Origin: Clostridiales bacterium Firm_08
GTDB taxonomy: Bacteria; Bacillota; Clostridia; Oscillospirales; QAKW01
Assembly: GCA_001604045.1 (NCBI GenBank)
Contig: LVAN01000005.1
Coordinates: 1-57,574 of the forward strand
Length of the DNA: 57,574 nt
Reading direction: 5' to 3'
Below are positions 1 through 57,574 of this stretch, in pieces (positions within the stretch are counted from its first letter, which is position 1; each line of letters starts with the position of its first letter). Position numbers and translations under genes: made by a program. The notes beneath the pieces were generated by a model. That model had not been told where the DNA came from. It made no database searches and saw only the letters and a program-made list of their open reading frames with translations.

Positions 1-30
1 AAATAAAATACCGTGACCGCCCCCGGCGGG

Positions 31-68
31 AAAAAAGCGGCCGCGATGGTCAGGCCATCGCGGCCGCT
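31..68 (-). terminator. Rho-independent terminator of the SDR gene
   Basis: A perfect 14-bp stem (AGCGGCCGCGATGG paired with its complement, loop of 5) is followed on the minus strand by six T residues (positions 36-31). It lies 35 bases beyond the stop codon of the minus-strand oxidoreductase. Confidence 0.9.
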
Positions 69-102
69 GTTCGTTCGTACGTTCTCTAAAAAAGACGTTC
101 GG

Positions 103-867
103 TCATTTCCAGCGTCCCATCGCGTTTCTCCCGCCGTCGATCATAATATTCTCGCCGTTGATGAACTGCCCTTTCTCGGAGGCCAGAAACAGGCACAGAT
201 CTATGATCTCCTGCGGTTCGGCGGCGCGGCCGAGCAGTGTTTTCATATTCGCCATCGCCGCTCTTGTCAGCACGGGGCCCGGGGACACACATACGCAGCG
301 TATGCCGTGTTTTGCGCCGAACTGCGCGATAGATTTCGTCAGCCCGTACATAATTCCCGCCTTTGAGGTCGGATAGTCCATACCGTATCCGTCACCCTCG
401 GCGCCGGTTATCGAGCCGATGTTGATAATAAGGCCGCTTTTCTGTTCGCGCATTTGCTTTGATACCGCGTGCGCGAAATAAAAAGGACCGAGCAGATTTA
501 CATCCAATCCCCATTTATAGACCTCTATGGGAACATCCGGAAATTCAGGAAATGCCTGTCTGTCCACTTTTTGCATACGAACGGCGGTGCCTCCGGCAAA
601 GTTCGCCATAACGTCGATCCTGCCGAACTCTTTTACCGCCGCGTCGCGCGCGGCGCACACCTGACGATAGTCTCTTACGTCGCAAACGACCCCGATCGCC
701 CTGCCTTTGCCTTTGGCGTTGATCTCATCCGCTTTTTCCGCCAGCGCCGCTTCATTTACATCGCACATAACAACATTTCCGCCCAGATTCGTAAAGTTTT
801 GAGCAAAAAGAAGTCCCATTCCCGACGCCGCGCCTGTGGATATCGCGGCTTTACCATGAAAATCCAT
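103..867 (-). CDS. SDR family NAD(P)-dependent oxidoreductase
   Basis: A 254-residue classical short-chain dehydrogenase, expected to oxidise or reduce a hydroxyl/keto group with NAD(P) in the cytosol. The Rossmann glycine motif TGAASGMG is at residues 11-18, the NAG-type motif appears as NFAGG near residue 90, the catalytic Ser sits in NIGSITG and the catalytic Tyr/Lys pair in YPTSK. The C-terminal FINGENIMIDGG is typical of the family. The ATG is preceded by GAGGTGATC at good spacing. The gene diverges from the iron alcohol dehydrogenase at 1038, so the two may serve related alcohol or sugar-alcohol metabolism, but the substrate cannot be read from the sequence. Confidence 0.93.
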   Translation of the reverse strand: MDFHGKAAISTGAASGMGLLFAQNFTNLGGNVVMCDVNEAALAEKADEINAKGKGRAIGVVCDVRDYRQVCAARDAAVKEFGRIDVMANFAGGTAVRMQKVDRQAFPEFPDVPIEVYKWGLDVNLLGPFYFAHAVSKQMREQKSGLIINIGSITGAEGDGYGMDYPTSKAGIMYGLTKSIAQFGAKHGIRCVCVSPGPVLTRAAMANMKTLLGRAAEPQEIIDLCLFLASEKGQFINGENIMIDGGRNAMGRWK

Positions 868-884
868 ATGATCACCTCAAACCT

Positions 885-913
885 ATTATAAGAAAATATC
901 CTTGTCCGCGCAA
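885..913 (-). promoter_or_regulatory. Probable sigma-A promoter of the SDR gene
   Basis: On the minus strand TTGCGC (913-908), a 17-bp spacer and TATAAT (890-885) lie just upstream of the GAGGTGATC ribosome binding site. Confidence 0.6.
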
Positions 914-1037
914 TAGGAAAAACGATATTTTTTGTTTTTTTTACCTGATACTAAAATCCATAAATCTGAAAGAGGCACTATCATTTCCTTAAAAGATATG
1001 TTACAATTAGGTTATAATTACGGAAAGGGGTGCCGGA

Positions 1038-2192
1038 ATGAAGGATTTCAGATTTTACACACCTACGGAGGTCGTGTTCGGCAAAAACGCCGAAAGCAGG
1101 ACCGGCGAGGTCGCGGCGAAGTACGGTAAAAGGGCGCTCGTCGTCTACGGACAGGGGAGCGTGGTGAAAAGCGGACTGCTCGCGCGCGTTGCCGCGTCGC
1201 TGGAGGCGGCGGGGGTCGCCTGCCTGCCGTTCGGCGGGGCGCAGCCCAACCCGACGCTTTCCCACGCTGAGAAAGGCGTCCGCGAGGCGCTTGCGTTCGG
1301 CGCGGATCTCATCATCGGCGTCGGCGGCGGCAGCGCGATCGACACCGCCAAGGGGATCGCCCACGGCGCGGCAAATCCCGGCGTGCCTTTGTGGGATATA
1401 TGGACAAAGAAAGTACCGCTCACGCGGTCTTTGCCGGTCGGCGCGGTACTGACCATGCCGGCGGCGGGCAGCGAGATGAGCGACTCCGCGGTGCTGACCA
1501 ATGAGGCGCTCGGCAAAAAAGCCGGCATCAACACCGACTTCAACCGCTGCAGGTTCGCCGTTATGGATCCGGCGCTGGGCGCCACCGTTCCGAAATACCA
1601 GCTTGCCGCCGGCATCGCGGATATCATGATGCACACGATGGAACGGTATTTCATTCCGGACAGCCGGGCGGAGCTGACCGACGAGATCGCGGAGGGGCTG
1701 CTTCGCACCGTCATCAAAAACGGCAGGGCGATCCTGAACGATCCCGCCGACTACGACGCGATGAGCGAGATATTCTGGGCGTCAAGTATCTCGCACAACA
1801 ACCTGACCGAATGCGGGCGCGACAAGGATTTTTCGGTGCATAAGATGGGTCATTCGCTGTCCGCGAGGTACGGCACCACCCACGGCGCGACGCTCGCCGC
1901 CCTGTGGGGATCCTGGGCGGAGGAAGTCTACCGCGACTGCCTGCCGAGATTTCAAAGATACGCCGAAAAAGTATGGGGAGAACCCGACGCGGCGGCGGGC
2001 ATCCGCCGCACCGTTGAGTTTTTCAAAGAGATCGGCATGCCGGTCTCGCTTGCCGGCCTCGGCATCCGCCCGACGGCGCAGGATATCCGACAGCTTTCGC
2101 TGGACGCCACGGGAAACGATACGCTGAAACTCTCCCGCGTAAAGCCGCTCGGCGCGGCGGAGGTCGAGCGGATCTTTATAAGAGCGAAATAG
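1038..2192 (+). CDS. Iron-containing alcohol dehydrogenase (butanol dehydrogenase-like)
   Basis: A 384-residue group III alcohol dehydrogenase, the usual length for NAD(P)H-dependent butanol/YqdH-type enzymes, which reduce aldehydes to alcohols in fermentation. The nucleotide-binding motif GGGSAIDTAK is near residue 95. Metal ligands are expected in GIADIMMHTMERY (Asp and His) and in HKMGHSLSARYGTTHG (two His). It resembles the BdhA/BdhB branch in overall layout (FRFYTPTEVVFGKNAE start). The ATG follows GGAAAGGGG, and a TATAAT box lies at 1013-1018 without a convincing -35. A strong terminator follows at 2215. The physiological substrate is not decided by the sequence. Confidence 0.92.
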   Translation: MKDFRFYTPTEVVFGKNAESRTGEVAAKYGKRALVVYGQGSVVKSGLLARVAASLEAAGVACLPFGGAQPNPTLSHAEKGVREALAFGADLIIGVGGGSAIDTAKGIAHGAANPGVPLWDIWTKKVPLTRSLPVGAVLTMPAAGSEMSDSAVLTNEALGKKAGINTDFNRCRFAVMDPALGATVPKYQLAAGIADIMMHTMERYFIPDSRAELTDEIAEGLLRTVIKNGRAILNDPADYDAMSEIFWASSISHNNLTECGRDKDFSVHKMGHSLSARYGTTHGATLAALWGSWAEEVYRDCLPRFQRYAEKVWGEPDAAAGIRRTVEFFKEIGMPVSLAGLGIRPTAQDIRQLSLDATGNDTLKLSRVKPLGAAEVERIFIRAK

Positions 2193-2214
2193 AAAAAAGC
2201 GTGTGTAGAAACAA

Positions 2215-2257
2215 ACAAGCTGAGATAACGATGCTTTCGTTTCTCAGCTTGTATTTT
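2215..2257 (+). terminator. Rho-independent terminator after alcohol dehydrogenase
   Basis: ACAAGCTGAGA and TCTCAGCTTGT form a perfect 11-bp stem around a 16-base loop, followed by ATTTTTAT. Confidence 0.85.
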
Positions 2258-2275
2258 TATGAATTGGCGGCGCGC

Positions 2276-2502
2276 TCACAGCGAGCGGAGCAGCTTTGCC
2301 GCCTCGATACAGTCGTTCTCGAAGTCGAGGACGAGCGCCTCGACGGTGCAGGTCCCGCACCCGGCGGCTTCAAGCGCGCGAAACACCCGCCGTCGACGCA
2401 GGCGAGATCCTGAAAACTGCACTCGACGTAGTCGAAGCCCGCTTTTTTCGCGGCGGCGACCGTGTCGGGCGATCTGACGTTGACGCATACTCCGTATCTC
2501 AT
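2276..2502 (-). pseudogene. Sugar-phosphate isomerase/epimerase remnant (internal deletion plus frameshift)
   Basis: A good ribosome binding site (AGGTGCT, minus strand) precedes an ATG at 2502 and a typical xylose-isomerase-like TIM-barrel start (MRYGVCVNV, then KKAGFDYVECSFQDLA). About 35 codons in, the reading frame must shift by one to continue as FRALEAAGCGTCTVEALV and the end CIEAAKLLRSL, which resembles the C-terminus of the same family. Only about 75 codons remain, against roughly 250-290 for intact members, so the central barrel is missing. I infer an internal deletion followed by a frame change. It could also be a short unrelated ORF, but both ends fit the family. Confidence 0.6.
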
Positions 2503-2581
2503 ATCAGCACCTCCGTTTTTTTCATTATAGCAGGGCGGCGGGGGGGATGTAAATAGTAAATCGCTCAAACCGGGACGGCCT

Positions 2582-2610
2582 TTGACAAACCGGCGGCGCT
2601 GTGGTATAGT
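2582..2610 (+). promoter_or_regulatory. Sigma-A promoter of the PPC-domain gene
   Basis: TTGACA (2582-2587), a 17-bp spacer and TATAGT (2605-2610) are located 32 bases before the start codon. Confidence 0.85.
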
Positions 2611-2641
2611 TTGAAAGGATAAAAAAGGATGGAGGCGGCGT

Positions 2642-3079
2642 ATGGAATACAGAAAATACGGCGACACGTTTTATATCCGCATGGATAGAGGCGACGAGAT
2701 CGTCAGCGGCGTGCTGGACGTCTGTGAGAAAGAGGGCGTCCGTTCGGCTGTTTTCAGCGGGATCGGCGGGTGTTCAGAAGCGCGGATACAGACCTTTCTG
2801 CCGGAGGCGGGGAAGTTTGAGACGCGGACGGTCCGCGGCATGCTGGAACTCGTGTCCCTGAACGGCAGCGTGATCACCGACGAAACGTCGGGGCTTTTCA
2901 CACATACGCACGCGATGTTTTCGTACAAGGACGGCGGCGAGCACCGCGTCGCCGGCGGACATATCAAGTCGATCACCGTGCTGTATACCGCGGAGATCGA
3001 ACTGCGGCCGGTCGTCGGCGGAAGGATCGAACGGAAAGCCGATCCGGAGACCGGGACGGGATTTTGGAGTTTTGCGTAA
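2642..3079 (+). CDS. PPC (DUF296) domain protein
   Basis: A 145-residue single-domain protein of the PPC/DUF296 fold, small trimeric proteins related to the PPC domain of plant AT-hook factors. Visible family features are VFSGIGGCSEARI near residues 38-50, LNGSV in the centre, FTHTHAMFS (paired His, possible metal site) and AGGHIKSITV followed by TAEIEL. There is no AT-hook, so this is the stand-alone bacterial form, whose molecular role is poorly defined. It has its own promoter, and GGAGG precedes the ATG at 6-base spacing. The next gene follows after 46 bases and may be cotranscribed. Confidence 0.88.
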   Translation: MEYRKYGDTFYIRMDRGDEIVSGVLDVCEKEGVRSAVFSGIGGCSEARIQTFLPEAGKFETRTVRGMLELVSLNGSVITDETSGLFTHTHAMFSYKDGGEHRVAGGHIKSITVLYTAEIELRPVVGGRIERKADPETGTGFWSFA

Positions 3080-3125
3080 GGACGAACCGGATCGCGAAAC
3101 GCCGCTGAAATAACGGAGGAACGAT

Positions 3126-3932
3126 ATGTACAGTGAGCAGGATCTGCGTTACGCGGCGCGGTTCCGGGAGGAGATCCACCGGGAGGCGCTGGCGATCGTG
3201 CGGAAAACGCGCCCGAACGCCGCGGAGGTCATCGACCGTCATCCGGTCGAGGATTATTTTCAGAAGAATTGGGAATATCCCGGAAAATGGTACACCATCG
3301 TCGCGATCCCTTACGGCTACAAAAGCCGGCAGGCGCTTGTCGATACCATCGTCCGCGATACCCTCGCCGGGAAAGCGCCCGAAAAAGAACGCTCCAACGT
3401 GGAAAAGCCGCGGGAAACGGCAAGGGAGAAAGGAATGTCGGACGGAAAGCCGGAGGGGTACACGGAACGAACGGATCCCTTTTACAAGCTGATCGCCGAA
3501 TATCCCGATCTTGTCGTTGACTACTGTATCGTAAAAGCGAAAGGGGATCACGGGTACGGATCCCACCGGAAGGCGCTGAAAACCGCCTTCTTCGACCTTT
3601 GCGGGGACTGGAAGGGCGATCCCGACCGGGCTGTCGGCAAAAGCGCCGACGCCGGGGAGATGCTTTCGTCAGAGTATCAGCCCGGCAAACTCAACTATCG
3701 AAAGGCGTTTTTGTATCCGCCCCACGAAAACAGCTATACCGGCAAGGATTTTGTGCGCGTCAACGCCGCGCTTTTCCCGAACGGAACAGACGGGCTTGAA
3801 GTCTATGAATGGAGTACCGACTGGTCGGAATACTTCGACGAAGGCCGTGAATGGTGGGGCACGCTCTGCCTGACCGTCTACGACAAAACGATGGATCGCT
3901 TTGCCGTCATCATGGCCTCCGCGACAGACTGA
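3126..3932 (+). CDS. Conserved-looking hypothetical protein, 268 aa
   Basis: I do not recognise the family. The protein is soluble (no signal peptide or membrane segment). An N-terminal helical part (residues 1-45) is followed by a segment rich in Lys, Glu and Arg (about 80-115), which looks like a flexible linker. The C-terminal part is rich in aromatic residues, with WSTDWSEYFDEGREWWGT near residues 223-240 and a closing strand RFAVIMASATD. That tail reads like a self-contained alpha/beta domain seen in uncharacterised Clostridia proteins. CGGAGGA precedes the ATG. Coding is supported by third-position GC bias and good spacing from the PPC gene upstream. Confidence 0.75.
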   Translation: MYSEQDLRYAARFREEIHREALAIVRKTRPNAAEVIDRHPVEDYFQKNWEYPGKWYTIVAIPYGYKSRQALVDTIVRDTLAGKAPEKERSNVEKPRETAREKGMSDGKPEGYTERTDPFYKLIAEYPDLVVDYCIVKAKGDHGYGSHRKALKTAFFDLCGDWKGDPDRAVGKSADAGEMLSSEYQPGKLNYRKAFLYPPHENSYTGKDFVRVNAALFPNGTDGLEVYEWSTDWSEYFDEGREWWGTLCLTVYDKTMDRFAVIMASATD

Positions 3933-3951
3933 CGATTTTTCAAATTGGCGC

Positions 3952-3980
3952 TTTTCATTCTTTAAAAGTTATGATATAAT
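3952..3980 (+). promoter_or_regulatory. Probable promoter of desulfoferrodoxin
   Basis: A consensus TATAAT (3975-3980) has TTTTCA 17 bp upstream (3952-3957). The -10 is convincing and the -35 is weak. Confidence 0.55.
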
Positions 3981-4031
3981 AAGATCATAAGGCCGCGGTC
4001 GCCGTAAAGACCGCTGAAAGGAGAAAGAAAA

Positions 4032-4409
4032 ATGGAAATGAAATTTTATCGCTGCGCCCATTGCGGGCAAATCGTCGCCATCGTCAAAAAGACGGGAGTT
4101 CCGGTCGTCTGCTGCGGGGAACCTATGAAGGAGATCGTCGCCGGACAGACCGACGCCGCGGTCGAAAAGCACGTACCGGTGTACACCGTCGAGGGCAACC
4201 GCGTTTACGTGACCGTCGGATCGACGGCGCACCCGATGCTTCCCGAGCATTACATCGAGTGGGTCGCCGTGCAGACTAAATTCGGCAACCAGCGCAAGGC
4301 GCTGACCCCCGGCGGGGAGCCGAAGGTCTGCTTCTCGCTGTGCGACGGCGACGAGGTCGAGGCGGTCTACGCCTACTGCAACCTCCACTCCCTCTGGCGC
4401 AGCCGCTGA
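4032..4409 (+). CDS. dfx: Desulfoferrodoxin (superoxide reductase, two-iron class)
   Basis: A 125-residue superoxide reductase that reduces superoxide to peroxide without making oxygen, a cytosolic defence of anaerobes. The N-terminal desulforedoxin-type rubredoxin-like site has Cys8, Cys11, Cys27 and Cys28 (CxxC...CC). The catalytic iron site is complete: His47 (in EKHVP), His67 (TAHPM), His73 (EHYIEW), Cys116 and His119 (CNLHSLW). The Glu-Lys pair before His47, which guides superoxide in characterised enzymes, is present. The length matches the 2Fe-SOR class. The gene is monocistronic, with its own -10 box and a very strong terminator. Confidence 0.97.
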   Translation: MEMKFYRCAHCGQIVAIVKKTGVPVVCCGEPMKEIVAGQTDAAVEKHVPVYTVEGNRVYVTVGSTAHPMLPEHYIEWVAVQTKFGNQRKALTPGGEPKVCFSLCDGDEVEAVYAYCNLHSLWRSR

Positions 4410-4426
4410 ATTACGTACCGCAAATC

Positions 4427-4466
4427 AAAAAACTTGTTGCCGGCAAACGCCGGCAACAAGTTTTTT
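4427..4466 (+). terminator. Rho-independent terminator after dfx
   Basis: AAAACTTGTTGCCGGC pairs with GCCGGCAACAAGTTTT around a 4-base loop. A T run follows on the plus strand and an A run precedes it, so it could work in both directions. Confidence 0.93.
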
Positions 4467-4661
4467 ATTTCAGTCGCACCCTGCCGAAAAATTTTCGTTC
4501 GGGAAGTGCTTTTTCCGCCATTTCGGGTCATATTTCCCGTTGTATTTCGAAAACGTCCGCCCTCTCGCGGACGCCGTCCAAAAGATGGCGTTTGTGGGTA
4601 TATTTGCGGTCAAATTACAGATAATAGCAATGTAAACCGTAATTTGAGGAGTAGTGAAGAT

Positions 4662-5204
4662 ATGAAAGCAACAGGAATCGTGCGACGCATTGACAATCTC
4701 GGCAGAGTGGTGATCCCGCGGGAGATCCGCCGCACTCTGCATATCCGCGAGGGCGACCCGCTGGAGATATATACGGACGCCGGGGGCGAGGTGGTGTTCA
4801 AGAAATACTCGCCCATCGGCGAGATGGCGGACGTCGCGGAGCGGATGGCCGCCGCGCTGGCGCAAAAGACGCCGTACGGCGTCGCGATCTGCGATCAGGA
4901 ACGGTACGTCGCGGCGGCGGGCGCCGGCAAGGCGCAGCTTGTGGACCGGCGGATCGGAGAAGGCGTGGAAAAGGTGCTGGACGAGCGGCGCGGGTACGTG
5001 CGCGGCTCTGACGGCGCGGGCGTGCCGCTGACCGAGGAGGACCCCTCCCATACGGCGGCGGCCGTTCTGCCGGTCATCGCGGCGGGGGATATCGCCGGCG
5101 GCGTTATCCTGCACGGCGGGGACGGCGCCGCCGCGCCGGACGCCGCCGAGATCAAGGCGGCGCAGGTGGCGGCGGACTTTTTCGGCAGAACGCTGGAAGG
5201 GTGA
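4662..5204 (+). CDS. spoVT: Stage V sporulation protein T (SpoVT)
   Basis: A 180-residue transition-state/sporulation regulator. The N-terminal AbrB-like swapped-hairpin DNA-binding domain (residues 1-50, KATGIVRRIDNLGRVVIP) is almost the same as the family consensus. Residues 60-178 fit the GAF-like effector domain of SpoVT. In Bacillus it controls late forespore genes, and its presence implies an endospore-forming lineage. The open frame extends back to 4434 through the previous terminator, but the ATG at 4662 matches the SpoVT N-terminus and follows TGAGGAG. The gene is monocistronic between two terminators. Confidence 0.96.
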   Translation: MKATGIVRRIDNLGRVVIPREIRRTLHIREGDPLEIYTDAGGEVVFKKYSPIGEMADVAERMAAALAQKTPYGVAICDQERYVAAAGAGKAQLVDRRIGEGVEKVLDERRGYVRGSDGAGVPLTEEDPSHTAAAVLPVIAAGDIAGGVILHGGDGAAAPDAAEIKAAQVAADFFGRTLEG

Positions 5205-5220
5205 AAAGAATATCAAAACC

Positions 5221-5257
5221 AACACGCCCTCGGGAGAACCTCCCGAGGGCGTGTTTT
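5221..5257 (+). terminator. Rho-independent terminator after spoVT
   Basis: AACACGCCCTCGGGAG pairs perfectly with CTCCCGAGGGCGTGTT (16 bp, 3-base loop), followed by TTTAT. Confidence 0.93.
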
Positions 5258-5336
5258 ATCGGTTTATATGAATGGTGCCCCGGCCAGACGCCGCGGCATC
5301 TCTCCTTTCGTCTCGGCGACTCTTGCTGCCGATCCA

Positions 5337-5356
5337 CCTTCCTCATCAGAGGAAGG
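5337..5356. repeat. Small palindrome in a non-coding stretch (possible MITE scrap)
   Basis: CCTTCCTC-atca-GAGGAAGG is an 8-bp inverted repeat. The whole stretch 5258-5435 carries no gene. Short GC-rich palindromes like this are often debris of miniature elements in Clostridia. A second candidate, of different sequence, lies after argH at 36612. Confidence 0.35.
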
Positions 5357-5435
5357 CAAGGGGGCACTTATTAGATCATTGCTTTCACTTCAACACCGTT
5401 TTCCGATTGGGCAGTTTGCGCGGCTGACACGAAAA

Positions 5436-5654
5436 TCACTTTGCCTTTTTGATCGTTGGGTCATCTGTTCTGCAAAGAATATAGTCAATACTTACATTGT
5501 AAAAATCCGCAAGGCGAATCAAGGTTTCCGTCGGCGGAATCCGCTCTCCGTTCTCGAATTTTGAGAGAAGCGATTGTTCGATCCCCGTCTTCATTTGCAA
5601 AGCAATTTGTGTATAACCCATACTTTTACGCAATAGTTTCAAATTTGTCTTCAC
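5436..5654 (-). CDS. Xre-family HTH transcriptional regulator
   Basis: A 72-residue protein that is essentially one Cro/C1-type helix-turn-helix: an LRKSMGYTQ first helix region, then TGIEQSLLSKFENGERIPP for the recognition part, and the usual tail LADFYNVSIDYIL. The reading frame opens at 5699, but the start chosen is the GTG at 5654, because GGGAGGT sits 6 bases before it and the longer form would run across a palindromic operator. It is transcribed divergently from the two zinc-ribbon genes. Two ATGACA-N3-TGTCAT palindromes lie in the shared 110-bp region, so it probably represses both itself and the divergent operon. Confidence 0.9.
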   Translation of the reverse strand: MKTNLKLLRKSMGYTQIALQMKTGIEQSLLSKFENGERIPPTETLIRLADFYNVSIDYILCRTDDPTIKKAK

Positions 5655-5668
5655 GGCAGTACCTCCCA

Positions 5669-5683
5669 ATGACATTATGTCAT
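5669..5683. promoter_or_regulatory. Palindromic operator 1 (ATGACA-N3-TGTCAT)
   Basis: A 15-bp palindrome with 7-bp arms sits directly upstream of the GGGAGGT ribosome binding site of the Xre gene. Its centre is 33 bp (about three helical turns) from the centre of operator 2. Binding here would be expected to block expression of the regulator itself. Confidence 0.75.
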
Positions 5684-5692
5684 AATTTTCTG

Positions 5693-5721
5693 TTGACATT
5701 TATGACATATTGTCATATAAT
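5693..5721 (+). promoter_or_regulatory. Sigma-A promoter of the zinc-ribbon operon
   Basis: TTGACA (5693-5698), a 17-bp spacer and TATAAT (5716-5721) match consensus in both hexamers. The spacer is almost entirely occupied by operator 2, so a repressor bound there would exclude RNA polymerase. Confidence 0.88.
5702..5716. promoter_or_regulatory. Palindromic operator 2 (ATGACA-N3-TGTCAT)
   Basis: The same 6-bp half-sites as operator 1 lie between the -35 and -10 hexamers of the divergent promoter. It is inferred to be the main repression site for the neighbouring Xre protein. Confidence 0.78.
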
Positions 5722-5764
5722 GTGTTTATACATTTTTTGACAAGAAATTGTGGGAGGGGTCATC

Positions 5765-6364
5765 GTGAATTTTTGCGAAAAATGCGGGAACAGTCTTTCG
5801 GGAGAGAACTTTTGCCCAAAATGCGGCAACAAAATCGAACCGGAAACACTGAATGAAGGCACGAATGAAGTTGTAAATGAAGCAAACGAAACAGCAAACG
5901 AACCGGGAGCGACGCCGGATATGGCGCCTGCATATTATCACACGGCCGATCACACGGTACAAACTGATCTAAAAACAAAAAAACCTTTGATCCTGTCGCT
6001 GATTGTTGCATTGATCGTCACGGTGATCGTTATTCTGTTTTTTATTTTCGGTTCAGGACCCAACCTGAAAAAAATATATGGGAAATACTGCGATCCCGTA
6101 TGGTCTGATGTCGCCTCGGATGGAAGTTATTTAAGTATTGATACAAACCCTTACGACAGAGAGGATGCCGGTATTGCATACTATGACTCGATCACTGCTA
6201 TCAGAAACATCAATGATGAATTAGGACTGCCGGACTCGCTGTTGGAGGACATGTCACATACATCGGGAGCCGACGGGAAGCAGTCAGAGGAATTCAAAAA
6301 GATCATTGTTTTCTGGAAATATCATCCTGATAAAGGATTGGAAATTACATATAAGAAAAGATAG
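5765..6364 (+). CDS. Zinc-ribbon single-pass membrane protein
   Basis: A 199-residue protein. The N-terminal zinc ribbon has Cys4, Cys7, Cys17 and Cys20 (CEKCG...CPKCG). An acidic, Asn/Glu-rich linker follows, then one strong membrane helix (about 72-95, PLILSLIVALIVTVIVILFF). The extracellular C-terminal domain contains DGSYLSIDTNPYD and ends YHPDKGLEITYKK, a conserved but functionally unassigned domain I recall from many Clostridia zinc-ribbon proteins. GTG at 5765 is preferred over the GTG at 5750 because GGGAGGGG lies 5 bases before it. It is the first gene of an operon driven by the operator-controlled promoter at 5693. The codon use is more AT-rich than that of flanking genes. Confidence 0.85.
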   Translation: MNFCEKCGNSLSGENFCPKCGNKIEPETLNEGTNEVVNEANETANEPGATPDMAPAYYHTADHTVQTDLKTKKPLILSLIVALIVTVIVILFFIFGSGPNLKKIYGKYCDPVWSDVASDGSYLSIDTNPYDREDAGIAYYDSITAIRNINDELGLPDSLLEDMSHTSGADGKQSEEFKKIIVFWKYHPDKGLEITYKKR

Positions 6365-6381
6365 AGAGGGGAAAAAGAAAA

Positions 6382-8115
6382 ATGCCGTATTGTTCTAAAT
6401 GCGGGAAGGAAATCAAGCAAGGTGTCGCCTTTTGCGGGAACTGTGGAAATCAGATCGTGTCAGTCAAAAGTGCAGCCTCGGTATCGGACGGTCAAAAAAG
6501 CCTTGATGTCAAGAGGACGGCAGAAAAAGCGAAAGAATTTTTTTCACACTTTTATGTGGATTATGATTCAAAGATTTTCAAATTTTCGATGATCCTGCTA
6601 TTGGCGTTCGGCGCAGGCGTGCCGGTTTTCAACCTGATTATGTCGATACTGCCCTTTAAGATAAGCGAGGTAATGTTTGACGGCGCGTATGACTTGCTGG
6701 AGCTTTTGACTTGCCTCGTTTTGTTTGGGGTCCTGATCGCTCCGATATTAAGAAAAAAACATAAAACGTCGGTCAAAAGATCTGATTTACTAACGATATT
6801 CTGGATCGTTTCGAATGTGTTAAATGTTTTTGTCTTTTTCGCGGGAGATCTTTATCATTATATCCTGTTTTCCAACTATGCTTCCGAGATTATCAAAACA
6901 TTAGCGGTGGTTTCGACAGTGGCGCTGCTTCTCAAAAACAGACCCAAACGCCCGTTCGTTTTGATGCTTTCCGCGTTATCTTTCGCTTTGTCAAACAGTA
7001 CAATATTGCTCATACAACTGGAAATTTCTTTGCATAATCTTTCAAGAAGCCTTTCGGCGGTTTCGGGAAAACAGGTGTCCTTTATAAATGTCGACATTTT
7101 ACGCGCACTTGTGTTTATTGTTCTAACGGTGGTATTGTTCTTGCTGATGTATCTCATCCCGCGTAAGGTCAGCAAATGGATGATCCTTGTGCCGACTTTG
7201 GGCGCAGAGATCTTGATATTGACGGAATTTTCAGATGATTATTTGGCGTTTGTTCCAAACTATCTTATTCAAACGGGCGTCGTCTTGTTTTTTGCCCTGG
7301 CGGCGTTGAGCTGTACCAGACAGCCGGGCGACTATGCGATCGTGAAAAATAAAAAAAGCGCGCTCAAGGTAAGCGTCGCTTCCGCAAGTCTGTCGGTGGT
7401 TGTAGTGGTCTCCTACTTATTGATTTCGGCGATTGTCTGCGGCACACAGATCAACAGCGGTATCGAAAAATGGCACGATCAGATCATTGCGGGGAATATG
7501 GGGAGAATAACTCAATGGGACGAGATGGAAAGCGACATTTTCGAATATTCGGCAACGAAGTTTGTGGCACCGTTTGTGGATGAATACTCGTTGTATAAAA
7601 CGTTGGATGAAAACCGTGACACGATGGAGGACATTGCGGTATGTTACGCAGCGTATCATCCCGATAGCACTTCCGGCACCAGTTCCTATATTGCGAAAAA
7701 GTTCTCGGAGATCCCTAAGGATGTTGTGGAAACCTGGAAAAGCAAAGAGTTCCTGCGGGGATATTATGACAAGTATATGTCGATGAAGCCGAAAGCTGAA
7801 AAGATCATAGTCTCAGCGACTATAGATGTGGCGTACGGTGGCAGGATCGACTTTTATGTGAAAAATGATAACGCAATGCCGGTATCGGAATGCACCGTCA
7901 ATTACAATTTTACCTTGATGTTCATTCCTTCCGATTCCTATTCGGGCCCGAAATATGAACGCGGTTCGAAAACAGTCGTCGTAAAAGATATAAATGGAAA
8001 ATCCTCGGAAACAGAAACAGTATACTTTGATCCGGACGATTATTATGACAGCTACGGTTCATACATACTGGTGAATGTAGTGAACTCTGACGTAAGCGTG
8101 ATCTCTGTTAAATAA
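6382..8115 (+). CDS. Zinc-ribbon multi-pass membrane protein
   Basis: A 577-residue protein with an N-terminal zinc ribbon (Cys4, Cys7, Cys18, Cys21: CSKCG...CGNCG) and a charged linker. About nine hydrophobic segments span residues 60-360. The hydrophilic C-terminal region (about 370-577) begins after a last membrane helix and is probably outside the cell. The middle and end match no family I can name. It starts 17 bases after the first zinc-ribbon gene with AGAGAGGGGAAA as ribosome binding site, so the pair is one operon under Xre control. Both proteins share the same cytosolic ribbon/membrane/exterior layout, which suggests a sensing or stress role at the membrane. This is inference only. 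Confidence 0.85.
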   Translation: MPYCSKCGKEIKQGVAFCGNCGNQIVSVKSAASVSDGQKSLDVKRTAEKAKEFFSHFYVDYDSKIFKFSMILLLAFGAGVPVFNLIMSILPFKISEVMFDGAYDLLELLTCLVLFGVLIAPILRKKHKTSVKRSDLLTIFWIVSNVLNVFVFFAGDLYHYILFSNYASEIIKTLAVVSTVALLLKNRPKRPFVLMLSALSFALSNSTILLIQLEISLHNLSRSLSAVSGKQVSFINVDILRALVFIVLTVVLFLLMYLIPRKVSKWMILVPTLGAEILILTEFSDDYLAFVPNYLIQTGVVLFFALAALSCTRQPGDYAIVKNKKSALKVSVASASLSVVVVVSYLLISAIVCGTQINSGIEKWHDQIIAGNMGRITQWDEMESDIFEYSATKFVAPFVDEYSLYKTLDENRDTMEDIAVCYAAYHPDSTSGTSSYIAKKFSEIPKDVVETWKSKEFLRGYYDKYMSMKPKAEKIIVSATIDVAYGGRIDFYVKNDNAMPVSECTVNYNFTLMFIPSDSYSGPKYERGSKTVVVKDINGKSSETETVYFDPDDYYDSYGSYILVNVVNSDVSVISVK

Positions 8116-8131
8116 GGACGCTGTTCAAACA

Positions 8132-8167
8132 AACAAATACCGGCTGAATTTCAGCCGGTATTTGTTA
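8132..8167 (+). terminator. Rho-independent terminator after zinc-ribbon operon
   Basis: AACAAATACCGGCTGA pairs with TCAGCCGGTATTTGTT around a 3-base loop, followed by ATT. It lies between convergent genes and may serve both. Confidence 0.85.
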
Positions 8168-8209
8168 TTGGGTGGCGGTGCGGTTGGAGTCAACCGCGCG
8201 GACGGGGAC

Positions 8210-9358
8210 TCAGCGCGGTTTGAGCAGGCGGGCCTCCGCCTTGAGATATACTGTCCTCGCGAGGGAAAATACGCCGTTTGCCGCTTTTCGGACCAGCCGG
8301 CGAAGGCTTACGTCATAGATCGCGGCGGAGATCAGCCCGAACGCGAAAACAAGCAGCGACAGGGCAAGCGTCCACGCCGCGACATGCCGGTGACCGAAGC
8401 TCCGGTAAACGAGATCCCAGAGGGCGGGCCTGTAATACATACGCAGTATGAGATTTTCATGAATGATATAGACGAGCAGCGAAAGCCCGGAAAGATAGTT
8501 GATCGCCTTGTTTTTGAACGTCAGTTTGCGCGCCAGGTTGAACAGCGCGACAGACATGGCGACCAGGAAAGGATTGTAGTTGGTCGCCCAATGCAGCACC
8601 TTGTCGTTCAGGGCTGAAATATGAAGCCCCGCGGCGTTCGCCGCGGCGGCGATCCCGACATAGCCGGCAAAACCGATGAGCAGCAGGATGATGTTGCCCT
8701 TGGTGCTTGCCGCGAATTCCGGCGCATACAGTTTGATATACGCCATCACGAAATAAATGGCGATCCACAGCACAAGATTGGAGGAGAAAAACAGATCTCT
8801 TTTTATAAAAGCGAACCCGAAATATAACACGAACAGGGCGGCGGAACATCTGAAAAGACCCTGTTTGTCCAGTTTGCGGATCACGGTGTTCAAATACGGA
8901 TGGATGGGATAAAAGAGCAGGTAGCAGGTCAGATACCAGTTGTTGGCAAGCGTTGTCGGCAAAAAGCTTCTGAGGATCATCACCCGCGCGACGTCGCCCT
9001 GCCGGAGGATCATCGTTACGGCGAGAATGACCATGGAGACGAACCATATCTCCGAAAGCATGAAAAACCATTTGCGCTTGTTCCATTTGGCGGAGTCAAG
9101 CAAAAACCAGGCGGAGCAGATAAAAAAGACGGTGTTTCCCCAATGCCCGAAATATGAAAAGAGCATCAAAAGAAACTTATGCGGGTCGACGGTGGCGACG
9201 GACAGGTCGATCACGTAACTACCCGACGGGACGTAAGGGTTCGCGCTTCTGAGCGTCTGGACGACGTGGGAGATCACGATCAGAACGATCGCGGCGATCT
9301 TTAGCAATTCTATCCCGGAATTCCGGGTCTTCGCGCCGGGCTTTTTATCAAGATCCAT
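8210..9358 (-). CDS. Acyltransferase-3 family membrane protein
   Basis: A 382-residue integral membrane protein of the OafA/YrhL acyltransferase-3 type, which moves acyl groups (usually acetyl) onto surface polysaccharides or glycolipids. The start RNSGIELLKIAAIVLIVISH is the hallmark first helix with the catalytic-region His. FGHWGNTVFFICSAWFLLDS follows as the second conserved block, and about ten helices run to residue 360. The ATG at 9358 is preferred to the upstream in-frame one at 9415 because AAGGAATA precedes it and the family start follows directly. The gene stands alone, convergent with the zinc-ribbon operon, beside secreted carbohydrate-active proteins. Confidence 0.88.
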   Translation of the reverse strand: MDLDKKPGAKTRNSGIELLKIAAIVLIVISHVVQTLRSANPYVPSGSYVIDLSVATVDPHKFLLMLFSYFGHWGNTVFFICSAWFLLDSAKWNKRKWFFMLSEIWFVSMVILAVTMILRQGDVARVMILRSFLPTTLANNWYLTCYLLFYPIHPYLNTVIRKLDKQGLFRCSAALFVLYFGFAFIKRDLFFSSNLVLWIAIYFVMAYIKLYAPEFAASTKGNIILLLIGFAGYVGIAAAANAAGLHISALNDKVLHWATNYNPFLVAMSVALFNLARKLTFKNKAINYLSGLSLLVYIIHENLILRMYYRPALWDLVYRSFGHRHVAAWTLALSLLVFAFGLISAAIYDVSLRRLVRKAANGVFSLARTVYLKAEARLLKPR

Positions 9359-9546
9359 GGCAGATATTCCTTCTTTTTTTGTTTTTATGATACCGTAACG
9401 CGAAAAAAATGTCAACCGGATTTTCGGAGACGGACATTGTGAAAAACTAACAAAAAAGTAACGATTTTTTCGTATATATTCACTATGGATTTCCGGGCGG
9501 CATTCAATTATAATAAAAGTGTATAACCATAAACGGAGGGAAAACT

Positions 9547-12500
9547 ATGAAACACGCAAAACGGATCCTGACCGTGCTGCTGGCGGCGGTGATGCTGCTG
9601 TCCCTCGGCACGGCATACAGCTTTGCGGCGGGAGAGACGCTCGCGACCTACGGCATCACGCTGGACGAGAGCTACACCGTCACGGGCAGCGGCACGGCGT
9701 TTACCGTCAGGCTGCCGAACGGCAGACCGAGAGTGCCGCAGGTCAGTTGTTCCGGCGGTACGGTACAGCAGGCGTTTTTGTCGGATAATGAGACGAGCGC
9801 CGTCGCTACCGTTGTCAAAGGCACGAAAACGATCACCATCACATTCGTGAAAAACGCGAGCGCCGGTTTTGTGCTGCAATACGATGACTATTACACCTTC
9901 ACGCCGACCTTCGCGGCGACGTCTTTCACGTCGAGCAACACGTCGGTCGCCACCGTCACAAGCGCCGGCGTCGTACATATCGTGGGGGTCAGCAGCAGCC
10001 CTGTCACCATCACGGCGACAAAAGGCTCGTCAACGCAGACGCTGACCATCACCAAGACCATCCGCGCGGTACTCGGCATCTGGATGCTGACCGGACAGTC
10101 CAACGCGGCGGTCAACTACTACAACAAGAGCGAGGCGCTCGTACCCAAACTCGGCACCTGCCTGCATTACGGCTGGCAGTTCACCGCCAACCAGGATACC
10201 ATCTCGTACACACTGCCGTCGGCATTCGTCCCGATGACCAACACGGACGGCACGGCGAACGTCGGCAGTAACGAGCCGGGACTTGCCTCCACTCTGTATG
10301 ACAAACTGGGAGAAAAAGTCCTGCTGATGAACGGCGCCATCTCCGGCACCGGCATCGGCAAGTTCCTGCCGGGGTGCAGCACCGATGCCCGCAACTACAC
10401 CTGGGCGCACACCAACGAGGTGTTCGAAGGCGCCGAGGCGCTGTGGTCGGCAAGCGCGTTCCAGGCCAAATACGAGACCCGCGTGCGCTCTTTCTTCTTT
10501 ATGCAGGGCGAGGCGGAGGTCAATAAAGACTGGACCGTGCACTACAACGGTTTCGCGGTCAATAAAAACACCAACGCCTTCACCTCCCGCGGCGTCACCT
10601 ATCCGGTGGGATCCCATACGTGGTTTTCCTATATGACAGATATCCTTGGGTTTGACAACTGCTTTGACATTTTGATCGGCTGGCGTCCTGTCGGCATCAC
10701 CCGGTCCACCCGTACGGCACAGCTCAAACTCGCCGAGGATTTTGATAACTACTACATCGCCACCCGCGTCAATCAGACCTTCTCCTATCCGGAGGGGACG
10801 TTCCGCTACGACAACCTGCACAACTCGCAGATCGGGCGCAACTACCTCGGTCAGTCCGCGGCGGGCAAAGCGGCGGCGGTCTACCGCGGCGCCGACTGCC
10901 TGGAAGCCGCGACGAGCGCCGTGGCGTATTTCGACAAGATCGGATATGCCGACGGGTCGACTTTCTACGTCCGCCCCGGCGACTTCTATAACTACTGCAC
11001 CCGCGCCTATCCGTTCACCAGCGACGATCCCTTCAACATCGTCATCGAGGATAACGGCAAGGCTGTGGATTTTGACGGCGTCAATGATTTCCAGATCAAG
11101 GCAAGCGCGCCGCAGGGTTACAGATGCCAGATGAAGATCTACTCCTATACGAATTCCACCACTCCGCTTGCCACCATCACCATCCAGGTGGTCGGTGACG
11201 GCGCGACCGGCGCGCAGAGCACGGCCAACGTTTACTCCTGGTCGTTCTCAAACGGCAACGCCACCACGACGAGCGGAAACATCAACCTGGTAGACGGCGG
11301 GCTGGGCAACGGCGCGTTCGCGCTGTCCACAGATCTGACGCTGAGCTACGACGGTTACTGGTCCATCGAGTGGCAGGCGACGAATACCGCCAGCGGCTCG
11401 ATGGTCATGTCCTCCTCCGACGCGGCGGCGACCGCCAACTCGGACGGCGGCAAGCCGGACTTCATGTTCATCTACTACTACAATACAACGGGCTGGCGTA
11501 TCTTCCGCGACACCGCCTACACCGATTATTTCTGGAAGACCTGGACGGGCGGTACGGCGACCGGTACGCACACCTATAAGATCGAATGCTCCGATCATAT
11601 CTATTCCTTCTCGATCGACGGCGTCGTCAGCGAGACCAAAGAGCTGGTCCAGGGCCACGGCAGCTACGCGGCGGGTGCTACCGTCTCGGGTTCCGGGAAG
11701 GGCTATTACAGCGACCAGTGGAACGTCCACTACATTCTGGGCGGCGTCAACGAAAGCGGCACCAGCGGCACGCATTATAAGTACAACGGCACTGTTTCCT
11801 ATCTCACCATCAAGACGGCGCCTTCTACCCGCCGGATCACCAAGATCGCCGGCAAGAGCGTCACGCCGGAGAGCGGCTCCGGCACGGCGGCGGATCCGTA
11901 TGTCGTCAGCGCGAACATCACGCGGGGCACCGTCGTTGACGCGTCTTACTTCACCACCGACGGCCCGACGGAAAAGCTGACGATCGCCAAGAGCAGATTT
12001 GGCGGCGCCGCCATCGACAATGTTGTCTGCGACGATACGACGACGCTGTACGCGATGCTCACCGGATCTCTCGCGAGCAACTCCACCTACTATCGCGTCG
12101 ATCTTGTCGCTACCGGCGGCGTGGCGTCTCCGCTGTTTTCCATGACCGTTGCCGAAGTCGAGACTGTCGCGATGGCAAATCCCTCCGACCGGTACAGGGT
12201 GTTGTGGCAGATCACGCAGACGACCACCGCCGCGTATAAAGCGCAGACCGGCGACATCAAGGTCCTTGATTACGGCCTGGTCTACGCGCAGGATATCGAC
12301 GTGCTTTCCCGGTATATTTTCTACGCGACGCACCACAGGGATACGAGCGGGATGGAAATCGCCCCGCTGGCGTATGACAGCGAGGAGACGGGTCTTACCC
12401 GTGTTTACGGCAATTATATGTATCGTATCAAAAACCTGAAAAAGAACAGGGTGAGAGCCGCCGCTCCGTACATTAGGTATCAGCTGAACGGAGAGATCAT

Positions 12501-12600
12501 TACCGAGTACGGCGCCATAGGCGCGACGTCCACGATGCTTGACGGCTACATCCGCGGCATCGGGCCGACGCTCCAGCTGACAGACGGGCTGGATGATTAA
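9547..12600 (+). CDS. Large secreted SGNH/sialate-O-acetylesterase-like protein with LamG-like and shared C-terminal domains
   Basis: A 1017-residue exported protein. It has a signal peptide (about 1-28), an all-beta N-terminal region ending in a Big2-like Ig repeat (about 115-165), and a catalytic module (about 176-455) that begins GIWMLTGQSNA. The GQSN nucleophile motif belongs to the SASA/CE6-like carbohydrate esterases, and YDNLHNSQIGRN supplies the likely Asp/His pair. A beta-sandwich of LamG/concanavalin type lies at about 555-760. Residues 871-1017 form a domain that recurs at the end of the 1512-residue protein at 39128 (VLDYGLVY..., ETGLTRVY, RAAAPYIRY). It probably deacetylates an extracellular glycan. 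There is no LPXTG, SLH or dockerin. CGGAGGG precedes the ATG. Confidence 0.85.
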   Translation: MKHAKRILTVLLAAVMLLSLGTAYSFAAGETLATYGITLDESYTVTGSGTAFTVRLPNGRPRVPQVSCSGGTVQQAFLSDNETSAVATVVKGTKTITITFVKNASAGFVLQYDDYYTFTPTFAATSFTSSNTSVATVTSAGVVHIVGVSSSPVTITATKGSSTQTLTITKTIRAVLGIWMLTGQSNAAVNYYNKSEALVPKLGTCLHYGWQFTANQDTISYTLPSAFVPMTNTDGTANVGSNEPGLASTLYDKLGEKVLLMNGAISGTGIGKFLPGCSTDARNYTWAHTNEVFEGAEALWSASAFQAKYETRVRSFFFMQGEAEVNKDWTVHYNGFAVNKNTNAFTSRGVTYPVGSHTWFSYMTDILGFDNCFDILIGWRPVGITRSTRTAQLKLAEDFDNYYIATRVNQTFSYPEGTFRYDNLHNSQIGRNYLGQSAAGKAAAVYRGADCLEAATSAVAYFDKIGYADGSTFYVRPGDFYNYCTRAYPFTSDDPFNIVIEDNGKAVDFDGVNDFQIKASAPQGYRCQMKIYSYTNSTTPLATITIQVVGDGATGAQSTANVYSWSFSNGNATTTSGNINLVDGGLGNGAFALSTDLTLSYDGYWSIEWQATNTASGSMVMSSSDAAATANSDGGKPDFMFIYYYNTTGWRIFRDTAYTDYFWKTWTGGTATGTHTYKIECSDHIYSFSIDGVVSETKELVQGHGSYAAGATVSGSGKGYYSDQWNVHYILGGVNESGTSGTHYKYNGTVSYLTIKTAPSTRRITKIAGKSVTPESGSGTAADPYVVSANITRGTVVDASYFTTDGPTEKLTIAKSRFGGAAIDNVVCDDTTTLYAMLTGSLASNSTYYRVDLVATGGVASPLFSMTVAEVETVAMANPSDRYRVLWQITQTTTAAYKAQTGDIKVLDYGLVYAQDIDVLSRYIFYATHHRDTSGMEIAPLAYDSEETGLTRVYGNYMYRIKNLKKNRVRAAAPYIRYQLNGEIITEYGAIGATSTMLDGYIRGIGPTLQLTDGLDD

Positions 12601-12616
12601 ACGAAAAACGGCATAA

Positions 12617-12649
12617 TGAGACGGGAGAGCGGAACGCTCTCCCGTCTCA
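12617..12649 (+). terminator. Hairpin after the secreted esterase-like gene
   Basis: TGAGACGGGAGAGC pairs with GCTCTCCCGTCTCA (14 bp, 5-base loop). No T run follows, so termination may be partial. The rest of the gap to 12743 shows nothing else. Confidence 0.6.
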
Positions 12650-12743
12650 GACTATCAAAAAAGTCATTTCACCACAGAGAAACATAAAATCAAAATACGG
12701 ATCAGCCAATACCGATTTTCTACGGAAATGTGAGGTGAGCGAT

Positions 12744-13805
12744 ATGTCCAGCGTTTATTATGTAAAGGAATACCTGCTTCCCGGCGGGACGGACAGCGAC
12801 GCGATCGACCGTTGTTTCGCGGCGGCAAACGCGTCCGGGGGAGAGAAAACGGTCATCTTTGACGGCAAAGATTTTCAGATCGACCGGGCGATCCGCGTTT
12901 CCTCCGACACGCGGGTCATCGTGGACGGCTGCGCCATCCGGCAAAACGACGGCGTTTTTGACAACGTTTTTCGCGGGGACAATCTCGTGTTGAGCGGGAT
13001 AGATCCCTACGGGATCCCGCTTGATGTGACGCCTCTTTCGGGCATCAGGATCATCGGGAAAGGCGGCGCCCGCCTCATCGGCACCGGCAAGCCGCGCGTC
13101 GGGTATCATCCGTTCTTTCGGGAATATCAGGAAATGACCGGGGACTTTTGGGGCTGGCGAACGCTGATGATCTCTTTTTCCTGCTGCGACGGCCTGGAGC
13201 TGGCGGGGTTCCGGCTGGAGAGGACGATGTGCTGGGCGGTCAGTTTTGACAACTGTCAGAACTGCCACGTGCATGATCTCGACATCCGTTCCTGTGTGAA
13301 AAACGGGGACGGCGTCGACTTCCGCTCGGGGTGTCACCACTGCGTCGCGGAAAACATCACCGGCTTTACGTCGGATGATACCGTCGCCTGCACGGCGCTC
13401 GCGACCGGCAGGGCGGAACAGCCGCTGTCCAAATATCTTTCCACACTGGAACCGTACAATGACAGCCATGAAACGATAGACGGAAGTATCCACCACATCA
13501 CCATCCGCAACATTTTTACGGGCGGGCATCACCACGGCGTGATCTGCCTTGCCGCGTTCGGCAATCAGGTGCATGACATAGACATCTCCGATATCCGGGA
13601 GTCCGGCGAGGGAGACCGGGAAGCCACCGTAAAGATCTATACGGGATACGGCGGCGGGTATAAAAGCGGGGATATCCGTGATATCCGGATCAGCAATGTT
13701 GTTTCAAACATCGCGGAAACCGCCGTGCTGATCCGATGCGACGCCGCGAACGTAACGGCGGAGAATATCGAGCAAAACCGTCCCGGCGGCAAACGGATCG
13801 GCTGA
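12744..13805 (+). CDS. Right-handed beta-helix protein, glycoside hydrolase 28/pectate-lyase-like
   Basis: A 353-residue protein built of parallel beta-helix coils. It opens with GGTDSDAIDRCFAAAN, the start of pectinase-superfamily proteins, and has the GH28-like block CVKNGDGVDFRSGCHHCVAENI followed by TSDDTVACTAL, where acidic pairs comparable to the polygalacturonase catalytic Asp residues occur. No signal peptide is visible, so it may act on imported oligosaccharides in the cytosol. ATG at 12744 is chosen over the in-frame GTG at 12735 because that GTG lies inside the ribosome binding site GAGGTGA. The glycan substrate is unknown. Confidence 0.8.
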   Translation: MSSVYYVKEYLLPGGTDSDAIDRCFAAANASGGEKTVIFDGKDFQIDRAIRVSSDTRVIVDGCAIRQNDGVFDNVFRGDNLVLSGIDPYGIPLDVTPLSGIRIIGKGGARLIGTGKPRVGYHPFFREYQEMTGDFWGWRTLMISFSCCDGLELAGFRLERTMCWAVSFDNCQNCHVHDLDIRSCVKNGDGVDFRSGCHHCVAENITGFTSDDTVACTALATGRAEQPLSKYLSTLEPYNDSHETIDGSIHHITIRNIFTGGHHHGVICLAAFGNQVHDIDISDIRESGEGDREATVKIYTGYGGGYKSGDIRDIRISNVVSNIAETAVLIRCDAANVTAENIEQNRPGGKRIG

Positions 13806-13819
13806 AAGGACGTTGAATG

Positions 13820-13853
13820 AGGCTCTCCACGGTCTTTGACCGCGGGGAGCCTT
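13820..13853. terminator. Terminator hairpin between convergent genes
   Basis: AGGCTCTCCACGGTC pairs with GACCGCGGGGAGCCT (one wobble, one mismatch), followed by TATATATT. It probably serves both the beta-helix gene and the minus-strand MBL-fold gene. Confidence 0.65.
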
Positions 13854-13882
13854 ATATATTCATTGTCTGCGGGGAGAGCGGG

Positions 13883-14719
13883 TCAGATCTCCACGGTCAT
13901 ACCGTCGTAGGAGACAAGGCAGCCGCACTCCGCGGCGAGGGGGACGAGTTCGTCGTAGGTCGCCCCGCCGTTATGAGAAAAGTGATTGAGGCAGACGCGG
14001 GTGGACGGGTCGGCGCAGCCGGTCTCTTTCATGCGATCCATAAACACCCGGCAGGTATCCAGTCCCAGGTGGCCGCCGTGGAGTTTGCCGGGGATGAGCT
14101 GATGGGTGCAGTCCAGACTGATGTAGTCGATGTGTTTCGGGTGGTCGGTCAGCCATTTCCATACCGGCTCGTCGAGGTAGGCGGTGTCGTGGGCGTAGAG
14201 CAGCGTCTTTTGCCCGTCGTCGATGAGATAGAGAAACGGCCCCGATCCCTCGTCGTGGTGCGCGGGGACGGGCGTTACGGTGTAGGAAAGCACTTTGAAA
14301 GGCTCATAGGCTTTCACCTCGTGGAAGGCGAGAACGCCGGAGTCCGCGATCCGCGGGTTTTCCCGCAGCGGCAGGAGTTTTTCCATCACCTTGTCACTGC
14401 CGTACAGGTGTAAAACGGAGCCGTTCGGCACGACGGCGTAGCCCGGACGGCGCATCGCCAGATCCATCGGAAACAGATGGTCGCCGTGGGAGTGGGTGAT
14501 GAGGCAGTGGGAAATACCCCGCAGATCCAGCCCCCGCGTCAGCAGGTGCATATAGGTGTCCGGCGGATAGTCGATCAGCAGTTCATCATTGACGATCGCC
14601 TGGGAGCGCGTGCGGATGTTTTTGCCGCCCGCCTCCAGGGTACGGCGGCAGGTATCGCAGGTGCAAAACAGCGAGGGAACGCCCTCCGCCGCGGCGGTGC
14701 CGAGGTATTGAAGTTTCAT
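13883..14719 (-). CDS. MBL-fold metallo-hydrolase (PhnP-like)
   Basis: A 278-residue metallo-beta-lactamase-fold hydrolase. The N-terminus MKLQYLGTAAAEGVPSLFC followed by CDTCRR is that of the PhnP branch, which hydrolyses cyclic phosphodiesters. Metal ligands include the HSHGDH motif near residue 96, HH in VPAHHDEG (about 177), the Asp in LYAHDTAYL and a final His in LNHFSH. The Cys pair fits the structural zinc site of PhnP. There are no phosphonate genes nearby, so the PhnP reaction itself is not implied and a general phosphodiesterase or lactonase role is possible. The ATG follows AGGGGGGC. Confidence 0.88.
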   Translation of the reverse strand: MKLQYLGTAAAEGVPSLFCTCDTCRRTLEAGGKNIRTRSQAIVNDELLIDYPPDTYMHLLTRGLDLRGISHCLITHSHGDHLFPMDLAMRRPGYAVVPNGSVLHLYGSDKVMEKLLPLRENPRIADSGVLAFHEVKAYEPFKVLSYTVTPVPAHHDEGSGPFLYLIDDGQKTLLYAHDTAYLDEPVWKWLTDHPKHIDYISLDCTHQLIPGKLHGGHLGLDTCRVFMDRMKETGCADPSTRVCLNHFSHNGGATYDELVPLAAECGCLVSYDGMTVEI

Positions 14720-14783
14720 AAAGAGCCCCCCTTATTTTTGATACTTCTATTGTAGCACACGCCGCCGGAAATGCAAGTTTTTC

Positions 14784-14812
14784 TTGACAAAATATCGCGC
14801 GTGCGGTATTAT
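14784..14812 (+). promoter_or_regulatory. Sigma-A promoter of the aromatic amino acid operon
   Basis: TTGACA (14784-14789), a 17-bp spacer and TATTAT (14807-14812) place transcription start near 14819, about 30 bases before the leader peptide start. Confidence 0.9.
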
Positions 14813-14848
14813 AAAAACAAATTATAAGAAGAAGGAGGCAAACAGACG

Positions 14849-14914
14849 GTGAAAATGACGGCGAACCTGTTTTATTATTACTTTACGACGGACTGTCTGT
14901 GCGCCGCGGCGTAA
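14849..14914 (+). CDS. Phe/Tyr leader peptide of the aromatic operon
   Basis: A 21-codon reading frame with a strong ribosome binding site (AAGGAGG, 14832-14838), starting at GTG 14849 or at the in-frame ATG 14855. Codons 8-12 are TTT TAT TAT TAC TTT (Phe-Tyr-Tyr-Tyr-Phe) inside LFYYYFTT, exactly the end-product amino acids of the downstream operon. It ends in TAA just before a set of competing hairpins and a terminator. By analogy with pheA, pheST and trp leaders, its translation would sense charged tRNA-Phe/tRNA-Tyr and set read-through of the terminator at 14942. It was recognised from codon content, position and structure rather than by homology. Confidence 0.85.
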   Translation: MKMTANLFYYYFTTDCLCAAA

Positions 14915-14959
14915 GCCCCTTCCCGAAACGGTAACAGACAGCCCGCATCTTGCTTTCGG
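14893..14959 (+). promoter_or_regulatory. Attenuator: pause and antiterminator pairings
   Basis: CTGTCTGT (14893-14900, inside the leader) pairs perfectly with ACAGACAG (14934-14941) as a candidate pause/protector hairpin. CCGAAA (14923-14928) can instead pair with TTTCGG (14954-14959), which would break the inner stem of the terminator. A ribosome stalled on the Phe/Tyr codons leaves CCGAAA free, and one at the TAA covers it, so the logic is that of trp-type attenuation. The pairings are read by eye, not folded. Confidence 0.65.
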
Positions 14960-14993
14960 CGAAAACAGCGCCGGACGGATCGCGGGATTTTTT
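14942..14993 (+). terminator. Attenuator terminator of the aromatic operon
   Basis: The outer stem CCCGC-ATC pairs with GATCGCGGG, and an inner hairpin CGGCG-aaaacag-CGCCG stacks within it. Six T residues follow (14988-14993). It lies between the leader peptide and the first structural gene, as expected for a conditional terminator. Confidence 0.75.
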
Positions 14994-15010
14994 ATGCGAA
15001 GGAGAAAGAT

Positions 15011-16192
15011 ATGGATCCGAGAATGCTCGCGCTGGGACGGCAGAGTTCCGTCATCCGGGAGATCTTTGAATACGGCAACGCAAGGCGGCGGGAGATCGGC
15101 GCGGAAAACGTCTTTGATTTCAGCCTGGGCAATCCAAGCGTGCCGACGCCCGGGAAGGTGACAAAAGCGATGCGGGAACTTCTTGAGGGGGATCCGGTGG
15201 CGCTGCACGGCTACACCTCCGCGCCGGGCGACCCGAAGGCGCGCGCGGCGGTGGCGGCGCATATCGAAAAACGCTTCGGCGTCCCCGCCTCTTTGGAAAA
15301 CGTCTATATGACCTGCGGCGCGGCGGCGGCGCTGACCATCACACTGTCCGCGATCGTGCGGCAGGAGGACGAGGTCGTCATCATCGCGCCGTTTTTCCCC
15401 GAATATGACGTGTTCGTCCGCACGGCGGGCGGCAGACCGGTCGTTTTGCGGACAAAGGCGCCCTCCTTTTTGCCCGATCCCGGGGCGCTGGCGGCGGTCG
15501 TGAACGAAAAGACGGCGGCGGTCATCGTCAATTACCCCAACAACCCCACCGGCGCCATCTGGGACGGGGAAACGCTTTCGGCGTTCGTCCGGGTGCTGGA
15601 GGAAAAACAGAAAACGCTGGGGAGAGACATCTATATCATTTCGGACGAGCCGTACCGGGAGCTCACCTACGGCAAGCCGGTGCCTTACGTCCCGAAATAT
15701 TATAAAAATACCGTGGTGTGCTATTCCTACAGCAAATCGCTGTCCCTGCCGGGGGAGCGGATCGGCTATATATTCGTGCCGTCCGCCGCGGCGGACGCCT
15801 CCGACCTGTTTGCCGCCGTGTGCGGCGCGGGCAGGGCGCTGGGGTACGTCTGCGCGCCGTCTCTTTTGCAAAGGACGGCGGCAATGTGCGTTGACCTGCC
15901 GCCGGATCTCGCGGCATACCGCGAAAACCGCGACCTGCTCTATAACGCGCTGACAGAGTACGGCTATGAGTGCGTGCCGCCGGACGGCGCTTTCTACCTG
16001 TTCGTGAAAAGTCCCGAGCCGGACGCCGGCAGCTTCGCGGAGCGCGCCAAAAAGTACGAACTGCTGCTTGTGCCGGGGGACAGCTTCGGCGGACCGGGAT
16101 ACGTGCGGATCAGTTACTGCGTTTCGACCGCTATGATCGAAAAAAGCCTTCCGGCTTTCAAAAAACTGATAGGAGAATATCAAAATGGCTGA
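15011..16192 (+). CDS. Class I/II pyridoxal-phosphate aminotransferase
   Basis: A 393-residue fold-type I aminotransferase. The PLP-binding lysine is in YSYSKSLSLPGERIGY (about residue 242), NYPNNPTGA carries the family Asn/Pro motif near 173, SDEPYRE contains the cofactor-ring Asp and Tyr, and the substrate carboxylate-binding Arg is in YVRISYC. As first gene of an operon that makes prephenate, phenylpyruvate and 4-hydroxyphenylpyruvate, it most likely performs the last transamination to Phe and Tyr. This assignment is from context. AAGGAGA lies 7 bases before the ATG. The gene overlaps pheA by 8 bases. Confidence 0.92.
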   Translation: MDPRMLALGRQSSVIREIFEYGNARRREIGAENVFDFSLGNPSVPTPGKVTKAMRELLEGDPVALHGYTSAPGDPKARAAVAAHIEKRFGVPASLENVYMTCGAAAALTITLSAIVRQEDEVVIIAPFFPEYDVFVRTAGGRPVVLRTKAPSFLPDPGALAAVVNEKTAAVIVNYPNNPTGAIWDGETLSAFVRVLEEKQKTLGRDIYIISDEPYRELTYGKPVPYVPKYYKNTVVCYSYSKSLSLPGERIGYIFVPSAAADASDLFAAVCGAGRALGYVCAPSLLQRTAAMCVDLPPDLAAYRENRDLLYNALTEYGYECVPPDGAFYLFVKSPEPDAGSFAERAKKYELLLVPGDSFGGPGYVRISYCVSTAMIEKSLPAFKKLIGEYQNG

Positions 16193-17261
16193 CATCGAAC
16201 ACGCCCGCGGCGTGATAAACGAAGTAGACGAGGAAATGGCAGGGCTTTTCGTCAAACGGATGAAAGCGGCGGAGGAGGTCGCGGCCTATAAAAAGGTCAG
16301 GGGGCTTCCCATCCTTGACGCCGACCGCGAGCGGGAGGTCATCGCGCGGGGCGCCGCGCGGGTCCCGGAGCCGTACAAGGCGTACTATATCAACTTTTTG
16401 CGCTGTCTGATGGAGCAGTCCCGCGGATATCAGCATTTCCTGAACAGCGGTATGCGGGTCGCGTTCAGCGGCGTGGAGGGGGCGTTTGCCGATATCGCGG
16501 CGCGGCGCATTTTTCCCGACGCCGAGACGACGCCCTGCGCCGATTTCGCCGCCGCCTATAAAGCGGTGGAGGAGGGCAAGTGCGAGGTCGCCGTCCTGCC
16601 GCTGGAAAACAGTTTCAACGGCGACGTCGGACAGGTGATGGATCTCGCCTTTTTCGGATCGCTGTACGTCCACCAGATCCGCAGCGTCGAGGTGGTGCAG
16701 AACCTTATCGGCGTGCCGGGCGCGGCGGCGGACGACGTGCGGGAGGTCATCAGTCACCCTCAGGCGCTGGGACAGTGTGCGGAGTTCATCCGGCGGCACG
16801 GACTGACGGTCAGGGAAGCGGTCAACACCGCCGTGGCGGCGAAAGAGGTCGCCCGGCTCGGCAAAAAGGAGATCGCCGCCATCGGCAGTGAGGAAGCGGC
16901 GGCGGCTTACGGGCTCAAAAAACTGGAAGCCCATATCAATACGGCGGGCGGCAACACCACGAGATTTGCCGTGTTTTCCGCCGTCAAAAAGGAACACAGC
17001 GACACCGACGACGCGTTCGTTTTGCTCTTTACCGTCAACAATGAGGCGGGCTCCCTCGGGCGGGCGATCGACGTTATCGGACGATACGGTTTCAACCTGC
17101 GCGCCCTCAAAAGCCGGCCGACGAAAAAACTTTCGTGGAGCTATTATTTTTACGCCGAGGGCGAGGGCAACATTTACAGTCTGGAAGGACAGCGCATGCT
17201 GGCGGCGCTTAAAGGATGCTGTAACGATCTTAAAGTGCTGGGCAGTTTCATAAAGGAGTAA
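16185..17261 (+). CDS. pheA: Bifunctional chorismate mutase/prephenate dehydratase
   Basis: A 358-residue P-protein converting chorismate to prephenate and then phenylpyruvate. Residues 1-85 form an all-helical AroQ-class mutase (VDEEMAGLFVKRMKAAEEVAAYK, catalytic Arg and Lys visible). Residues 89-265 form the dehydratase with the VAFSGVEGAFA start, PLENSFNGDVGQV, SHPQALGQC and the catalytic-region motif NTTRF. Residues 274-350 form a C-terminal ACT domain (EAGSLGRAIDVIGRYGFNL, SRP) for phenylalanine feedback. It overlaps the aminotransferase by 8 bases and lies 5 bases before aroB. Transcript level is probably set by the Phe/Tyr leader, and enzyme activity by the ACT domain. Confidence 0.96.
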   Translation: MADIEHARGVINEVDEEMAGLFVKRMKAAEEVAAYKKVRGLPILDADREREVIARGAARVPEPYKAYYINFLRCLMEQSRGYQHFLNSGMRVAFSGVEGAFADIAARRIFPDAETTPCADFAAAYKAVEEGKCEVAVLPLENSFNGDVGQVMDLAFFGSLYVHQIRSVEVVQNLIGVPGAAADDVREVISHPQALGQCAEFIRRHGLTVREAVNTAVAAKEVARLGKKEIAAIGSEEAAAAYGLKKLEAHINTAGGNTTRFAVFSAVKKEHSDTDDAFVLLFTVNNEAGSLGRAIDVIGRYGFNLRALKSRPTKKLSWSYYFYAEGEGNIYSLEGQRMLAALKGCCNDLKVLGSFIKE

Positions 17262-17266
17262 AAAAG

Positions 17267-18268
17267 ATGAGAGTTTCTACCGAACAGGGCGGATACGACA
17301 TCACGATAGAACGCGGCGCGCTTTCAAGGGCCGGGGAGATATTCGACCTCGACCGGCGGGTACTGGTCGTCACCGACGACGGCGTGCCCGCGGCGTACGC
17401 CGACAAGGTGGCGGCGGCGTGCAAACACCCGGTGCGGATCACCCTGCCGCAGGGCGAGGCGACCAAAAATATGGAGGCGCTTTCCGCGCTGCTCGCCGCG
17501 ATGCTGCGCAACGATTTCACCCGCGCCGACTGCGCGGTGGCGGTGGGCGGCGGCGTCGTCGGGGATCTGACGGGATTTGCCGCGGCGTGCTATATGCGCG
17601 GCATAGACTTTTACAATATCCCCACCACCGTCCTTTCCCAGGTGGACTCCTCCGTCGGCGGCAAGACCGCCATCGACTTTCTGGGATATAAAAACGTCGT
17701 CGGCGCGTTCTGGCAGCCGAAAGGCGTTCTGATCGACACCGAAACGCTGGTCACCCTGCCGCCCCGGCAGGTGGCGGCGGGACTTGCCGAAGCCGTCAAG
17801 ATGGCGGCGACATCTGACGCGGCGCTGTTCGGACTGTTCGAGAAAGAGGATCCGTTGAAAAATATCGACGAGATCATCGAAAAGAGCCTCATGATCAAAA
17901 AAAGCGTCGTCGAGCGGGACGAGCGGGAGGGAGGACTTCGCAAAGTCCTCAACTTCGGCCACACCCTGGCGCACGCCGTGGAAAGCGTGATGGAGGGCAA
18001 ACTCTATCACGGCGAGTGCGTGGCGCTCGGCATGCTGCCGATGAGCGCGCCGGGCGCGCGGGAGCGTATTCTCGCTGTGCTGGAAAAGCTCGGACTGCCA
18101 ACCGTCCTGCCGGTGCCGGTCGGGGCGCTGACCGACGCGATGCGGCACGATAAAAAAATGCAGGGCGACGATATCACGGTGGTTTGGGTGCCGGAGATCG
18201 GCTCTTTTGAAATGAAAACGATGCCTTTTGATGAATTTATCGCGCGGATCGGAGGGGGTGCGGAATGA
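17267..18268 (+). CDS. aroB: 3-dehydroquinate synthase
   Basis: A 333-residue enzyme making 3-dehydroquinate from DAHP, second step of the shikimate pathway. Visible are the NAD-binding GGGVVGDLTGFAA, the segment IPTTVLSQVDSSVGGKTAID, and the zinc ligands Glu in GLAEAVKM, His in NFGHTLAHA and His in YHGECVALGM. It is slightly shorter than Bacillus AroB (about 360) because the helical part after GECVALGM is compact. The ATG follows AAGGAGTAAAAAAG. It overlaps aroC by 4 bases (ATGA), implying coupled translation. Confidence 0.96.
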   Translation: MRVSTEQGGYDITIERGALSRAGEIFDLDRRVLVVTDDGVPAAYADKVAAACKHPVRITLPQGEATKNMEALSALLAAMLRNDFTRADCAVAVGGGVVGDLTGFAAACYMRGIDFYNIPTTVLSQVDSSVGGKTAIDFLGYKNVVGAFWQPKGVLIDTETLVTLPPRQVAAGLAEAVKMAATSDAALFGLFEKEDPLKNIDEIIEKSLMIKKSVVERDEREGGLRKVLNFGHTLAHAVESVMEGKLYHGECVALGMLPMSAPGARERILAVLEKLGLPTVLPVPVGALTDAMRHDKKMQGDDITVVWVPEIGSFEMKTMPFDEFIARIGGGAE

Positions 18269-19353
18269 AAAATACGTTTGGAACCAATATCAGCCTGACG
18301 CTGTACGGCGAGAGCCACGGCGAAAGTATCGGCGCGGTGCTGGATGGACTGCCGGCGGGGCTGGCGGTCGACGAAAAAAGCGTCCGCCGGGCGCTTGAGC
18401 TGCGCCGTCCGGCGGGAGAATGGTCCACCGCCCGGCGGGAGAGGGATGAATTTTCCATTGAGAGCGGCGTTTTGAACGGTCATACGACCGGAACGCCCGT
18501 CCTCATCCGCATCCCCAACGAGGATACCCGTTCGAAGGACTACAATGCTACGCGCACCGCCGCCCGCCCGGGACATGCCGATCTTACGGCGGAGTATAAA
18601 TACGGCGGCTTTCAGGACGCGCGGGGCGGCGGTCATTTCAGCGGGCGGATCACCGCGGGGCTTGTCGCGGCGGGCGCTATCCTGCGGGACGCGCTGGAGA
18701 GAAAGAACATCCTTATCGCCACCCGTATCGCGAGCGTCGCGGACGTTTGCGACCGTCCGTTCGAAAATATTGAAAAAGACGCGGCGGCGCTCAAAGACAA
18801 ACCTTTTGCCGTGCTGGACGATACGGCGGGCGAGCGGATGAAAGCCGCGATCCTTGCCGCCAAAGCGGAGGGGGACAGCGTCGGCGGCGTGCTGGAGACC
18901 GTCGTGACGGGACTGCCCGGCGGCGTCGGCGAGCCGTGGTTCGACAGCGTGGAGAGCGTGCTCTCCCACGCGCTGTTTTCCATCCCCGCGGTCAAGGGCG
19001 TGGCGTTCGGCGACGGATTTTCCCTGTCCTCTATGCGGGGATCCGAGGCGAACGACGAGTATTTCATAGAAAACGGAAAGATCGTCACCCGTACGCGGCA
19101 CAACGGCGGCGTTACCGGCGGCATCACCGACGGCATGCCGGTCTTTTTCCGCGTCGCGATCAAACCGACGCCCACCATTTCCAAACAACAGCGCACCGTC
19201 GATTTCAAGACGATGGAGGAAACGACCATCGCCGCGAAGGGGCGGCACGATCCCTGCATCGTCCACCGGGCGCGGATCGTCGCGGACAGCGTGACGGCGC
19301 TGGCGCTTTGCGATCTGCTTACGGCGCGGTACGGAACGGAGTGGCTGAAATAA
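18265..19353 (+). CDS. aroC: Chorismate synthase
   Basis: A 362-residue FMN-dependent enzyme that converts EPSP to chorismate, the last common step. The signature GESHGESIGAVLDGLPAG lies at residues 13-30, RPGHADLT near 96, GGGHFSGRITAG near 122, FGDGFSLSSMRGSEAND near 248 and GGITDGMPVFFRVAIKPTPT near 287. It has the full length for the family. It overlaps aroB by 4 bases and ends in TAATG, where the final A is shared with the start of the aroE-aroK fusion. Confidence 0.97.
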   Translation: MKNTFGTNISLTLYGESHGESIGAVLDGLPAGLAVDEKSVRRALELRRPAGEWSTARRERDEFSIESGVLNGHTTGTPVLIRIPNEDTRSKDYNATRTAARPGHADLTAEYKYGGFQDARGGGHFSGRITAGLVAAGAILRDALERKNILIATRIASVADVCDRPFENIEKDAAALKDKPFAVLDDTAGERMKAAILAAKAEGDSVGGVLETVVTGLPGGVGEPWFDSVESVLSHALFSIPAVKGVAFGDGFSLSSMRGSEANDEYFIENGKIVTRTRHNGGVTGGITDGMPVFFRVAIKPTPTISKQQRTVDFKTMEETTIAAKGRHDPCIVHRARIVADSVTALALCDLLTARYGTEWLK

Positions 19354-20585
19354 TGCGCTACGGCTGTATCGGACGGAAACTCACCCACAGTTTTTCCCGC
19401 GAGATCCACGCGGAACTGTTTGACTACGAATATGAACTCAGGGAGCTGGAGCCGGAGGAGATCGGCGCCTTTCTCACGGCGCGGGAATTTCAGGCGATCA
19501 ACGTCACCATCCCCTACAAACAGACGGTGATGCCCTATCTTGACGAGATCTCGGACACGGCGCGCCGTATCGGCGCCGTCAATACCATCGTCTGCCGGGA
19601 GGGAAAACTCCACGGCTACAACACCGACTACACGGGCATGCGCGCCATGCTGGCGCGCGCGGGCATTTCGCTCCGCGGCAAAAAGGTGCTGATCGCGGGC
19701 TCCGGCGGGACGTCAAAGACCGCCGCGGCGGTCGCCGCCGATCTCGGCGCGGCGGAGATCTTCCGTCTTTCCCGCGACGGAAAAGACGGATGTATCACCT
19801 ACGAGACCGCCCGCCGCGAGCATGCCGACGCGGAGGCGCTGATCAACACCACGCCGCTGGGCATGTATCCGTCACTGGGCGGCAAGGCGGTGGATCTTGA
19901 CGATTTCCCGCGCCTTGCGGGAGTCGCGGACGCGGTATACAATCCGCTTTGTCCCGCGCTTGTCGTCGAGGCTCTTTCCCGCGGCATCCGCGCCTGCGGG
20001 GGGCTGTATATGCTGGTGGCGCAGGCGGCGGCCGCCGCCGAAAAATTCACCGGGGAGACGGTGGAGGAAAAAACGGTGGACAAAGTCTACCGCAAACTTT
20101 TCCGCCGCAAACAGAATATCGTGCTGGTCGGTATGCCGGGCAGCGGCAAAAGCACCGTCGGCAGACTGATCGCCCGCAAACTGGACAGACCGTTTATAGA
20201 CACGGACGAAATGATCGCCGAACGGTACGGAGACATCCCCGCCCTGTTTGAAAAAGAGGGCGAGAGCGCGTTCCGGGACAAGGAAAGCGGCGTCATCCGT
20301 GAGATCGCCGCGGCGCAGGGCGCTGTCATCGCCACGGGCGGCGGCGCGGTGCTGCGGCCGGAAAATATCGAAAATCTGCGGCAGAACGGCGTGATCTATT
20401 ATATCGACCGGCCGCTGAGCGACATCCTCCCGACGGAGGATCGTCCGCTTTCCCGCGACCGCGCGGCGCTGGAAAAACGCTACGCCGAGCGCCGTCCGCT
20501 CTATCTCGCGGCGGGACGGCGGATCGCGGCGGGAGACGGCGCGGCGTTCGTCGCGGACAAGATCGTAAAGGAGTTTTTGAAATGA
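19353..20585 (+). CDS. aroEK: Shikimate dehydrogenase-shikimate kinase fusion
   Basis: A 410-residue fusion of two consecutive-step enzymes. Residues 1-250 are AroE: shikimate-binding Ser residues in KLTHSFSREIH, catalytic Lys in NVTIPYK, Asp in NTDYTGM, the NADP loop GSGGTSK, and NTTPLGM. Residues 253-410 are AroK: P-loop GMPGSGKST at about 259, DTDE, the GGGAV loop and the lid Arg in EDRPLSRD. Both active sites look intact, so shikimate can be made and phosphorylated by one chain. The upstream frame is open back into aroC, but the ATG in TAATG begins exactly at the AroE N-terminus. It overlaps aroQ by 4 bases. Confidence 0.95.
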   Translation: MRYGCIGRKLTHSFSREIHAELFDYEYELRELEPEEIGAFLTAREFQAINVTIPYKQTVMPYLDEISDTARRIGAVNTIVCREGKLHGYNTDYTGMRAMLARAGISLRGKKVLIAGSGGTSKTAAAVAADLGAAEIFRLSRDGKDGCITYETARREHADAEALINTTPLGMYPSLGGKAVDLDDFPRLAGVADAVYNPLCPALVVEALSRGIRACGGLYMLVAQAAAAAEKFTGETVEEKTVDKVYRKLFRRKQNIVLVGMPGSGKSTVGRLIARKLDRPFIDTDEMIAERYGDIPALFEKEGESAFRDKESGVIREIAAAQGAVIATGGGAVLRPENIENLRQNGVIYYIDRPLSDILPTEDRPLSRDRAALEKRYAERRPLYLAAGRRIAAGDGAAFVADKIVKEFLK

Positions 20586-21019
20586 GGATCCTTGTTATCA
20601 ACGGGCCCAATCTCAATATGTTAGGACGGCGGGAGCCGGAGATCTACGGCAGGGAGACGCTGGACGACCTGATCGCCCTGATCCGCGATCACGCGGCGAA
20701 AAAAGGGATCGAAGTTTCCTTTTATCAATCCAATCACGAGGGCGACCTTGTCGACGCGATCCAGGGAGCGCTCGGAACGGCGGACGGTATCGTCATCAAC
20801 CCCGGCGCCTATACCCACACGAGTATCGCGCTTCTCGACGCCGTCAAGGCGGCGGGCATCCCCGCCGTCGAGGTGCATATCTCCGACGTGACAAAACGGG
20901 AGAAGTTCCGGCAGACAAGTTATATAAGACAGGCCTGCGTTGCGACCATCATGGGCAAAGGATTTGCCGGTTATACCGAAGCCGTCGATCTGCTGGCGGC
21001 GTATGGAGACGGGAAATGA
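20582..21019 (+). CDS. aroQ: Type II 3-dehydroquinate dehydratase
   Basis: A 145-residue dodecameric-type dehydroquinase removing water from 3-dehydroquinate. All diagnostic pieces are present: INGPNLNMLGRREPEIYG with the catalytic Tyr/Arg loop, QSNHEGDLVD, NPGAYTHTSIALLDA and VEVHISDVTKREKFRQ with the catalytic His. It is the non-homologous type II rather than AroD. It overlaps both neighbours by 4 bases. Confidence 0.97.
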   Translation: MRILVINGPNLNMLGRREPEIYGRETLDDLIALIRDHAAKKGIEVSFYQSNHEGDLVDAIQGALGTADGIVINPGAYTHTSIALLDAVKAAGIPAVEVHISDVTKREKFRQTSYIRQACVATIMGKGFAGYTEAVDLLAAYGDGK

Positions 21020-22206
21020 GAGTAAAGATCTATCCGGGAAAGGGCGCGGGGCAGCTCGCCGCGCCCCCTTCCAAAAGTATGGCGCACCGCTATCTGATCT
21101 GCGGGGCGCTCTCCGCCGGCAGCCGGATCGAGGGCGTGTCGGACAGCCGCGACGTGCAGGCGACGCTGGGGGCGCTCACCGCGCTCGGCGCGGCGGCGGA
21201 AAAGCGGGACGGCGTCGTGACGATCGGCGGGCTGCGGCGGGACGGCGCCGCGGCGTTGCAATGTTTCGAGAGCGGCAGTACGCTGCGTTTTCTCATCCCG
21301 CTGTGTATGCTGAGGGATCGCGCCGTGACCCTGAAAGGCACCGAAACGCTGATCGGCAGGCCGCTGGACGCCTATGAGGAGATCGCGGGGAAGAGCGGTC
21401 TGCTGTTCGAGCGGGGACGGACCTTTCTGCGGGTGCGCGGACCGCTGACCGGCGGCGACTACCGGGTCGCCGGCGATAAATCCAGCCAGTTTGTCAGCGG
21501 GCTTTTGTTCGCCCTGCCGCTTTGCGAAAAAGACAGCACCCTGACGGTGACGGGCAAGGCGGAAAGCCTGTCCTATATCGACCTGACGCTCGGCGCGCTC
21601 GCCGATTTCGGCGTGGAAGTGCGCAGAGAGGGGATGAAGTTCATCATCCCCGGTGGCCAGACCTACCGTTCCCGCAACGTCGCGGTGGAGGGGGACTGGT
21701 CGGGTGCGGCGTTCCCCGCCGCGCTGGGGGAACTCGGCGGCGATATCACGCTGACCGGGCTTCGGCCGGACAGCCGTCAGGGGGACAGGGTGTTCCCCGA
21801 ACTTTTCAAAAAGATCGGCCGGGAGGTCATCGACCTTTCCGACTGCCCGGATCTCGCGCCGGTGCTGTTCGCGCTGGCGGCGGCGAAGGGCGGCGGCCGG
21901 TTTACCGGCACCCGCCGTCTGCGGTATAAAGAAAGCGACCGCGTCGACACCATGCGGGAGGAACTCGCCAAATTCGGCGTCAAGGTCGAGGCGGGGGAAA
22001 ACGACGTCGCCGTCTCGGGATTTCCGCGCGCGCCGCGGGGCGCGCTTTGCGGCCATAACGACCATCGCGTCGTGATGGCGCTGAGCGTTCTTTTGACGCT
22101 GACCGGCGGCGAGATCGAGGGCGCGGAGGCGGTGGCGAAAAGTTATCCCGCTTTCTTCGACGATCTCAAAAAAATAAGGATCCGGGTGGAAACGTATGGA
22201 ATTTGA
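21016..22206 (+). CDS. aroA: 5-enolpyruvylshikimate-3-phosphate synthase
   Basis: A 396-residue enzyme joining PEP to shikimate 3-phosphate. The N-terminal PPSKSMAHRYLI holds the PEP/S3P-binding Lys and Ser-Lys-Ser. CFESGSTLRFLIPL replaces the usual NxGTxxR segment, and its Gly-Ser variant suggests the class II (glyphosate-tolerant) lineage. GDKSSQFVSGLLFALPL, the catalytic Asp region SDCPDLAPVLFALAA, RLRYKESDRVDTM and GHNDHRVVMAL follow in the expected order. It is shorter than E. coli AroA (427), as is common in Clostridia. It overlaps tyrA by 11 bases. Confidence 0.96.
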   Translation: MRVKIYPGKGAGQLAAPPSKSMAHRYLICGALSAGSRIEGVSDSRDVQATLGALTALGAAAEKRDGVVTIGGLRRDGAAALQCFESGSTLRFLIPLCMLRDRAVTLKGTETLIGRPLDAYEEIAGKSGLLFERGRTFLRVRGPLTGGDYRVAGDKSSQFVSGLLFALPLCEKDSTLTVTGKAESLSYIDLTLGALADFGVEVRREGMKFIIPGGQTYRSRNVAVEGDWSGAAFPAALGELGGDITLTGLRPDSRQGDRVFPELFKKIGREVIDLSDCPDLAPVLFALAAAKGGGRFTGTRRLRYKESDRVDTMREELAKFGVKVEAGENDVAVSGFPRAPRGALCGHNDHRVVMALSVLLTLTGGEIEGAEAVAKSYPAFFDDLKKIRIRVETYGI

Positions 22207-23071
22207 AAAAGATCTTAAAATATTGATCGTGGGGCTGGGGCTGATCGGCGGATCGTACGCCAGAGCGCTCAAAAAGCGCGGCAATCCCGTGTACGCCGTC
22301 ACGCGCTCGCCGGAGACCATCGAATACGCGCTGAAAAAGGGCTGGATCGATGACGGCGGCACCTCGCCCGAGGCGCCTTACGTCAGCGAGGCGGACGTCG
22401 TGGTGTTCGCGCTGTACCCCCACGTTTTTGTGGACTGGATCGAAAAGTATCAGCGCTTTCTGAAACCCGGCGCCATCCTGACCGACGTCACCGGCGTCAA
22501 GGGGACGCTGGTGGAGGAGATCGGGAAGATCCTGCGTCCCGACGTGGAATTCATCGCGGCGCACCCGATGGCGGGACGGGAGCTGTCCGGCATCGAGCAC
22601 GCCACCGACCGTATTTTCCGCGGCGCCAACTATATCGTTGTGCCGACGGACAAAAACACCCCCCGCGCCGTGGAACTCTGCAAGGCGCTGGGAAAGGCGC
22701 TGGGTTTTGCCGATATCTCGGTGCTGTCCCCGGCGGAACACGACGATATGATCGCGTTTCTGTCGCAACTGACGCACTGCATCGCGGTGTCGCTGATGTG
22801 CACCAGCGACGACCCGAAAATTTCCCACTACACCGGAAATTCCTTCCGGGATCTCACCCGCATCGCGCGGCTGAACGACGAGATGTGGAGCGAACTCTTT
22901 TTGTGCAACCGTAAGGCGCTGCTCGGACAGATGGACGCTTTCCGCGCCGCTTTTGATAAACTGTACGGCACCATTCAAAGCGGCGACCGGGAGACGATGC
23001 GCGAGATGATGCGCCTGTCCACCGCCCGCCGGATCGGATTTGATCAGGAAGAGAGAAAGGAAACGGTATGA
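22196..23071 (+). CDS. tyrA: Prephenate dehydrogenase
   Basis: A 291-residue NAD(P)-dependent enzyme oxidatively decarboxylating prephenate to 4-hydroxyphenylpyruvate. The dinucleotide fold begins ILIVGLGLIGGSYARAL, DVTGVKGTLV and the catalytic-His motif AAHPMAGRELSGIEHA follow, and SQLTHCIAVSL lies in the helical C-terminal dimerisation domain. No C-terminal ACT domain is present, unlike Bacillus TyrA, so tyrosine control may rest on the leader peptide or elsewhere. It overlaps aroA by 11 bases and the DAHP synthase gene by 4. Confidence 0.95.
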   Translation: MEFEKDLKILIVGLGLIGGSYARALKKRGNPVYAVTRSPETIEYALKKGWIDDGGTSPEAPYVSEADVVVFALYPHVFVDWIEKYQRFLKPGAILTDVTGVKGTLVEEIGKILRPDVEFIAAHPMAGRELSGIEHATDRIFRGANYIVVPTDKNTPRAVELCKALGKALGFADISVLSPAEHDDMIAFLSQLTHCIAVSLMCTSDDPKISHYTGNSFRDLTRIARLNDEMWSELFLCNRKALLGQMDAFRAAFDKLYGTIQSGDRETMREMMRLSTARRIGFDQEERKETV

Positions 23072-24099
23072 ATCTCGATTTTGAAAGAAAACTCCCCATC
23101 CCGATGGAGGTCAAGGAGGCGTACCCCGTCACCGCCGCGATGACCGAGGTCAAGGAAAAACGCGCCGCCATCATCAAAAATATCTTTACCGGGAAAGACG
23201 ACCGCTTTATCTTGGTGATCGGCCCCTGCTCGGCGGACGATCCCGAGGCGGTGCTGGAATATATCGCGAGGCTTCGCCGGGTGCAGGACGAGGTGGCGGA
23301 CAAGATCCTGATGATCCCCCGCGTCTACACCAACAAGCCCCGCACGACGGGAGACGGCTACAAAGGGCTTCTGCATCAGCCCGATCCCGAACAGAAGCCG
23401 GATATGTACAAGGGCATCGTCGCCATCCGGCAGGTCCATATGACGGCGCTCAAAGACTACGGCTTTACCTGCGCGGACGAGATGCTCTATCCGGAAAACC
23501 ACCGCTATCTCAACGACCTTTTGGCCTACGTCGCGGTGGGCGCCCGGTCGGTGGAAAATCAGCAGCACCGGCTGACCGCCAGCGGTCTGGAGGTGCCGGT
23601 CGGGATGAAAAATCCGACGAGCGGCGATCTGCACGTTATGATGAACTCCATCACCGCCGCCCGGCACCGCCACACCTTCATCTACCGCGGGTGGGAGGTG
23701 CACAGCCACGGCAATCCCCTGGCGCACGCCATTTTGCGGGGAAGCGTCGATATGACGGGCCGGTACGTTTCCAATTACCACTATGAGGATCTTATCGCGC
23801 TGGGCGAGATGTACGCGGCGTCGGGACTTTCCGATCCGGCGGCGGTCGTCGATACCAATCACGCCAACTCCGGCAAGCGGTGGATGGAACAGATCCGTAT
23901 CGCGAAGGACGTCGTGAACAGCCGCAACAGCAACGATGACATCAAACGGCTGGTCAAAGGCCTGATGATCGAGAGTTATCTCGAGGACGGCGCGCAGAAG
24001 ATCGGCGAGCACGTGTTCGGCAAGTCCATCACCGATCCGTGTCTGGGCTGGGAAAAGACTGAACGGCTGATCCTCGACCTTGCCGATATGCTGAAATAA
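23068..24099 (+). CDS. aroF: 3-deoxy-7-phosphoheptulonate (DAHP) synthase, class I AroFGH type
   Basis: A 343-residue enzyme for the first step, condensing PEP with erythrose 4-phosphate. Motifs are VIGPCSADDPEAVLEYI, PRVYTNKPRTTGDGYKGL (substrate Lys/Arg), GARSVENQQHR, VGMKNPTSGDL (Lys) and DTNHANSGK (metal ligand). This is the Gram-negative-like AroG/AroF subtype, not the AroA/KdpS-like type with fused chorismate mutase found in Bacillus. The N-terminal extension of about 60 residues can mediate feedback in this subtype. It is the last gene of the operon, followed 22 bases later by a strong terminator. Confidence 0.95.
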   Translation: MNLDFERKLPIPMEVKEAYPVTAAMTEVKEKRAAIIKNIFTGKDDRFILVIGPCSADDPEAVLEYIARLRRVQDEVADKILMIPRVYTNKPRTTGDGYKGLLHQPDPEQKPDMYKGIVAIRQVHMTALKDYGFTCADEMLYPENHRYLNDLLAYVAVGARSVENQQHRLTASGLEVPVGMKNPTSGDLHVMMNSITAARHRHTFIYRGWEVHSHGNPLAHAILRGSVDMTGRYVSNYHYEDLIALGEMYAASGLSDPAAVVDTNHANSGKRWMEQIRIAKDVVNSRNSNDDIKRLVKGLMIESYLEDGAQKIGEHVFGKSITDPCLGWEKTERLILDLADMLK

Positions 24100-24120
24100 C
24101 GGGTTATAAATGTTTAACGA

Positions 24121-24163
24121 AAAAGAGCGGGCAACTTGTTTTAAACAAGTTGCCCGCTCTTTT
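24121..24163. terminator. Bidirectional terminator, aromatic operon/MFS gene
   Basis: AAAAGAGCGGGCAACTTGTT and its near-perfect complement form a stem of about 19 bp flanked by A and T runs on both sides. It ends the aromatic operon and, on the other strand, the transporter genes. Confidence 0.93.
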
Positions 24164-24177
24164 ACCGTTCAGAGAGA

Positions 24178-25596
24178 TCAGTCGTCGCCGAGGGCGGCAA
24201 GGCCCTTGGCGTTTTCGATCTTGCCGGCGCGGATGTTGCGGACGAAGGCCGTGAACACGGCGGCGCTCGCGCCGAGCATCAGCGCGGCGTACACCGGCAG
24301 GGCGCTCCACACGCCCCACAGCCCCAGCACCCAGCCGAGCAGGACTGGGGTGACGGTCTGCGCCGCCATACTCGCGGCGTAGTAGTAGCCGGTGAACTGC
24401 CCGATCTTTTTGGAGGAACAGAGCTCCACCACCATCGGGAAGGAGCAGTTATGCACCAGCGCCATGCCAAATCCCTTGATCGCCCAGACAGCGAACAGCA
24501 GGGCGGGGAACGCCATCTCGCCGTTCGCGCCGGTGACTTTGCCGGTCGGCGTGATGAAACACATAAGGATCAGCGCGGCGACCGTCATCATCAGACCGCC
24601 GGCGACCGTCCACTTGCGGCCGATCTTGTCCGCGATAAAGCCGGCGACGGCGAAACCGATGACCGACGCGAGCCCCCCGAGGATGGTCAGCATCATCGTC
24701 GCGCTTGACGAGCTGTTGAGATAATAGATAACGTAGTTGCCGATATAGGTGCCGATGGCGTTGTCCGCCATGAACCACAAAAATTCCGCGCCGAGGATGG
24801 CGAGCAGCATGCGGCGGTTGGCGCGGGACATCGGCGCGTCGTCATCCACCGGCGTCTCGACGGCGGCGAGCGCCTCGCCCGCCTCCATCTCCTCCCGCAG
24901 CTCGTCGCGCAGTTTGTTCTCCCGCACCGTGAAAAACAGCACCAGCGCCGAAATGACCATCAAAACGCTTGCCGCGAGGAAGGGGATCTCGATGATCCAC
25001 AGTTTGCGGGCGGCGTCCGGCGCGTTGATGTAGTCGCTGAGTTTGAGGAAAATGCCCAGCACCGTCGCCATCGCGCCGCCGAAATAGCCCATAATGTTGA
25101 TGATGCCGTTGGCTTTGGCGCGCAGCGGCTTGGGGGTGATGTCCGGCATCAGGGCGACGGCGGGGTTGCGGTACATCATCATAAACATCAGAACGATCGC
25201 CATCATCACGACCATGGCGGCGACGTTGTTCTGATGGAAAAACAGCGGGATGAACGGGAATGCCGCCGCGGCGACAAAGGTGCCGACAAGGATATAGGGC
25301 ATCCGTTTGCCGATGGGCGTTTCCGTCTTATCGGACAGCCGCCCGAAAACGGGGAGCAGGATGAGGGCGGCGAGGTTGTCGCACGCCATGATGATGCCGA
25401 CCAGCCACTGGACGTTGAGGATCTTGGCGGGATCCGCCGTTTTGAGGGCGGCGGAACTCATATCGTACATACGTCTTGAGATGATGTCGGTGAGGAAGGT
25501 CGGACACCAGGAGTCGTACACCTGCCACAAAAGCAGGATGCCGAAAAAGGCAAAGCCGATGAGGAAGGTCCGTTTTTTGTTGAGTTTCAGATCCAT
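24178..25596 (-). CDS. MFS transporter (sugar/cation symporter-like)
   Basis: A 472-residue membrane protein with about twelve helices and a charged central loop (residues 225-265, rich in Glu and Asp). The cytoplasmic loop motif GRLSDKTETPIGKRMPYI and a second FIADKIGRKWTV are major-facilitator signatures, and the first resembles the GPH/SLC45 sugar symporter variant. The substrate is unknown; a sugar or organic acid is likely. AAAGGAGAAACGA precedes the ATG. It begins 19 bases after the stop of the AEC-family gene, so the two form an operon read from the promoter at 26645. Confidence 0.88.
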   Translation of the reverse strand: MDLKLNKKRTFLIGFAFFGILLLWQVYDSWCPTFLTDIISRRMYDMSSAALKTADPAKILNVQWLVGIIMACDNLAALILLPVFGRLSDKTETPIGKRMPYILVGTFVAAAAFPFIPLFFHQNNVAAMVVMMAIVLMFMMMYRNPAVALMPDITPKPLRAKANGIINIMGYFGGAMATVLGIFLKLSDYINAPDAARKLWIIEIPFLAASVLMVISALVLFFTVRENKLRDELREEMEAGEALAAVETPVDDDAPMSRANRRMLLAILGAEFLWFMADNAIGTYIGNYVIYYLNSSSSATMMLTILGGLASVIGFAVAGFIADKIGRKWTVAGGLMMTVAALILMCFITPTGKVTGANGEMAFPALLFAVWAIKGFGMALVHNCSFPMVVELCSSKKIGQFTGYYYAASMAAQTVTPVLLGWVLGLWGVWSALPVYAALMLGASAAVFTAFVRNIRAGKIENAKGLAALGDD

Positions 25597-25615
25597 ATTC
25601 GTTTCTCCTTTCGGT

Positions 25616-26593
25616 TTACAGATATCCGGTCGTACGAAGCAGAAAAATGATAACGGAAAGCGTTACGGCGGACAGCGCGCTCGTCCAGACGACAAGTTGT
25701 TTGGCAAGCTGCGCGTCGCCGCCGATCTCGGACACCATCACGGCGCTGGACACCGCCACGGGGGTGGCGAACAGGGCGATGACGGCGGGCAGTTCCGCCC
25801 GGCCGATCTGCGCCAGTCCGAGGCGGGCGCAGAGGATCGCGCCGCCGACGCCGATGATCGGCGAGAGGATGAGACGGTTTATAACGCCGAGCGAGATCTG
25901 CGGCAGCAGACGGCGCACGGCGGAAAAATCAAATCCCGCGCCCAGCGCGACGAGCGCCAGCGGCGTCGCGGCGGCGGAGAGGAAACGAAGCGTTTCGATG
26001 ATGAAGGGAAGGCGGTCCCGCGCAAAAAAGGCGCTCTGCGGCAGAAAATAACGGACAAGCAGTATGCAAAGCCCCGCCGCGACGGCGCGGGCAAGCGGGT
26101 TTCGGGATACGGCGAGAAGCAGCCGGCGCGGAGAGGGACGTTTTTCCCCGGCGCAGATCGTCAGCGCGGTGACGGCGACGGCGTTGTAGATGGGAATGGA
26201 AAACCCGGATATGATGGAGGCGAACGCCACGCTCTGCGCGCCGCCCAGCGCGTCGGCAAGCGGCACGCCGATGATGGCGAAGTTGGAGCGGAACGCGCAC
26301 TGCAGCTGCACGCCTTTACGGTCCCGCCGCTTGATGAACGGCAGGAGGAGCAGAGAGAGCAGGATCAGCAGGGTCAGCGCGGCGAAGCAGTACAGCACGC
26401 CGCTCCAGCGGACGGCGCTCAGCCCGTCGATAGAGTAGATATTATAGAACAGCATCGCGGGGATAAAGACGTGGAAAGACAGTTTATCGCACTTTTGAAA
26501 AAAAGACACGTCCGCGAATCCGGATCGCCGCAGCGCCACGCCCAGCGCGGTCATCAGAAGCAGCGGCAAAACGGCGTTGATCGTATAAGACAC
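25616..26593 (-). CDS. AEC family (auxin efflux carrier-type) transporter
   Basis: A 325-residue membrane protein of the AEC/bile-acid-arsenite fold with about ten helices. The start NAVLPLLLMTALGVALRRSGF and KLSFHVFIPAMLFYNIY are typical of bacterial AEC permeases, which export or import organic acids such as malate. The last block AVSSAVMVSEIGGDAQLAKQLVVWTSALS carries the conserved Gly-rich and Gln/Leu motifs. Translation starts with GTG at 26593 after GGGGGG. It is first in a two-gene operon with the MFS gene. Confidence 0.88.
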   Translation of the reverse strand: MSYTINAVLPLLLMTALGVALRRSGFADVSFFQKCDKLSFHVFIPAMLFYNIYSIDGLSAVRWSGVLYCFAALTLLILLSLLLLPFIKRRDRKGVQLQCAFRSNFAIIGVPLADALGGAQSVAFASIISGFSIPIYNAVAVTALTICAGEKRPSPRRLLLAVSRNPLARAVAAGLCILLVRYFLPQSAFFARDRLPFIIETLRFLSAAATPLALVALGAGFDFSAVRRLLPQISLGVINRLILSPIIGVGGAILCARLGLAQIGRAELPAVIALFATPVAVSSAVMVSEIGGDAQLAKQLVVWTSALSAVTLSVIIFLLRTTGYL

Positions 26594-26616
26594 AAATATT
26601 CCCCCCGTTCTGTTTT

Positions 26617-26645
26617 ATGCTATCATATCCCATAGTTAATTGCAA
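26617..26645 (-). promoter_or_regulatory. Probable promoter of the AEC-MFS operon
   Basis: On the minus strand TTGCAA (26645-26640), a 17-bp spacer and TAGCAT (26622-26617) precede the GTG start by about 25 bases. Confidence 0.5.
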
Positions 26646-26689
26646 GATTAAAAAATTTATATTCTGTTCAAAAAACTCAAAAAAAACGA

Positions 26690-26718
26690 TTGACAAACGC
26701 GGGAACGTTGATTAAAAT
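26690..26718 (+). promoter_or_regulatory. Sigma-A promoter of the marR-ABC operon
   Basis: TTGACA (26690-26695), 17 bp, TAAAAT (26713-26718) lie 47 bases upstream of the regulator start. Confidence 0.82.
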
Positions 26719-26764
26719 TAAAATGGTAATTCTTAAAAAATAAAAGAAAGCAGGAGGAGAAACA

Positions 26765-27214
26765 ATGGCCGATAAGAAAACCGAGATCATTCGGCAGATG
26801 AATCACGTGAGCTGCTTGCGCAAACAGGCGATGCGCCGCTGGATCACGGATCGGGACATCAACCGCAGTCAACATATGATGCTGATGCATCTGGACCGCG
26901 CGGAGGGGCTTCCCTCTCAGGCGGAGATCGCCCGCGCGATGGGCGTCAGCGAGCCGGCGGTCGCCACCACACTGAAAAAAATGCAGAAGGCGGGGCTCGT
27001 CGTGCGGAATATGTGCGAGCGGGACAACCGCTACAATGAGATCCACATCACGCCCAAAGGCAAAAAGATCATCGAGCAGAGCCGTCACCGCTTTGAGGAG
27101 TTCGACCAAGAGGTGCTGGCGGGCATTTCCGACGAGGACATCAGGGTACTTTCGGAGATCCTCGGCAGGGTGGACGCAAATCTTGAAAGGCTCAAAAGGG
27201 ACGGCAGGATATGA
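26765..27214 (+). CDS. MarR family transcriptional regulator
   Basis: A 149-residue winged-helix regulator. The core SQHMMLMHLDRAEGLPSQAEIARAMGVSEPAVATTLKKMQKAGLV is the MarR HTH, RDNRYNEIHITPKGKKII is the wing and following helix, and the C-terminal helix is for dimerisation. MarR proteins usually repress their own operon and release on binding a drug or phenolic ligand. AGGAGGAG precedes the ATG, and its stop overlaps the start of the ABC half-transporter (ATGA), so it very likely controls that exporter. No clear palindrome was found in the promoter. Confidence 0.93.
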   Translation: MADKKTEIIRQMNHVSCLRKQAMRRWITDRDINRSQHMMLMHLDRAEGLPSQAEIARAMGVSEPAVATTLKKMQKAGLVVRNMCERDNRYNEIHITPKGKKIIEQSRHRFEEFDQEVLAGISDEDIRVLSEILGRVDANLERLKRDGRI

Positions 27215-28950
27215 GACGTTGGCTTCGGTACGTTAGACCGTATTGGATCTATTTTATCGCAGGTCCGCTTTGCATGATCGCCGAAGTGATCGGCGAAGTG
27301 CTGATGCCGAAGTTTTTGCAACAAATCGTTGACAACCGTCAGGAAACGCAAAGCGTTTCTTTCATCATAGGAATAGCCCTCGCCATGGCGCTGACCGCCG
27401 TCATTATGATGGCGGGCGGCGTCGGCGGGGCTTATTTTGCGGCAAAGGCGTCTGTCAACTTCGGATCCGACCTGCGGATGGACATTTACCGCAAAGTCCA
27501 GCGGTTCTCCTACGCCAATATCGACAAGTTTTCCACGGGTTCGCTGGTGACGAGGCTGACCAACGATATCACGCAGATACAGAATTTTATCAATATGCTG
27601 CTGCGCATGGCGCTGCGCTCTCCGGGCATGCTGATCGGCGCGCTCATCATGGCGATCGTCATCAACCCCCGGCTTTCCCTGGTGCTGGCGGTGACCATCC
27701 CGACGCTGCTTGTCGTGCAGTTTATCATCATCCGCACCGGCTTCCCGCGGTTCCAGAAAATGCAGACAAAGATCGACGCGCTCAACTCCACCGTGCAGGA
27801 AAACCTTACCAATATGCGGGTGGTCAAGAGTTTCGTGCGGGAGGATCTTGAGAAAAAGAAGTTCGCTTCCGCCAACGGCGCCCTTAAAAAAGCGGGCATG
27901 CGCGCGATGCGCGTCATGGTGCTGATGCTGCCGATGATGAGCCTTTTGATGCAGGTCACCACCGTCGTTGTCATCCTGCTGGGCGGCAGACAGCTTGTCA
28001 GCGGCACCGGGCTGACCCAGGGCGAGCTGATCGCCTTCATCACCTACATCAACCAGATCCTGATGAGCCTGATGATGGTCAGTATGCTGTTCATCATGTC
28101 GTCAAGGGCTTTGGCGTCCGGCAAGCGCATCATCGAGGTGCTGGACGAGCCGGTCGTGCTCAGCGACGACGGCGCGAAACACAAAGACAAGACCGTGGAT
28201 CGGGGCGCCGTCGAGTTTAAGGGCGTTTCTTTCCGCTACTATAAAAACAGCGAGGAAAAGGTGCTGGACGACGTCTCCTTTTCCATCGAGCCGGGCGAGA
28301 CGGTGGGCATCATCGGCTCCACCGGCTGCGGCAAGACGACGCTGGTCGCCATGATCCCCCGCCTGTACGACGCGGACGAGGGGCAGATCCTCGTGGACGG
28401 CGTGGACGTCAGAGACTACTCTTTTGAAAATCTGCGCAACGGCGTCGGCATGGTCCTGCAAAAGAACGTGCTGTTTTCCGGTTCCATCGCGGAAAACCTG
28501 CGCTGGGGCGATGAGAACGCCGACGACGAGGAGATCGCCGCCGCCGCCCGCGACGCGCAGGCGGACGCCTTCATCCGTTCCTTCAGGGACGGGTACGCCA
28601 CCGAACTCGGACAGGGCGGCACCAACGTGTCCGGCGGGCAGAAACAACGGCTGTGCATCGCCAGGGCCCTGCTGAAAAAGCCAAAGATCCTTATCCTCGA
28701 CGACTCCACCAGCGCGGTGGACACCGCGACGGAGGCGAACATCCGCAAGGCGTTTGACACAACGCTTCACGGCACCACCAAGATCATCATCGCGCAGCGC
28801 ATCTCCTCGGTGCAGGAGGCGGATAAGATCATCGTGATGAACGAGGGCAGGATCACCGGCATCGGCACGCACGACGAACTGCTGGCCGACAACACCGAGT
28901 ACCGGGAGATCTTTTTCTCCCAGACGGAGCGGAAGGAGGCGGCGCAGTGA
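27211..28950 (+). CDS. ABC exporter half-transporter, degenerate-site subunit
   Basis: A 579-residue fusion of a six-helix type-I exporter domain (1-310) and an ATPase domain (330-579). Walker A is GSTGCGKTT near 369, the signature is NVSGGQKQR, and Walker B is ILILDDSTSAVD. The residue after the Walker B Asp is Asp instead of the catalytic Glu, marking the degenerate half of a heterodimeric multidrug exporter such as BmrC/D. His in the switch region is replaced by Gln (IIIAQRISS), which agrees. It overlaps marR and its partner by 4 bases each. Confidence 0.93.
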   Translation: MRRWLRYVRPYWIYFIAGPLCMIAEVIGEVLMPKFLQQIVDNRQETQSVSFIIGIALAMALTAVIMMAGGVGGAYFAAKASVNFGSDLRMDIYRKVQRFSYANIDKFSTGSLVTRLTNDITQIQNFINMLLRMALRSPGMLIGALIMAIVINPRLSLVLAVTIPTLLVVQFIIIRTGFPRFQKMQTKIDALNSTVQENLTNMRVVKSFVREDLEKKKFASANGALKKAGMRAMRVMVLMLPMMSLLMQVTTVVVILLGGRQLVSGTGLTQGELIAFITYINQILMSLMMVSMLFIMSSRALASGKRIIEVLDEPVVLSDDGAKHKDKTVDRGAVEFKGVSFRYYKNSEEKVLDDVSFSIEPGETVGIIGSTGCGKTTLVAMIPRLYDADEGQILVDGVDVRDYSFENLRNGVGMVLQKNVLFSGSIAENLRWGDENADDEEIAAAARDAQADAFIRSFRDGYATELGQGGTNVSGGQKQRLCIARALLKKPKILILDDSTSAVDTATEANIRKAFDTTLHGTTKIIIAQRISSVQEADKIIVMNEGRITGIGTHDELLADNTEYREIFFSQTERKEAAQ

Positions 28951-30815
28951 GAGATCTCAAACAACTGAAAAAACAGTATCACGGCCACGTGCCGCCCGCC
29001 CGCGGCATGATGGGCGGTCCTCCGAGAGGACCCCGCCGTCCGCCGGTGGAGGGCGGAGGACCGAAAAAGTATTCCAAAGCGACGGTCAGCCGGCTGCTTT
29101 CCTATCTGTCTCCGTATAAATTCCATCTGATCCTGGTGCTGTTCTGTATGATCGGCGCCACCGGGGCGCAGATGGCGGGCGCGTATATGCTGCGCCCCAT
29201 CATCAATCACATCATTCAGGAGAACATTCCCGCGGCCGAGCGGCTCGCGTGGCTGTCCGGGATCCTCGCGCTGCTGCTCGGCATCTACCTTGTCGGCGTC
29301 GTCGCGACCTATTTGCAGGGACGGCTGATGCTGGTGGTGTCTCAGGGCGCCATCGAGCGCATCCGCAACGATCTGTTTTCCAAAGTGCAGAGCCTGCCGG
29401 TACGGTTTTTCGACACCGAGAGCACCGGAGAAATTATGAGCCGCTTCACCAACGACGTGGACAACATCGGCACGATGCTCGACAACTCCGTCGTTTCGCT
29501 GGTGTCCGGCACCGTCACGCTGATCGGCACGTTCGCCATGATGATCTATACCAACGTATGGCTGACCCTCATCACCGTCGCCTTTATCCCGGTGCTGATG
29601 TGGAGCGTCAAGTTCATCGCCGCGAGGAGCAGTAAGTATTACAAGGCCCAGCAGGCCTCTCTCGGCGCGGTCAACGGCTACATCGAGGAGAGCGTCAGCG
29701 GGCAGAAGGTCGTCAAGGTGTTCAGCCACGAAAAGACCTGTGAGGACGAATTTGAACTGCTCAACAACGATCTGCGGCAAACGCAGGTCAAGGCGCAGTT
29801 TTTCGGCGGTATCATGGGCCCCGTTATGGGCAACACGACGCAGATCGCCTACGCCGCCACGGCGGGCGTCGGCGGCGTGCTGTGCGCGCTGGGGCGGTTC
29901 GACCTCGGGGGACTCGCGATATTCGTCAATTATTCAAGACAGTTCGCCCGGCCCATCAACGAACTTTCCATGCAGACCTCCACCATCTTTTCGGCGCTCG
30001 CCGGCGCCCAGCGCGTCTTTGACGTGATGGACCGCGATCCCGAGGAGCCGGACGCGGCGGACGCGCGGGACATTGAGCCGATCCGCGGAGAGGTGGAACT
30101 GCGCCGCGTCACCTTCGGCTATAAGCCGGACAAAGTGATTTTGAAGGACATCACGCTGACCGCCCGCGCGGGACAGAAGGTCGCGTTCGTCGGATCGACG
30201 GGCGCGGGCAAGACCACCATCACGAACCTTCTCAACCGTTTTTATGACGTGGGCGAGGGGGAGATCCTCATCGACGGCGTCAGCGTCCGCGATATCAAAC
30301 GGGAGATCCTGCGGCGCAACATCGCGATGGTATTGCAGGACACTCATCTGTTCAGCGGCACCGTGATGGAAAACATCCGCTACGGAAGACCGGAGGCGAC
30401 GGACGAGGAAGTCGTCGCCGCGGCGAAGACCGCCAGCGCGCACAGTTTCATTATGCGCCTGAGCGACGGTTATAACACGCGGCTGGAAGGCGACGGCGCC
30501 AACCTGTCCCAGGGACAGCGCCAGCTGCTCAACATCGCCCGCGCCGCCCTGTCCGAGGCGCCGATCTTAGTGCTGGATGAGGCGACGAGTTCCGTCGACA
30601 CCCGCACCGAGAGGCATATCGAGCACGGTATGGACCGGCTGATGAAAAGCCGCACCACCTTCGTCATCGCGCACCGTCTCTCGACGGTCCGCAACGCCGA
30701 CGCCATTATGGTGCTGGAGGACGGCGAGATCATCGAGCGGGGCAGTCACGATGAACTGCTCGCCCTGAAAGGCCGTTATTACGAGCTCTATACCGGTCAG
30801 CGGGAGCTTGACTGA
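28947..30815 (+). CDS. ABC exporter half-transporter, catalytic-site subunit
   Basis: A 622-residue partner of the preceding gene. A Pro/Gly/Arg-rich N-terminal tail (about 45 residues, PPARGMMGGPPRGPRRPP) precedes six helices (50-340) and an ATPase with Walker A GSTGAGKTT near 414, signature NLSQGQRQL, Walker B ILVLDEATSSVD with the catalytic Glu, and the switch His in VIAHRLSTV. Together the two chains give one canonical and one degenerate ATP site, as in BmrCD/TM287-288. It starts at GTG inside the stop overlap of the first subunit. The long basic tail is typical of this subunit in Clostridia. Confidence 0.93.
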   Translation: MRDLKQLKKQYHGHVPPARGMMGGPPRGPRRPPVEGGGPKKYSKATVSRLLSYLSPYKFHLILVLFCMIGATGAQMAGAYMLRPIINHIIQENIPAAERLAWLSGILALLLGIYLVGVVATYLQGRLMLVVSQGAIERIRNDLFSKVQSLPVRFFDTESTGEIMSRFTNDVDNIGTMLDNSVVSLVSGTVTLIGTFAMMIYTNVWLTLITVAFIPVLMWSVKFIAARSSKYYKAQQASLGAVNGYIEESVSGQKVVKVFSHEKTCEDEFELLNNDLRQTQVKAQFFGGIMGPVMGNTTQIAYAATAGVGGVLCALGRFDLGGLAIFVNYSRQFARPINELSMQTSTIFSALAGAQRVFDVMDRDPEEPDAADARDIEPIRGEVELRRVTFGYKPDKVILKDITLTARAGQKVAFVGSTGAGKTTITNLLNRFYDVGEGEILIDGVSVRDIKREILRRNIAMVLQDTHLFSGTVMENIRYGRPEATDEEVVAAAKTASAHSFIMRLSDGYNTRLEGDGANLSQGQRQLLNIARAALSEAPILVLDEATSSVDTRTERHIEHGMDRLMKSRTTFVIAHRLSTVRNADAIMVLEDGEIIERGSHDELLALKGRYYELYTGQRELD

Positions 30816-30840
30816 TACAATACAGGAAAAGGAGACTACT

Positions 30841-32214
30841 ATGGCAGACAAAAACATCCCCACCAAGATCTATCTGGGAGAAAACGAGATCCCGAAGGCG
30901 TGGTACAACGTGCGCGCGGATATGAAAAACAAGCCCGCGCCGCTGCTCAACCCCGGCACCGGTCAGCCGATGAAGCCGGAGGAGCTGGAACCGGTTTTTT
31001 GCAGGGAACTCATCGCGCAGGAGATGGACAACGACACGGCGTATTTCGACATCCCGGGAGAGGTGCGCGAGTTTTACAAAATGTTCCGTCCCTCCCCGCT
31101 GATCCGCGCCTATCAGCTGGAAAAAGCGCTGGGCACGCCGGCAAAGATCTACTACAAGTTCGAGGGCAACAACACCAGCGGTTCTCATAAACTCAACTCC
31201 GCCATCGCGCAGGCGTATTACGCGAAACAGCAGGGTCTTAAAGGCGTCACCACCGAGACGGGCGCCGGTCAATGGGGCACCGCGCTTTCCATGGCGTGCG
31301 CGTTTTTCGGGCTGGACTGCAAGGTCTTTATGGTCAAAGTTTCTTATGAGCAGAAGCCTTTCCGCAGAGAAGTGATGCGCACTTACGGCGCCTCGGTCAC
31401 GCCCTCCCCGTCGATGGAGACGCAGATCGGGCGCAAGATCCTTGCCGATCATCCCGGCACCACCGGCTCTCTCGGCTGCGCCATCTCGGAGGCGGTGGAA
31501 GTCGCCGTCGGCAGTGAAGGGTACCGCTACGTGCTGGGCAGCGTGCTCAATCAGGTGCTGCTGCATCAGTCGGTCATCGGGCTGGAGACCAAGGCGGCGC
31601 TGGACAAATACGGCATCAAGGCGGATATCATCATCGGATGCGCCGGCGGCGGGTCCAATCTCGGCGGGCTGATCGCGCCCTTTATGGGTGAGAAACTGCG
31701 CGGCGAGGCGGACTACCGCATCATCGCGGTGGAGCCGTCCTCCTGTCCGAGTTTCACCCGCGGCAGGTTCGCCTATGACTTCGCGGATACCGGTATGGTC
31801 TGTCCGCTCGCCAAAATGTACACGCTGGGCAGCGACTTCATCCCCGCGCCCAACCACGCGGGCGGCTTGCGCTATCACGGCATGAGCACCATCCTGTCTC
31901 AACTCTATCACGACGGGTATATGGAGGCGGTCAGCGTGCCGCAGTCGGAAGTGTTCGAGGCGGCGGAGCAGTTCGCCCGCACCGAGGGCATCCTGCCCGC
32001 GCCGGAGAGCAGTCACGCCATCCTCGGCGCCGTCAATGAGGCGCTCAAATGCAAGGAGAGCGGCGAGGAAAAGACCATCGTGTTCGGCCTGACCGGCACC
32101 GGCTACTTCGATATGGTCGCTTACGAGAAATTCCACGACGGCAAAATGGACGATTACATCCCCACCGACGAGGAACTCGCCCGGTACGCCGCCAAACTGC
32201 CGAATATCAAATAA
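30841..32214 (+). CDS. trpB: Tryptophan synthase beta chain, TrpB2 type
   Basis: A 457-residue PLP enzyme that makes tryptophan from indole and serine. It is of the long TrpB2 class: extended N-terminus (ENEIPKAWYNVRAD), RPSPLIRAYQLEKAL, PLP lysine in NTSGSHKLNSA, ETGAGQWGTALS with the catalytic Glu, and the phosphate loop GCAGGGSNLGG. No trpA or other trp genes are in the window, so it may salvage indole rather than complete de novo synthesis. AAGGAGA precedes the ATG at 30841. It lies 25 bases after the ABC exporter and may be cotranscribed with it. A terminator follows. Confidence 0.93.
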   Translation: MADKNIPTKIYLGENEIPKAWYNVRADMKNKPAPLLNPGTGQPMKPEELEPVFCRELIAQEMDNDTAYFDIPGEVREFYKMFRPSPLIRAYQLEKALGTPAKIYYKFEGNNTSGSHKLNSAIAQAYYAKQQGLKGVTTETGAGQWGTALSMACAFFGLDCKVFMVKVSYEQKPFRREVMRTYGASVTPSPSMETQIGRKILADHPGTTGSLGCAISEAVEVAVGSEGYRYVLGSVLNQVLLHQSVIGLETKAALDKYGIKADIIIGCAGGGSNLGGLIAPFMGEKLRGEADYRIIAVEPSSCPSFTRGRFAYDFADTGMVCPLAKMYTLGSDFIPAPNHAGGLRYHGMSTILSQLYHDGYMEAVSVPQSEVFEAAEQFARTEGILPAPESSHAILGAVNEALKCKESGEEKTIVFGLTGTGYFDMVAYEKFHDGKMDDYIPTDEELARYAAKLPNIK

Positions 32215-32222
32215 TATCATAG

Positions 32223-32251
32223 AAAAAAGATCCGCCCGGCGGATCTTTTTT
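32223..32251 (+). terminator. Rho-independent terminator after trpB
   Basis: AAAAAAGATCCGCC pairs with GGCGGATCTTTTTT. Short and strong, with a T run. Confidence 0.9.
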
Positions 32252-32273
32252 CATTTTGTTTATAAATTCTTTC

Positions 32274-32302
32274 TTGCCTTTTTATATATTCAATGGTAGA
32301 AT
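32274..32302 (+). promoter_or_regulatory. Probable promoter of the foldase gene
   Basis: TTGCCT (32274-32279), 17 bp, TAGAAT (32297-32302), 29 bases before the ATG. Confidence 0.65.
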
Positions 32303-32331
32303 AGTAACATCAACGTGTAAGGAGCATTTCT

Positions 32332-33798
32332 ATGGAAGATACAAATCGTAACGAATTTGAGCAGGAGACCGAAAAGGTCGAGGCGCCGGAAACGGAGCCC
32401 GCGGCGGAGCAAGCGGCGGAAGCCGCTGAAGCGCCGGCGGAGGACGTGAAAGAAACCGAAGGGGAAGCGGAAACGCCGGTACCGGAGGAGTTTTCAGAGG
32501 AGCAAGCCGCTTCCGAGGAGGACGCCCAAACGCTTGCCGAGCAGGATCTTTTGGACGGCGAGGCCGCGGAAGATCCCGAGGACAGCGACGAGGTGGTCGC
32601 CGAGACGCTGGACGGCGTACTGAACGAGGCGGTGGAAAACGGAGAGATCACCGCCGAGGAAGCCGCCGACATCCAAAACGACGTGCTGGAGGCCGTGGAT
32701 ACGGACGGCGAGATCGCCATCGAAAAGCCCAAAAGCAAGGCGCTGACCATCACGCTGTGCGTCAGTATCGCCGTGCTGGCGCTGGTGCTTGCCGCGTGGG
32801 GCGGTCTGACGCTTTACCGCAAAAACGCGGACGAACCGTGGAACGGATTATCTCTTAAAAAAGACTATTCCAAATATATCGAGCTTGTCGATTATAACGC
32901 GCTCACCTATGAGGATACCTACAAAGCGCCCACCGACGAGGACGTGATGGAGGAGATCCACTCCAAGATGAGCGAGTACAGCAAAAAGGAAACGGTGACC
33001 GGCGAGATCCAGGAGGGAGATATCGCCCGCATCGACTTTACCGGCTATATGGACGGCAAAGAGTTCGAGGGCGGCTCCGGCGAGGGACACGATCTCACCA
33101 TCGGTTCGGGAGAGTTCATCCCCGGTTTCGAGGACGGACTGCTCGGACATAAGGCGGGCGAGACCGTAACACTGGACCTGACCTTCCCCGATACCTATCA
33201 GAAAGAGGAACTGCGGGGGAAAGCCGTGACGTTCAAGGTCAAGATCGACGAGGTCACCCGGGTGACCTACGACGAGCTGACCGACGAGATCGCGAAAGAC
33301 CTCTCCCAGGGCGAACAGGAAACGGCGGCGGAATATAAGGAAGCGGTCAGGGCGAAACTGGACGAGCAGGCGAAATCCGACGCTTCGTCCGCGGTGGGCG
33401 GCGATCTGTGGAAACAGATCGTTGACGGCTCCAAACTCAAAAGCTATCCGCAGAAGATGTACGATTATTTCGTCGCGACGCTTGAAAAACAGTATTCCTC
33501 TTATTATTCCTCGTATAATGTTACCGATCTCGAGGGCTTTATGAAGGCGAACGGCATCGAACTTGACACCTATGTCAAGGATCAGATGAAATACGAACTC
33601 GCGATCTATACCATCGCCCGCAGGGAAGGGATCGAGATCACCGACGAGGACATCAGCACGCTGCTCACGAAATACGGATATGAAACGATAGAGGCGCTCC
33701 TGGAAGCGCAGAAAATGCAGGAGTTCGAACTAAATGAGTATATCCTGTATACCAAGGTCACAGCGTTTTTGACCTCAACATCGGCGCAAAAGCAGTAA
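32332..33798 (+). CDS. Membrane-anchored trigger-factor-like FKBP-type peptidyl-prolyl isomerase
   Basis: A 488-residue protein. Residues 1-130 are strongly acidic (runs of Glu, Asp, Ala, Pro) and probably disordered in the cytosol. One membrane helix lies at about 137-160 (ITLCVSIAVLALVLAAWGG). An FKBP domain follows at about 229-310 (GDIARIDFTGYMDGKEFEGG, FIPGFEDGLLGHKAGE). The C-terminal helical part (310-488) resembles the trigger-factor/SurA chaperone region. It lacks the ribosome-binding domain of true trigger factor, so it is more likely a cell-surface foldase that helps exported proteins mature. It has its own promoter and terminator. Confidence 0.85.
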   Translation: MEDTNRNEFEQETEKVEAPETEPAAEQAAEAAEAPAEDVKETEGEAETPVPEEFSEEQAASEEDAQTLAEQDLLDGEAAEDPEDSDEVVAETLDGVLNEAVENGEITAEEAADIQNDVLEAVDTDGEIAIEKPKSKALTITLCVSIAVLALVLAAWGGLTLYRKNADEPWNGLSLKKDYSKYIELVDYNALTYEDTYKAPTDEDVMEEIHSKMSEYSKKETVTGEIQEGDIARIDFTGYMDGKEFEGGSGEGHDLTIGSGEFIPGFEDGLLGHKAGETVTLDLTFPDTYQKEELRGKAVTFKVKIDEVTRVTYDELTDEIAKDLSQGEQETAAEYKEAVRAKLDEQAKSDASSAVGGDLWKQIVDGSKLKSYPQKMYDYFVATLEKQYSSYYSSYNVTDLEGFMKANGIELDTYVKDQMKYELAIYTIARREGIEITDEDISTLLTKYGYETIEALLEAQKMQEFELNEYILYTKVTAFLTSTSAQKQ

Positions 33799-33811
33799 CA
33801 TCTAATATAAA

Positions 33812-33840
33812 GGCAGGGCGATCCCGCCCTGCTTTTATTT
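33812..33840 (+). terminator. Rho-independent terminator after the foldase gene
   Basis: GCAGGGCG and CGCCCTGC form the stem, followed by TTTTATTTT. Confidence 0.88.
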
Positions 33841-33851
33841 TCAAAAAAGAC

Positions 33852-33880
33852 TTGACAAAGCGGCCGGATGTGTGTATAAT
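33852..33880 (+). promoter_or_regulatory. Sigma-A promoter of argG-argH
   Basis: TTGACA (33852-33857), 17 bp, TATAAT (33875-33880): both hexamers are full consensus. The untranslated leader is only 25-35 bases. Confidence 0.92.
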
Positions 33881-33921
33881 TATGCGTATAAAATGAATTT
33901 TTATGAAAGATGGTATGCGAA

Positions 33922-35151
33922 ATGAAACAGAAAAAAGACATCAAAAAGATCGTGCTCGCCTATTCCGGCGGGCTGGATACCTCTATCATCATCCCCTGGC
34001 TCAAGGAGAATTATAATGATCCTGAGATTATCGCCGTGTCCGGCAACGTCGGGCAGGCGGACGAGCTGGAGGGTCTGGAGGAAAAGGCGCTGAAGACCGG
34101 CGCGAGCAAACTGTACGTCGAGGATCTCACAGACGAGTTCGTCGAGGATATGATCATCCCCGCGGTGCAGGCGGGCGCCAAATATGAGGAATATCTGCTG
34201 GGCACCGCCCTGGCGCGCCCCATCATCGGCAAACGGCTGGCGGAGATCGCTATTAAAGAGGGCGCCGACGCCATCTGCCACGGATGCACCGGCAAGGGCA
34301 ACGATCAGGTGCGGTTTGAACTCGCCATCAAGGCGTTCGCGCCGAATATGACCATCATCGCTCCCTGGCGGGAGTGGGACATCAAGTCCCGCGACGAGGA
34401 GATCGACTACGCCGAGGCGCACAACGTGCCGCTCAGGATCAGCCGGGAGACCAACTATTCCAAAGACAAAAATATGTGGCATCTCTCTCACGAGGGTCTC
34501 GATCTCGAGGACACCGGCAACGAGCCGACCTATGAAAAAGAGGGATTTCTCGAAATGGGCGTGTCCCCCCTGCAGGCGCCGGACGAGCCGACTTACCTTA
34601 CGCTGGACTTTGAGGCGGGCAGACCCGTCGCGCTGGACGGCGAAAAGATGAGTGCCAAGAATATCATCCTCAAACTCAACGAACTGGGCGGCAAGAACGG
34701 CATCGGGCTTCTCGACATCGTCGAGAACCGTCTCGTCGGTATGAAGTGCCGCGGCGTGTACGAAACGCCGGGCGGCGCGATCCTCTACTTCGCGCACGAA
34801 TATCTTGAAAGTTTGTGCCTCGACAAGATGACGATGCATAAAAAACAGGAACTCGCCATCACCTACGCCGATCTTTTGTATAACGGCCAGTGGTACACCC
34901 CGCTGCGGGAGGCGCTGTCCGCCTTCGTCGCCAAGACGCAGGAGCACGTCACCGGCAAGGTGAGGATCAAACTGTATAAAGGCAATATGATCAAGGCGGG
35001 CGCCTGGAGCGACTGGTCGCTTTACAGCGAGGAGATCGCCACCTTCGGCGAGGATCACGTCTACGATCAGAAGGACGCGGGCGGCTTTATCGACCTGTGG
35101 GGTCTTCCCATCAGCGTGCAGGCGAAGGTCAACGCGAAAAACAAAAAATAA
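33922..35151 (+). CDS. argG: Argininosuccinate synthase
   Basis: A 409-residue ATP-dependent ligase joining citrulline and aspartate in arginine synthesis. The ATP-pyrophosphatase loop is [10 protein letters not shown] at the N-terminus, and [13 protein letters not shown] and [19 protein letters not shown] are substrate and nucleotide motifs of the family. The frame also has an ATG at 33910, adding four residues. Neither start has a good ribosome binding site (only GATGG upstream), and I prefer 33922 because the short form matches typical N-termini. Translation may depend on the short leader. argH follows 44 bases after the stop. Confidence 0.95.
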
Positions 35152-35157
35152 ACAGAG

Positions 35158-35180
35158 AAAGAGCCGTTCGGCTCTTTCTT
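35158..35180 (+). terminator. Intercistronic hairpin between argG and argH
   Basis: AAAGAGCC-gttc-GGCTCTTT followed by CTT forms a short hairpin just before the argH ribosome binding site. It may lower argH transcription or stabilise the argG message rather than stop transcription. Confidence 0.5.
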
Positions 35181-35195
35181 CGCAAGGAGAAATTT

Positions 35196-36569
35196 ATGGC
35201 TGACAAAATGTGGGCGGGACGCTTTGAAAAACAGAGCGACAAAGCCGCGGACGATTTCAATTCCTCCATCCGCGTGGACGGCAGGATGTACCGGGAGGAT
35301 ATCAAGGGTTCCATCGCGCACGCCGGCATGCTGGGCGCGCGGGGCATCATCCCCGCCGCCGCCGCGGAACATATCATCGAGGGACTGGGCGGCATTTTAG
35401 AGGATCTGGAGACCGGCAGACTCGTCATCGACGAGACGGCGGAGGATATCCATATGTTTATCGAGAGCGAGCTGACCCGCCGCATCGGTGACGACGGCAA
35501 AATGCTGCACACCGGGCGCAGCCGCAACGATCAGGTCGCGGTGGACACCCGCCTTTATCTGCGCGGGGAGTGCGCCGCCATCGTCGCGCTGCTTCGCCGC
35601 GCCGTCGGCGCGATCCTCGGGCAAGCCGAGGAGAATAAAGGCGTTATCCTGCCGGGCTATACCCATCTGCAGCGGGCGCAGCCCATCGCTTTTTCCCATC
35701 ATCTGTTCGCCTACGGCTTTATGTTCTGCCGGGACATCGACCGGCTGATGGACGCCATGGTTCGGATGAACGTCTGCCCGCTCGGCTCGGCGGCGCTCGC
35801 CGGCACCACTTATCCTATCGACCGGGAGAGGACCGCCGCCGACCTCGGTTTCGACGGTCCGGCCCTCAATTCGCTGGACGGCGTCAGCGATCGGGACTAC
35901 TGCGTCGAGATCCTTTCGGCGCTGTCCACGGTGATGATGCATCTTTCCCGCTTCTGCGAGGAGATCATATTGTGGTCGAGCTGGGAGTTTTCCTTTGTGG
36001 AACTCGACGACGCCTATACCACCGGCTCCAGCATCATGCCGCAAAAGAAAAACTCCGATATGGCGGAGCTGATCCGCGGCAAGACGGGACGTGTGTACGG
36101 CGACCTGATGGCGGCGCTGACCATGCTCAAAGGCCTGCCGCTCGCTTACAATAAGGATATGCAGGAGGACAAAGAGCAGATCTTTGACGCCGTCGACACG
36201 GTCAAGGCGTGTCTCGGTATCTTTATCCCGATGCTCCAAACGATGAAAACCCGCCCCGATAAGATGAAAGCCGCGGCAAGCGGCGGGTTCATCAACGCCA
36301 CCGATCTCGCGGATTATCTCACGAAAAAGGGCATGCCCTTCCGCGCGGCGTATAAACTGGTGGGGGAGATGGTCGGCGCCTGCATCAAATCCGGCAAGAC
36401 GCTGGAAACGCTCTCTCTTGACGAGTTCAAAGCCAAAAGCGATCTGTTCGATGACGACGTCTACGACGCCATCGATCTTGCGAACTGCGTCGAGCGCCGC
36501 TCCTCTCTCGGCGGCACCGGCGCCGCGTCCTATGATGTTCAGAGGGAATATCTCGAAAAATATCTGTGA
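35196..36569 (+). CDS. argH: Argininosuccinate lyase
   Basis: A 457-residue enzyme of the fumarase/aspartase superfamily cleaving argininosuccinate to arginine and fumarate. It starts MADKMWAGRFEKQSDKAADDF, with HTGRSRNDQVAVDTRLYLR, GYTHLQRAQPI carrying the catalytic His, and the signature loop GSSIMPQKKNSDMAELIRGK with the catalytic Ser. The open frame extends back to 35097 inside argG, but AAGGAGA lies just before the ATG at 35196 and the N-terminus fits. The rest of the arginine pathway (argC, J, B, D, F) is not in the window. Confidence 0.97.
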   Translation: MADKMWAGRFEKQSDKAADDFNSSIRVDGRMYREDIKGSIAHAGMLGARGIIPAAAAEHIIEGLGGILEDLETGRLVIDETAEDIHMFIESELTRRIGDDGKMLHTGRSRNDQVAVDTRLYLRGECAAIVALLRRAVGAILGQAEENKGVILPGYTHLQRAQPIAFSHHLFAYGFMFCRDIDRLMDAMVRMNVCPLGSAALAGTTYPIDRERTAADLGFDGPALNSLDGVSDRDYCVEILSALSTVMMHLSRFCEEIILWSSWEFSFVELDDAYTTGSSIMPQKKNSDMAELIRGKTGRVYGDLMAALTMLKGLPLAYNKDMQEDKEQIFDAVDTVKACLGIFIPMLQTMKTRPDKMKAAASGGFINATDLADYLTKKGMPFRAAYKLVGEMVGACIKSGKTLETLSLDEFKAKSDLFDDDVYDAIDLANCVERRSSLGGTGAASYDVQREYLEKYL

Positions 36570-36611
36570 TCTCAAAACGTGATACGCTCCCATTTCATTG
36601 GGCGTATCCTC

Positions 36612-36690
36612 GGCCCCCTTGTGTAAAGGGGGCTGTTTTTTGGGAACAGATCGTTCCCAAAAAACTGAGGGATCGTGAACGAAACTTCTT
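36612..36690. repeat. MITE-like palindromic repeat downstream of argH
   Basis: GGCCCCCTTGTGTAAAGGGGG is followed by a T run (36634-36641), a second hairpin TTGGGAACAGATCGTTCCCAA, and CTGAGGGATCGTGAACGAAAC. I recall closely similar CCCTTGTGTAAAGGG...CTGAGGGATTG strings as dispersed repeats in gut Clostridia. The first hairpin plus the T run can also terminate argH. The remaining bases to 36770 hold a CG-rich palindrome (CGTCCCCCTACGGGGCGGGGACG region) and no gene. Confidence 0.6.
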
Positions 36691-36770
36691 TTAGGGCAGG
36701 TACTCCGCGTCCCCCTACGGGGCGGGGACGCGGTTTCGTTCCGCCGCGGCGGGCGGGGAGATTTTGTGTG

Positions 36771-36798
36771 TTGCAAATCAGCGGGGGTATGATATAAT
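36771..36798 (+). promoter_or_regulatory. Promoter of the LRR-SLH gene
   Basis: TTGCAA (36771-36776), a 16-bp spacer and TATAAT (36793-36798). Confidence 0.7.
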
Positions 36799-36830
36799 AA
36801 TATCAATAAAATGTGAACGGAGGATCTGAC

Positions 36831-38885
36831 ATGAGATCGAGACGGATCATTTCCTTTTTGATAGCGGCAATGATGCTGACGACGCTGTTTGGCGCCTTTT
36901 CCGTCACGTTCGCCGAGACCTGTTCCGGCTCCTGCGGCGAGAACGTGAACTGGTCGCTGGACACCGATACCGGCGTTCTTTCCATCACCGGCACCGGGGA
37001 AACCGGTGACTATCCGGATGTCACGACCGTGCCGTGGTACGCATACAAAGACGCCGTGACCGCCGTTGAGATCGGCGACGGCGTCACGCGGATCCATTCG
37101 CCGGCGTTTTCCGGCTGCTCAAAGATAACGTCTGTGACGTTTGGTACGGGCGTGCTGCCGAATCTGTACTGCAAGGGGCTTTTCCCGGACAGTTACCGGA
37201 CGATTCGGAATATTACGATCGCGGAGGGAACGACGGCGATCGCTCCCCGCGCTTTCGCGGAATGTGAAAGCATTGTGTCGGTTTCCATTCCGGTCGGCGT
37301 CACAAAAATAGAGGACTCGACGTTTCTTGATTGTTCCGGGCTTACGGATGTCACGATCCCGGATGGCGTCACAAGCATTGGATCTTCCGCGTTTCGCAAC
37401 TGCTTCCACCTTACCGCCGTCACGATCCCGGATAGCGTCGAAAGTATTAACGCCTCAGCGTTTTGCTGGTGCGAAGATCTCACCGATGTGATGGTCGGAA
37501 ATAGCGTTGTAAGAATTGGAGAAATGGCGTTTTACGCATGCGGGAGTCTTACGGATATCGCTATTCCGGACAGCGTCACAAGTATCGGCGCGTCCGCGTT
37601 TCACGGTTGTACGAGTTTGACGGAGATCCGGGTATCGGAAGGAAACGGCGCCTATACGTCGGTAGACGGGGTGCTGTATGACGGTGAAAAGACAAAACTG
37701 GTTTGCTGCCCGAGTAACAAAAGCGGTTCTTTGACGATCCCGGATGGCGTTATAAGTTTGGGGGATGACGCTTTTAGCAGCTGCAGGGCGCTGACCGCCG
37801 TTACCATTCCGGACAGCGTTACCGACCTTGGCATCGGTGTTTTCGCGGGCTGCGCTCAGCTTAAATACGTGGATATCCCGACAAACATCACGATCATTCC
37901 GGCAAGGGCGTTTTCCGGTTGCACCGGACTTGCGGGCGTTTCTATCCCCGCCGGTGTCTCAACAGTGGGGTACTGTGCTTTCAGCGAATGTACAAGCCTT
38001 ACCGGCATTACCATCCCGGACAGTGTTACGAGTATGGGAGAGAGTGTGTTTTATCATTGTGCCTCCCTTGTCGAGATCAAAATTCCGAGAGGCCTTTCCG
38101 TTATCGATTGTGAATCTTTTTGCTATTGTGTGAATCTTGAGCGTATTTTTATCCCGGAGAGCGTTACCATTATAAACGATACCGCTTTTTTCCGTTGCCA
38201 AAAACTGAAAAAGGTGTATTATGGCGGTGACGAAAAACAATGGACTCTCCTCATAAAAAACAAACTGGGGATAGAGAATGGGCCGCTGCTGGCCGCGAAA
38301 GTCTACTATAACACCTCGGATACTTTCGTCGATCCCGCGAAGGCGTTTTCTGATATTAAAAAGAGCGCGTGGTACTACAACGCGGTCAAATACGTTGTGA
38401 ACAAGGAATATTTCGCCGGCGCGAACGGGAAATTCGACCCGAACGGCGATATGACCCGCGCGATGTTTGTCTCGGTGCTTGCGAGAATGGCGGGACAAAA
38501 TGCCAGCAACAACGTCAAAACGAAGTTTTCCGACGTGCCGAAAGGCAAGTGGTATACCGGCGCGGTCAGGTGGGCGAGCGACAACGGGATCGTTGTGGGA
38601 TCGAACGGCAGATTTATGCCGAACGATCCGATCACCCGCGAGCAGATCTGCACCATCCTTGTGACCTACGCGGATGTTGTTATAAAGGTCAATCTCGCGG
38701 CTATCGCGGGAAATATCACCTTTAAAGACGCGAAGGATATCTCGAGGTGGGCGAGAACGGCGGTCTCCGCCTGTCAGAAAGAGGGACTGATCGCCGGCTC
38801 GAACGGATACTTCGACCCCAAAGGCAAAGCCACCCGCGCTGCCGTCGCGCAGATTTTGATGCAATTTGACAAGAACTTCGGATAA
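36831..38885 (+). CDS. BspA-type leucine-rich repeat surface protein with three SLH domains
   Basis: A 684-residue exported protein. The signal peptide covers about residues 1-28 (cleavage near TFAET). About a dozen BspA/LRR_5 repeats of 23 residues run from 99 to 465, with the recurring pattern LTAVTIPDSVTSIGxxAFxxC. Three S-layer-homology domains fill 501-684 (FSDIKKSAWYYNAVKYVV, FSDVPKGKWYTGAVRWAS, FKDAKDISRWARTAVSAC, with TRA/ITRE motifs). SLH domains bind secondary cell-wall polymer, so the LRR part is displayed outside, probably for adhesion or binding. Start ATG 36831 follows CGGAGGATCTGAC; the in-frame GTG at 36813 lies upstream of that site. Confidence 0.92.
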   Translation: MRSRRIISFLIAAMMLTTLFGAFSVTFAETCSGSCGENVNWSLDTDTGVLSITGTGETGDYPDVTTVPWYAYKDAVTAVEIGDGVTRIHSPAFSGCSKITSVTFGTGVLPNLYCKGLFPDSYRTIRNITIAEGTTAIAPRAFAECESIVSVSIPVGVTKIEDSTFLDCSGLTDVTIPDGVTSIGSSAFRNCFHLTAVTIPDSVESINASAFCWCEDLTDVMVGNSVVRIGEMAFYACGSLTDIAIPDSVTSIGASAFHGCTSLTEIRVSEGNGAYTSVDGVLYDGEKTKLVCCPSNKSGSLTIPDGVISLGDDAFSSCRALTAVTIPDSVTDLGIGVFAGCAQLKYVDIPTNITIIPARAFSGCTGLAGVSIPAGVSTVGYCAFSECTSLTGITIPDSVTSMGESVFYHCASLVEIKIPRGLSVIDCESFCYCVNLERIFIPESVTIINDTAFFRCQKLKKVYYGGDEKQWTLLIKNKLGIENGPLLAAKVYYNTSDTFVDPAKAFSDIKKSAWYYNAVKYVVNKEYFAGANGKFDPNGDMTRAMFVSVLARMAGQNASNNVKTKFSDVPKGKWYTGAVRWASDNGIVVGSNGRFMPNDPITREQICTILVTYADVVIKVNLAAIAGNITFKDAKDISRWARTAVSACQKEGLIAGSNGYFDPKGKATRAAVAQILMQFDKNFG

Positions 38886-38921
38886 CCATTGATCCCTTTT
38901 CCGGAAAAATCAAAACGGAAC

Positions 38922-38966
38922 AGATCCGGCTCTCCCCGCGAACAAGCGGGGAGAGCCGGATCTTTA
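38922..38966 (+). terminator. Rho-independent terminator after the LRR-SLH gene
   Basis: An 18-bp perfect stem begins AGATCCGGCTCTCCCCGC, followed by TTTAT. The gap from here to 39127 has a TATACT box at 39012-39017 without a good -35 and nothing else recognisable. Confidence 0.9.
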
Positions 38967-39127
38967 TGATATAGAAAAATTTTTGTATGTTATAAATTTG
39001 TAAGGGCTTGTTATACTGGAGCATAAAGGGAAATACGCCGTATTTCGCGAACGGTTTGTAACTCAGTTGCTTTTTTCCGTTGTCAAGGTGAGGGTTAATA
39101 TAAAAAATATGGAAAGGAGTAAAGAAA

Positions 39128-42100
39128 ATGAGAAAAACCATAAGAAAAAGCGTCAGTCTGACGCTGACGGTACTGATGATGTTCGGCATGCTGTCCGCCG
39201 TCGTGATGCCGGCTCATGCGGCGGGCGTTTTCATCATCGACCCGGACGGCACCGACGGCGCGTCGGGCAGTCTCGGCGGTGTCAGCGGCACCGTCTATAC
39301 GTCTTATGGAGCGTTTGAGGCGGCGTATACCGGTACCGACACCGTCGACGTTTATTTCACGGCGGGCACCTACGGTGGCATCACCGTCTCGAGGAGCGTC
39401 CGTTTATACGGCGCGAAGCACGGGATCGATCCCAACGCGCACGGAGCGGATATCCTTTCCGAGTGGACGCTGGCGCCCGGACGCGGCACGGGGGAGACGG
39501 TATTCACGGGACAGGTCCGGGTGACGACGACAGGGACCCGGGGCGTCACCGTCGACGGCGTCACGCTGGACGGGGACGCGGCCTTTAAGATCGAGACCTC
39601 CACGCAGGCGCTGGACATCGTCCTGGAAAATATCGTGGTGGGGGAAAACTTCACCGGGGAGACGTATTTCCTCAACGCCTCGCCCGTCGTCAACACGGTG
39701 CCGGCGGCGGGGAACTACCCGATGAACTTCACCATTTCCAACGTCTACGCCGGCAACTACGCGGGGATCGGCAAGTGGTTCCTCTATTTTATCGCCGCCA
39801 AAGAGGTGACGCTGGACAATATTTACTTTTCCAACACCGATACGATGTTCATCGAGACGTCGGCGGCGTCCCGCAACGGTAACGAGTTCGTGATGAAAAA
39901 CTGTTTTCTGTACAACAACCTGACGTCCTGGAGCGGCACGCAGGCGACGGTCTATCACCGGTTCCCCAGCATCGGGATGACGGAGAGCGTCAGCTTTGAA
40001 AATAACGTTTTTTTCAACGCGCACGGCTACAACCAGGGCGCGACCAGCAACAACGTGACCATTATGCTGCCGGAGATCAAAAATCTCACGCAGTATTACA
40101 ACTTTTACGGAAACGTGTTCGTCTCGACCCAGGGATGCAAGGCGGCGGTGCGCAACGTCTCCTCCAACACGCTTTCCAGCGGCACGTTTGACGCGGCGAA
40201 CGTCATCGTCAAGGAAAATGCCTTCGTCGGATACCACAGATCGCTGAACTCATACGACGGCAACAATCAGGCGACGACCGGCAAGATCGATATGAGCGAC
40301 AATTTTTCCTATTACGTCGCCGCCATCGGCACCGGCGAGGACATCACCACCGAGGAACAGCTCAACGCCCTGACGGGCGTGGCGCCGCAGGTCATCCAAC
40401 GGGGGCTGCTGTGCGACGTGACGGGACCGTATTACCTCAACTTCGCCCGCACCATCTCCACGGATATGTGCCGGGTGACCGGCATAGATCTGCAGGACGC
40501 CGTCGTGGACGGCACCGCGATCAGCGGCATCTCGACGCAGACGCCCTACGTTCCCTCGCTGATCTACACCTGCGGCAATGACATCGCCCGCGCGGTGACG
40601 CTCAAAGACGCAGGCGGTCAGACGATACCGGCGATCACCGCCGCCGGCACATATACGATGACCGTCGCCTATGAGAGCCAGAGCCGCGACTTCACGCTGA
40701 CCGTGGAGATCGCGACGCCTTATACGGGCAGCGGGTATATGTTTGATCCCGCGGCGCAGACAGAGGTGGTCGCGCACTTCTGGGACGGCGAGGCGCTAAC
40801 CTTCACGATGGGAGAGGATCTGTTTACCACCATCGACGCGCTGAAAGCCAAAGCGGCGGCGGACGGCGTGGCGGTGCCGGATATCCTGATCCCCGCCGGC
40901 ACCATCGAAGAGAGGGTGGAGATCACTTTTTCCTGCAACATCCTCGGCGTCAAACACGGCGTCGACCCCTGCGCGCGGGTCGCGGCGGAAACACAGCCGT
41001 GGACTCTGTCGCCCGAACGGGGCGCGGGAGAGAGCGTTTTCGCGGGAGAAGTGCTGTTCGGCATCCCGGTCGGCGGGATGGAAGTAACGGTAGACGGCGT
41101 CGCCCTGCAGGGGGACGGCCGGTTTCGCGACAACGTCGCCGGGCGGCAGGCGGACTTTTTATTCAAAAACATTTACGTTTTCCCGGGACAGATGTCCTCC
41201 GCCGCCGGCACCAACGCGCGGTTTACCAACAGCGCCTATTCCATCAAGAGCCTCACCTATGAGAATATCTATATCGACGGCGCGGCCGCGAACAGCGCCA
41301 ACAGCACCAAGCAGATGTTTCTGACCTTCGGTAAGGACGTGACGTTCCGGGGAGTGTACTACGCCAACACCACCCTGCCGTTCATCCCCAACGTCATGCT
41401 TCATTCCCATACCGATCTGACGGCGGATCTGAGTTTTACGATGGAGGACTGCCGGTTTTATAACTGCAACACGCAGGACGGCGCGTTCCTGGCGTCTTAT
41501 TACGGCGACGAAACACACGCGTACCTGCGCTATGAACAGCGGGAGAACGTGGATTACACCTTCCGGAACAACGTGTTTTTCAACTGTGCCAACGCCACGA
41601 CGGGCGGCAACAACTATCATATGTGCGCGGTCATCAATGTGCGCTACCCCTATCCGAGTTTCCACTATCTGTTCGAGGGCAACAGTTTCATTGATACCCG
41701 TCCGACGGCGGCGTTTATCGAGAACAACCCCGGCACCGACGTTTACAGCTGTTTTTTGCATATGTTCTTTAAGAACAACAAGAAAAACGAGGCAAACTAC
41801 GGCGTATCCCTGCAGGAGCGCGTCATTTTGAGGAACAACCGTTTTATCGGCGAACAGGCGGTCATCAACACCGCGCTGCCGAGCGTTGCCACGCTGCCGC
41901 TGGCGGACGGCAACTATGTTTTGAGCGCCGCGGCGGTGGAGGCGATGAGCGACCCGGCGGCCGACATCCTGACGGCGGCGGGGGAAAATCCGTACGACAC
42001 CATCAACACCGCGGGCTATCGGCCGAACAACTACTATATCGATTACGCGATGACGACGCTGAATACGGCGGCGGCGCCCGCGATCGGCACCGTCACGGGG

Positions 42101-43666
42101 CTTGACCGGACGGTGGAGCTCGTCCGCGAAAGCGGCGCGCTCGCCGCATCGGAATTCGCGCCGAACGGTATGACAGCCGCGCTGAAACAGAACGGCTCCC
42201 CCGTGGAAACCGTCAGCATCGCGTCGCTGTCCGCGGGCACGCACGTCTACACGCTGGACATCACGTCCGCCGCCGGCACCGTCACCTATACGCTGCTGCT
42301 CCATACGGCGACGACGGACGACGTCTATCCGGACGCCTCTCTGCTTGCCCCCGTTCTGGAGAACGTGGCGGACGGGCACGACTACTACGCCGCGATGAAC
42401 GGCGATCTGCTCAAATTCACGACGGGCGAAACGGCGTTCGGCAATATCGACCGTATCGCGCGCTACACGCAGACCGAGACGCCCGCGGTCCTGCTCCCGG
42501 CGGGGACGTATACCGATGAGCAGCTTTCCCCCAAAGTAAGCGTTCATTACATTTATGATGAAAACGCCGTGTTCAACAGCGGCGTCACCGTCAGAAGCGG
42601 CAAGATCAGGGTCGCCTGCGTCGGCGACAGCGTGACGCTGGGCACCGGCGCGACCAACCGCGCGCTGTACGCGTACCCCGCCGTTCTGCAAAACACGCTG
42701 GGCGACGACTACGAAGTCGTCAACTTCGGACGGGGCGGAGCGCTGGCGTCCGACAGCGTCGCCTTCCCCTATCGTCAGACTTATAACTACAATAAGTCTT
42801 TGGAATTCGAACCGGACGTCGTGATCATCGCGATCGGCGTCAACGATATGCAGTCCGGCTATTACGGGACGGCGCTTGACTATCTGGCGGAGGAGTATCC
42901 CGAGTTCATTGACGGCTATCAGCGGCTCGACAGCCGCCCGATCGTGTATCTTGCCTCGGTGCATAACGTGCAGTCGGGCTGGCCGACGGACTATCTTGAC
43001 GCGCTTTATGATATCCAGCGGCAGGCGGCGCGGGACGCCGGCGTCGGATTTATCGATGAAAGAACGCTCGGCGCCCGCTGGAACGACGCGTCGTACTTTT
43101 CGGACAACGTCCACCCCAACAACGCGGGGTACGTCCAGCTCGCCGCCGATTATTACGGCAGTATCGACTGGACCGAGACCGGCGCGCATCTGCCGACCGA
43201 GCCGCAGACCGTCACCTTCACGGAATACGGTCTTTCCGAGATCCCGCCGCTCTTTGATCTGACGGTGGAGGAGATGACGATCGCTCCGATGGAGAGCGGC
43301 GACCGGTACAGCGCGTTCGCGCGGTTCAGACTTGCCGCGACAGAGGCGTTCGCGGCGGATCCGACGCTTGACGTCAAGGTGCTGGAATACGGCGCGCTGT
43401 ATTCGACGGACGCGGGCGTTCTCAATGACTATATCGCGCGGGTGAAAGCGGGAGTGGATACCGCGGGGCTTTCCGTGCGGCAATACGCTTACGCCGCGTC
43501 GGAAACGGGGCTGGACCGGATATACGAAAAATTCAGTTACCGTTTCAGCAACATCAAGCCCGGCCGTACCCGCGCCGCCGCCGCGTATATTCGATATGAA
43601 GCCGGCGGCAGGATCTATACGGGTTTCAGCGCCGTCGCTTCCGCGGCAAGTTCCCGGGATGGCTGA
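39128..43666 (+). CDS. Large secreted beta-helix protein with GDSL/SGNH esterase and shared C-terminal domain
   Basis: A 1512-residue exported protein with a signal peptide at about 1-34 (Ala-rich end VVMPAHAAG). Two copies of a beta-helix (pectate-lyase-like) region follow, at about 50-440 and 555-1000; they share KHGIDPNAH/KHGVDPCAR and the LAPGRGTGETVF/LSPERGAGESVF block. An Ig-like strand-rich link leads to an SGNH hydrolase at about 1160-1355 with block I VACVGDSVTLGTGA, GRGG, block III IGVND and block V DNVHPN: a full Ser/Gly/Asn/Asp-His set. Residues 1381-1512 repeat the C-terminal domain of the protein at 9547. It probably deacylates an extracellular polysaccharide. AAGGAG precedes the ATG. 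Confidence 0.85.
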   Translation: MRKTIRKSVSLTLTVLMMFGMLSAVVMPAHAAGVFIIDPDGTDGASGSLGGVSGTVYTSYGAFEAAYTGTDTVDVYFTAGTYGGITVSRSVRLYGAKHGIDPNAHGADILSEWTLAPGRGTGETVFTGQVRVTTTGTRGVTVDGVTLDGDAAFKIETSTQALDIVLENIVVGENFTGETYFLNASPVVNTVPAAGNYPMNFTISNVYAGNYAGIGKWFLYFIAAKEVTLDNIYFSNTDTMFIETSAASRNGNEFVMKNCFLYNNLTSWSGTQATVYHRFPSIGMTESVSFENNVFFNAHGYNQGATSNNVTIMLPEIKNLTQYYNFYGNVFVSTQGCKAAVRNVSSNTLSSGTFDAANVIVKENAFVGYHRSLNSYDGNNQATTGKIDMSDNFSYYVAAIGTGEDITTEEQLNALTGVAPQVIQRGLLCDVTGPYYLNFARTISTDMCRVTGIDLQDAVVDGTAISGISTQTPYVPSLIYTCGNDIARAVTLKDAGGQTIPAITAAGTYTMTVAYESQSRDFTLTVEIATPYTGSGYMFDPAAQTEVVAHFWDGEALTFTMGEDLFTTIDALKAKAAADGVAVPDILIPAGTIEERVEITFSCNILGVKHGVDPCARVAAETQPWTLSPERGAGESVFAGEVLFGIPVGGMEVTVDGVALQGDGRFRDNVAGRQADFLFKNIYVFPGQMSSAAGTNARFTNSAYSIKSLTYENIYIDGAAANSANSTKQMFLTFGKDVTFRGVYYANTTLPFIPNVMLHSHTDLTADLSFTMEDCRFYNCNTQDGAFLASYYGDETHAYLRYEQRENVDYTFRNNVFFNCANATTGGNNYHMCAVINVRYPYPSFHYLFEGNSFIDTRPTAAFIENNPGTDVYSCFLHMFFKNNKKNEANYGVSLQERVILRNNRFIGEQAVINTALPSVATLPLADGNYVLSAAAVEAMSDPAADILTAAGENPYDTINTAGYRPNNYYIDYAMTTLNTAAAPAIGTVTGLDRTVELVRESGALAASEFAPNGMTAALKQNGSPVETVSIASLSAGTHVYTLDITSAAGTVTYTLLLHTATTDDVYPDASLLAPVLENVADGHDYYAAMNGDLLKFTTGETAFGNIDRIARYTQTETPAVLLPAGTYTDEQLSPKVSVHYIYDENAVFNSGVTVRSGKIRVACVGDSVTLGTGATNRALYAYPAVLQNTLGDDYEVVNFGRGGALASDSVAFPYRQTYNYNKSLEFEPDVVIIAIGVNDMQSGYYGTALDYLAEEYPEFIDGYQRLDSRPIVYLASVHNVQSGWPTDYLDALYDIQRQAARDAGVGFIDERTLGARWNDASYFSDNVHPNNAGYVQLAADYYGSIDWTETGAHLPTEPQTVTFTEYGLSEIPPLFDLTVEEMTIAPMESGDRYSAFARFRLAATEAFAADPTLDVKVLEYGALYSTDAGVLNDYIARVKAGVDTAGLSVRQYAYAASETGLDRIYEKFSYRFSNIKPGRTRAAAAYIRYEAGGRIYTGFSAVASAASSRDG

Positions 43667-43698
43667 ACCGGCGCCCGAACAACGGTTTCTGACAATCC

Positions 43699-43740
43699 GG
43701 AGAACACCGGGCTCCTTACCGGGGCCCGGTGTTCTCCGCC
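43699..43740 (+). terminator. Terminator hairpin after the 1512-aa gene
   Basis: GGAGAACACCGGGCTCC pairs with GGGGCCCGGTGTTCTCC. It is very stable, but a T run is lacking. Confidence 0.7.
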
Positions 43741-43829
43741 GGTTTCGCGCGGCGTGATGCCGAAAAACGGCGGGCGGCGCGCACTGTTTTTGTGAAAAAT
43801 CACGAATTTTACAAACTTTTGTCAACTGC

Positions 43830-43858
43830 TTGACAAAACGGCGGTAAAATGATACCAT
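43830..43858 (+). promoter_or_regulatory. Probable promoter of xpt
   Basis: TTGACA (43830-43835), 17 bp and TACCAT (43853-43858), directly upstream of the riboswitch. Confidence 0.65.
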
Positions 43859-43877
43859 AAATTTGTAATAAATTTGT

Positions 43878-43950
43878 TTGCCAATATAGGTCCGGATAGA
43901 CGGCCCGGACGTTTCTACCGCACGCCGAACAGATGCGACTATTGGACAAT
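43878..43950 (+). ncRNA. Purine riboswitch aptamer, guanine type
   Basis: P1 is TTG-C-CCAAT paired with ATTGG-A-CAA. P2 is GTCCGG with CCGGAC and a GACGG loop. The joining sequence GTTTCTACC is the purine-aptamer hallmark. P3 is GCA/TGC with a CGCCGAACAGA loop whose CC can kiss the GG of loop 2. J3/1 reads GACTAT; the C there corresponds to C74, which selects guanine (or hypoxanthine/xanthine) over adenine. It lies upstream of xpt, its classical target. Confidence 0.9.
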
Positions 43951-43964
43951 CAAGGTATTGGCAG

Positions 43965-44001
43965 ACAGGCTATGGGTGACCGCAGCCTGTTTTTGTTTTT
44001 T
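43965..44001 (+). terminator. Riboswitch expression-platform terminator
   Basis: ACAGGCT pairs with AGCCTGT around a 12-base loop, followed by TTTTTGTTTTTT. It is 15 bases after the aptamer, so ligand binding is expected to favour termination before xpt. Confidence 0.88.
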
Positions 44002-44024
44002 AAAAAACGCGAGAGGATCAGGAG

Positions 44025-44597
44025 ATGCGGGAGTTAGAGGAGCGTATACTGCGAGACGGAAAAGTGTTGCCGGGCAACATATTGAAGGTGGGCAGTTTTC
44101 TCAACCAGCAGCTCGACGTGCCCTTTATGATGCGTATGGGGCGGGAGATCGCGGACGCCTACCGCGGGCAGGATGTGACCAAGATCCTCACTGTCGAGGC
44201 GTCGGGCATCGCGCTGGCGGTCGCCGCCGCCGCGGTGATGGAACTGCCGGTGGTATTCGCCAAGAAAAACAAGTCCTCTAACGTTTCCGGCGACGTGTAC
44301 ACCGCGCCGGTCCACTCCTATACACACAACAAAGACTTCACCATCGTGGTGAGCGCTGATTATATCAAAAACACGGACAGGCTTCTGATCGTCGACGATT
44401 TCCTCGCCAACGGCGAGGCGCTCCGCGGGCTTCTTTCCATCGCCGGACAGGCGGGCGCGGAGGTCGCGGGATGCGCCGTCGCGATCGAAAAAGGCTTTCA
44501 GGGCGGCGGAGACGCGCTGCGCGCCGAAGGGGTGCGGGTCGACTCTCTTGCCATCGTGGAGCAGATGAGCGATACCGGGCTTACATTCCGGAACTGA
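44025..44597 (+). CDS. xpt: Xanthine phosphoribosyltransferase
   Basis: A 190-residue salvage enzyme making XMP from xanthine and PRPP. It follows Bacillus Xpt closely: GKVLPGNILKVGSFLNQQLDV, TVEASGIALA, FAKKNKSSN and the PRPP-binding loop IVDDFLANGEAL. The C-terminal AGCAVAIEKGFQGGG completes the type. It is controlled by the upstream guanine riboswitch. The BMP-family importer follows after 48 bases, separated by a weak AT hairpin (44604-44620), and may be partly cotranscribed. Confidence 0.97.
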   Translation: MRELEERILRDGKVLPGNILKVGSFLNQQLDVPFMMRMGREIADAYRGQDVTKILTVEASGIALAVAAAAVMELPVVFAKKNKSSNVSGDVYTAPVHSYTHNKDFTIVVSADYIKNTDRLLIVDDFLANGEALRGLLSIAGQAGAEVAGCAVAIEKGFQGGGDALRAEGVRVDSLAIVEQMSDTGLTFRN

Positions 44598-44603
44598 CGT
44601 TGT

Positions 44604-44620
44604 ATGTAATTTTTTTACAT
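44604..44620 (+). terminator. Weak AT hairpin between xpt and the importer genes
   Basis: ATGTAA-N5-TTACAT followed by A and T runs. It is low in stability and may give partial termination only. Confidence 0.35.
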
Positions 44621-44645
44621 AAAAAATTTTTGGAGGGCGAAAACA

Positions 44646-45827
44646 ATGAAAAAAGTAGTAGCGATCATCCTTGTCGTCATGATGTTGTTCACCATGACCG
44701 CGTGCAGCGGCAAAAAGGGTGAGGGCATGAAGGTCGGCTTCATCTATCTGCATGATGCCAACTCCACCTATGACCTCAACTTCATGAAGGGCGCGAAAGA
44801 AGCTTGCGAGAAAATGGGCGTCGAGTATGTCGAGAAAGTCGGCATCCCCGAGTCCAACGAGTGTCTGGAAGCCGCCAGCGATCTTGCGGATCGCGGATGC
44901 ACCATGATATTCGCTGACTCTTTCGGTCATGAGCAGTATATGATCGAAGCCGCGAAAAAGTATCCCGACGTTCAGTTCTTCCATGCCACCGGTACCCGCG
45001 CGCATACCGAGGGCGTCGCCAATTATCATAACGCGTTTGCCTCGGTCTATGAGGGCAGATATCTCGCCGGCGTCGCCGCGGGTCTGAAACTCAATGAAAT
45101 GATCGAAAAAGGTGATTTCAAAAAGGAAGAAGCCAAGATCGGCTACGTCGGCGCTTTCACCTACGCTGAAGTTATCTCCGGTTACACCTCTTTCTTCCTC
45201 GGCGCCAGATCCATCTGCCCGACCGCCACGATGGAAGTGCAGTTCACCGGCAGCTGGTACGACGAGACCGCCGAAAAAGAGGCCGCCGAGCTGCTGCTCA
45301 GCCGCGGCTGCAAACTGATCAGCCAGCACGCTGACTCGATGGGCGCTCCGACCGCCTGCGAGACCGCCGGCGTTCCCAACGTTTCCTACAACGGCTCCAC
45401 TGTGGAAGCCTGCCCGAACACCTTCATCGTTTCTTCCCGCATCAACTGGGCTCCCTATTATGAGTACTGCATCAACGCGGTCAAGAACGGTGAGGAGATC
45501 CCCGCTGACTGGACCGGCACGCTCGCGACGAGTTCTGTCGAGTTGACCGAGATCAACGAGAAAGCCGCCGCCGCCGGTACCGCCGACAAGATCGCGGAAG
45601 TCAAAGCCGCTCTGGAAGCGGGCACGACCCACGTCTTTGATATCGCCACCTTCACCGTGGACAAGAAGACCGTTGAGTCCTACAAAGCGGACGTCGACAC
45701 CGACGCCAACTACGAGGGTGACACCGAAGTCATCATCGACGGTTACTTCCATGAGTCTGAATTCCGTTCCGCTCCGTACTTCGATCTCCGTATCGATGGC
45801 ATCACCACGCTGAACGAGAAGTTCTAA
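44646..45827 (+). CDS. BMP family ABC transporter substrate-binding lipoprotein
   Basis: A 393-residue lipoprotein. The signal peptide ends in the lipobox MTAC, with Cys20 as lipid anchor. The mature part is a type I periplasmic-binding fold of the BMP/PnrA family (KVGFIYLHDANSTYDLNFMKGA, ADSFGHEQYMIEAAKKYPDV, AGVAAGLKL, AKIGYVGAF), which binds purine nucleosides in characterised members. Context (guanine riboswitch, xpt) supports nucleoside uptake. GGAGGG precedes the ATG. The codon bias looks stronger than in the membrane subunits, in line with high expression. Confidence 0.93.
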   Translation: MKKVVAIILVVMMLFTMTACSGKKGEGMKVGFIYLHDANSTYDLNFMKGAKEACEKMGVEYVEKVGIPESNECLEAASDLADRGCTMIFADSFGHEQYMIEAAKKYPDVQFFHATGTRAHTEGVANYHNAFASVYEGRYLAGVAAGLKLNEMIEKGDFKKEEAKIGYVGAFTYAEVISGYTSFFLGARSICPTATMEVQFTGSWYDETAEKEAAELLLSRGCKLISQHADSMGAPTACETAGVPNVSYNGSTVEACPNTFIVSSRINWAPYYEYCINAVKNGEEIPADWTGTLATSSVELTEINEKAAAAGTADKIAEVKAALEAGTTHVFDIATFTVDKKTVESYKADVDTDANYEGDTEVIIDGYFHESEFRSAPYFDLRIDGITTLNEKF

Positions 45828-45847
45828 GCATTTTCTTTGGACACCCG

Positions 45848-45873
45848 GGCGGAGCGTCATCTGACGCTCCGCC
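45848..45873 (+). promoter_or_regulatory. Stable intercistronic hairpin after the binding-protein gene
   Basis: GGCGGAGCGTCA pairs with TGACGCTCCGCC around 2 bases, with no T run. Such hairpins often protect the binding-protein message and lower expression of the downstream ATPase and permeases. Confidence 0.6.
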
Positions 45874-45956
45874 TTACCACTTTATCTTTGAAAAGAGCGG
45901 CGGCGCGGTGTTCTTTTGAGAGATAAAGCAACGAAAAACGGAAGGGAGAAAAATGT

Positions 45957-47498
45957 ATGGCGCAGACGCCTGCCATTGAACTTGTCAATGTTACCAAGAC
46001 CTTTGGGCATATCGTGGCGAACAAGGATATCTGTATGTCCGCGTATCGGGGGGAGATCCTGTCCGTCCTCGGAGAGAACGGCAGCGGCAAGACGACGCTG
46101 ATGAATATGATCTCCGGCATCTATTTCCCCGATCACGGCAGTATATTCATCGACGGCGAGGAGGTCGTCATCCGTTCGCCGCGCGACGCGTTTTCCCATG
46201 GCATCGGCATGATCCACCAGCACTTCAAACTTGTGGACGTGTTCAGCGCGACGGAAAATATCGTCCTGGGGCTGGATGAGAAATTCGACCTCAAAGCGGC
46301 GGAGGCCGCGGTGCGGGAGATCAGCGAACGATACGGGTTCGAGATCGACCCGCGCAAAAAGATCTATGAAATGTCCGTCTCCGAAAAGCAGACGGTGGAG
46401 ATCATCAAGGTGCTGTACCGCGGCGCGGATATCCTCATCCTTGACGAACCGACCGCCGTGCTGACGCCGCAGGAGACGCAGAAGCTGTTCGCGGTGCTCC
46501 GGCGGATGCGGGAGGACGGCAAGGCGATCATCATCATCACGCACAAACTGCACGAGGTGCTGTCCCTGTCCGACAGGGTGTCCGTCCTTCGGAAAGGGGA
46601 ATACATCGGCACCGTCATCACGAAAGAGACAAACGAGAGCGAACTGACCGAGATGATGGTCGGCAAAAAGATCAGTCTCAACATCGAACGCACCGAACCG
46701 AAGGATCCGAAGCCCCGTCTGGAGGTCAGGGATCTTGACTGCGTCAGCCGGGAGGGCGTCAAACTGCTTGACGACGTTTCCTTTACCGCGCGCGCGGGGG
46801 AGATCCTCGGCATCGCCGGCATCGCGGGCAGCGGTCAGAGGGAACTTTTGGAAGCCATCGCGGGACTTCAGCATATCTCCTCCGGTGAGATCATATATTA
46901 CGATCCCAAAACGGGGCTGGAGGAAAGCCTCAGAGGCAAAACGCCGATGCAGATCCGGGAACTTGGCGTGCGGCTGTCCTTCGTGCCGGAGGATCGCCTC
47001 GGTATGGGACTGGTCGGCAATATGGACATCATCGACAATATGATGCTGAGAAGTTACCGCAAGGGCAAGACCGTCTTTTTGGAGCGGAAACCGCCCCGCG
47101 ATCTCGCGACGGCCATCATCCGGGATCTGGAAGTCGTCACCCCCGGACCCACCACGCCGGTCCGCCGTCTTTCCGGCGGCAACGTGCAGAAGGTGCTGGT
47201 CGGGCGGGAGATCGCCGCGGCGCCAACCGTTTTGATGGCGGCGTACCCCGTCAGAGGACTGGATATCAATTCTTCCTATCTCATCTATAATCTTTTGAAC
47301 GAACAGAAAGAACGCGGCGTCGCCGTCATATTCGTCGGGGAGGATCTCGACGTGCTGATCGAGCTGTGTGATCGGATCCTGGTCATCGGTTCGGGCAGAG
47401 TGACCGGCGTCGTGGACGGCAGGACCGCCACCAAAGAGGAGATCGGTCTGATGATGACGAAAATGGAGCAAGGAGGCGAGAGCGATGGCGCTGAGTGA
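45957..47498 (+). CDS. Nucleoside ABC transporter ATP-binding protein (BMP/NupA-type)
   Basis: A 513-residue tandem ATPase. The first nucleotide-binding domain (1-245) has Walker A GENGSGKTT, signature MSVSEKQTVEI and Walker B ILILDEPTAVLTPQE. The second (255-513) has a non-canonical Walker A (GIAGSGQRELL) and PVRGLDINSSYLIYNLL after the signature LSGGNVQK. One standard and one degenerate site is usual for sugar- and nucleoside-type importers of this group. GAAGGGAGA precedes the ATG. It overlaps the first permease by 14 bases. Confidence 0.93.
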   Translation: MAQTPAIELVNVTKTFGHIVANKDICMSAYRGEILSVLGENGSGKTTLMNMISGIYFPDHGSIFIDGEEVVIRSPRDAFSHGIGMIHQHFKLVDVFSATENIVLGLDEKFDLKAAEAAVREISERYGFEIDPRKKIYEMSVSEKQTVEIIKVLYRGADILILDEPTAVLTPQETQKLFAVLRRMREDGKAIIIITHKLHEVLSLSDRVSVLRKGEYIGTVITKETNESELTEMMVGKKISLNIERTEPKDPKPRLEVRDLDCVSREGVKLLDDVSFTARAGEILGIAGIAGSGQRELLEAIAGLQHISSGEIIYYDPKTGLEESLRGKTPMQIRELGVRLSFVPEDRLGMGLVGNMDIIDNMMLRSYRKGKTVFLERKPPRDLATAIIRDLEVVTPGPTTPVRRLSGGNVQKVLVGREIAAAPTVLMAAYPVRGLDINSSYLIYNLLNEQKERGVAVIFVGEDLDVLIELCDRILVIGSGRVTGVVDGRTATKEEIGLMMTKMEQGGESDGAE

Positions 47499-48594
47499 GA
47501 AAAAAGTGAAAGACCCGCTGTTCCATATCGTCAAGCGCGCCGCGCTGTCCTGGCAGGTCTCCTGGATGATCCGTATCGCGTCCGTCGCGGCGGCGCTCAT
47601 CGTCTGCGCGATCGTCATCGTGGCGTTCACCGGGCAAAATCCCATCAGCGTGTACGGCACGATCATCGACGGCGCGGTCGGGACCGAGCGGCGGGTGTGG
47701 AACCTTTTGCAAAGCGTGGCGATGCTGCTCTGCGTGTCCCTCGCCGTGACGCCCGCCTTCAAAATGCGCTTCTGGAACATCGGCGCGGAAGGTCAGGTGC
47801 TGATGGGCGGGCTGGCGACCGCCGCCTGTATGATCTCGCTGGGCGGCAAGATGCCCACCGCCGCGCTGATGTGCGTGATGGTGCTGGCAAGTATGCTCGC
47901 GGGCGGTCTTTGGGCGGTCATCCCCGCGGTGTTCAAAGCGTATTTCAACACCAATGAAACACTGTTCACCCTGATGATGAACTATATCGCGATGCAGCTG
48001 GTGTCCTTCTTTGTGTACCGCTGGTCGGTGCCCAAGGGCTCCGGGCAGGTCGGCGTCATCAACGGCACCGGGCATGAGGGATGGATCCCCTCCATCGCCG
48101 GCAACGATTATCTGCTCAACATCCTGCTGGTCGCGGTGCTGACCGTTTTGGTATACGTCTACCTGCGTTACAGCAAACACGGTTATGAGATCAGCGTTGT
48201 GGGTGAGAGCGAGAATACCGCCCGCTACGTCGGCATCAACGTTAAAAAAGTCATCATCCGCACCATGCTGTTGTCCGGCGCGGTCTGCGGTATCGCGGGT
48301 CTGCTGCTCGTCAGCGGCACCGATCATACCATTTCCCGCAACACCGCCGCCAACCGCGGCTTTACCGCTATCATGGTGTCATGGCTGGCAAAGTTCAATC
48401 CGCTTTATATGGTGCTGACCTCGCTTCTCATCGTGTTCCTGCAAAAAGGCGCGACGGAGATCGCGACGGTCTACGGCCTCAATCCGTCTTTCTCGGATAT
48501 CATCACCGGCATCATCATTTTCTTTATCATCGGCAGCGAGTTTTTCATCAACTATACCTTCAAACTTCGCGAGAAAGGAGGTGAGGCGGCGTGA
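47485..48594 (+). CDS. Nucleoside ABC transporter permease 1
   Basis: A 369-residue membrane protein of the BPD_transp_2 type with about nine helices. KMRFWNIGAEGQVLMGGLAT and NTNETLFTLMMNYIA are the conserved loops of NupP/YufP-like permeases, and SENTARYVGINVKK is the coupling region. It pairs with the next permease to form the channel. The start overlaps the ATPase gene, and the stop overlaps permease 2 by 4 bases (GTGA). Confidence 0.93.
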   Translation: MALSEKKVKDPLFHIVKRAALSWQVSWMIRIASVAAALIVCAIVIVAFTGQNPISVYGTIIDGAVGTERRVWNLLQSVAMLLCVSLAVTPAFKMRFWNIGAEGQVLMGGLATAACMISLGGKMPTAALMCVMVLASMLAGGLWAVIPAVFKAYFNTNETLFTLMMNYIAMQLVSFFVYRWSVPKGSGQVGVINGTGHEGWIPSIAGNDYLLNILLVAVLTVLVYVYLRYSKHGYEISVVGESENTARYVGINVKKVIIRTMLLSGAVCGIAGLLLVSGTDHTISRNTAANRGFTAIMVSWLAKFNPLYMVLTSLLIVFLQKGATEIATVYGLNPSFSDIITGIIIFFIIGSEFFINYTFKLREKGGEAA

Positions 48595-49568
48595 TCGCTT
48601 CCTTCATCCACCGCGCGGTGATGCAGGGCATCCCGCTGCTGTTCGGATCCACGGGTGAGATCATCACCGAGAAATCCGGCAACCTCAACCTCGGTATCCC
48701 CGGTATTATGTATGTGGGCGCCATCAGCGGCGTCATCGGCGCGTTCCTCTACGAACAGAACGCCGCGCGGATGATCCCGTTTCTCACCATCCTGATCCCG
48801 CTGCTTTGCTGTATCGTCGGATCGCTTCTGATGGGACTTCTTTACTCGTTTCTGACGGTCACCCTGCGCGCCAATCAGAACGTCACCGGCCTCGCGCTGA
48901 CGACCTTCGGCGTGGGCTTTGGCAACTTTTTCGGCGGATCGCTCATCAAACTGTCGGGGCATGACGTTCCCTCCATCACGCTGACGGCGACCAGCAATGT
49001 TTTCCGTGTGACGCTTCCGTTCGCGGATAAACTCGGCTGGTTCGGAGAAGTGTTCCTGTCTTACAGTTTCCTCGCGTATATCGCGATCGTCGTGTCGCTG
49101 ATCGCGGCGTTCGTTCTGCGCCGCACCCGCGTGGGGCTCAATCTGCGCGCCGTCGGCGAAAGCCCGGCGACGGCGGACGCCGCCGGCGTCAGCGTCGGAA
49201 AATACAAATATGTCGCCACCTGCATCGGCAGCGTCATCGCGGGGCTGGGCGGGCTGTACTACGTTATGGACTACGCCTGCGGCATATGGTCCAACAACGC
49301 GTTCGGAGACCGCGGGTGGCTTGCCATCGCGCTGGTCATATTCGCGATCTGGAGACCCGATCTCAGCGTTTTGGGATCCATCCTGTTCGGCGGACTGTTC
49401 ATCGTGTATAACTATATCCCCAATCTCGATTTCAGCACGCAGGAACTCGTGAAAATGCTGCCCTATATCATCACCATCCTGATGCTCATCATCATCTCGA
49501 TGCGTAAAAAACGGGAAAATCATCCTCCCGCGCACCTCGGACTTTCTTATTTCAGAGAAGAACGATGA
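48591..49568 (+). CDS. Nucleoside ABC transporter permease 2
   Basis: A 325-residue membrane protein with about nine helices. GEIITEKSGNLNLGIPGIM and GLNLRAVGESPATADAAGVSV are the conserved signatures of NupQ/YufQ-like permeases. It starts with GTG, within the stop codon overlap of permease 1, and has an excellent AAAGGAGGTGAGG site upstream. It is the last gene of the purine uptake unit. Confidence 0.93.
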   Translation: MIASFIHRAVMQGIPLLFGSTGEIITEKSGNLNLGIPGIMYVGAISGVIGAFLYEQNAARMIPFLTILIPLLCCIVGSLLMGLLYSFLTVTLRANQNVTGLALTTFGVGFGNFFGGSLIKLSGHDVPSITLTATSNVFRVTLPFADKLGWFGEVFLSYSFLAYIAIVVSLIAAFVLRRTRVGLNLRAVGESPATADAAGVSVGKYKYVATCIGSVIAGLGGLYYVMDYACGIWSNNAFGDRGWLAIALVIFAIWRPDLSVLGSILFGGLFIVYNYIPNLDFSTQELVKMLPYIITILMLIIISMRKKRENHPPAHLGLSYFREER

Positions 49569-49634
49569 TAGAAAAGTGAGCGCGGGGACTGACGCTCCCC
49601 AAAGTTTAGACAAAAACAGTAATGGACAAGTAAG

Positions 49635-49668
49635 TGAGCCCGGCATTGCGCCGGGCTCATTTTTTTTG
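49635..49668 (+). terminator. Rho-independent terminator of the nucleoside importer operon
   Basis: TGAGCCCGGC pairs with GCCGGGCTCA around 5 bases, followed by eight T residues. From here to 49879 the DNA is AT-rich with a TATAAT at 49714-49719 and no gene I can support. Confidence 0.94.
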
Positions 49669-49879
49669 TTTAGCAGAAGTTTTCTCGTCGCTGCGGATGT
49701 CGATCTTACTATCTATAATGACAAGAAAATTAAATAATTATATAATTTATTTATAAGAAGAAAGGGGGCCTTTATCAAGAGAGTCGCGGTATTTTGAGAG
49801 GTATTAAGAATGAAGAGGATATTCATCTTGCCATATATGTGACAGCGGAGCCCCAAACCGAAAATCGGAGGTGATCGGT

Positions 49880-50008
49880 ATGAAGAAAAACGGTATCATT
49901 TCCGGAGTTATAGGATCTTTGCTGGCGGTCGGTATGATCGTTGGCATATGGATCGGCGTGCGGCAAAAGGCTGTAGCGGAATTTGAGTGGAAAAGCGATA
50001 TTCTGTAA
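49880..50008 (+). CDS. 42-residue single-pass membrane peptide (small gene or truncated remnant)
   Basis: The start is well marked: GGAGGTGATC, a near-perfect anti-16S match, lies 4 bases before the ATG. The peptide has two Lys, then one membrane helix (IISGVIGSLLAVGMIVGIWI), then a polar tail ending KSDIL. Reading on past the TAA in the same frame gives 25 more peptide-like codons (DSYSDAQLFAAGDQRKR) to a TGA at 50084, so this may be a longer gene cut by a nonsense mutation. I do not recognise the family. A terminator follows at 50071. Confidence 0.55.
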   Translation: MKKNGIISGVIGSLLAVGMIVGIWIGVRQKAVAEFEWKSDIL

Positions 50009-50070
50009 GACAGCTATTCCGACGCGCAGCTTTTCGCGGCAGGCGATCAAAGAAAACGGATAAAAAAGCA

Positions 50071-50098
50071 AAAAAGCATCTCCTGAGAGATGCTTTTT
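50071..50098 (+). terminator. Rho-independent terminator
   Basis: AAAAAGCATCTC-ctga-GAGATGCTTTTT; the flanking A and T runs would let it work on both strands. Confidence 0.85.
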
Positions 50099-50134
50099 CC
50101 AGGTCGTGCAGGACTATGTAAAAGGTAAATGCGG

Positions 50135-50157
50135 TCAGGGGACGGGCCTGTGATCGG
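50135..50157. repeat. Upstream copy of the GGGGACGG repeat
   Basis: TCAGGGGACGGGCCTGTGAT differs at two of 20 positions from the copies found downstream of the RHS locus (57230-57349), so the locus is bracketed by this repeat. Confidence 0.6.
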
Positions 50158-50205
50158 TCGCGACGGAAAACACGAAAAGATAAAGTAAATTTTTGAAATA
50201 ACGAC

Positions 50206-50250
50206 CCCGCGTTTTTGCTTTAGGATCAGCAAAGACGCGGGTTTGTTTTC
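50206..50250 (+). terminator. Rho-independent terminator upstream of the RHS gene
   Basis: CCCGCGTTTTTGC pairs with GCAAAGACGCGGG (one wobble), followed by TTTGTTTT. No gene ends directly before it, which suggests that something was lost here. Confidence 0.75.
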
Positions 50251-50308
50251 GGTTATAACATAGATAATATAATTAAATAAAAATGTTTGTAAAATGAAAG
50301 GAGCCGTT

Positions 50309-53300
50309 ATGAAAAAAAGGGTACCGCTTACGTCGATCTTTATCGTTTTTGTTTTGCTTGTACAGCTTTTTTCCTGCTACGCGTTCGCGGAGACAGAAGC
50401 GGAAGCGGAAACACCGGAATATACGGAGGAGGCGTATAAGCCGACAGTGATCGGGGAGGTCGCCGAGCTGCGGCAGGCGAATATCAAGTATTTCGCCTCG
50501 GATGACCAAACCGTCACCGCCTGCATCTATCCATATAACGTCCATTATCAGGACGCCGCCGGCGCGTGGCGGGACATCGACAACCGCCTGACCGAACAAA
50601 CGACGCGCGGAGAGACAGAACTGGTAAACGCTGCAGGGGAGATCGGACTCCGGTTCGCAAAAACAGCGACCGACAGTCGGCTGGCAACTGTTACTGTGAA
50701 CGGGCATACGGTCTCGTGGGCACTTGACGGCGCGCGGGAAACCTTTGCGCGCGCGGAAAAGGAAACGGCGGCAGAGGACGTGTTTTTTGTCGAAAACACG
50801 TCTTGTTCCGTCAGCTACCCGAACATCCTGGATGGTGTGGATGTTGAATATACCGCGATCGGCAGCGAACTGAAAGAAAACCTGATCCTCAAAAACCAAA
50901 ATACGCCGCGCGTGTTTTCCTTCCTTTATCGCACCGGCGCGCTTACTATGGAGGAACAGGACAATAAACTGTCGCTCTTTGACGGCGCGGAAAGGGTTTT
51001 GACGCTGTCGGCGCCGGTGATGACCGACGCGGCGTATGAAACGAGCGACAGGATCGATCTTACCGCGGAACTTGTCACCGACGCGGCAAACGACCACATA
51101 TACCGCGTCACGGTGACGCCGGATCAGAAATGGCTGGATGACGCGAGCCGCGCATTTCCCGTTGTGATCGATCCGGACGTCTCCACGGAACAGGATAGAA
51201 ACCATATTTATGACACTTATGTGGCTTCCAACGCCGCGGGGACGAATTATTCATCCGCCCAGACCCTGAAGGTCGGTATGAACGGCAGCAGCGCCGCGTA
51301 TCGCACGCTGCTCAAATTTGATTTGCCCGACGCGATCGGCCCGTCCGACCGTGTGGTGGGCGCTGTGTTGCGCCTGGCTCCTTCTACAACAGCGGCGGAT
51401 CTAACCACGATGGCGGCGCAGCGGCCTGTCATCGAGGCGCACAGGATCACATCGACCTGGGATAAAACCGCCGTCACCTGGAACAACCAGCCCTCCTTCA
51501 ATACACAAATTGAAGATTACGACATCATAGAAACACCGATTCCAAACAACCTTGATAATTTTAGATACACTTGGGACATCACGGATATGGTGGACGACTG
51601 GTACACGACGGGTACCAACAATGGCGTATTGCTGAAATACAACAGCGAAACGGCATACGGCAGCAATATGGTCTTGAATTGTTACGCGACCCGCGGCAAC
51701 GATAGTACAGCATATCCCATCATTCAAATTACATATATGAACATGCTGGGGCTGGAGGACTACTGGACCTACCATTCCATAGACGCCGGCAATGCCGGCA
51801 CGGCATACATCAACGATTTCACCGGCGGCATGACGCTGGTAACACCGCTTTGCGGGCTTTCCGGCAACCGCTCGCCGCTGTCGGTGTCGCATATCTACTC
51901 ACCGGGATCCTTTGACGGCAGTATTTACGGCACCAAAGTCGGCAACGGATATATGCTCAATATCCAGTGCAGCGTCAAGAGCGATCCGATCGGCAATACG
52001 CAAAGATACAAATACGTCGACAGCGACGGCACTATCCATTATTTCAATCTTGACAGCGGAACGACCTGGAAGGACGACTCCGGTCTGGGTCTTACATTGA
52101 TGACCGGAGATCAGACCTTTAATATTATTAAGGATAAAAAAGACAACAAGCTCTTTTTCTACAAGCAGGGGCGGTTCTGCAAGTCGGAGGACAGCGTCGG
52201 CAATACGACGACGGTATATTATACCGTATCCGGCAGTGACTATCTGCTGCAAAAGATCGTGGACGGCGCCGGCAGGGTGGCGCTGGCGGAGCACGACAGT
52301 TCCAACCGACTGACCCGCCTGTACTATCCGGATGACGGCGACGACGCGAGCGCGACGACCATCGCGTCCAAGGGCAGATTTGCCCAAATCATGTACACGG
52401 CAAACAAAAGTAATATCTATCATGTTTCCCAATATGTGAAGGATCAGGACGATACTCCGCAGCTGCAGCATTACGCCGGATTTACCGTCAGTAATAATGT
52501 CCTGACCGGTATCATTGACGCGGAAAGCAACAAAGCCATAACATTCTCCTACAATATTTCAGAACAGATCCTCGGCAGATTTCGGCGTGTGCAGAATTAT
52601 AAAAGCCGGCAGTTTCTCCCCGCCACGTCCGCGTTTGGAGAAACGGAATGCGAGGTAAACATAACCTACGGCGACCGCTCCACCAAATACGCCACCACCT
52701 CCGGCGGCGTCAGCCGCAGTGAACTTTACACCTTCAACCGGTTCGGGCAGACGGTCACGGCACAGGATCAGAGCGGCAACGCCGTGTATCAGGCGCAGGG
52801 GATGAGCGGCGGCAGTAAAAACAAGGTGACCTTCGCCTCCGGCACCCAGCATATGGTGACAAACCTCCTGCTCAACAGCGGCTTTGAGCAGTCCGCGAGC
52901 ACAACGTCCATCACCAACTGGGCGCGGTATATGCAAACGGGTGACAATATTGTTGCCAAAGGCACGGCGGACAGCGAGCCGACGCTGTTCGGCAATATGG
53001 CGATGAAAATGTATAAAAAAAGCGCCAGCGTCACTGCTAATCTGACGGCACAGCAGGTGGTCTCTCTCGCGGGCGGCAAGATCTACACTTTGTCCGCGTA
53101 CGTTCGTACGGATTTTGACAGCGTTCCCTCCAACGTGGATTACGGCGCGATCATCGGTCTGCAAAACGGCGACTATACCGTCACCTCCATGAAAAAGGGC
53201 ATCGTCAGCCAGGGGGAATTTACCCGGCACAGTACGACCATCGACCTGACGGGACAGAGCGGCAGTGTGAACTTCAATATTTACGTCGGTCTTTCCCGCG

Positions 53301-56300
53301 TGAAGGGCGTGGCGTATTTCGACGCGATCCAGCTCGAGGAGGGCGGCAGCGTCAATTCGTATAACCTCGTGCAGAACGCCGGGTTTGAGACCAGCGCGCA
53401 GACCTCGCTCTGGACGCGGCAAAACCTCGGGGACACCGACGGCGTCATCACCTCCACCAAGCATACCGGGACGTCCGGCTTCAAGATCGTCGGCAATCCC
53501 AAAGTCCGCAAAATGCTGTATCAGACCATCGCCGTCAACGGAAAGAAAGGTGACGGGCTGACGGCGGGCGTGTGGGTCAAGTGCGCCACCGTGCCCAATA
53601 AGGACACCGAACAGACCGGCGACTACCAGACCTGTTCGCTGATGATCGAGATCTGCCGTTCAAGCGGTTCGTCCACCTACTATACGGCGGCGCTGGATCT
53701 GGCCAATGACGAGTGGCGGTATCTCTGCGTCGGCGGGCTCGCGAAGTTCGCGTATACAGACGTCAAGATCTATCTGAAATATCCGTATAATTACAACAAC
53801 TGCTACTTTGACGATTTCTGTCTGTTCAAGGACGTGTTCGGGCAAAGCTACGTCTATGATGAGAACGGCAATATTTCCAGCGTTGTGGACAAAGCCAATA
53901 ATACCAAGACCATTGTCGCCAACGGTAATAACGATATCACCTCTTATAAAGACGGGGCGGGCAATACCTATAACTTTGAATATGACAATGGTTCCACGAC
54001 CGCCAAAAAGCACCTGCTGACCAAGGTCACCAATCCCGACGGCAGTAAGGTCACTAATACTTACGACGCCTACGGCAACGTAACGACCTCCGCCACCTCC
54101 AACAGCAGTAACAGTTTGCGGGTGTCATCCACTACGCTGTATTCTGAAGACGGCAACCTTGCGGATCGTGTGGCGACGGAAAACGGACATTACGTTTATT
54201 ATGACAACGACGCCGCGACGGGCACGACCAAAAAGGTCATAAATTATCTCGGCGGAGACGATTGTTCCGTTGCCATGTGGTATGGCTATGACAGCGTTTC
54301 CAAACGCTTGAAGACCGTTATGGCGGCGCAGGAATTCTTTACGCCGGTGAACGGCAGATTCGTGCAGGGGCTTTCCTATCCGCTTGCCACGGAAGTAAAT
54401 TACGATTATAACAGCGAAGGGTATCTTTCGGGTATCCGGCGCATGGATGTGTCAAGTCCGGGAACACCCGTTAAAACGACGGGATATCATATGGAGTATG
54501 ATATCTTCGGCAACCGCACCGCCGTTAAATGGTCGGGCAAAAACAATACGAAATACACTCTGCAGACCACGACGTATAACACCGGTCTGGGACTGCCGAC
54601 CTCCACGACTTACGGCAACGGACAGACCGTCGGTTTCCAATACGACGCGACGGGCAGGACGACCGGTGTGACCTATAACGGTTCTAAGATCCGCGGGTTT
54701 GACTACAACGCGGCGGGATCTGTCGGCAGATCGTGGTATATGGAGGGCGCTTCCAAGGTCGCCACGTCCTATTTCTACGACCTCGCGGGACGGGTGACCG
54801 ATCACACCAATACCCTCGGCACCTCTGCCGAAAAGATCACGTATAACAAAAACAATATGGTCACCTCCTATGTGACCCGCCAGCGGGACAGCAAGGTCAA
54901 GACAGCCTGGACGATGTTGAATACGTACAACAATATGAGCCGTCCGACCAAACTGCAGTTCGAGGCGACGTCCGGCGCGCCGAGCGGCACCATCAATTTC
55001 TCCTACGACGGCATCGGGCGCGCCTCGACCAAAGCGGTATCCCTGTCCGCTTCGGACAACCTCACGACCTCTTACAGCTACAAGCCGAACGGCAATGAAA
55101 CAACGCCGCTTGTTTCCGGCGTAAGCGTCGCCGGATCCTACAACGGTACAAGTCTGTCGCTGGCGTACGGCTATACCTACGACCCGCTGGATAATATTAC
55201 GCAGGAGACGGAAACGGAAAACAATACGACGACCACCCGGCAGTACACCTATGACCTGTTGTCCCAGCTCACCGGCGTGACCACCACCGGCGGCAGTCCG
55301 AGTACGGAAACCTTCTCCTATGACAACAGCGGCAACTTAACAGAGAAGGTCAAGACCGCCTCCGGCGTCACGGTGACGGACACCTACGGCTATGACAGCA
55401 ATATGACGGATGTGCTGACTTCTTTTACGAGGGTGACAAGTGAGGGCGGCATTGACAGTACCGAGGTCCGGGAGTATAATTATGCCAACAACGTCTATTT
55501 CAATCCGACCTCCATCGTCTACAAGGATGAAAACGACGTAACGCTGTCCACCCGCACGTTCTCGTGGCGGGAAGGCAGAAAGCTGGAAAGCGTCACGATC
55601 GACGGCAGTACCTACGGCTACTACTATGATGAAAACGGTCTGCGGGTGCTGAAGACCCTGCCGGGCGGCGGTAAGGTGCGCTATATTTACAACGGCGGCA
55701 GTCTGGATTCCGTGATCATGTACGCTTCCGGCGGTTCCGTCACCTGTTATCTCAAGTATCTGTACAACGCCTCGGGAGAACTCGAATATATCCTGCGCAA
55801 AAAGGATAATTTGAGCGATCCCACAAAGTATGATCTGTTTACCGTCGTGTACAACGGCAAAGGTGAGATCACCAAGCTGGTGCAGACCCGCAAACAGACC
55901 TCAACGGGCGTCGGGTTCCAGTTCCGCGTCGTGGCGAACTATACCTATGACGCTTACGGCAGCGTCACCGTTTCCTCTCCGGTCTCCGGCGAGGACATCG
56001 GCGTCGTAAACCCCCTGCGCTACAAAAACTATATCTATGACGCCGAAACGGATTGGTACTATCTCCAAACCCGCTACTACGATCCTGCTGTAGGTAGATT
56101 CCTCAATGCAGACGGATATGCGGACAGTGGAGAAGATATACTCGGCACAAATATGTTTGCAAATTGTGCAAATAATCCGATAAACAGATTAGACGTCTCC
56201 GGAACGCGTTGGGATGATCAGCCTGATTATTGGCGATATTATGACAAGGAAGGAAATAAGAAAAAAGATGCTGTCATATGCCTTGGGAAGACTTCAAATA

Positions 56301-56677
56301 ATAACTATGTGTATATAAGCAGAAATCTTTCATCTAATTATTCTACACCTATGAACGCCATAAAAGCGGTGGATTTGCGAAATGATGCAAAAAATGGCAA
56401 TGCAAACATTCAAATTAGAGATTCGTATAAGGTTTATTCTGTGATAGAAAGAGAGGAGGTTGCTATTTTTTTAATTAAGTATAATGAAGAAAACCCGTCT
56501 GATCCGGCGTGGGAAAGATCTTTGGATTCAATTTTAGTTGAATGGGATGCACATAATGATACTTATGAGCTAAAACCAAATAGTCGAAGCCAGCATGTGG
56601 ATTTAGATAATAACGATGAAGGTGTTTCTTATCTTGCTTTCTGGAAGAGAGCAATTAAAAGTCAGTTAGGATGGTGA
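50309..56677 (+). CDS. YD/RHS-repeat polymorphic-toxin-like secreted protein
   Basis: A 2122-residue protein with a signal peptide (about 1-28). A DNRLRE-type beta-sandwich lies at about 290-477 (HIYDTYVASNAAGTNYSS, WDITDMVDDWYTTG). Two carbohydrate-binding-like jelly rolls fill about 850-1174 (LLLNSGFEQS, LVQNAGFETS). YD repeats run from about 1177 to 1930, and the RHS core ends RYYDPAVGRFLNADGYADS. The last ~160 residues (1966-2122) form a different tip: AT-rich codons, Asn-rich, with LVEWDAHNDTYEL and YLAFWKRAI, of unassigned activity. By analogy with Rhs/WapA proteins the tip is likely a toxin released from the YD shell. Start ATG 50309 follows AAAGGAG; the ATG at 50294 lies before that site. 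Confidence 0.9.
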   Translation: MKKRVPLTSIFIVFVLLVQLFSCYAFAETEAEAETPEYTEEAYKPTVIGEVAELRQANIKYFASDDQTVTACIYPYNVHYQDAAGAWRDIDNRLTEQTTRGETELVNAAGEIGLRFAKTATDSRLATVTVNGHTVSWALDGARETFARAEKETAAEDVFFVENTSCSVSYPNILDGVDVEYTAIGSELKENLILKNQNTPRVFSFLYRTGALTMEEQDNKLSLFDGAERVLTLSAPVMTDAAYETSDRIDLTAELVTDAANDHIYRVTVTPDQKWLDDASRAFPVVIDPDVSTEQDRNHIYDTYVASNAAGTNYSSAQTLKVGMNGSSAAYRTLLKFDLPDAIGPSDRVVGAVLRLAPSTTAADLTTMAAQRPVIEAHRITSTWDKTAVTWNNQPSFNTQIEDYDIIETPIPNNLDNFRYTWDITDMVDDWYTTGTNNGVLLKYNSETAYGSNMVLNCYATRGNDSTAYPIIQITYMNMLGLEDYWTYHSIDAGNAGTAYINDFTGGMTLVTPLCGLSGNRSPLSVSHIYSPGSFDGSIYGTKVGNGYMLNIQCSVKSDPIGNTQRYKYVDSDGTIHYFNLDSGTTWKDDSGLGLTLMTGDQTFNIIKDKKDNKLFFYKQGRFCKSEDSVGNTTTVYYTVSGSDYLLQKIVDGAGRVALAEHDSSNRLTRLYYPDDGDDASATTIASKGRFAQIMYTANKSNIYHVSQYVKDQDDTPQLQHYAGFTVSNNVLTGIIDAESNKAITFSYNISEQILGRFRRVQNYKSRQFLPATSAFGETECEVNITYGDRSTKYATTSGGVSRSELYTFNRFGQTVTAQDQSGNAVYQAQGMSGGSKNKVTFASGTQHMVTNLLLNSGFEQSASTTSITNWARYMQTGDNIVAKGTADSEPTLFGNMAMKMYKKSASVTANLTAQQVVSLAGGKIYTLSAYVRTDFDSVPSNVDYGAIIGLQNGDYTVTSMKKGIVSQGEFTRHSTTIDLTGQSGSVNFNIYVGLSRVKGVAYFDAIQLEEGGSVNSYNLVQNAGFETSAQTSLWTRQNLGDTDGVITSTKHTGTSGFKIVGNPKVRKMLYQTIAVNGKKGDGLTAGVWVKCATVPNKDTEQTGDYQTCSLMIEICRSSGSSTYYTAALDLANDEWRYLCVGGLAKFAYTDVKIYLKYPYNYNNCYFDDFCLFKDVFGQSYVYDENGNISSVVDKANNTKTIVANGNNDITSYKDGAGNTYNFEYDNGSTTAKKHLLTKVTNPDGSKVTNTYDAYGNVTTSATSNSSNSLRVSSTTLYSEDGNLADRVATENGHYVYYDNDAATGTTKKVINYLGGDDCSVAMWYGYDSVSKRLKTVMAAQEFFTPVNGRFVQGLSYPLATEVNYDYNSEGYLSGIRRMDVSSPGTPVKTTGYHMEYDIFGNRTAVKWSGKNNTKYTLQTTTYNTGLGLPTSTTYGNGQTVGFQYDATGRTTGVTYNGSKIRGFDYNAAGSVGRSWYMEGASKVATSYFYDLAGRVTDHTNTLGTSAEKITYNKNNMVTSYVTRQRDSKVKTAWTMLNTYNNMSRPTKLQFEATSGAPSGTINFSYDGIGRASTKAVSLSASDNLTTSYSYKPNGNETTPLVSGVSVAGSYNGTSLSLAYGYTYDPLDNITQETETENNTTTTRQYTYDLLSQLTGVTTTGGSPSTETFSYDNSGNLTEKVKTASGVTVTDTYGYDSNMTDVLTSFTRVTSEGGIDSTEVREYNYANNVYFNPTSIVYKDENDVTLSTRTFSWREGRKLESVTIDGSTYGYYYDENGLRVLKTLPGGGKVRYIYNGGSLDSVIMYASGGSVTCYLKYLYNASGELEYILRKKDNLSDPTKYDLFTVVYNGKGEITKLVQTRKQTSTGVGFQFRVVANYTYDAYGSVTVSSPVSGEDIGVVNPLRYKNYIYDAETDWYYLQTRYYDPAVGRFLNADGYADSGEDILGTNMFANCANNPINRLDVSGTRWDDQPDYWRYYDKEGNKKKDAVICLGKTSNNNYVYISRNLSSNYSTPMNAIKAVDLRNDAKNGNANIQIRDSYKVYSVIEREEVAIFLIKYNEENPSDPAWERSLDSILVEWDAHNDTYELKPNSRSQHVDLDNNDEGVSYLAFWKRAIKSQLGW

Positions 56678-57114
56678 AAATGAAACAGAAAAAAGTCTTT
56701 TTCTATTCTTTTTTAAAGATCATTATCACTGTTTTGAGTTTTTCATTTAGCGGAAAATTGTTTTTTCTGTGTCATTTTGGAATATTCTCTATTCCTTTTT
56801 CACTGGCGCTCGCCTTTGACGAACATGTTTTTATAGGATTACCGCTCGCACTGCTTGTGACGTCATGCGCATGGATTATATTTATGTTTTTTGATGTTTT
56901 CAACAATCGAAAGTTTAAAATTGTAGCCAGATTTGGTGTTCTTATGCTAACGGTCATTGACATTTTTTGCATTGTCTTCTCATCCGCATCTTCAACGCAT
57001 GTCCCGTGGCAAGATTGGGCATACAGAATATGTGGTATAATTATTAATATGATGTGTACTTTTTTTCTGGCACGTTCCCTCAAGAAATTCAGACAAGATC
57101 AATCGTTGAAATAA
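56671..57114 (+). CDS. Small membrane protein, candidate immunity protein for the RHS tip
   Basis: A 147-residue protein with four hydrophobic segments (about 9-30, 33-55, 57-78 and 85-105 plus a C-terminal stretch near 115-138) and a basic tail. It starts at ATG 56671, inside the last codons of the RHS gene, or at ATG 56680. Its base composition is as AT-rich as the RHS tip and unlike the rest of the window. Position directly after a variable tip, overlap and shared composition are the usual signs of an immunity gene. No family is recognised, and a membrane immunity protein would suggest a tip acting at the membrane. Both points are inference. Confidence 0.7.
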   Translation: MVKMKQKKVFFYSFLKIIITVLSFSFSGKLFFLCHFGIFSIPFSLALAFDEHVFIGLPLALLVTSCAWIIFMFFDVFNNRKFKIVARFGVLMLTVIDIFCIVFSSASSTHVPWQDWAYRICGIIINMMCTFFLARSLKKFRQDQSLK

Positions 57115-57350
57115 GGGGACGGGCAAGCCAACGCAATCAGGGGACGATTAGCGTGAAAACAAACCATAAAGAGAAGAGAAAAGAGCAAACCCTGCGAGGC
57201 AGAGCTGAAAAAATGGAGGAGGGGTGGGCAATCAGGAGACGGTTCCGTGATTGACGATCACCTAATCAGGGGACGGTTCTGTGATCGGGTCAATCATAGA
57301 GCTATCAATCATAGAACCGTCTCAATCAGGGGACGGTTCTGTGATTGATG
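57111..57350. repeat. Cluster of GGGGACGGTTCT repeats and an inverted pair
   Basis: Direct copies of TCAGGGGACGGTTCTGTGAT or close variants occur at about 57135 (diverged), 57230, 57264 and 57325. An inverted partial copy at 57307-57322 (CAATCATAGAACCGTC) pairs with the last copy to make a hairpin ending at 57348. A further partial copy is at 57113. No gene is seen in this stretch. Similar GGGGACGGTTC strings are, from memory, dispersed repeats in anaerobes, and I cannot assign a mobilising transposase. Confidence 0.7.
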
Positions 57351-57363
57351 AAGAGTAATGCGG

Positions 57364-57574
57364 CGGTCTGCGGGTGTTGAAGACTCTGCTGAACGGTGGC
57401 GAACTATACCTACGACGCCTACGGCAGCGTCACTGTTTCCTCTCCCATCTCCGGCGAGGACCTCGGCGTCGTCAACCCCCTGCGCTACAAAAACTATATC
57501 TACGACACAGAGACGGACTGGTACTATCTCCAAACCCGCTACTATGACCCCGCCGTGGGCAGGTTCCTCAATGC
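57364..57574 (+). pseudogene. Orphan RHS core fragment (runs off the window)
   Basis: 57364-57388 matches 55636-55660 of the RHS gene (23 of 25), then the sequence jumps and 57396-57574 matches 55931-56109 without gaps at roughly 90 percent, with nearly all differences at third codon positions. About 260 bases of the parent are missing at the junction and the two parts are in different frames. The second part stays open (VANYTYDAYGSV to QTRYYDPAVGRFLN) to the window edge, so an alternative tip probably follows. This is the layout of a displaced RHS cassette that can recombine with the main gene. Confidence 0.85.

Follow-up and report, generated by a model that had tools for sequence, protein, structure and literature searches.

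Which signal controls the synthesis of phenylalanine and tyrosine at this Clostridia locus? At one end of a set of aromatic genes, within the window (here always the whole stretch of 57,574 nucleotides that was analysed), lies a short reading frame containing a run of Phe and Tyr codons. An earlier note, made from the sequence alone, had read it as a leader-peptide attenuator that senses both amino acids. We therefore asked which parts of such a device are present, whether they are conserved in relatives, whether they could act as a switch, and how the leader relates to the T-boxes and attenuators already known.

Architecture of the leader and its operon

The consensus promoter, the 21-codon peptide with five consecutive Phe/Tyr codons and the terminator with a six-T tail that the earlier note had described are all found in the window (Table 1). 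The leader ORF, whose product is VKMTANLFYYYFTTDCLCAAA, is probably translated, judging from its Shine-Dalgarno sequence and the conservation of its frame. It is the sole short ORF on either strand of the 57.6 kb with at least five consecutive Phe/Tyr codons, and 30 windows simulated with matching dinucleotide composition contained no such ORF, which rules out a chance ORF. Downstream, nine genes starting at 15011, directly 3' of the leader, form an operon that by NCBIfam assignment encodes the common shikimate pathway together with both terminal branches to Phe and Tyr. The first of these genes is similar to sequences in named Clostridia metagenome assemblies, from which the host probably belongs to this class.

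Table 1 Leader elements and operon genes, with positions in the window
Feature	Position	Strand	Basis
Sigma-70-type promoter, TTGACA-17-TATTAT	14784..14812	+	11/12 consensus matches; near-consensus
Shine-Dalgarno AAGGAGG, strong, for the leader ORF	14832..14838	+	Sequence reading
Strand 1, ACAGACGG	14842..14849	+	MFE fold; 1:2 duplex in 8/8; P = 0.91 without ribosome
Leader peptide ORF, 21 codons	14849..14914	+	GTG start (or ATG 14855); TAA 14912-14914; counterparts in 38/38
Control codons TTT TAT TAT TAC TTT (Phe-Tyr-Tyr-Tyr-Phe)	14870..14884	+	Phe/Tyr runs in 38/38 leaders
Strand 2 (CGG-A-CTGTCTGT)	14889..14900	+	Covariation with strand 3
Strand 3 (ACAGACAG-C-CCGC)	14934..14946	+	CCCGC common to antiterminator and terminator
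Strand 4 (GATcGCGGG, 14978-14986) and T-tract (14988-14993), intrinsic terminator	14978..14993	+	Fold; terminator counterpart in relatives
PRK06836-family PLP aminotransferase, first operon gene	15011..16192	+	NF005305, 515 bits
Chorismate mutase/prephenate dehydratase (CM-PDT, pheA type)	16185..17261	+	NCBIfam
aroB, aroC, aroE-aroK fusion, aroQ, aroA, prephenate dehydrogenase (tyrA type)	17267..23071	+	NCBIfam
DAHP synthase (aroFGH type), last operon gene	23068..24099	+	TIGR00034 over cut-off

The strands of the leader are those of the classical 1:2, 2:3 and 3:4 set. CTGTCTGT (14893-14900) and ACAGACAG (14934-14941) form a perfect 8-bp pairing, and ACAGACGG (14842-14849), which completes the layout, pairs with the same strand 2 in the MFE fold of the whole leader. 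The terminator stem consists of CCCGCATC (14942-14949) with GAT(c)GCGGG, followed by TTTTTT, and its hairpin (14942-14986) lies between the leader ORF and the first gene. A simple terminator scan of the window did not list it, probably because the loop and pairing limits of the scan exclude a stem this long.

The competing hairpins of the earlier note need some revision. Its 8-bp pairing is there, but taken alone it excludes strand 1, which had been overlooked, and not the terminator; the sole overlap with the terminator is an extension of the antiterminator by about 3 bp, CGG (14889-14891) with CCG (14943-14945), past an A.C mismatch. Its second pair, CCGAAA (14923-14928) and TTTCGG (14954-14959), is likewise present, but the predicted fold places TTTCGG in the inner stem of the terminator, and an informal look at relatives revealed no conserved counterpart. 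Leaders of the window's family repeatedly have this A.C mismatch (14892/14942) in the 2:3 stem (seven of the first eight leaders), and it is kept because the terminator needs the C; genome G052 and many leaders from other families have an A-U pair at this position.

Distribution of the leader

A total of 59 relatives were searched for the aminotransferase and the upstream DNA was read. Independently of any leader model, this yielded seven further leaders, from the window's family and two other families, with peptides that include MAGFYFYYFMNADCRNAD, MFGKEFYFYYYFSTDCLPSFKNAAE and MLKVFNRFYYSTTDFLPASCEK. Within the order, of which 394 genomes were scanned, a first covariance model, made from the alignment of these seven leaders and that of the window, matched leaders in 29, and a second model, built from those 29, raised this to 35 genomes (15 of 168 genera). 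Applied to wider samples, the second model matched 6 of 391 genomes of the class, of which three belong to other orders, and 2 of 348 genomes of the phylum, both in the window's family. The total is 38 leaders, 35 from the order and three from other orders of the class. Within the window's own family the leader is present in 10 of 12 genomes, the other two being 62-64% complete. A leader search gives a single match in the window and none in 1.23 Mb around 80 other loci of the same aminotransferase family; these loci, among the matches listed in a contig scan with the aminotransferase, serve as a negative control. A search of viral contigs with the CM-PDT protein found nothing.

All 38 matches combine a short Phe/Tyr-rich ORF with a position just before an aromatic gene; the model includes the Phe/Tyr codon positions, such that the codons are partly built into the later matches, the first eight leaders being model-free. 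The gene at the head of the operon is the aminotransferase in 18 cases, CM-PDT in 12 and DAHP synthase in eight. With three different head genes behind it, the leader tracks the head of the operon and not a particular gene. The window promoter has aligned counterparts in the relatives, TTGAC(A) and TATAAT-like boxes, and nearly all of the 38 leaders have a Shine-Dalgarno-like purine run 5' of the leader start. By the terms of the earlier note, relatives that had no Phe/Tyr run or no terminator would have counted against its reading. The check spoke for that reading: the run, which is 2-8 codons long and varies freely in the order of Phe and Tyr, contained both amino acids in every one of the 38 leaders, and none of the 38 control runs contained a Trp codon.

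Covariation and codon choice

The 1:2, 2:3 and 3:4 duplexes are each present in all of the first eight leaders. In these, the 2:3 stem has double changes at 7 of 12 pairs (nine double-change cells), with a covariation score that was reached in none of 500 shuffles and far lower scores for slid controls. With 29 leaders, in an alignment that was fitted to the structure and is hence biased towards the 2:3 stem, double changes are seen at 9 of 12 pairs, with 30 double-change cells vs. 12.5 expected; again none of 500 shuffles scored as high, and the value is far above the slid controls. The alignment of relatives that the earlier note had called for thus gives both conserved Phe/Tyr codons and a covarying 2:3 stem. 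For the terminator base, there is too little variation among the leaders for a covariation test. When strands were swapped between families, native pairs were better only modestly, a weak control because the strands are conserved across families.

Covariation also bears on a different way in which the peptide could act, namely as an arrest peptide similar to TnaC or ErmCL, with the nascent chain, together with free Phe/Tyr or another small molecule in the exit tunnel, stalling the ribosome in place of codons that await charged tRNA. Such a peptide would find support in the conserved tail that follows the run in many of the sequences (T/K-D/G-C-L/P-like residues), but a fixed reading frame through strand 2 accounts for this tail, and changes in the tail are matched in strand 3. 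Moreover, a run length that varies from two to eight and a free order of Phe and Tyr are what codon sensing predicts. We consider an arrest peptide very improbable.

The Phe codons of the runs are strongly biased: across the 38 leaders, TTT accounts for 74 of 78, vs. 39 expected from the downstream genes, with a nominal binomial p of 1e-17 that is overstated as the leaders are not independent. The eight model-free leaders have 13 Phe codons, every one of them TTT. Tyr codons deviate little from expectation (TAT in 75 of 118, vs. 61.8 expected). The TTT bias may reflect selection for a wobble codon that is read slowly, or else the run may have to stay unstructured. The latter is a component of a second alternative, in which the leader is a general translation sensor, with 1:2 and 2:3 competing at the ribosome-binding site, and the Phe/Tyr codons only keep the loop unstructured. 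In the window and in relatives alike, strand 1 overlaps the region of ribosome binding and translation start, which would be in keeping with this, as would the U-rich run that results from Phe codons that are nearly all UUU. However, Lys, Ile, Leu and Asn codons would be equally unstructured, yet the runs consist of Phe and Tyr only, and Phe and Tyr are exactly what the operon makes. A general sensor is, in our view, slightly less probable still than an arrest peptide, and sensing of Phe and Tyr codons is the reading that we carry forward.

Folding of the leader with and without a ribosome

We then folded the 38 leaders with a ribosome mask over the run, with one over the stop codon, and with none. 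Of five basal terminator pairs, a mean of 2.9 formed in the stalled state, 4.4 with the ribosome at the stop codon and 4.1 without a ribosome, averages that are approximate since the automatic strand assignments of three of the 38 leaders (L120, L124 and L155) look wrong. On the 38-leader average, the 2:3 pairing forms mainly in the stalled state, and 1:2 in the absence of a ribosome. The terminator is weaker in the stall state than in the stop state in 36 of 38 leaders; a loss of more than two basal terminator pairs in the stall model is seen in only 16 of 38. In some leaders strand 2 ends well 5' of the stop codon, and a ribosome at the stop codon covers only part of it.

For the window itself, the complete leader at equilibrium gives a terminator probability of 0.94-1.00 in every ribosome state. 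The CGG:CCG extension is ~95% formed until the polymerase passes ~14980; once strand 4 is out, the terminator base displaces it (P 0.94), with a difference of ~2 kcal/mol. As equilibrium favours the terminator even when the ribosome is stalled, the switch in the window is predicted to be kinetic or of modest range. Competition between the 2:3 stem and the terminator is clear in many relatives, vs. a thermodynamically weak 3 bp in the window, and several relatives in which strand 3 is more fully common to both stems (AGTCC in each) give a stronger switch in the same calculation. The mutually exclusive structures that the earlier note had expected from masked folding are seen on the 38-leader average; in the window they are less marked than that note suggested, and at equilibrium the effect almost disappears.

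T-boxes and other elements in the same genomes

None of the 4227 Rfam families, including T-box RF00230 and the Phe, Trp, His, Leu and Thr leaders, matched the window leader at gathering score, and ten leader loci searched at E <= 0.1 gave no match except an L10 leader and tRNA elsewhere in the loci. A T-box, riboswitch or other Rfam element as the leader is ruled out on this basis, and the earlier note was right that no T-box is present here. T-boxes do occur elsewhere: the window genome has seven matches, two above gathering score, and T-boxes were found in all 15 leader-bearing genomes tested, while the aromatic leaders examined had none. Those of the window genome precede, among others, an isopropylmalate synthase-like gene, TrpX-type ABC genes, pheS and alaS (alaS, and the second ABC gene as TrpX-like, were named by eye), and one of them is followed by a gene for a tryptophan ABC transporter. 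The element before pheS is T-box-like, with a sub-gathering score of 73.8 bits (locus L006, 1501-1708, minus strand, contig G000:C70). Although these T-boxes, including the sub-threshold one before pheS, might suggest that the operon is under a T-box or another riboswitch, with the ORF incidental, the lack of an Rfam match in the window leader and the ten loci, and the conservation of the ORF, by frame as well as by position, in 38 of 38 leaders, leave this explanation with a negligible probability. Since T-boxes and attenuator leaders are present in the same genomes, the clade employs T-boxes and attenuators alike to sense tRNA charging, and one genome may have two distinct charging sensors, one for PheRS and one for Phe synthesis.

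trpE was not found in any of the first 15 leader-bearing genomes tested, whereas the control search found it in 14 of 14 reference genomes; there was hence no trp leader in those 15 genomes to inspect for the same device. When more genomes were sampled, trpE turned up in just two that have the leader (G006 and G195), i.e. 2 of 24 vs. 48 of 173 others (Fisher p ~0.045, if all 24 with handles below G198 were sampled), a weak contrast because most of the order is without trpE anyway. The lack of Trp in the runs fits the pathway, given how rare trpE is in leader-bearing genomes. Around hisG, no leader ORF with a His run was found in 13 leader-bearing genomes. A TrpB-like PLP enzyme (TIGR01415, PRK12391) is encoded at 30808-32211 (+) of the window, in a genome in which no trpE was found, and may possibly serve indole salvage. 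The window also contains a purine riboswitch (RF00167, 47.6 bits) at 43862-43961 (+), ~60 bp 5' of a phosphoribosyltransferase-like ORF (44025-44597) that is followed by an ORF for a lipoprotein-type substrate-binding protein (44646-45827); both ORFs were named by eye.

Proposed mechanism

Sequence and comparison provide the parts of the leader, their conservation, the covariation of the 2:3 stem and the association with the pathway. On these grounds it is very probable that a translating ribosome mediates attenuation of transcription at this leader in response to charged tRNA-Phe and tRNA-Tyr, and that the entire Phe/Tyr biosynthetic operon is under the leader's control. The earlier proposal of a Phe/Tyr attenuator before the whole shikimate pathway is in this respect largely borne out by the nine-gene operon, the 38 leaders and the covarying antiterminator stem.

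From the arrangement of the parts we infer the direction of the switch, the stalling, an OR-type response to Phe and Tyr, and read-through itself. With both amino acids plentiful, the ribosome would reach the leader stop codon (14912) and cover or separate strand 2, leaving strand 3 free to form the 3:4 terminator that would halt transcription before 15011. With either in short supply, it would stall at the control codons and keep strand 1 apart; strand 2 could then pair with the emerging strand 3, the terminator base would be contested, and the polymerase would read through. When there is no translation, 1:2 pairing would form and the terminator would be expected to win.

Relation to known systems

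Leader-peptide attenuation is classical in Proteobacteria, where the enterobacterial pheA and pheST attenuators have a Shine-Dalgarno-led peptide with a Phe run, 1:2, 2:3 and 3:4 strands and an intrinsic terminator. The present leader resembles them in the peptide, the three-way strands, the terminator and the Phe biosynthesis genes downstream; unlike them, it always has Tyr as well as Phe in the run, precedes a full shikimate and Phe/Tyr operon, belongs to a Clostridia host and matches no Rfam leader. Attenuation of Phe genes is stated in PMC1262725. Also comparable is the uORFC-13-1 motif before Acholeplasma aroF, for which a uORF with at least one Phe codon, together with a promoter, an RBS and a terminator, has been proposed and which, as far as its description goes, is confined to Acholeplasma and unassigned environmental DNA (PMC8632094). 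According to that text description, the two have in common a Phe-codon uORF with promoter, RBS and terminator, with a DAHP synthase gene downstream in uORFC-13-1, and the Clostridia leader is set apart by its runs of Phe and Tyr and its three kinds of head gene.

In Firmicutes, classical ribosome-mediated His-leader attenuators have been described (PMC2965389; PMC9413887, including Eubacteriales), which are of the same mechanism class but differ in amino acid and operon. The Staphylococcus aureus ilv operon has a Leu-rich attenuator peptide supported by mutants (PMC5794164); it too is a Gram-positive leader-peptide attenuator, but for branched-chain amino acids and in a different lineage. The view of the earlier note that such control would be unusual for the group is therefore too strong. 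In the literature searched, most of it open-access, no description was found of a Phe/Tyr leader over a shikimate operon in Clostridia. On the strength of the comparative evidence, which is strong, we thus regard the leader as a conserved attenuator uncatalogued in Rfam 15, putative in mechanism and of a kind already known from His and Leu leaders and the Acholeplasma proposal.

Taking the observations together, the leader could be an OR gate for Phe and Tyr over a complete shikimate operon, in Clostridia most of which have no trpE and which have T-boxes on other genes, with wobble-read UUU selected to sharpen the response to Phe-tRNA charging; we put this forward tentatively, as a combined reading with somewhat less than an even chance of being correct in full. 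Many uncultured Clostridia, in which T-boxes would be the expected means of control, would share an uncatalogued conserved attenuator family for Phe/Tyr synthesis. By staying at the head of the operon in front of three different first genes, the leader would mark control of the pathway regardless of gene order, and its presence together with T-boxes in one genome means that two tRNA-charging sensors may be compared within one cell.
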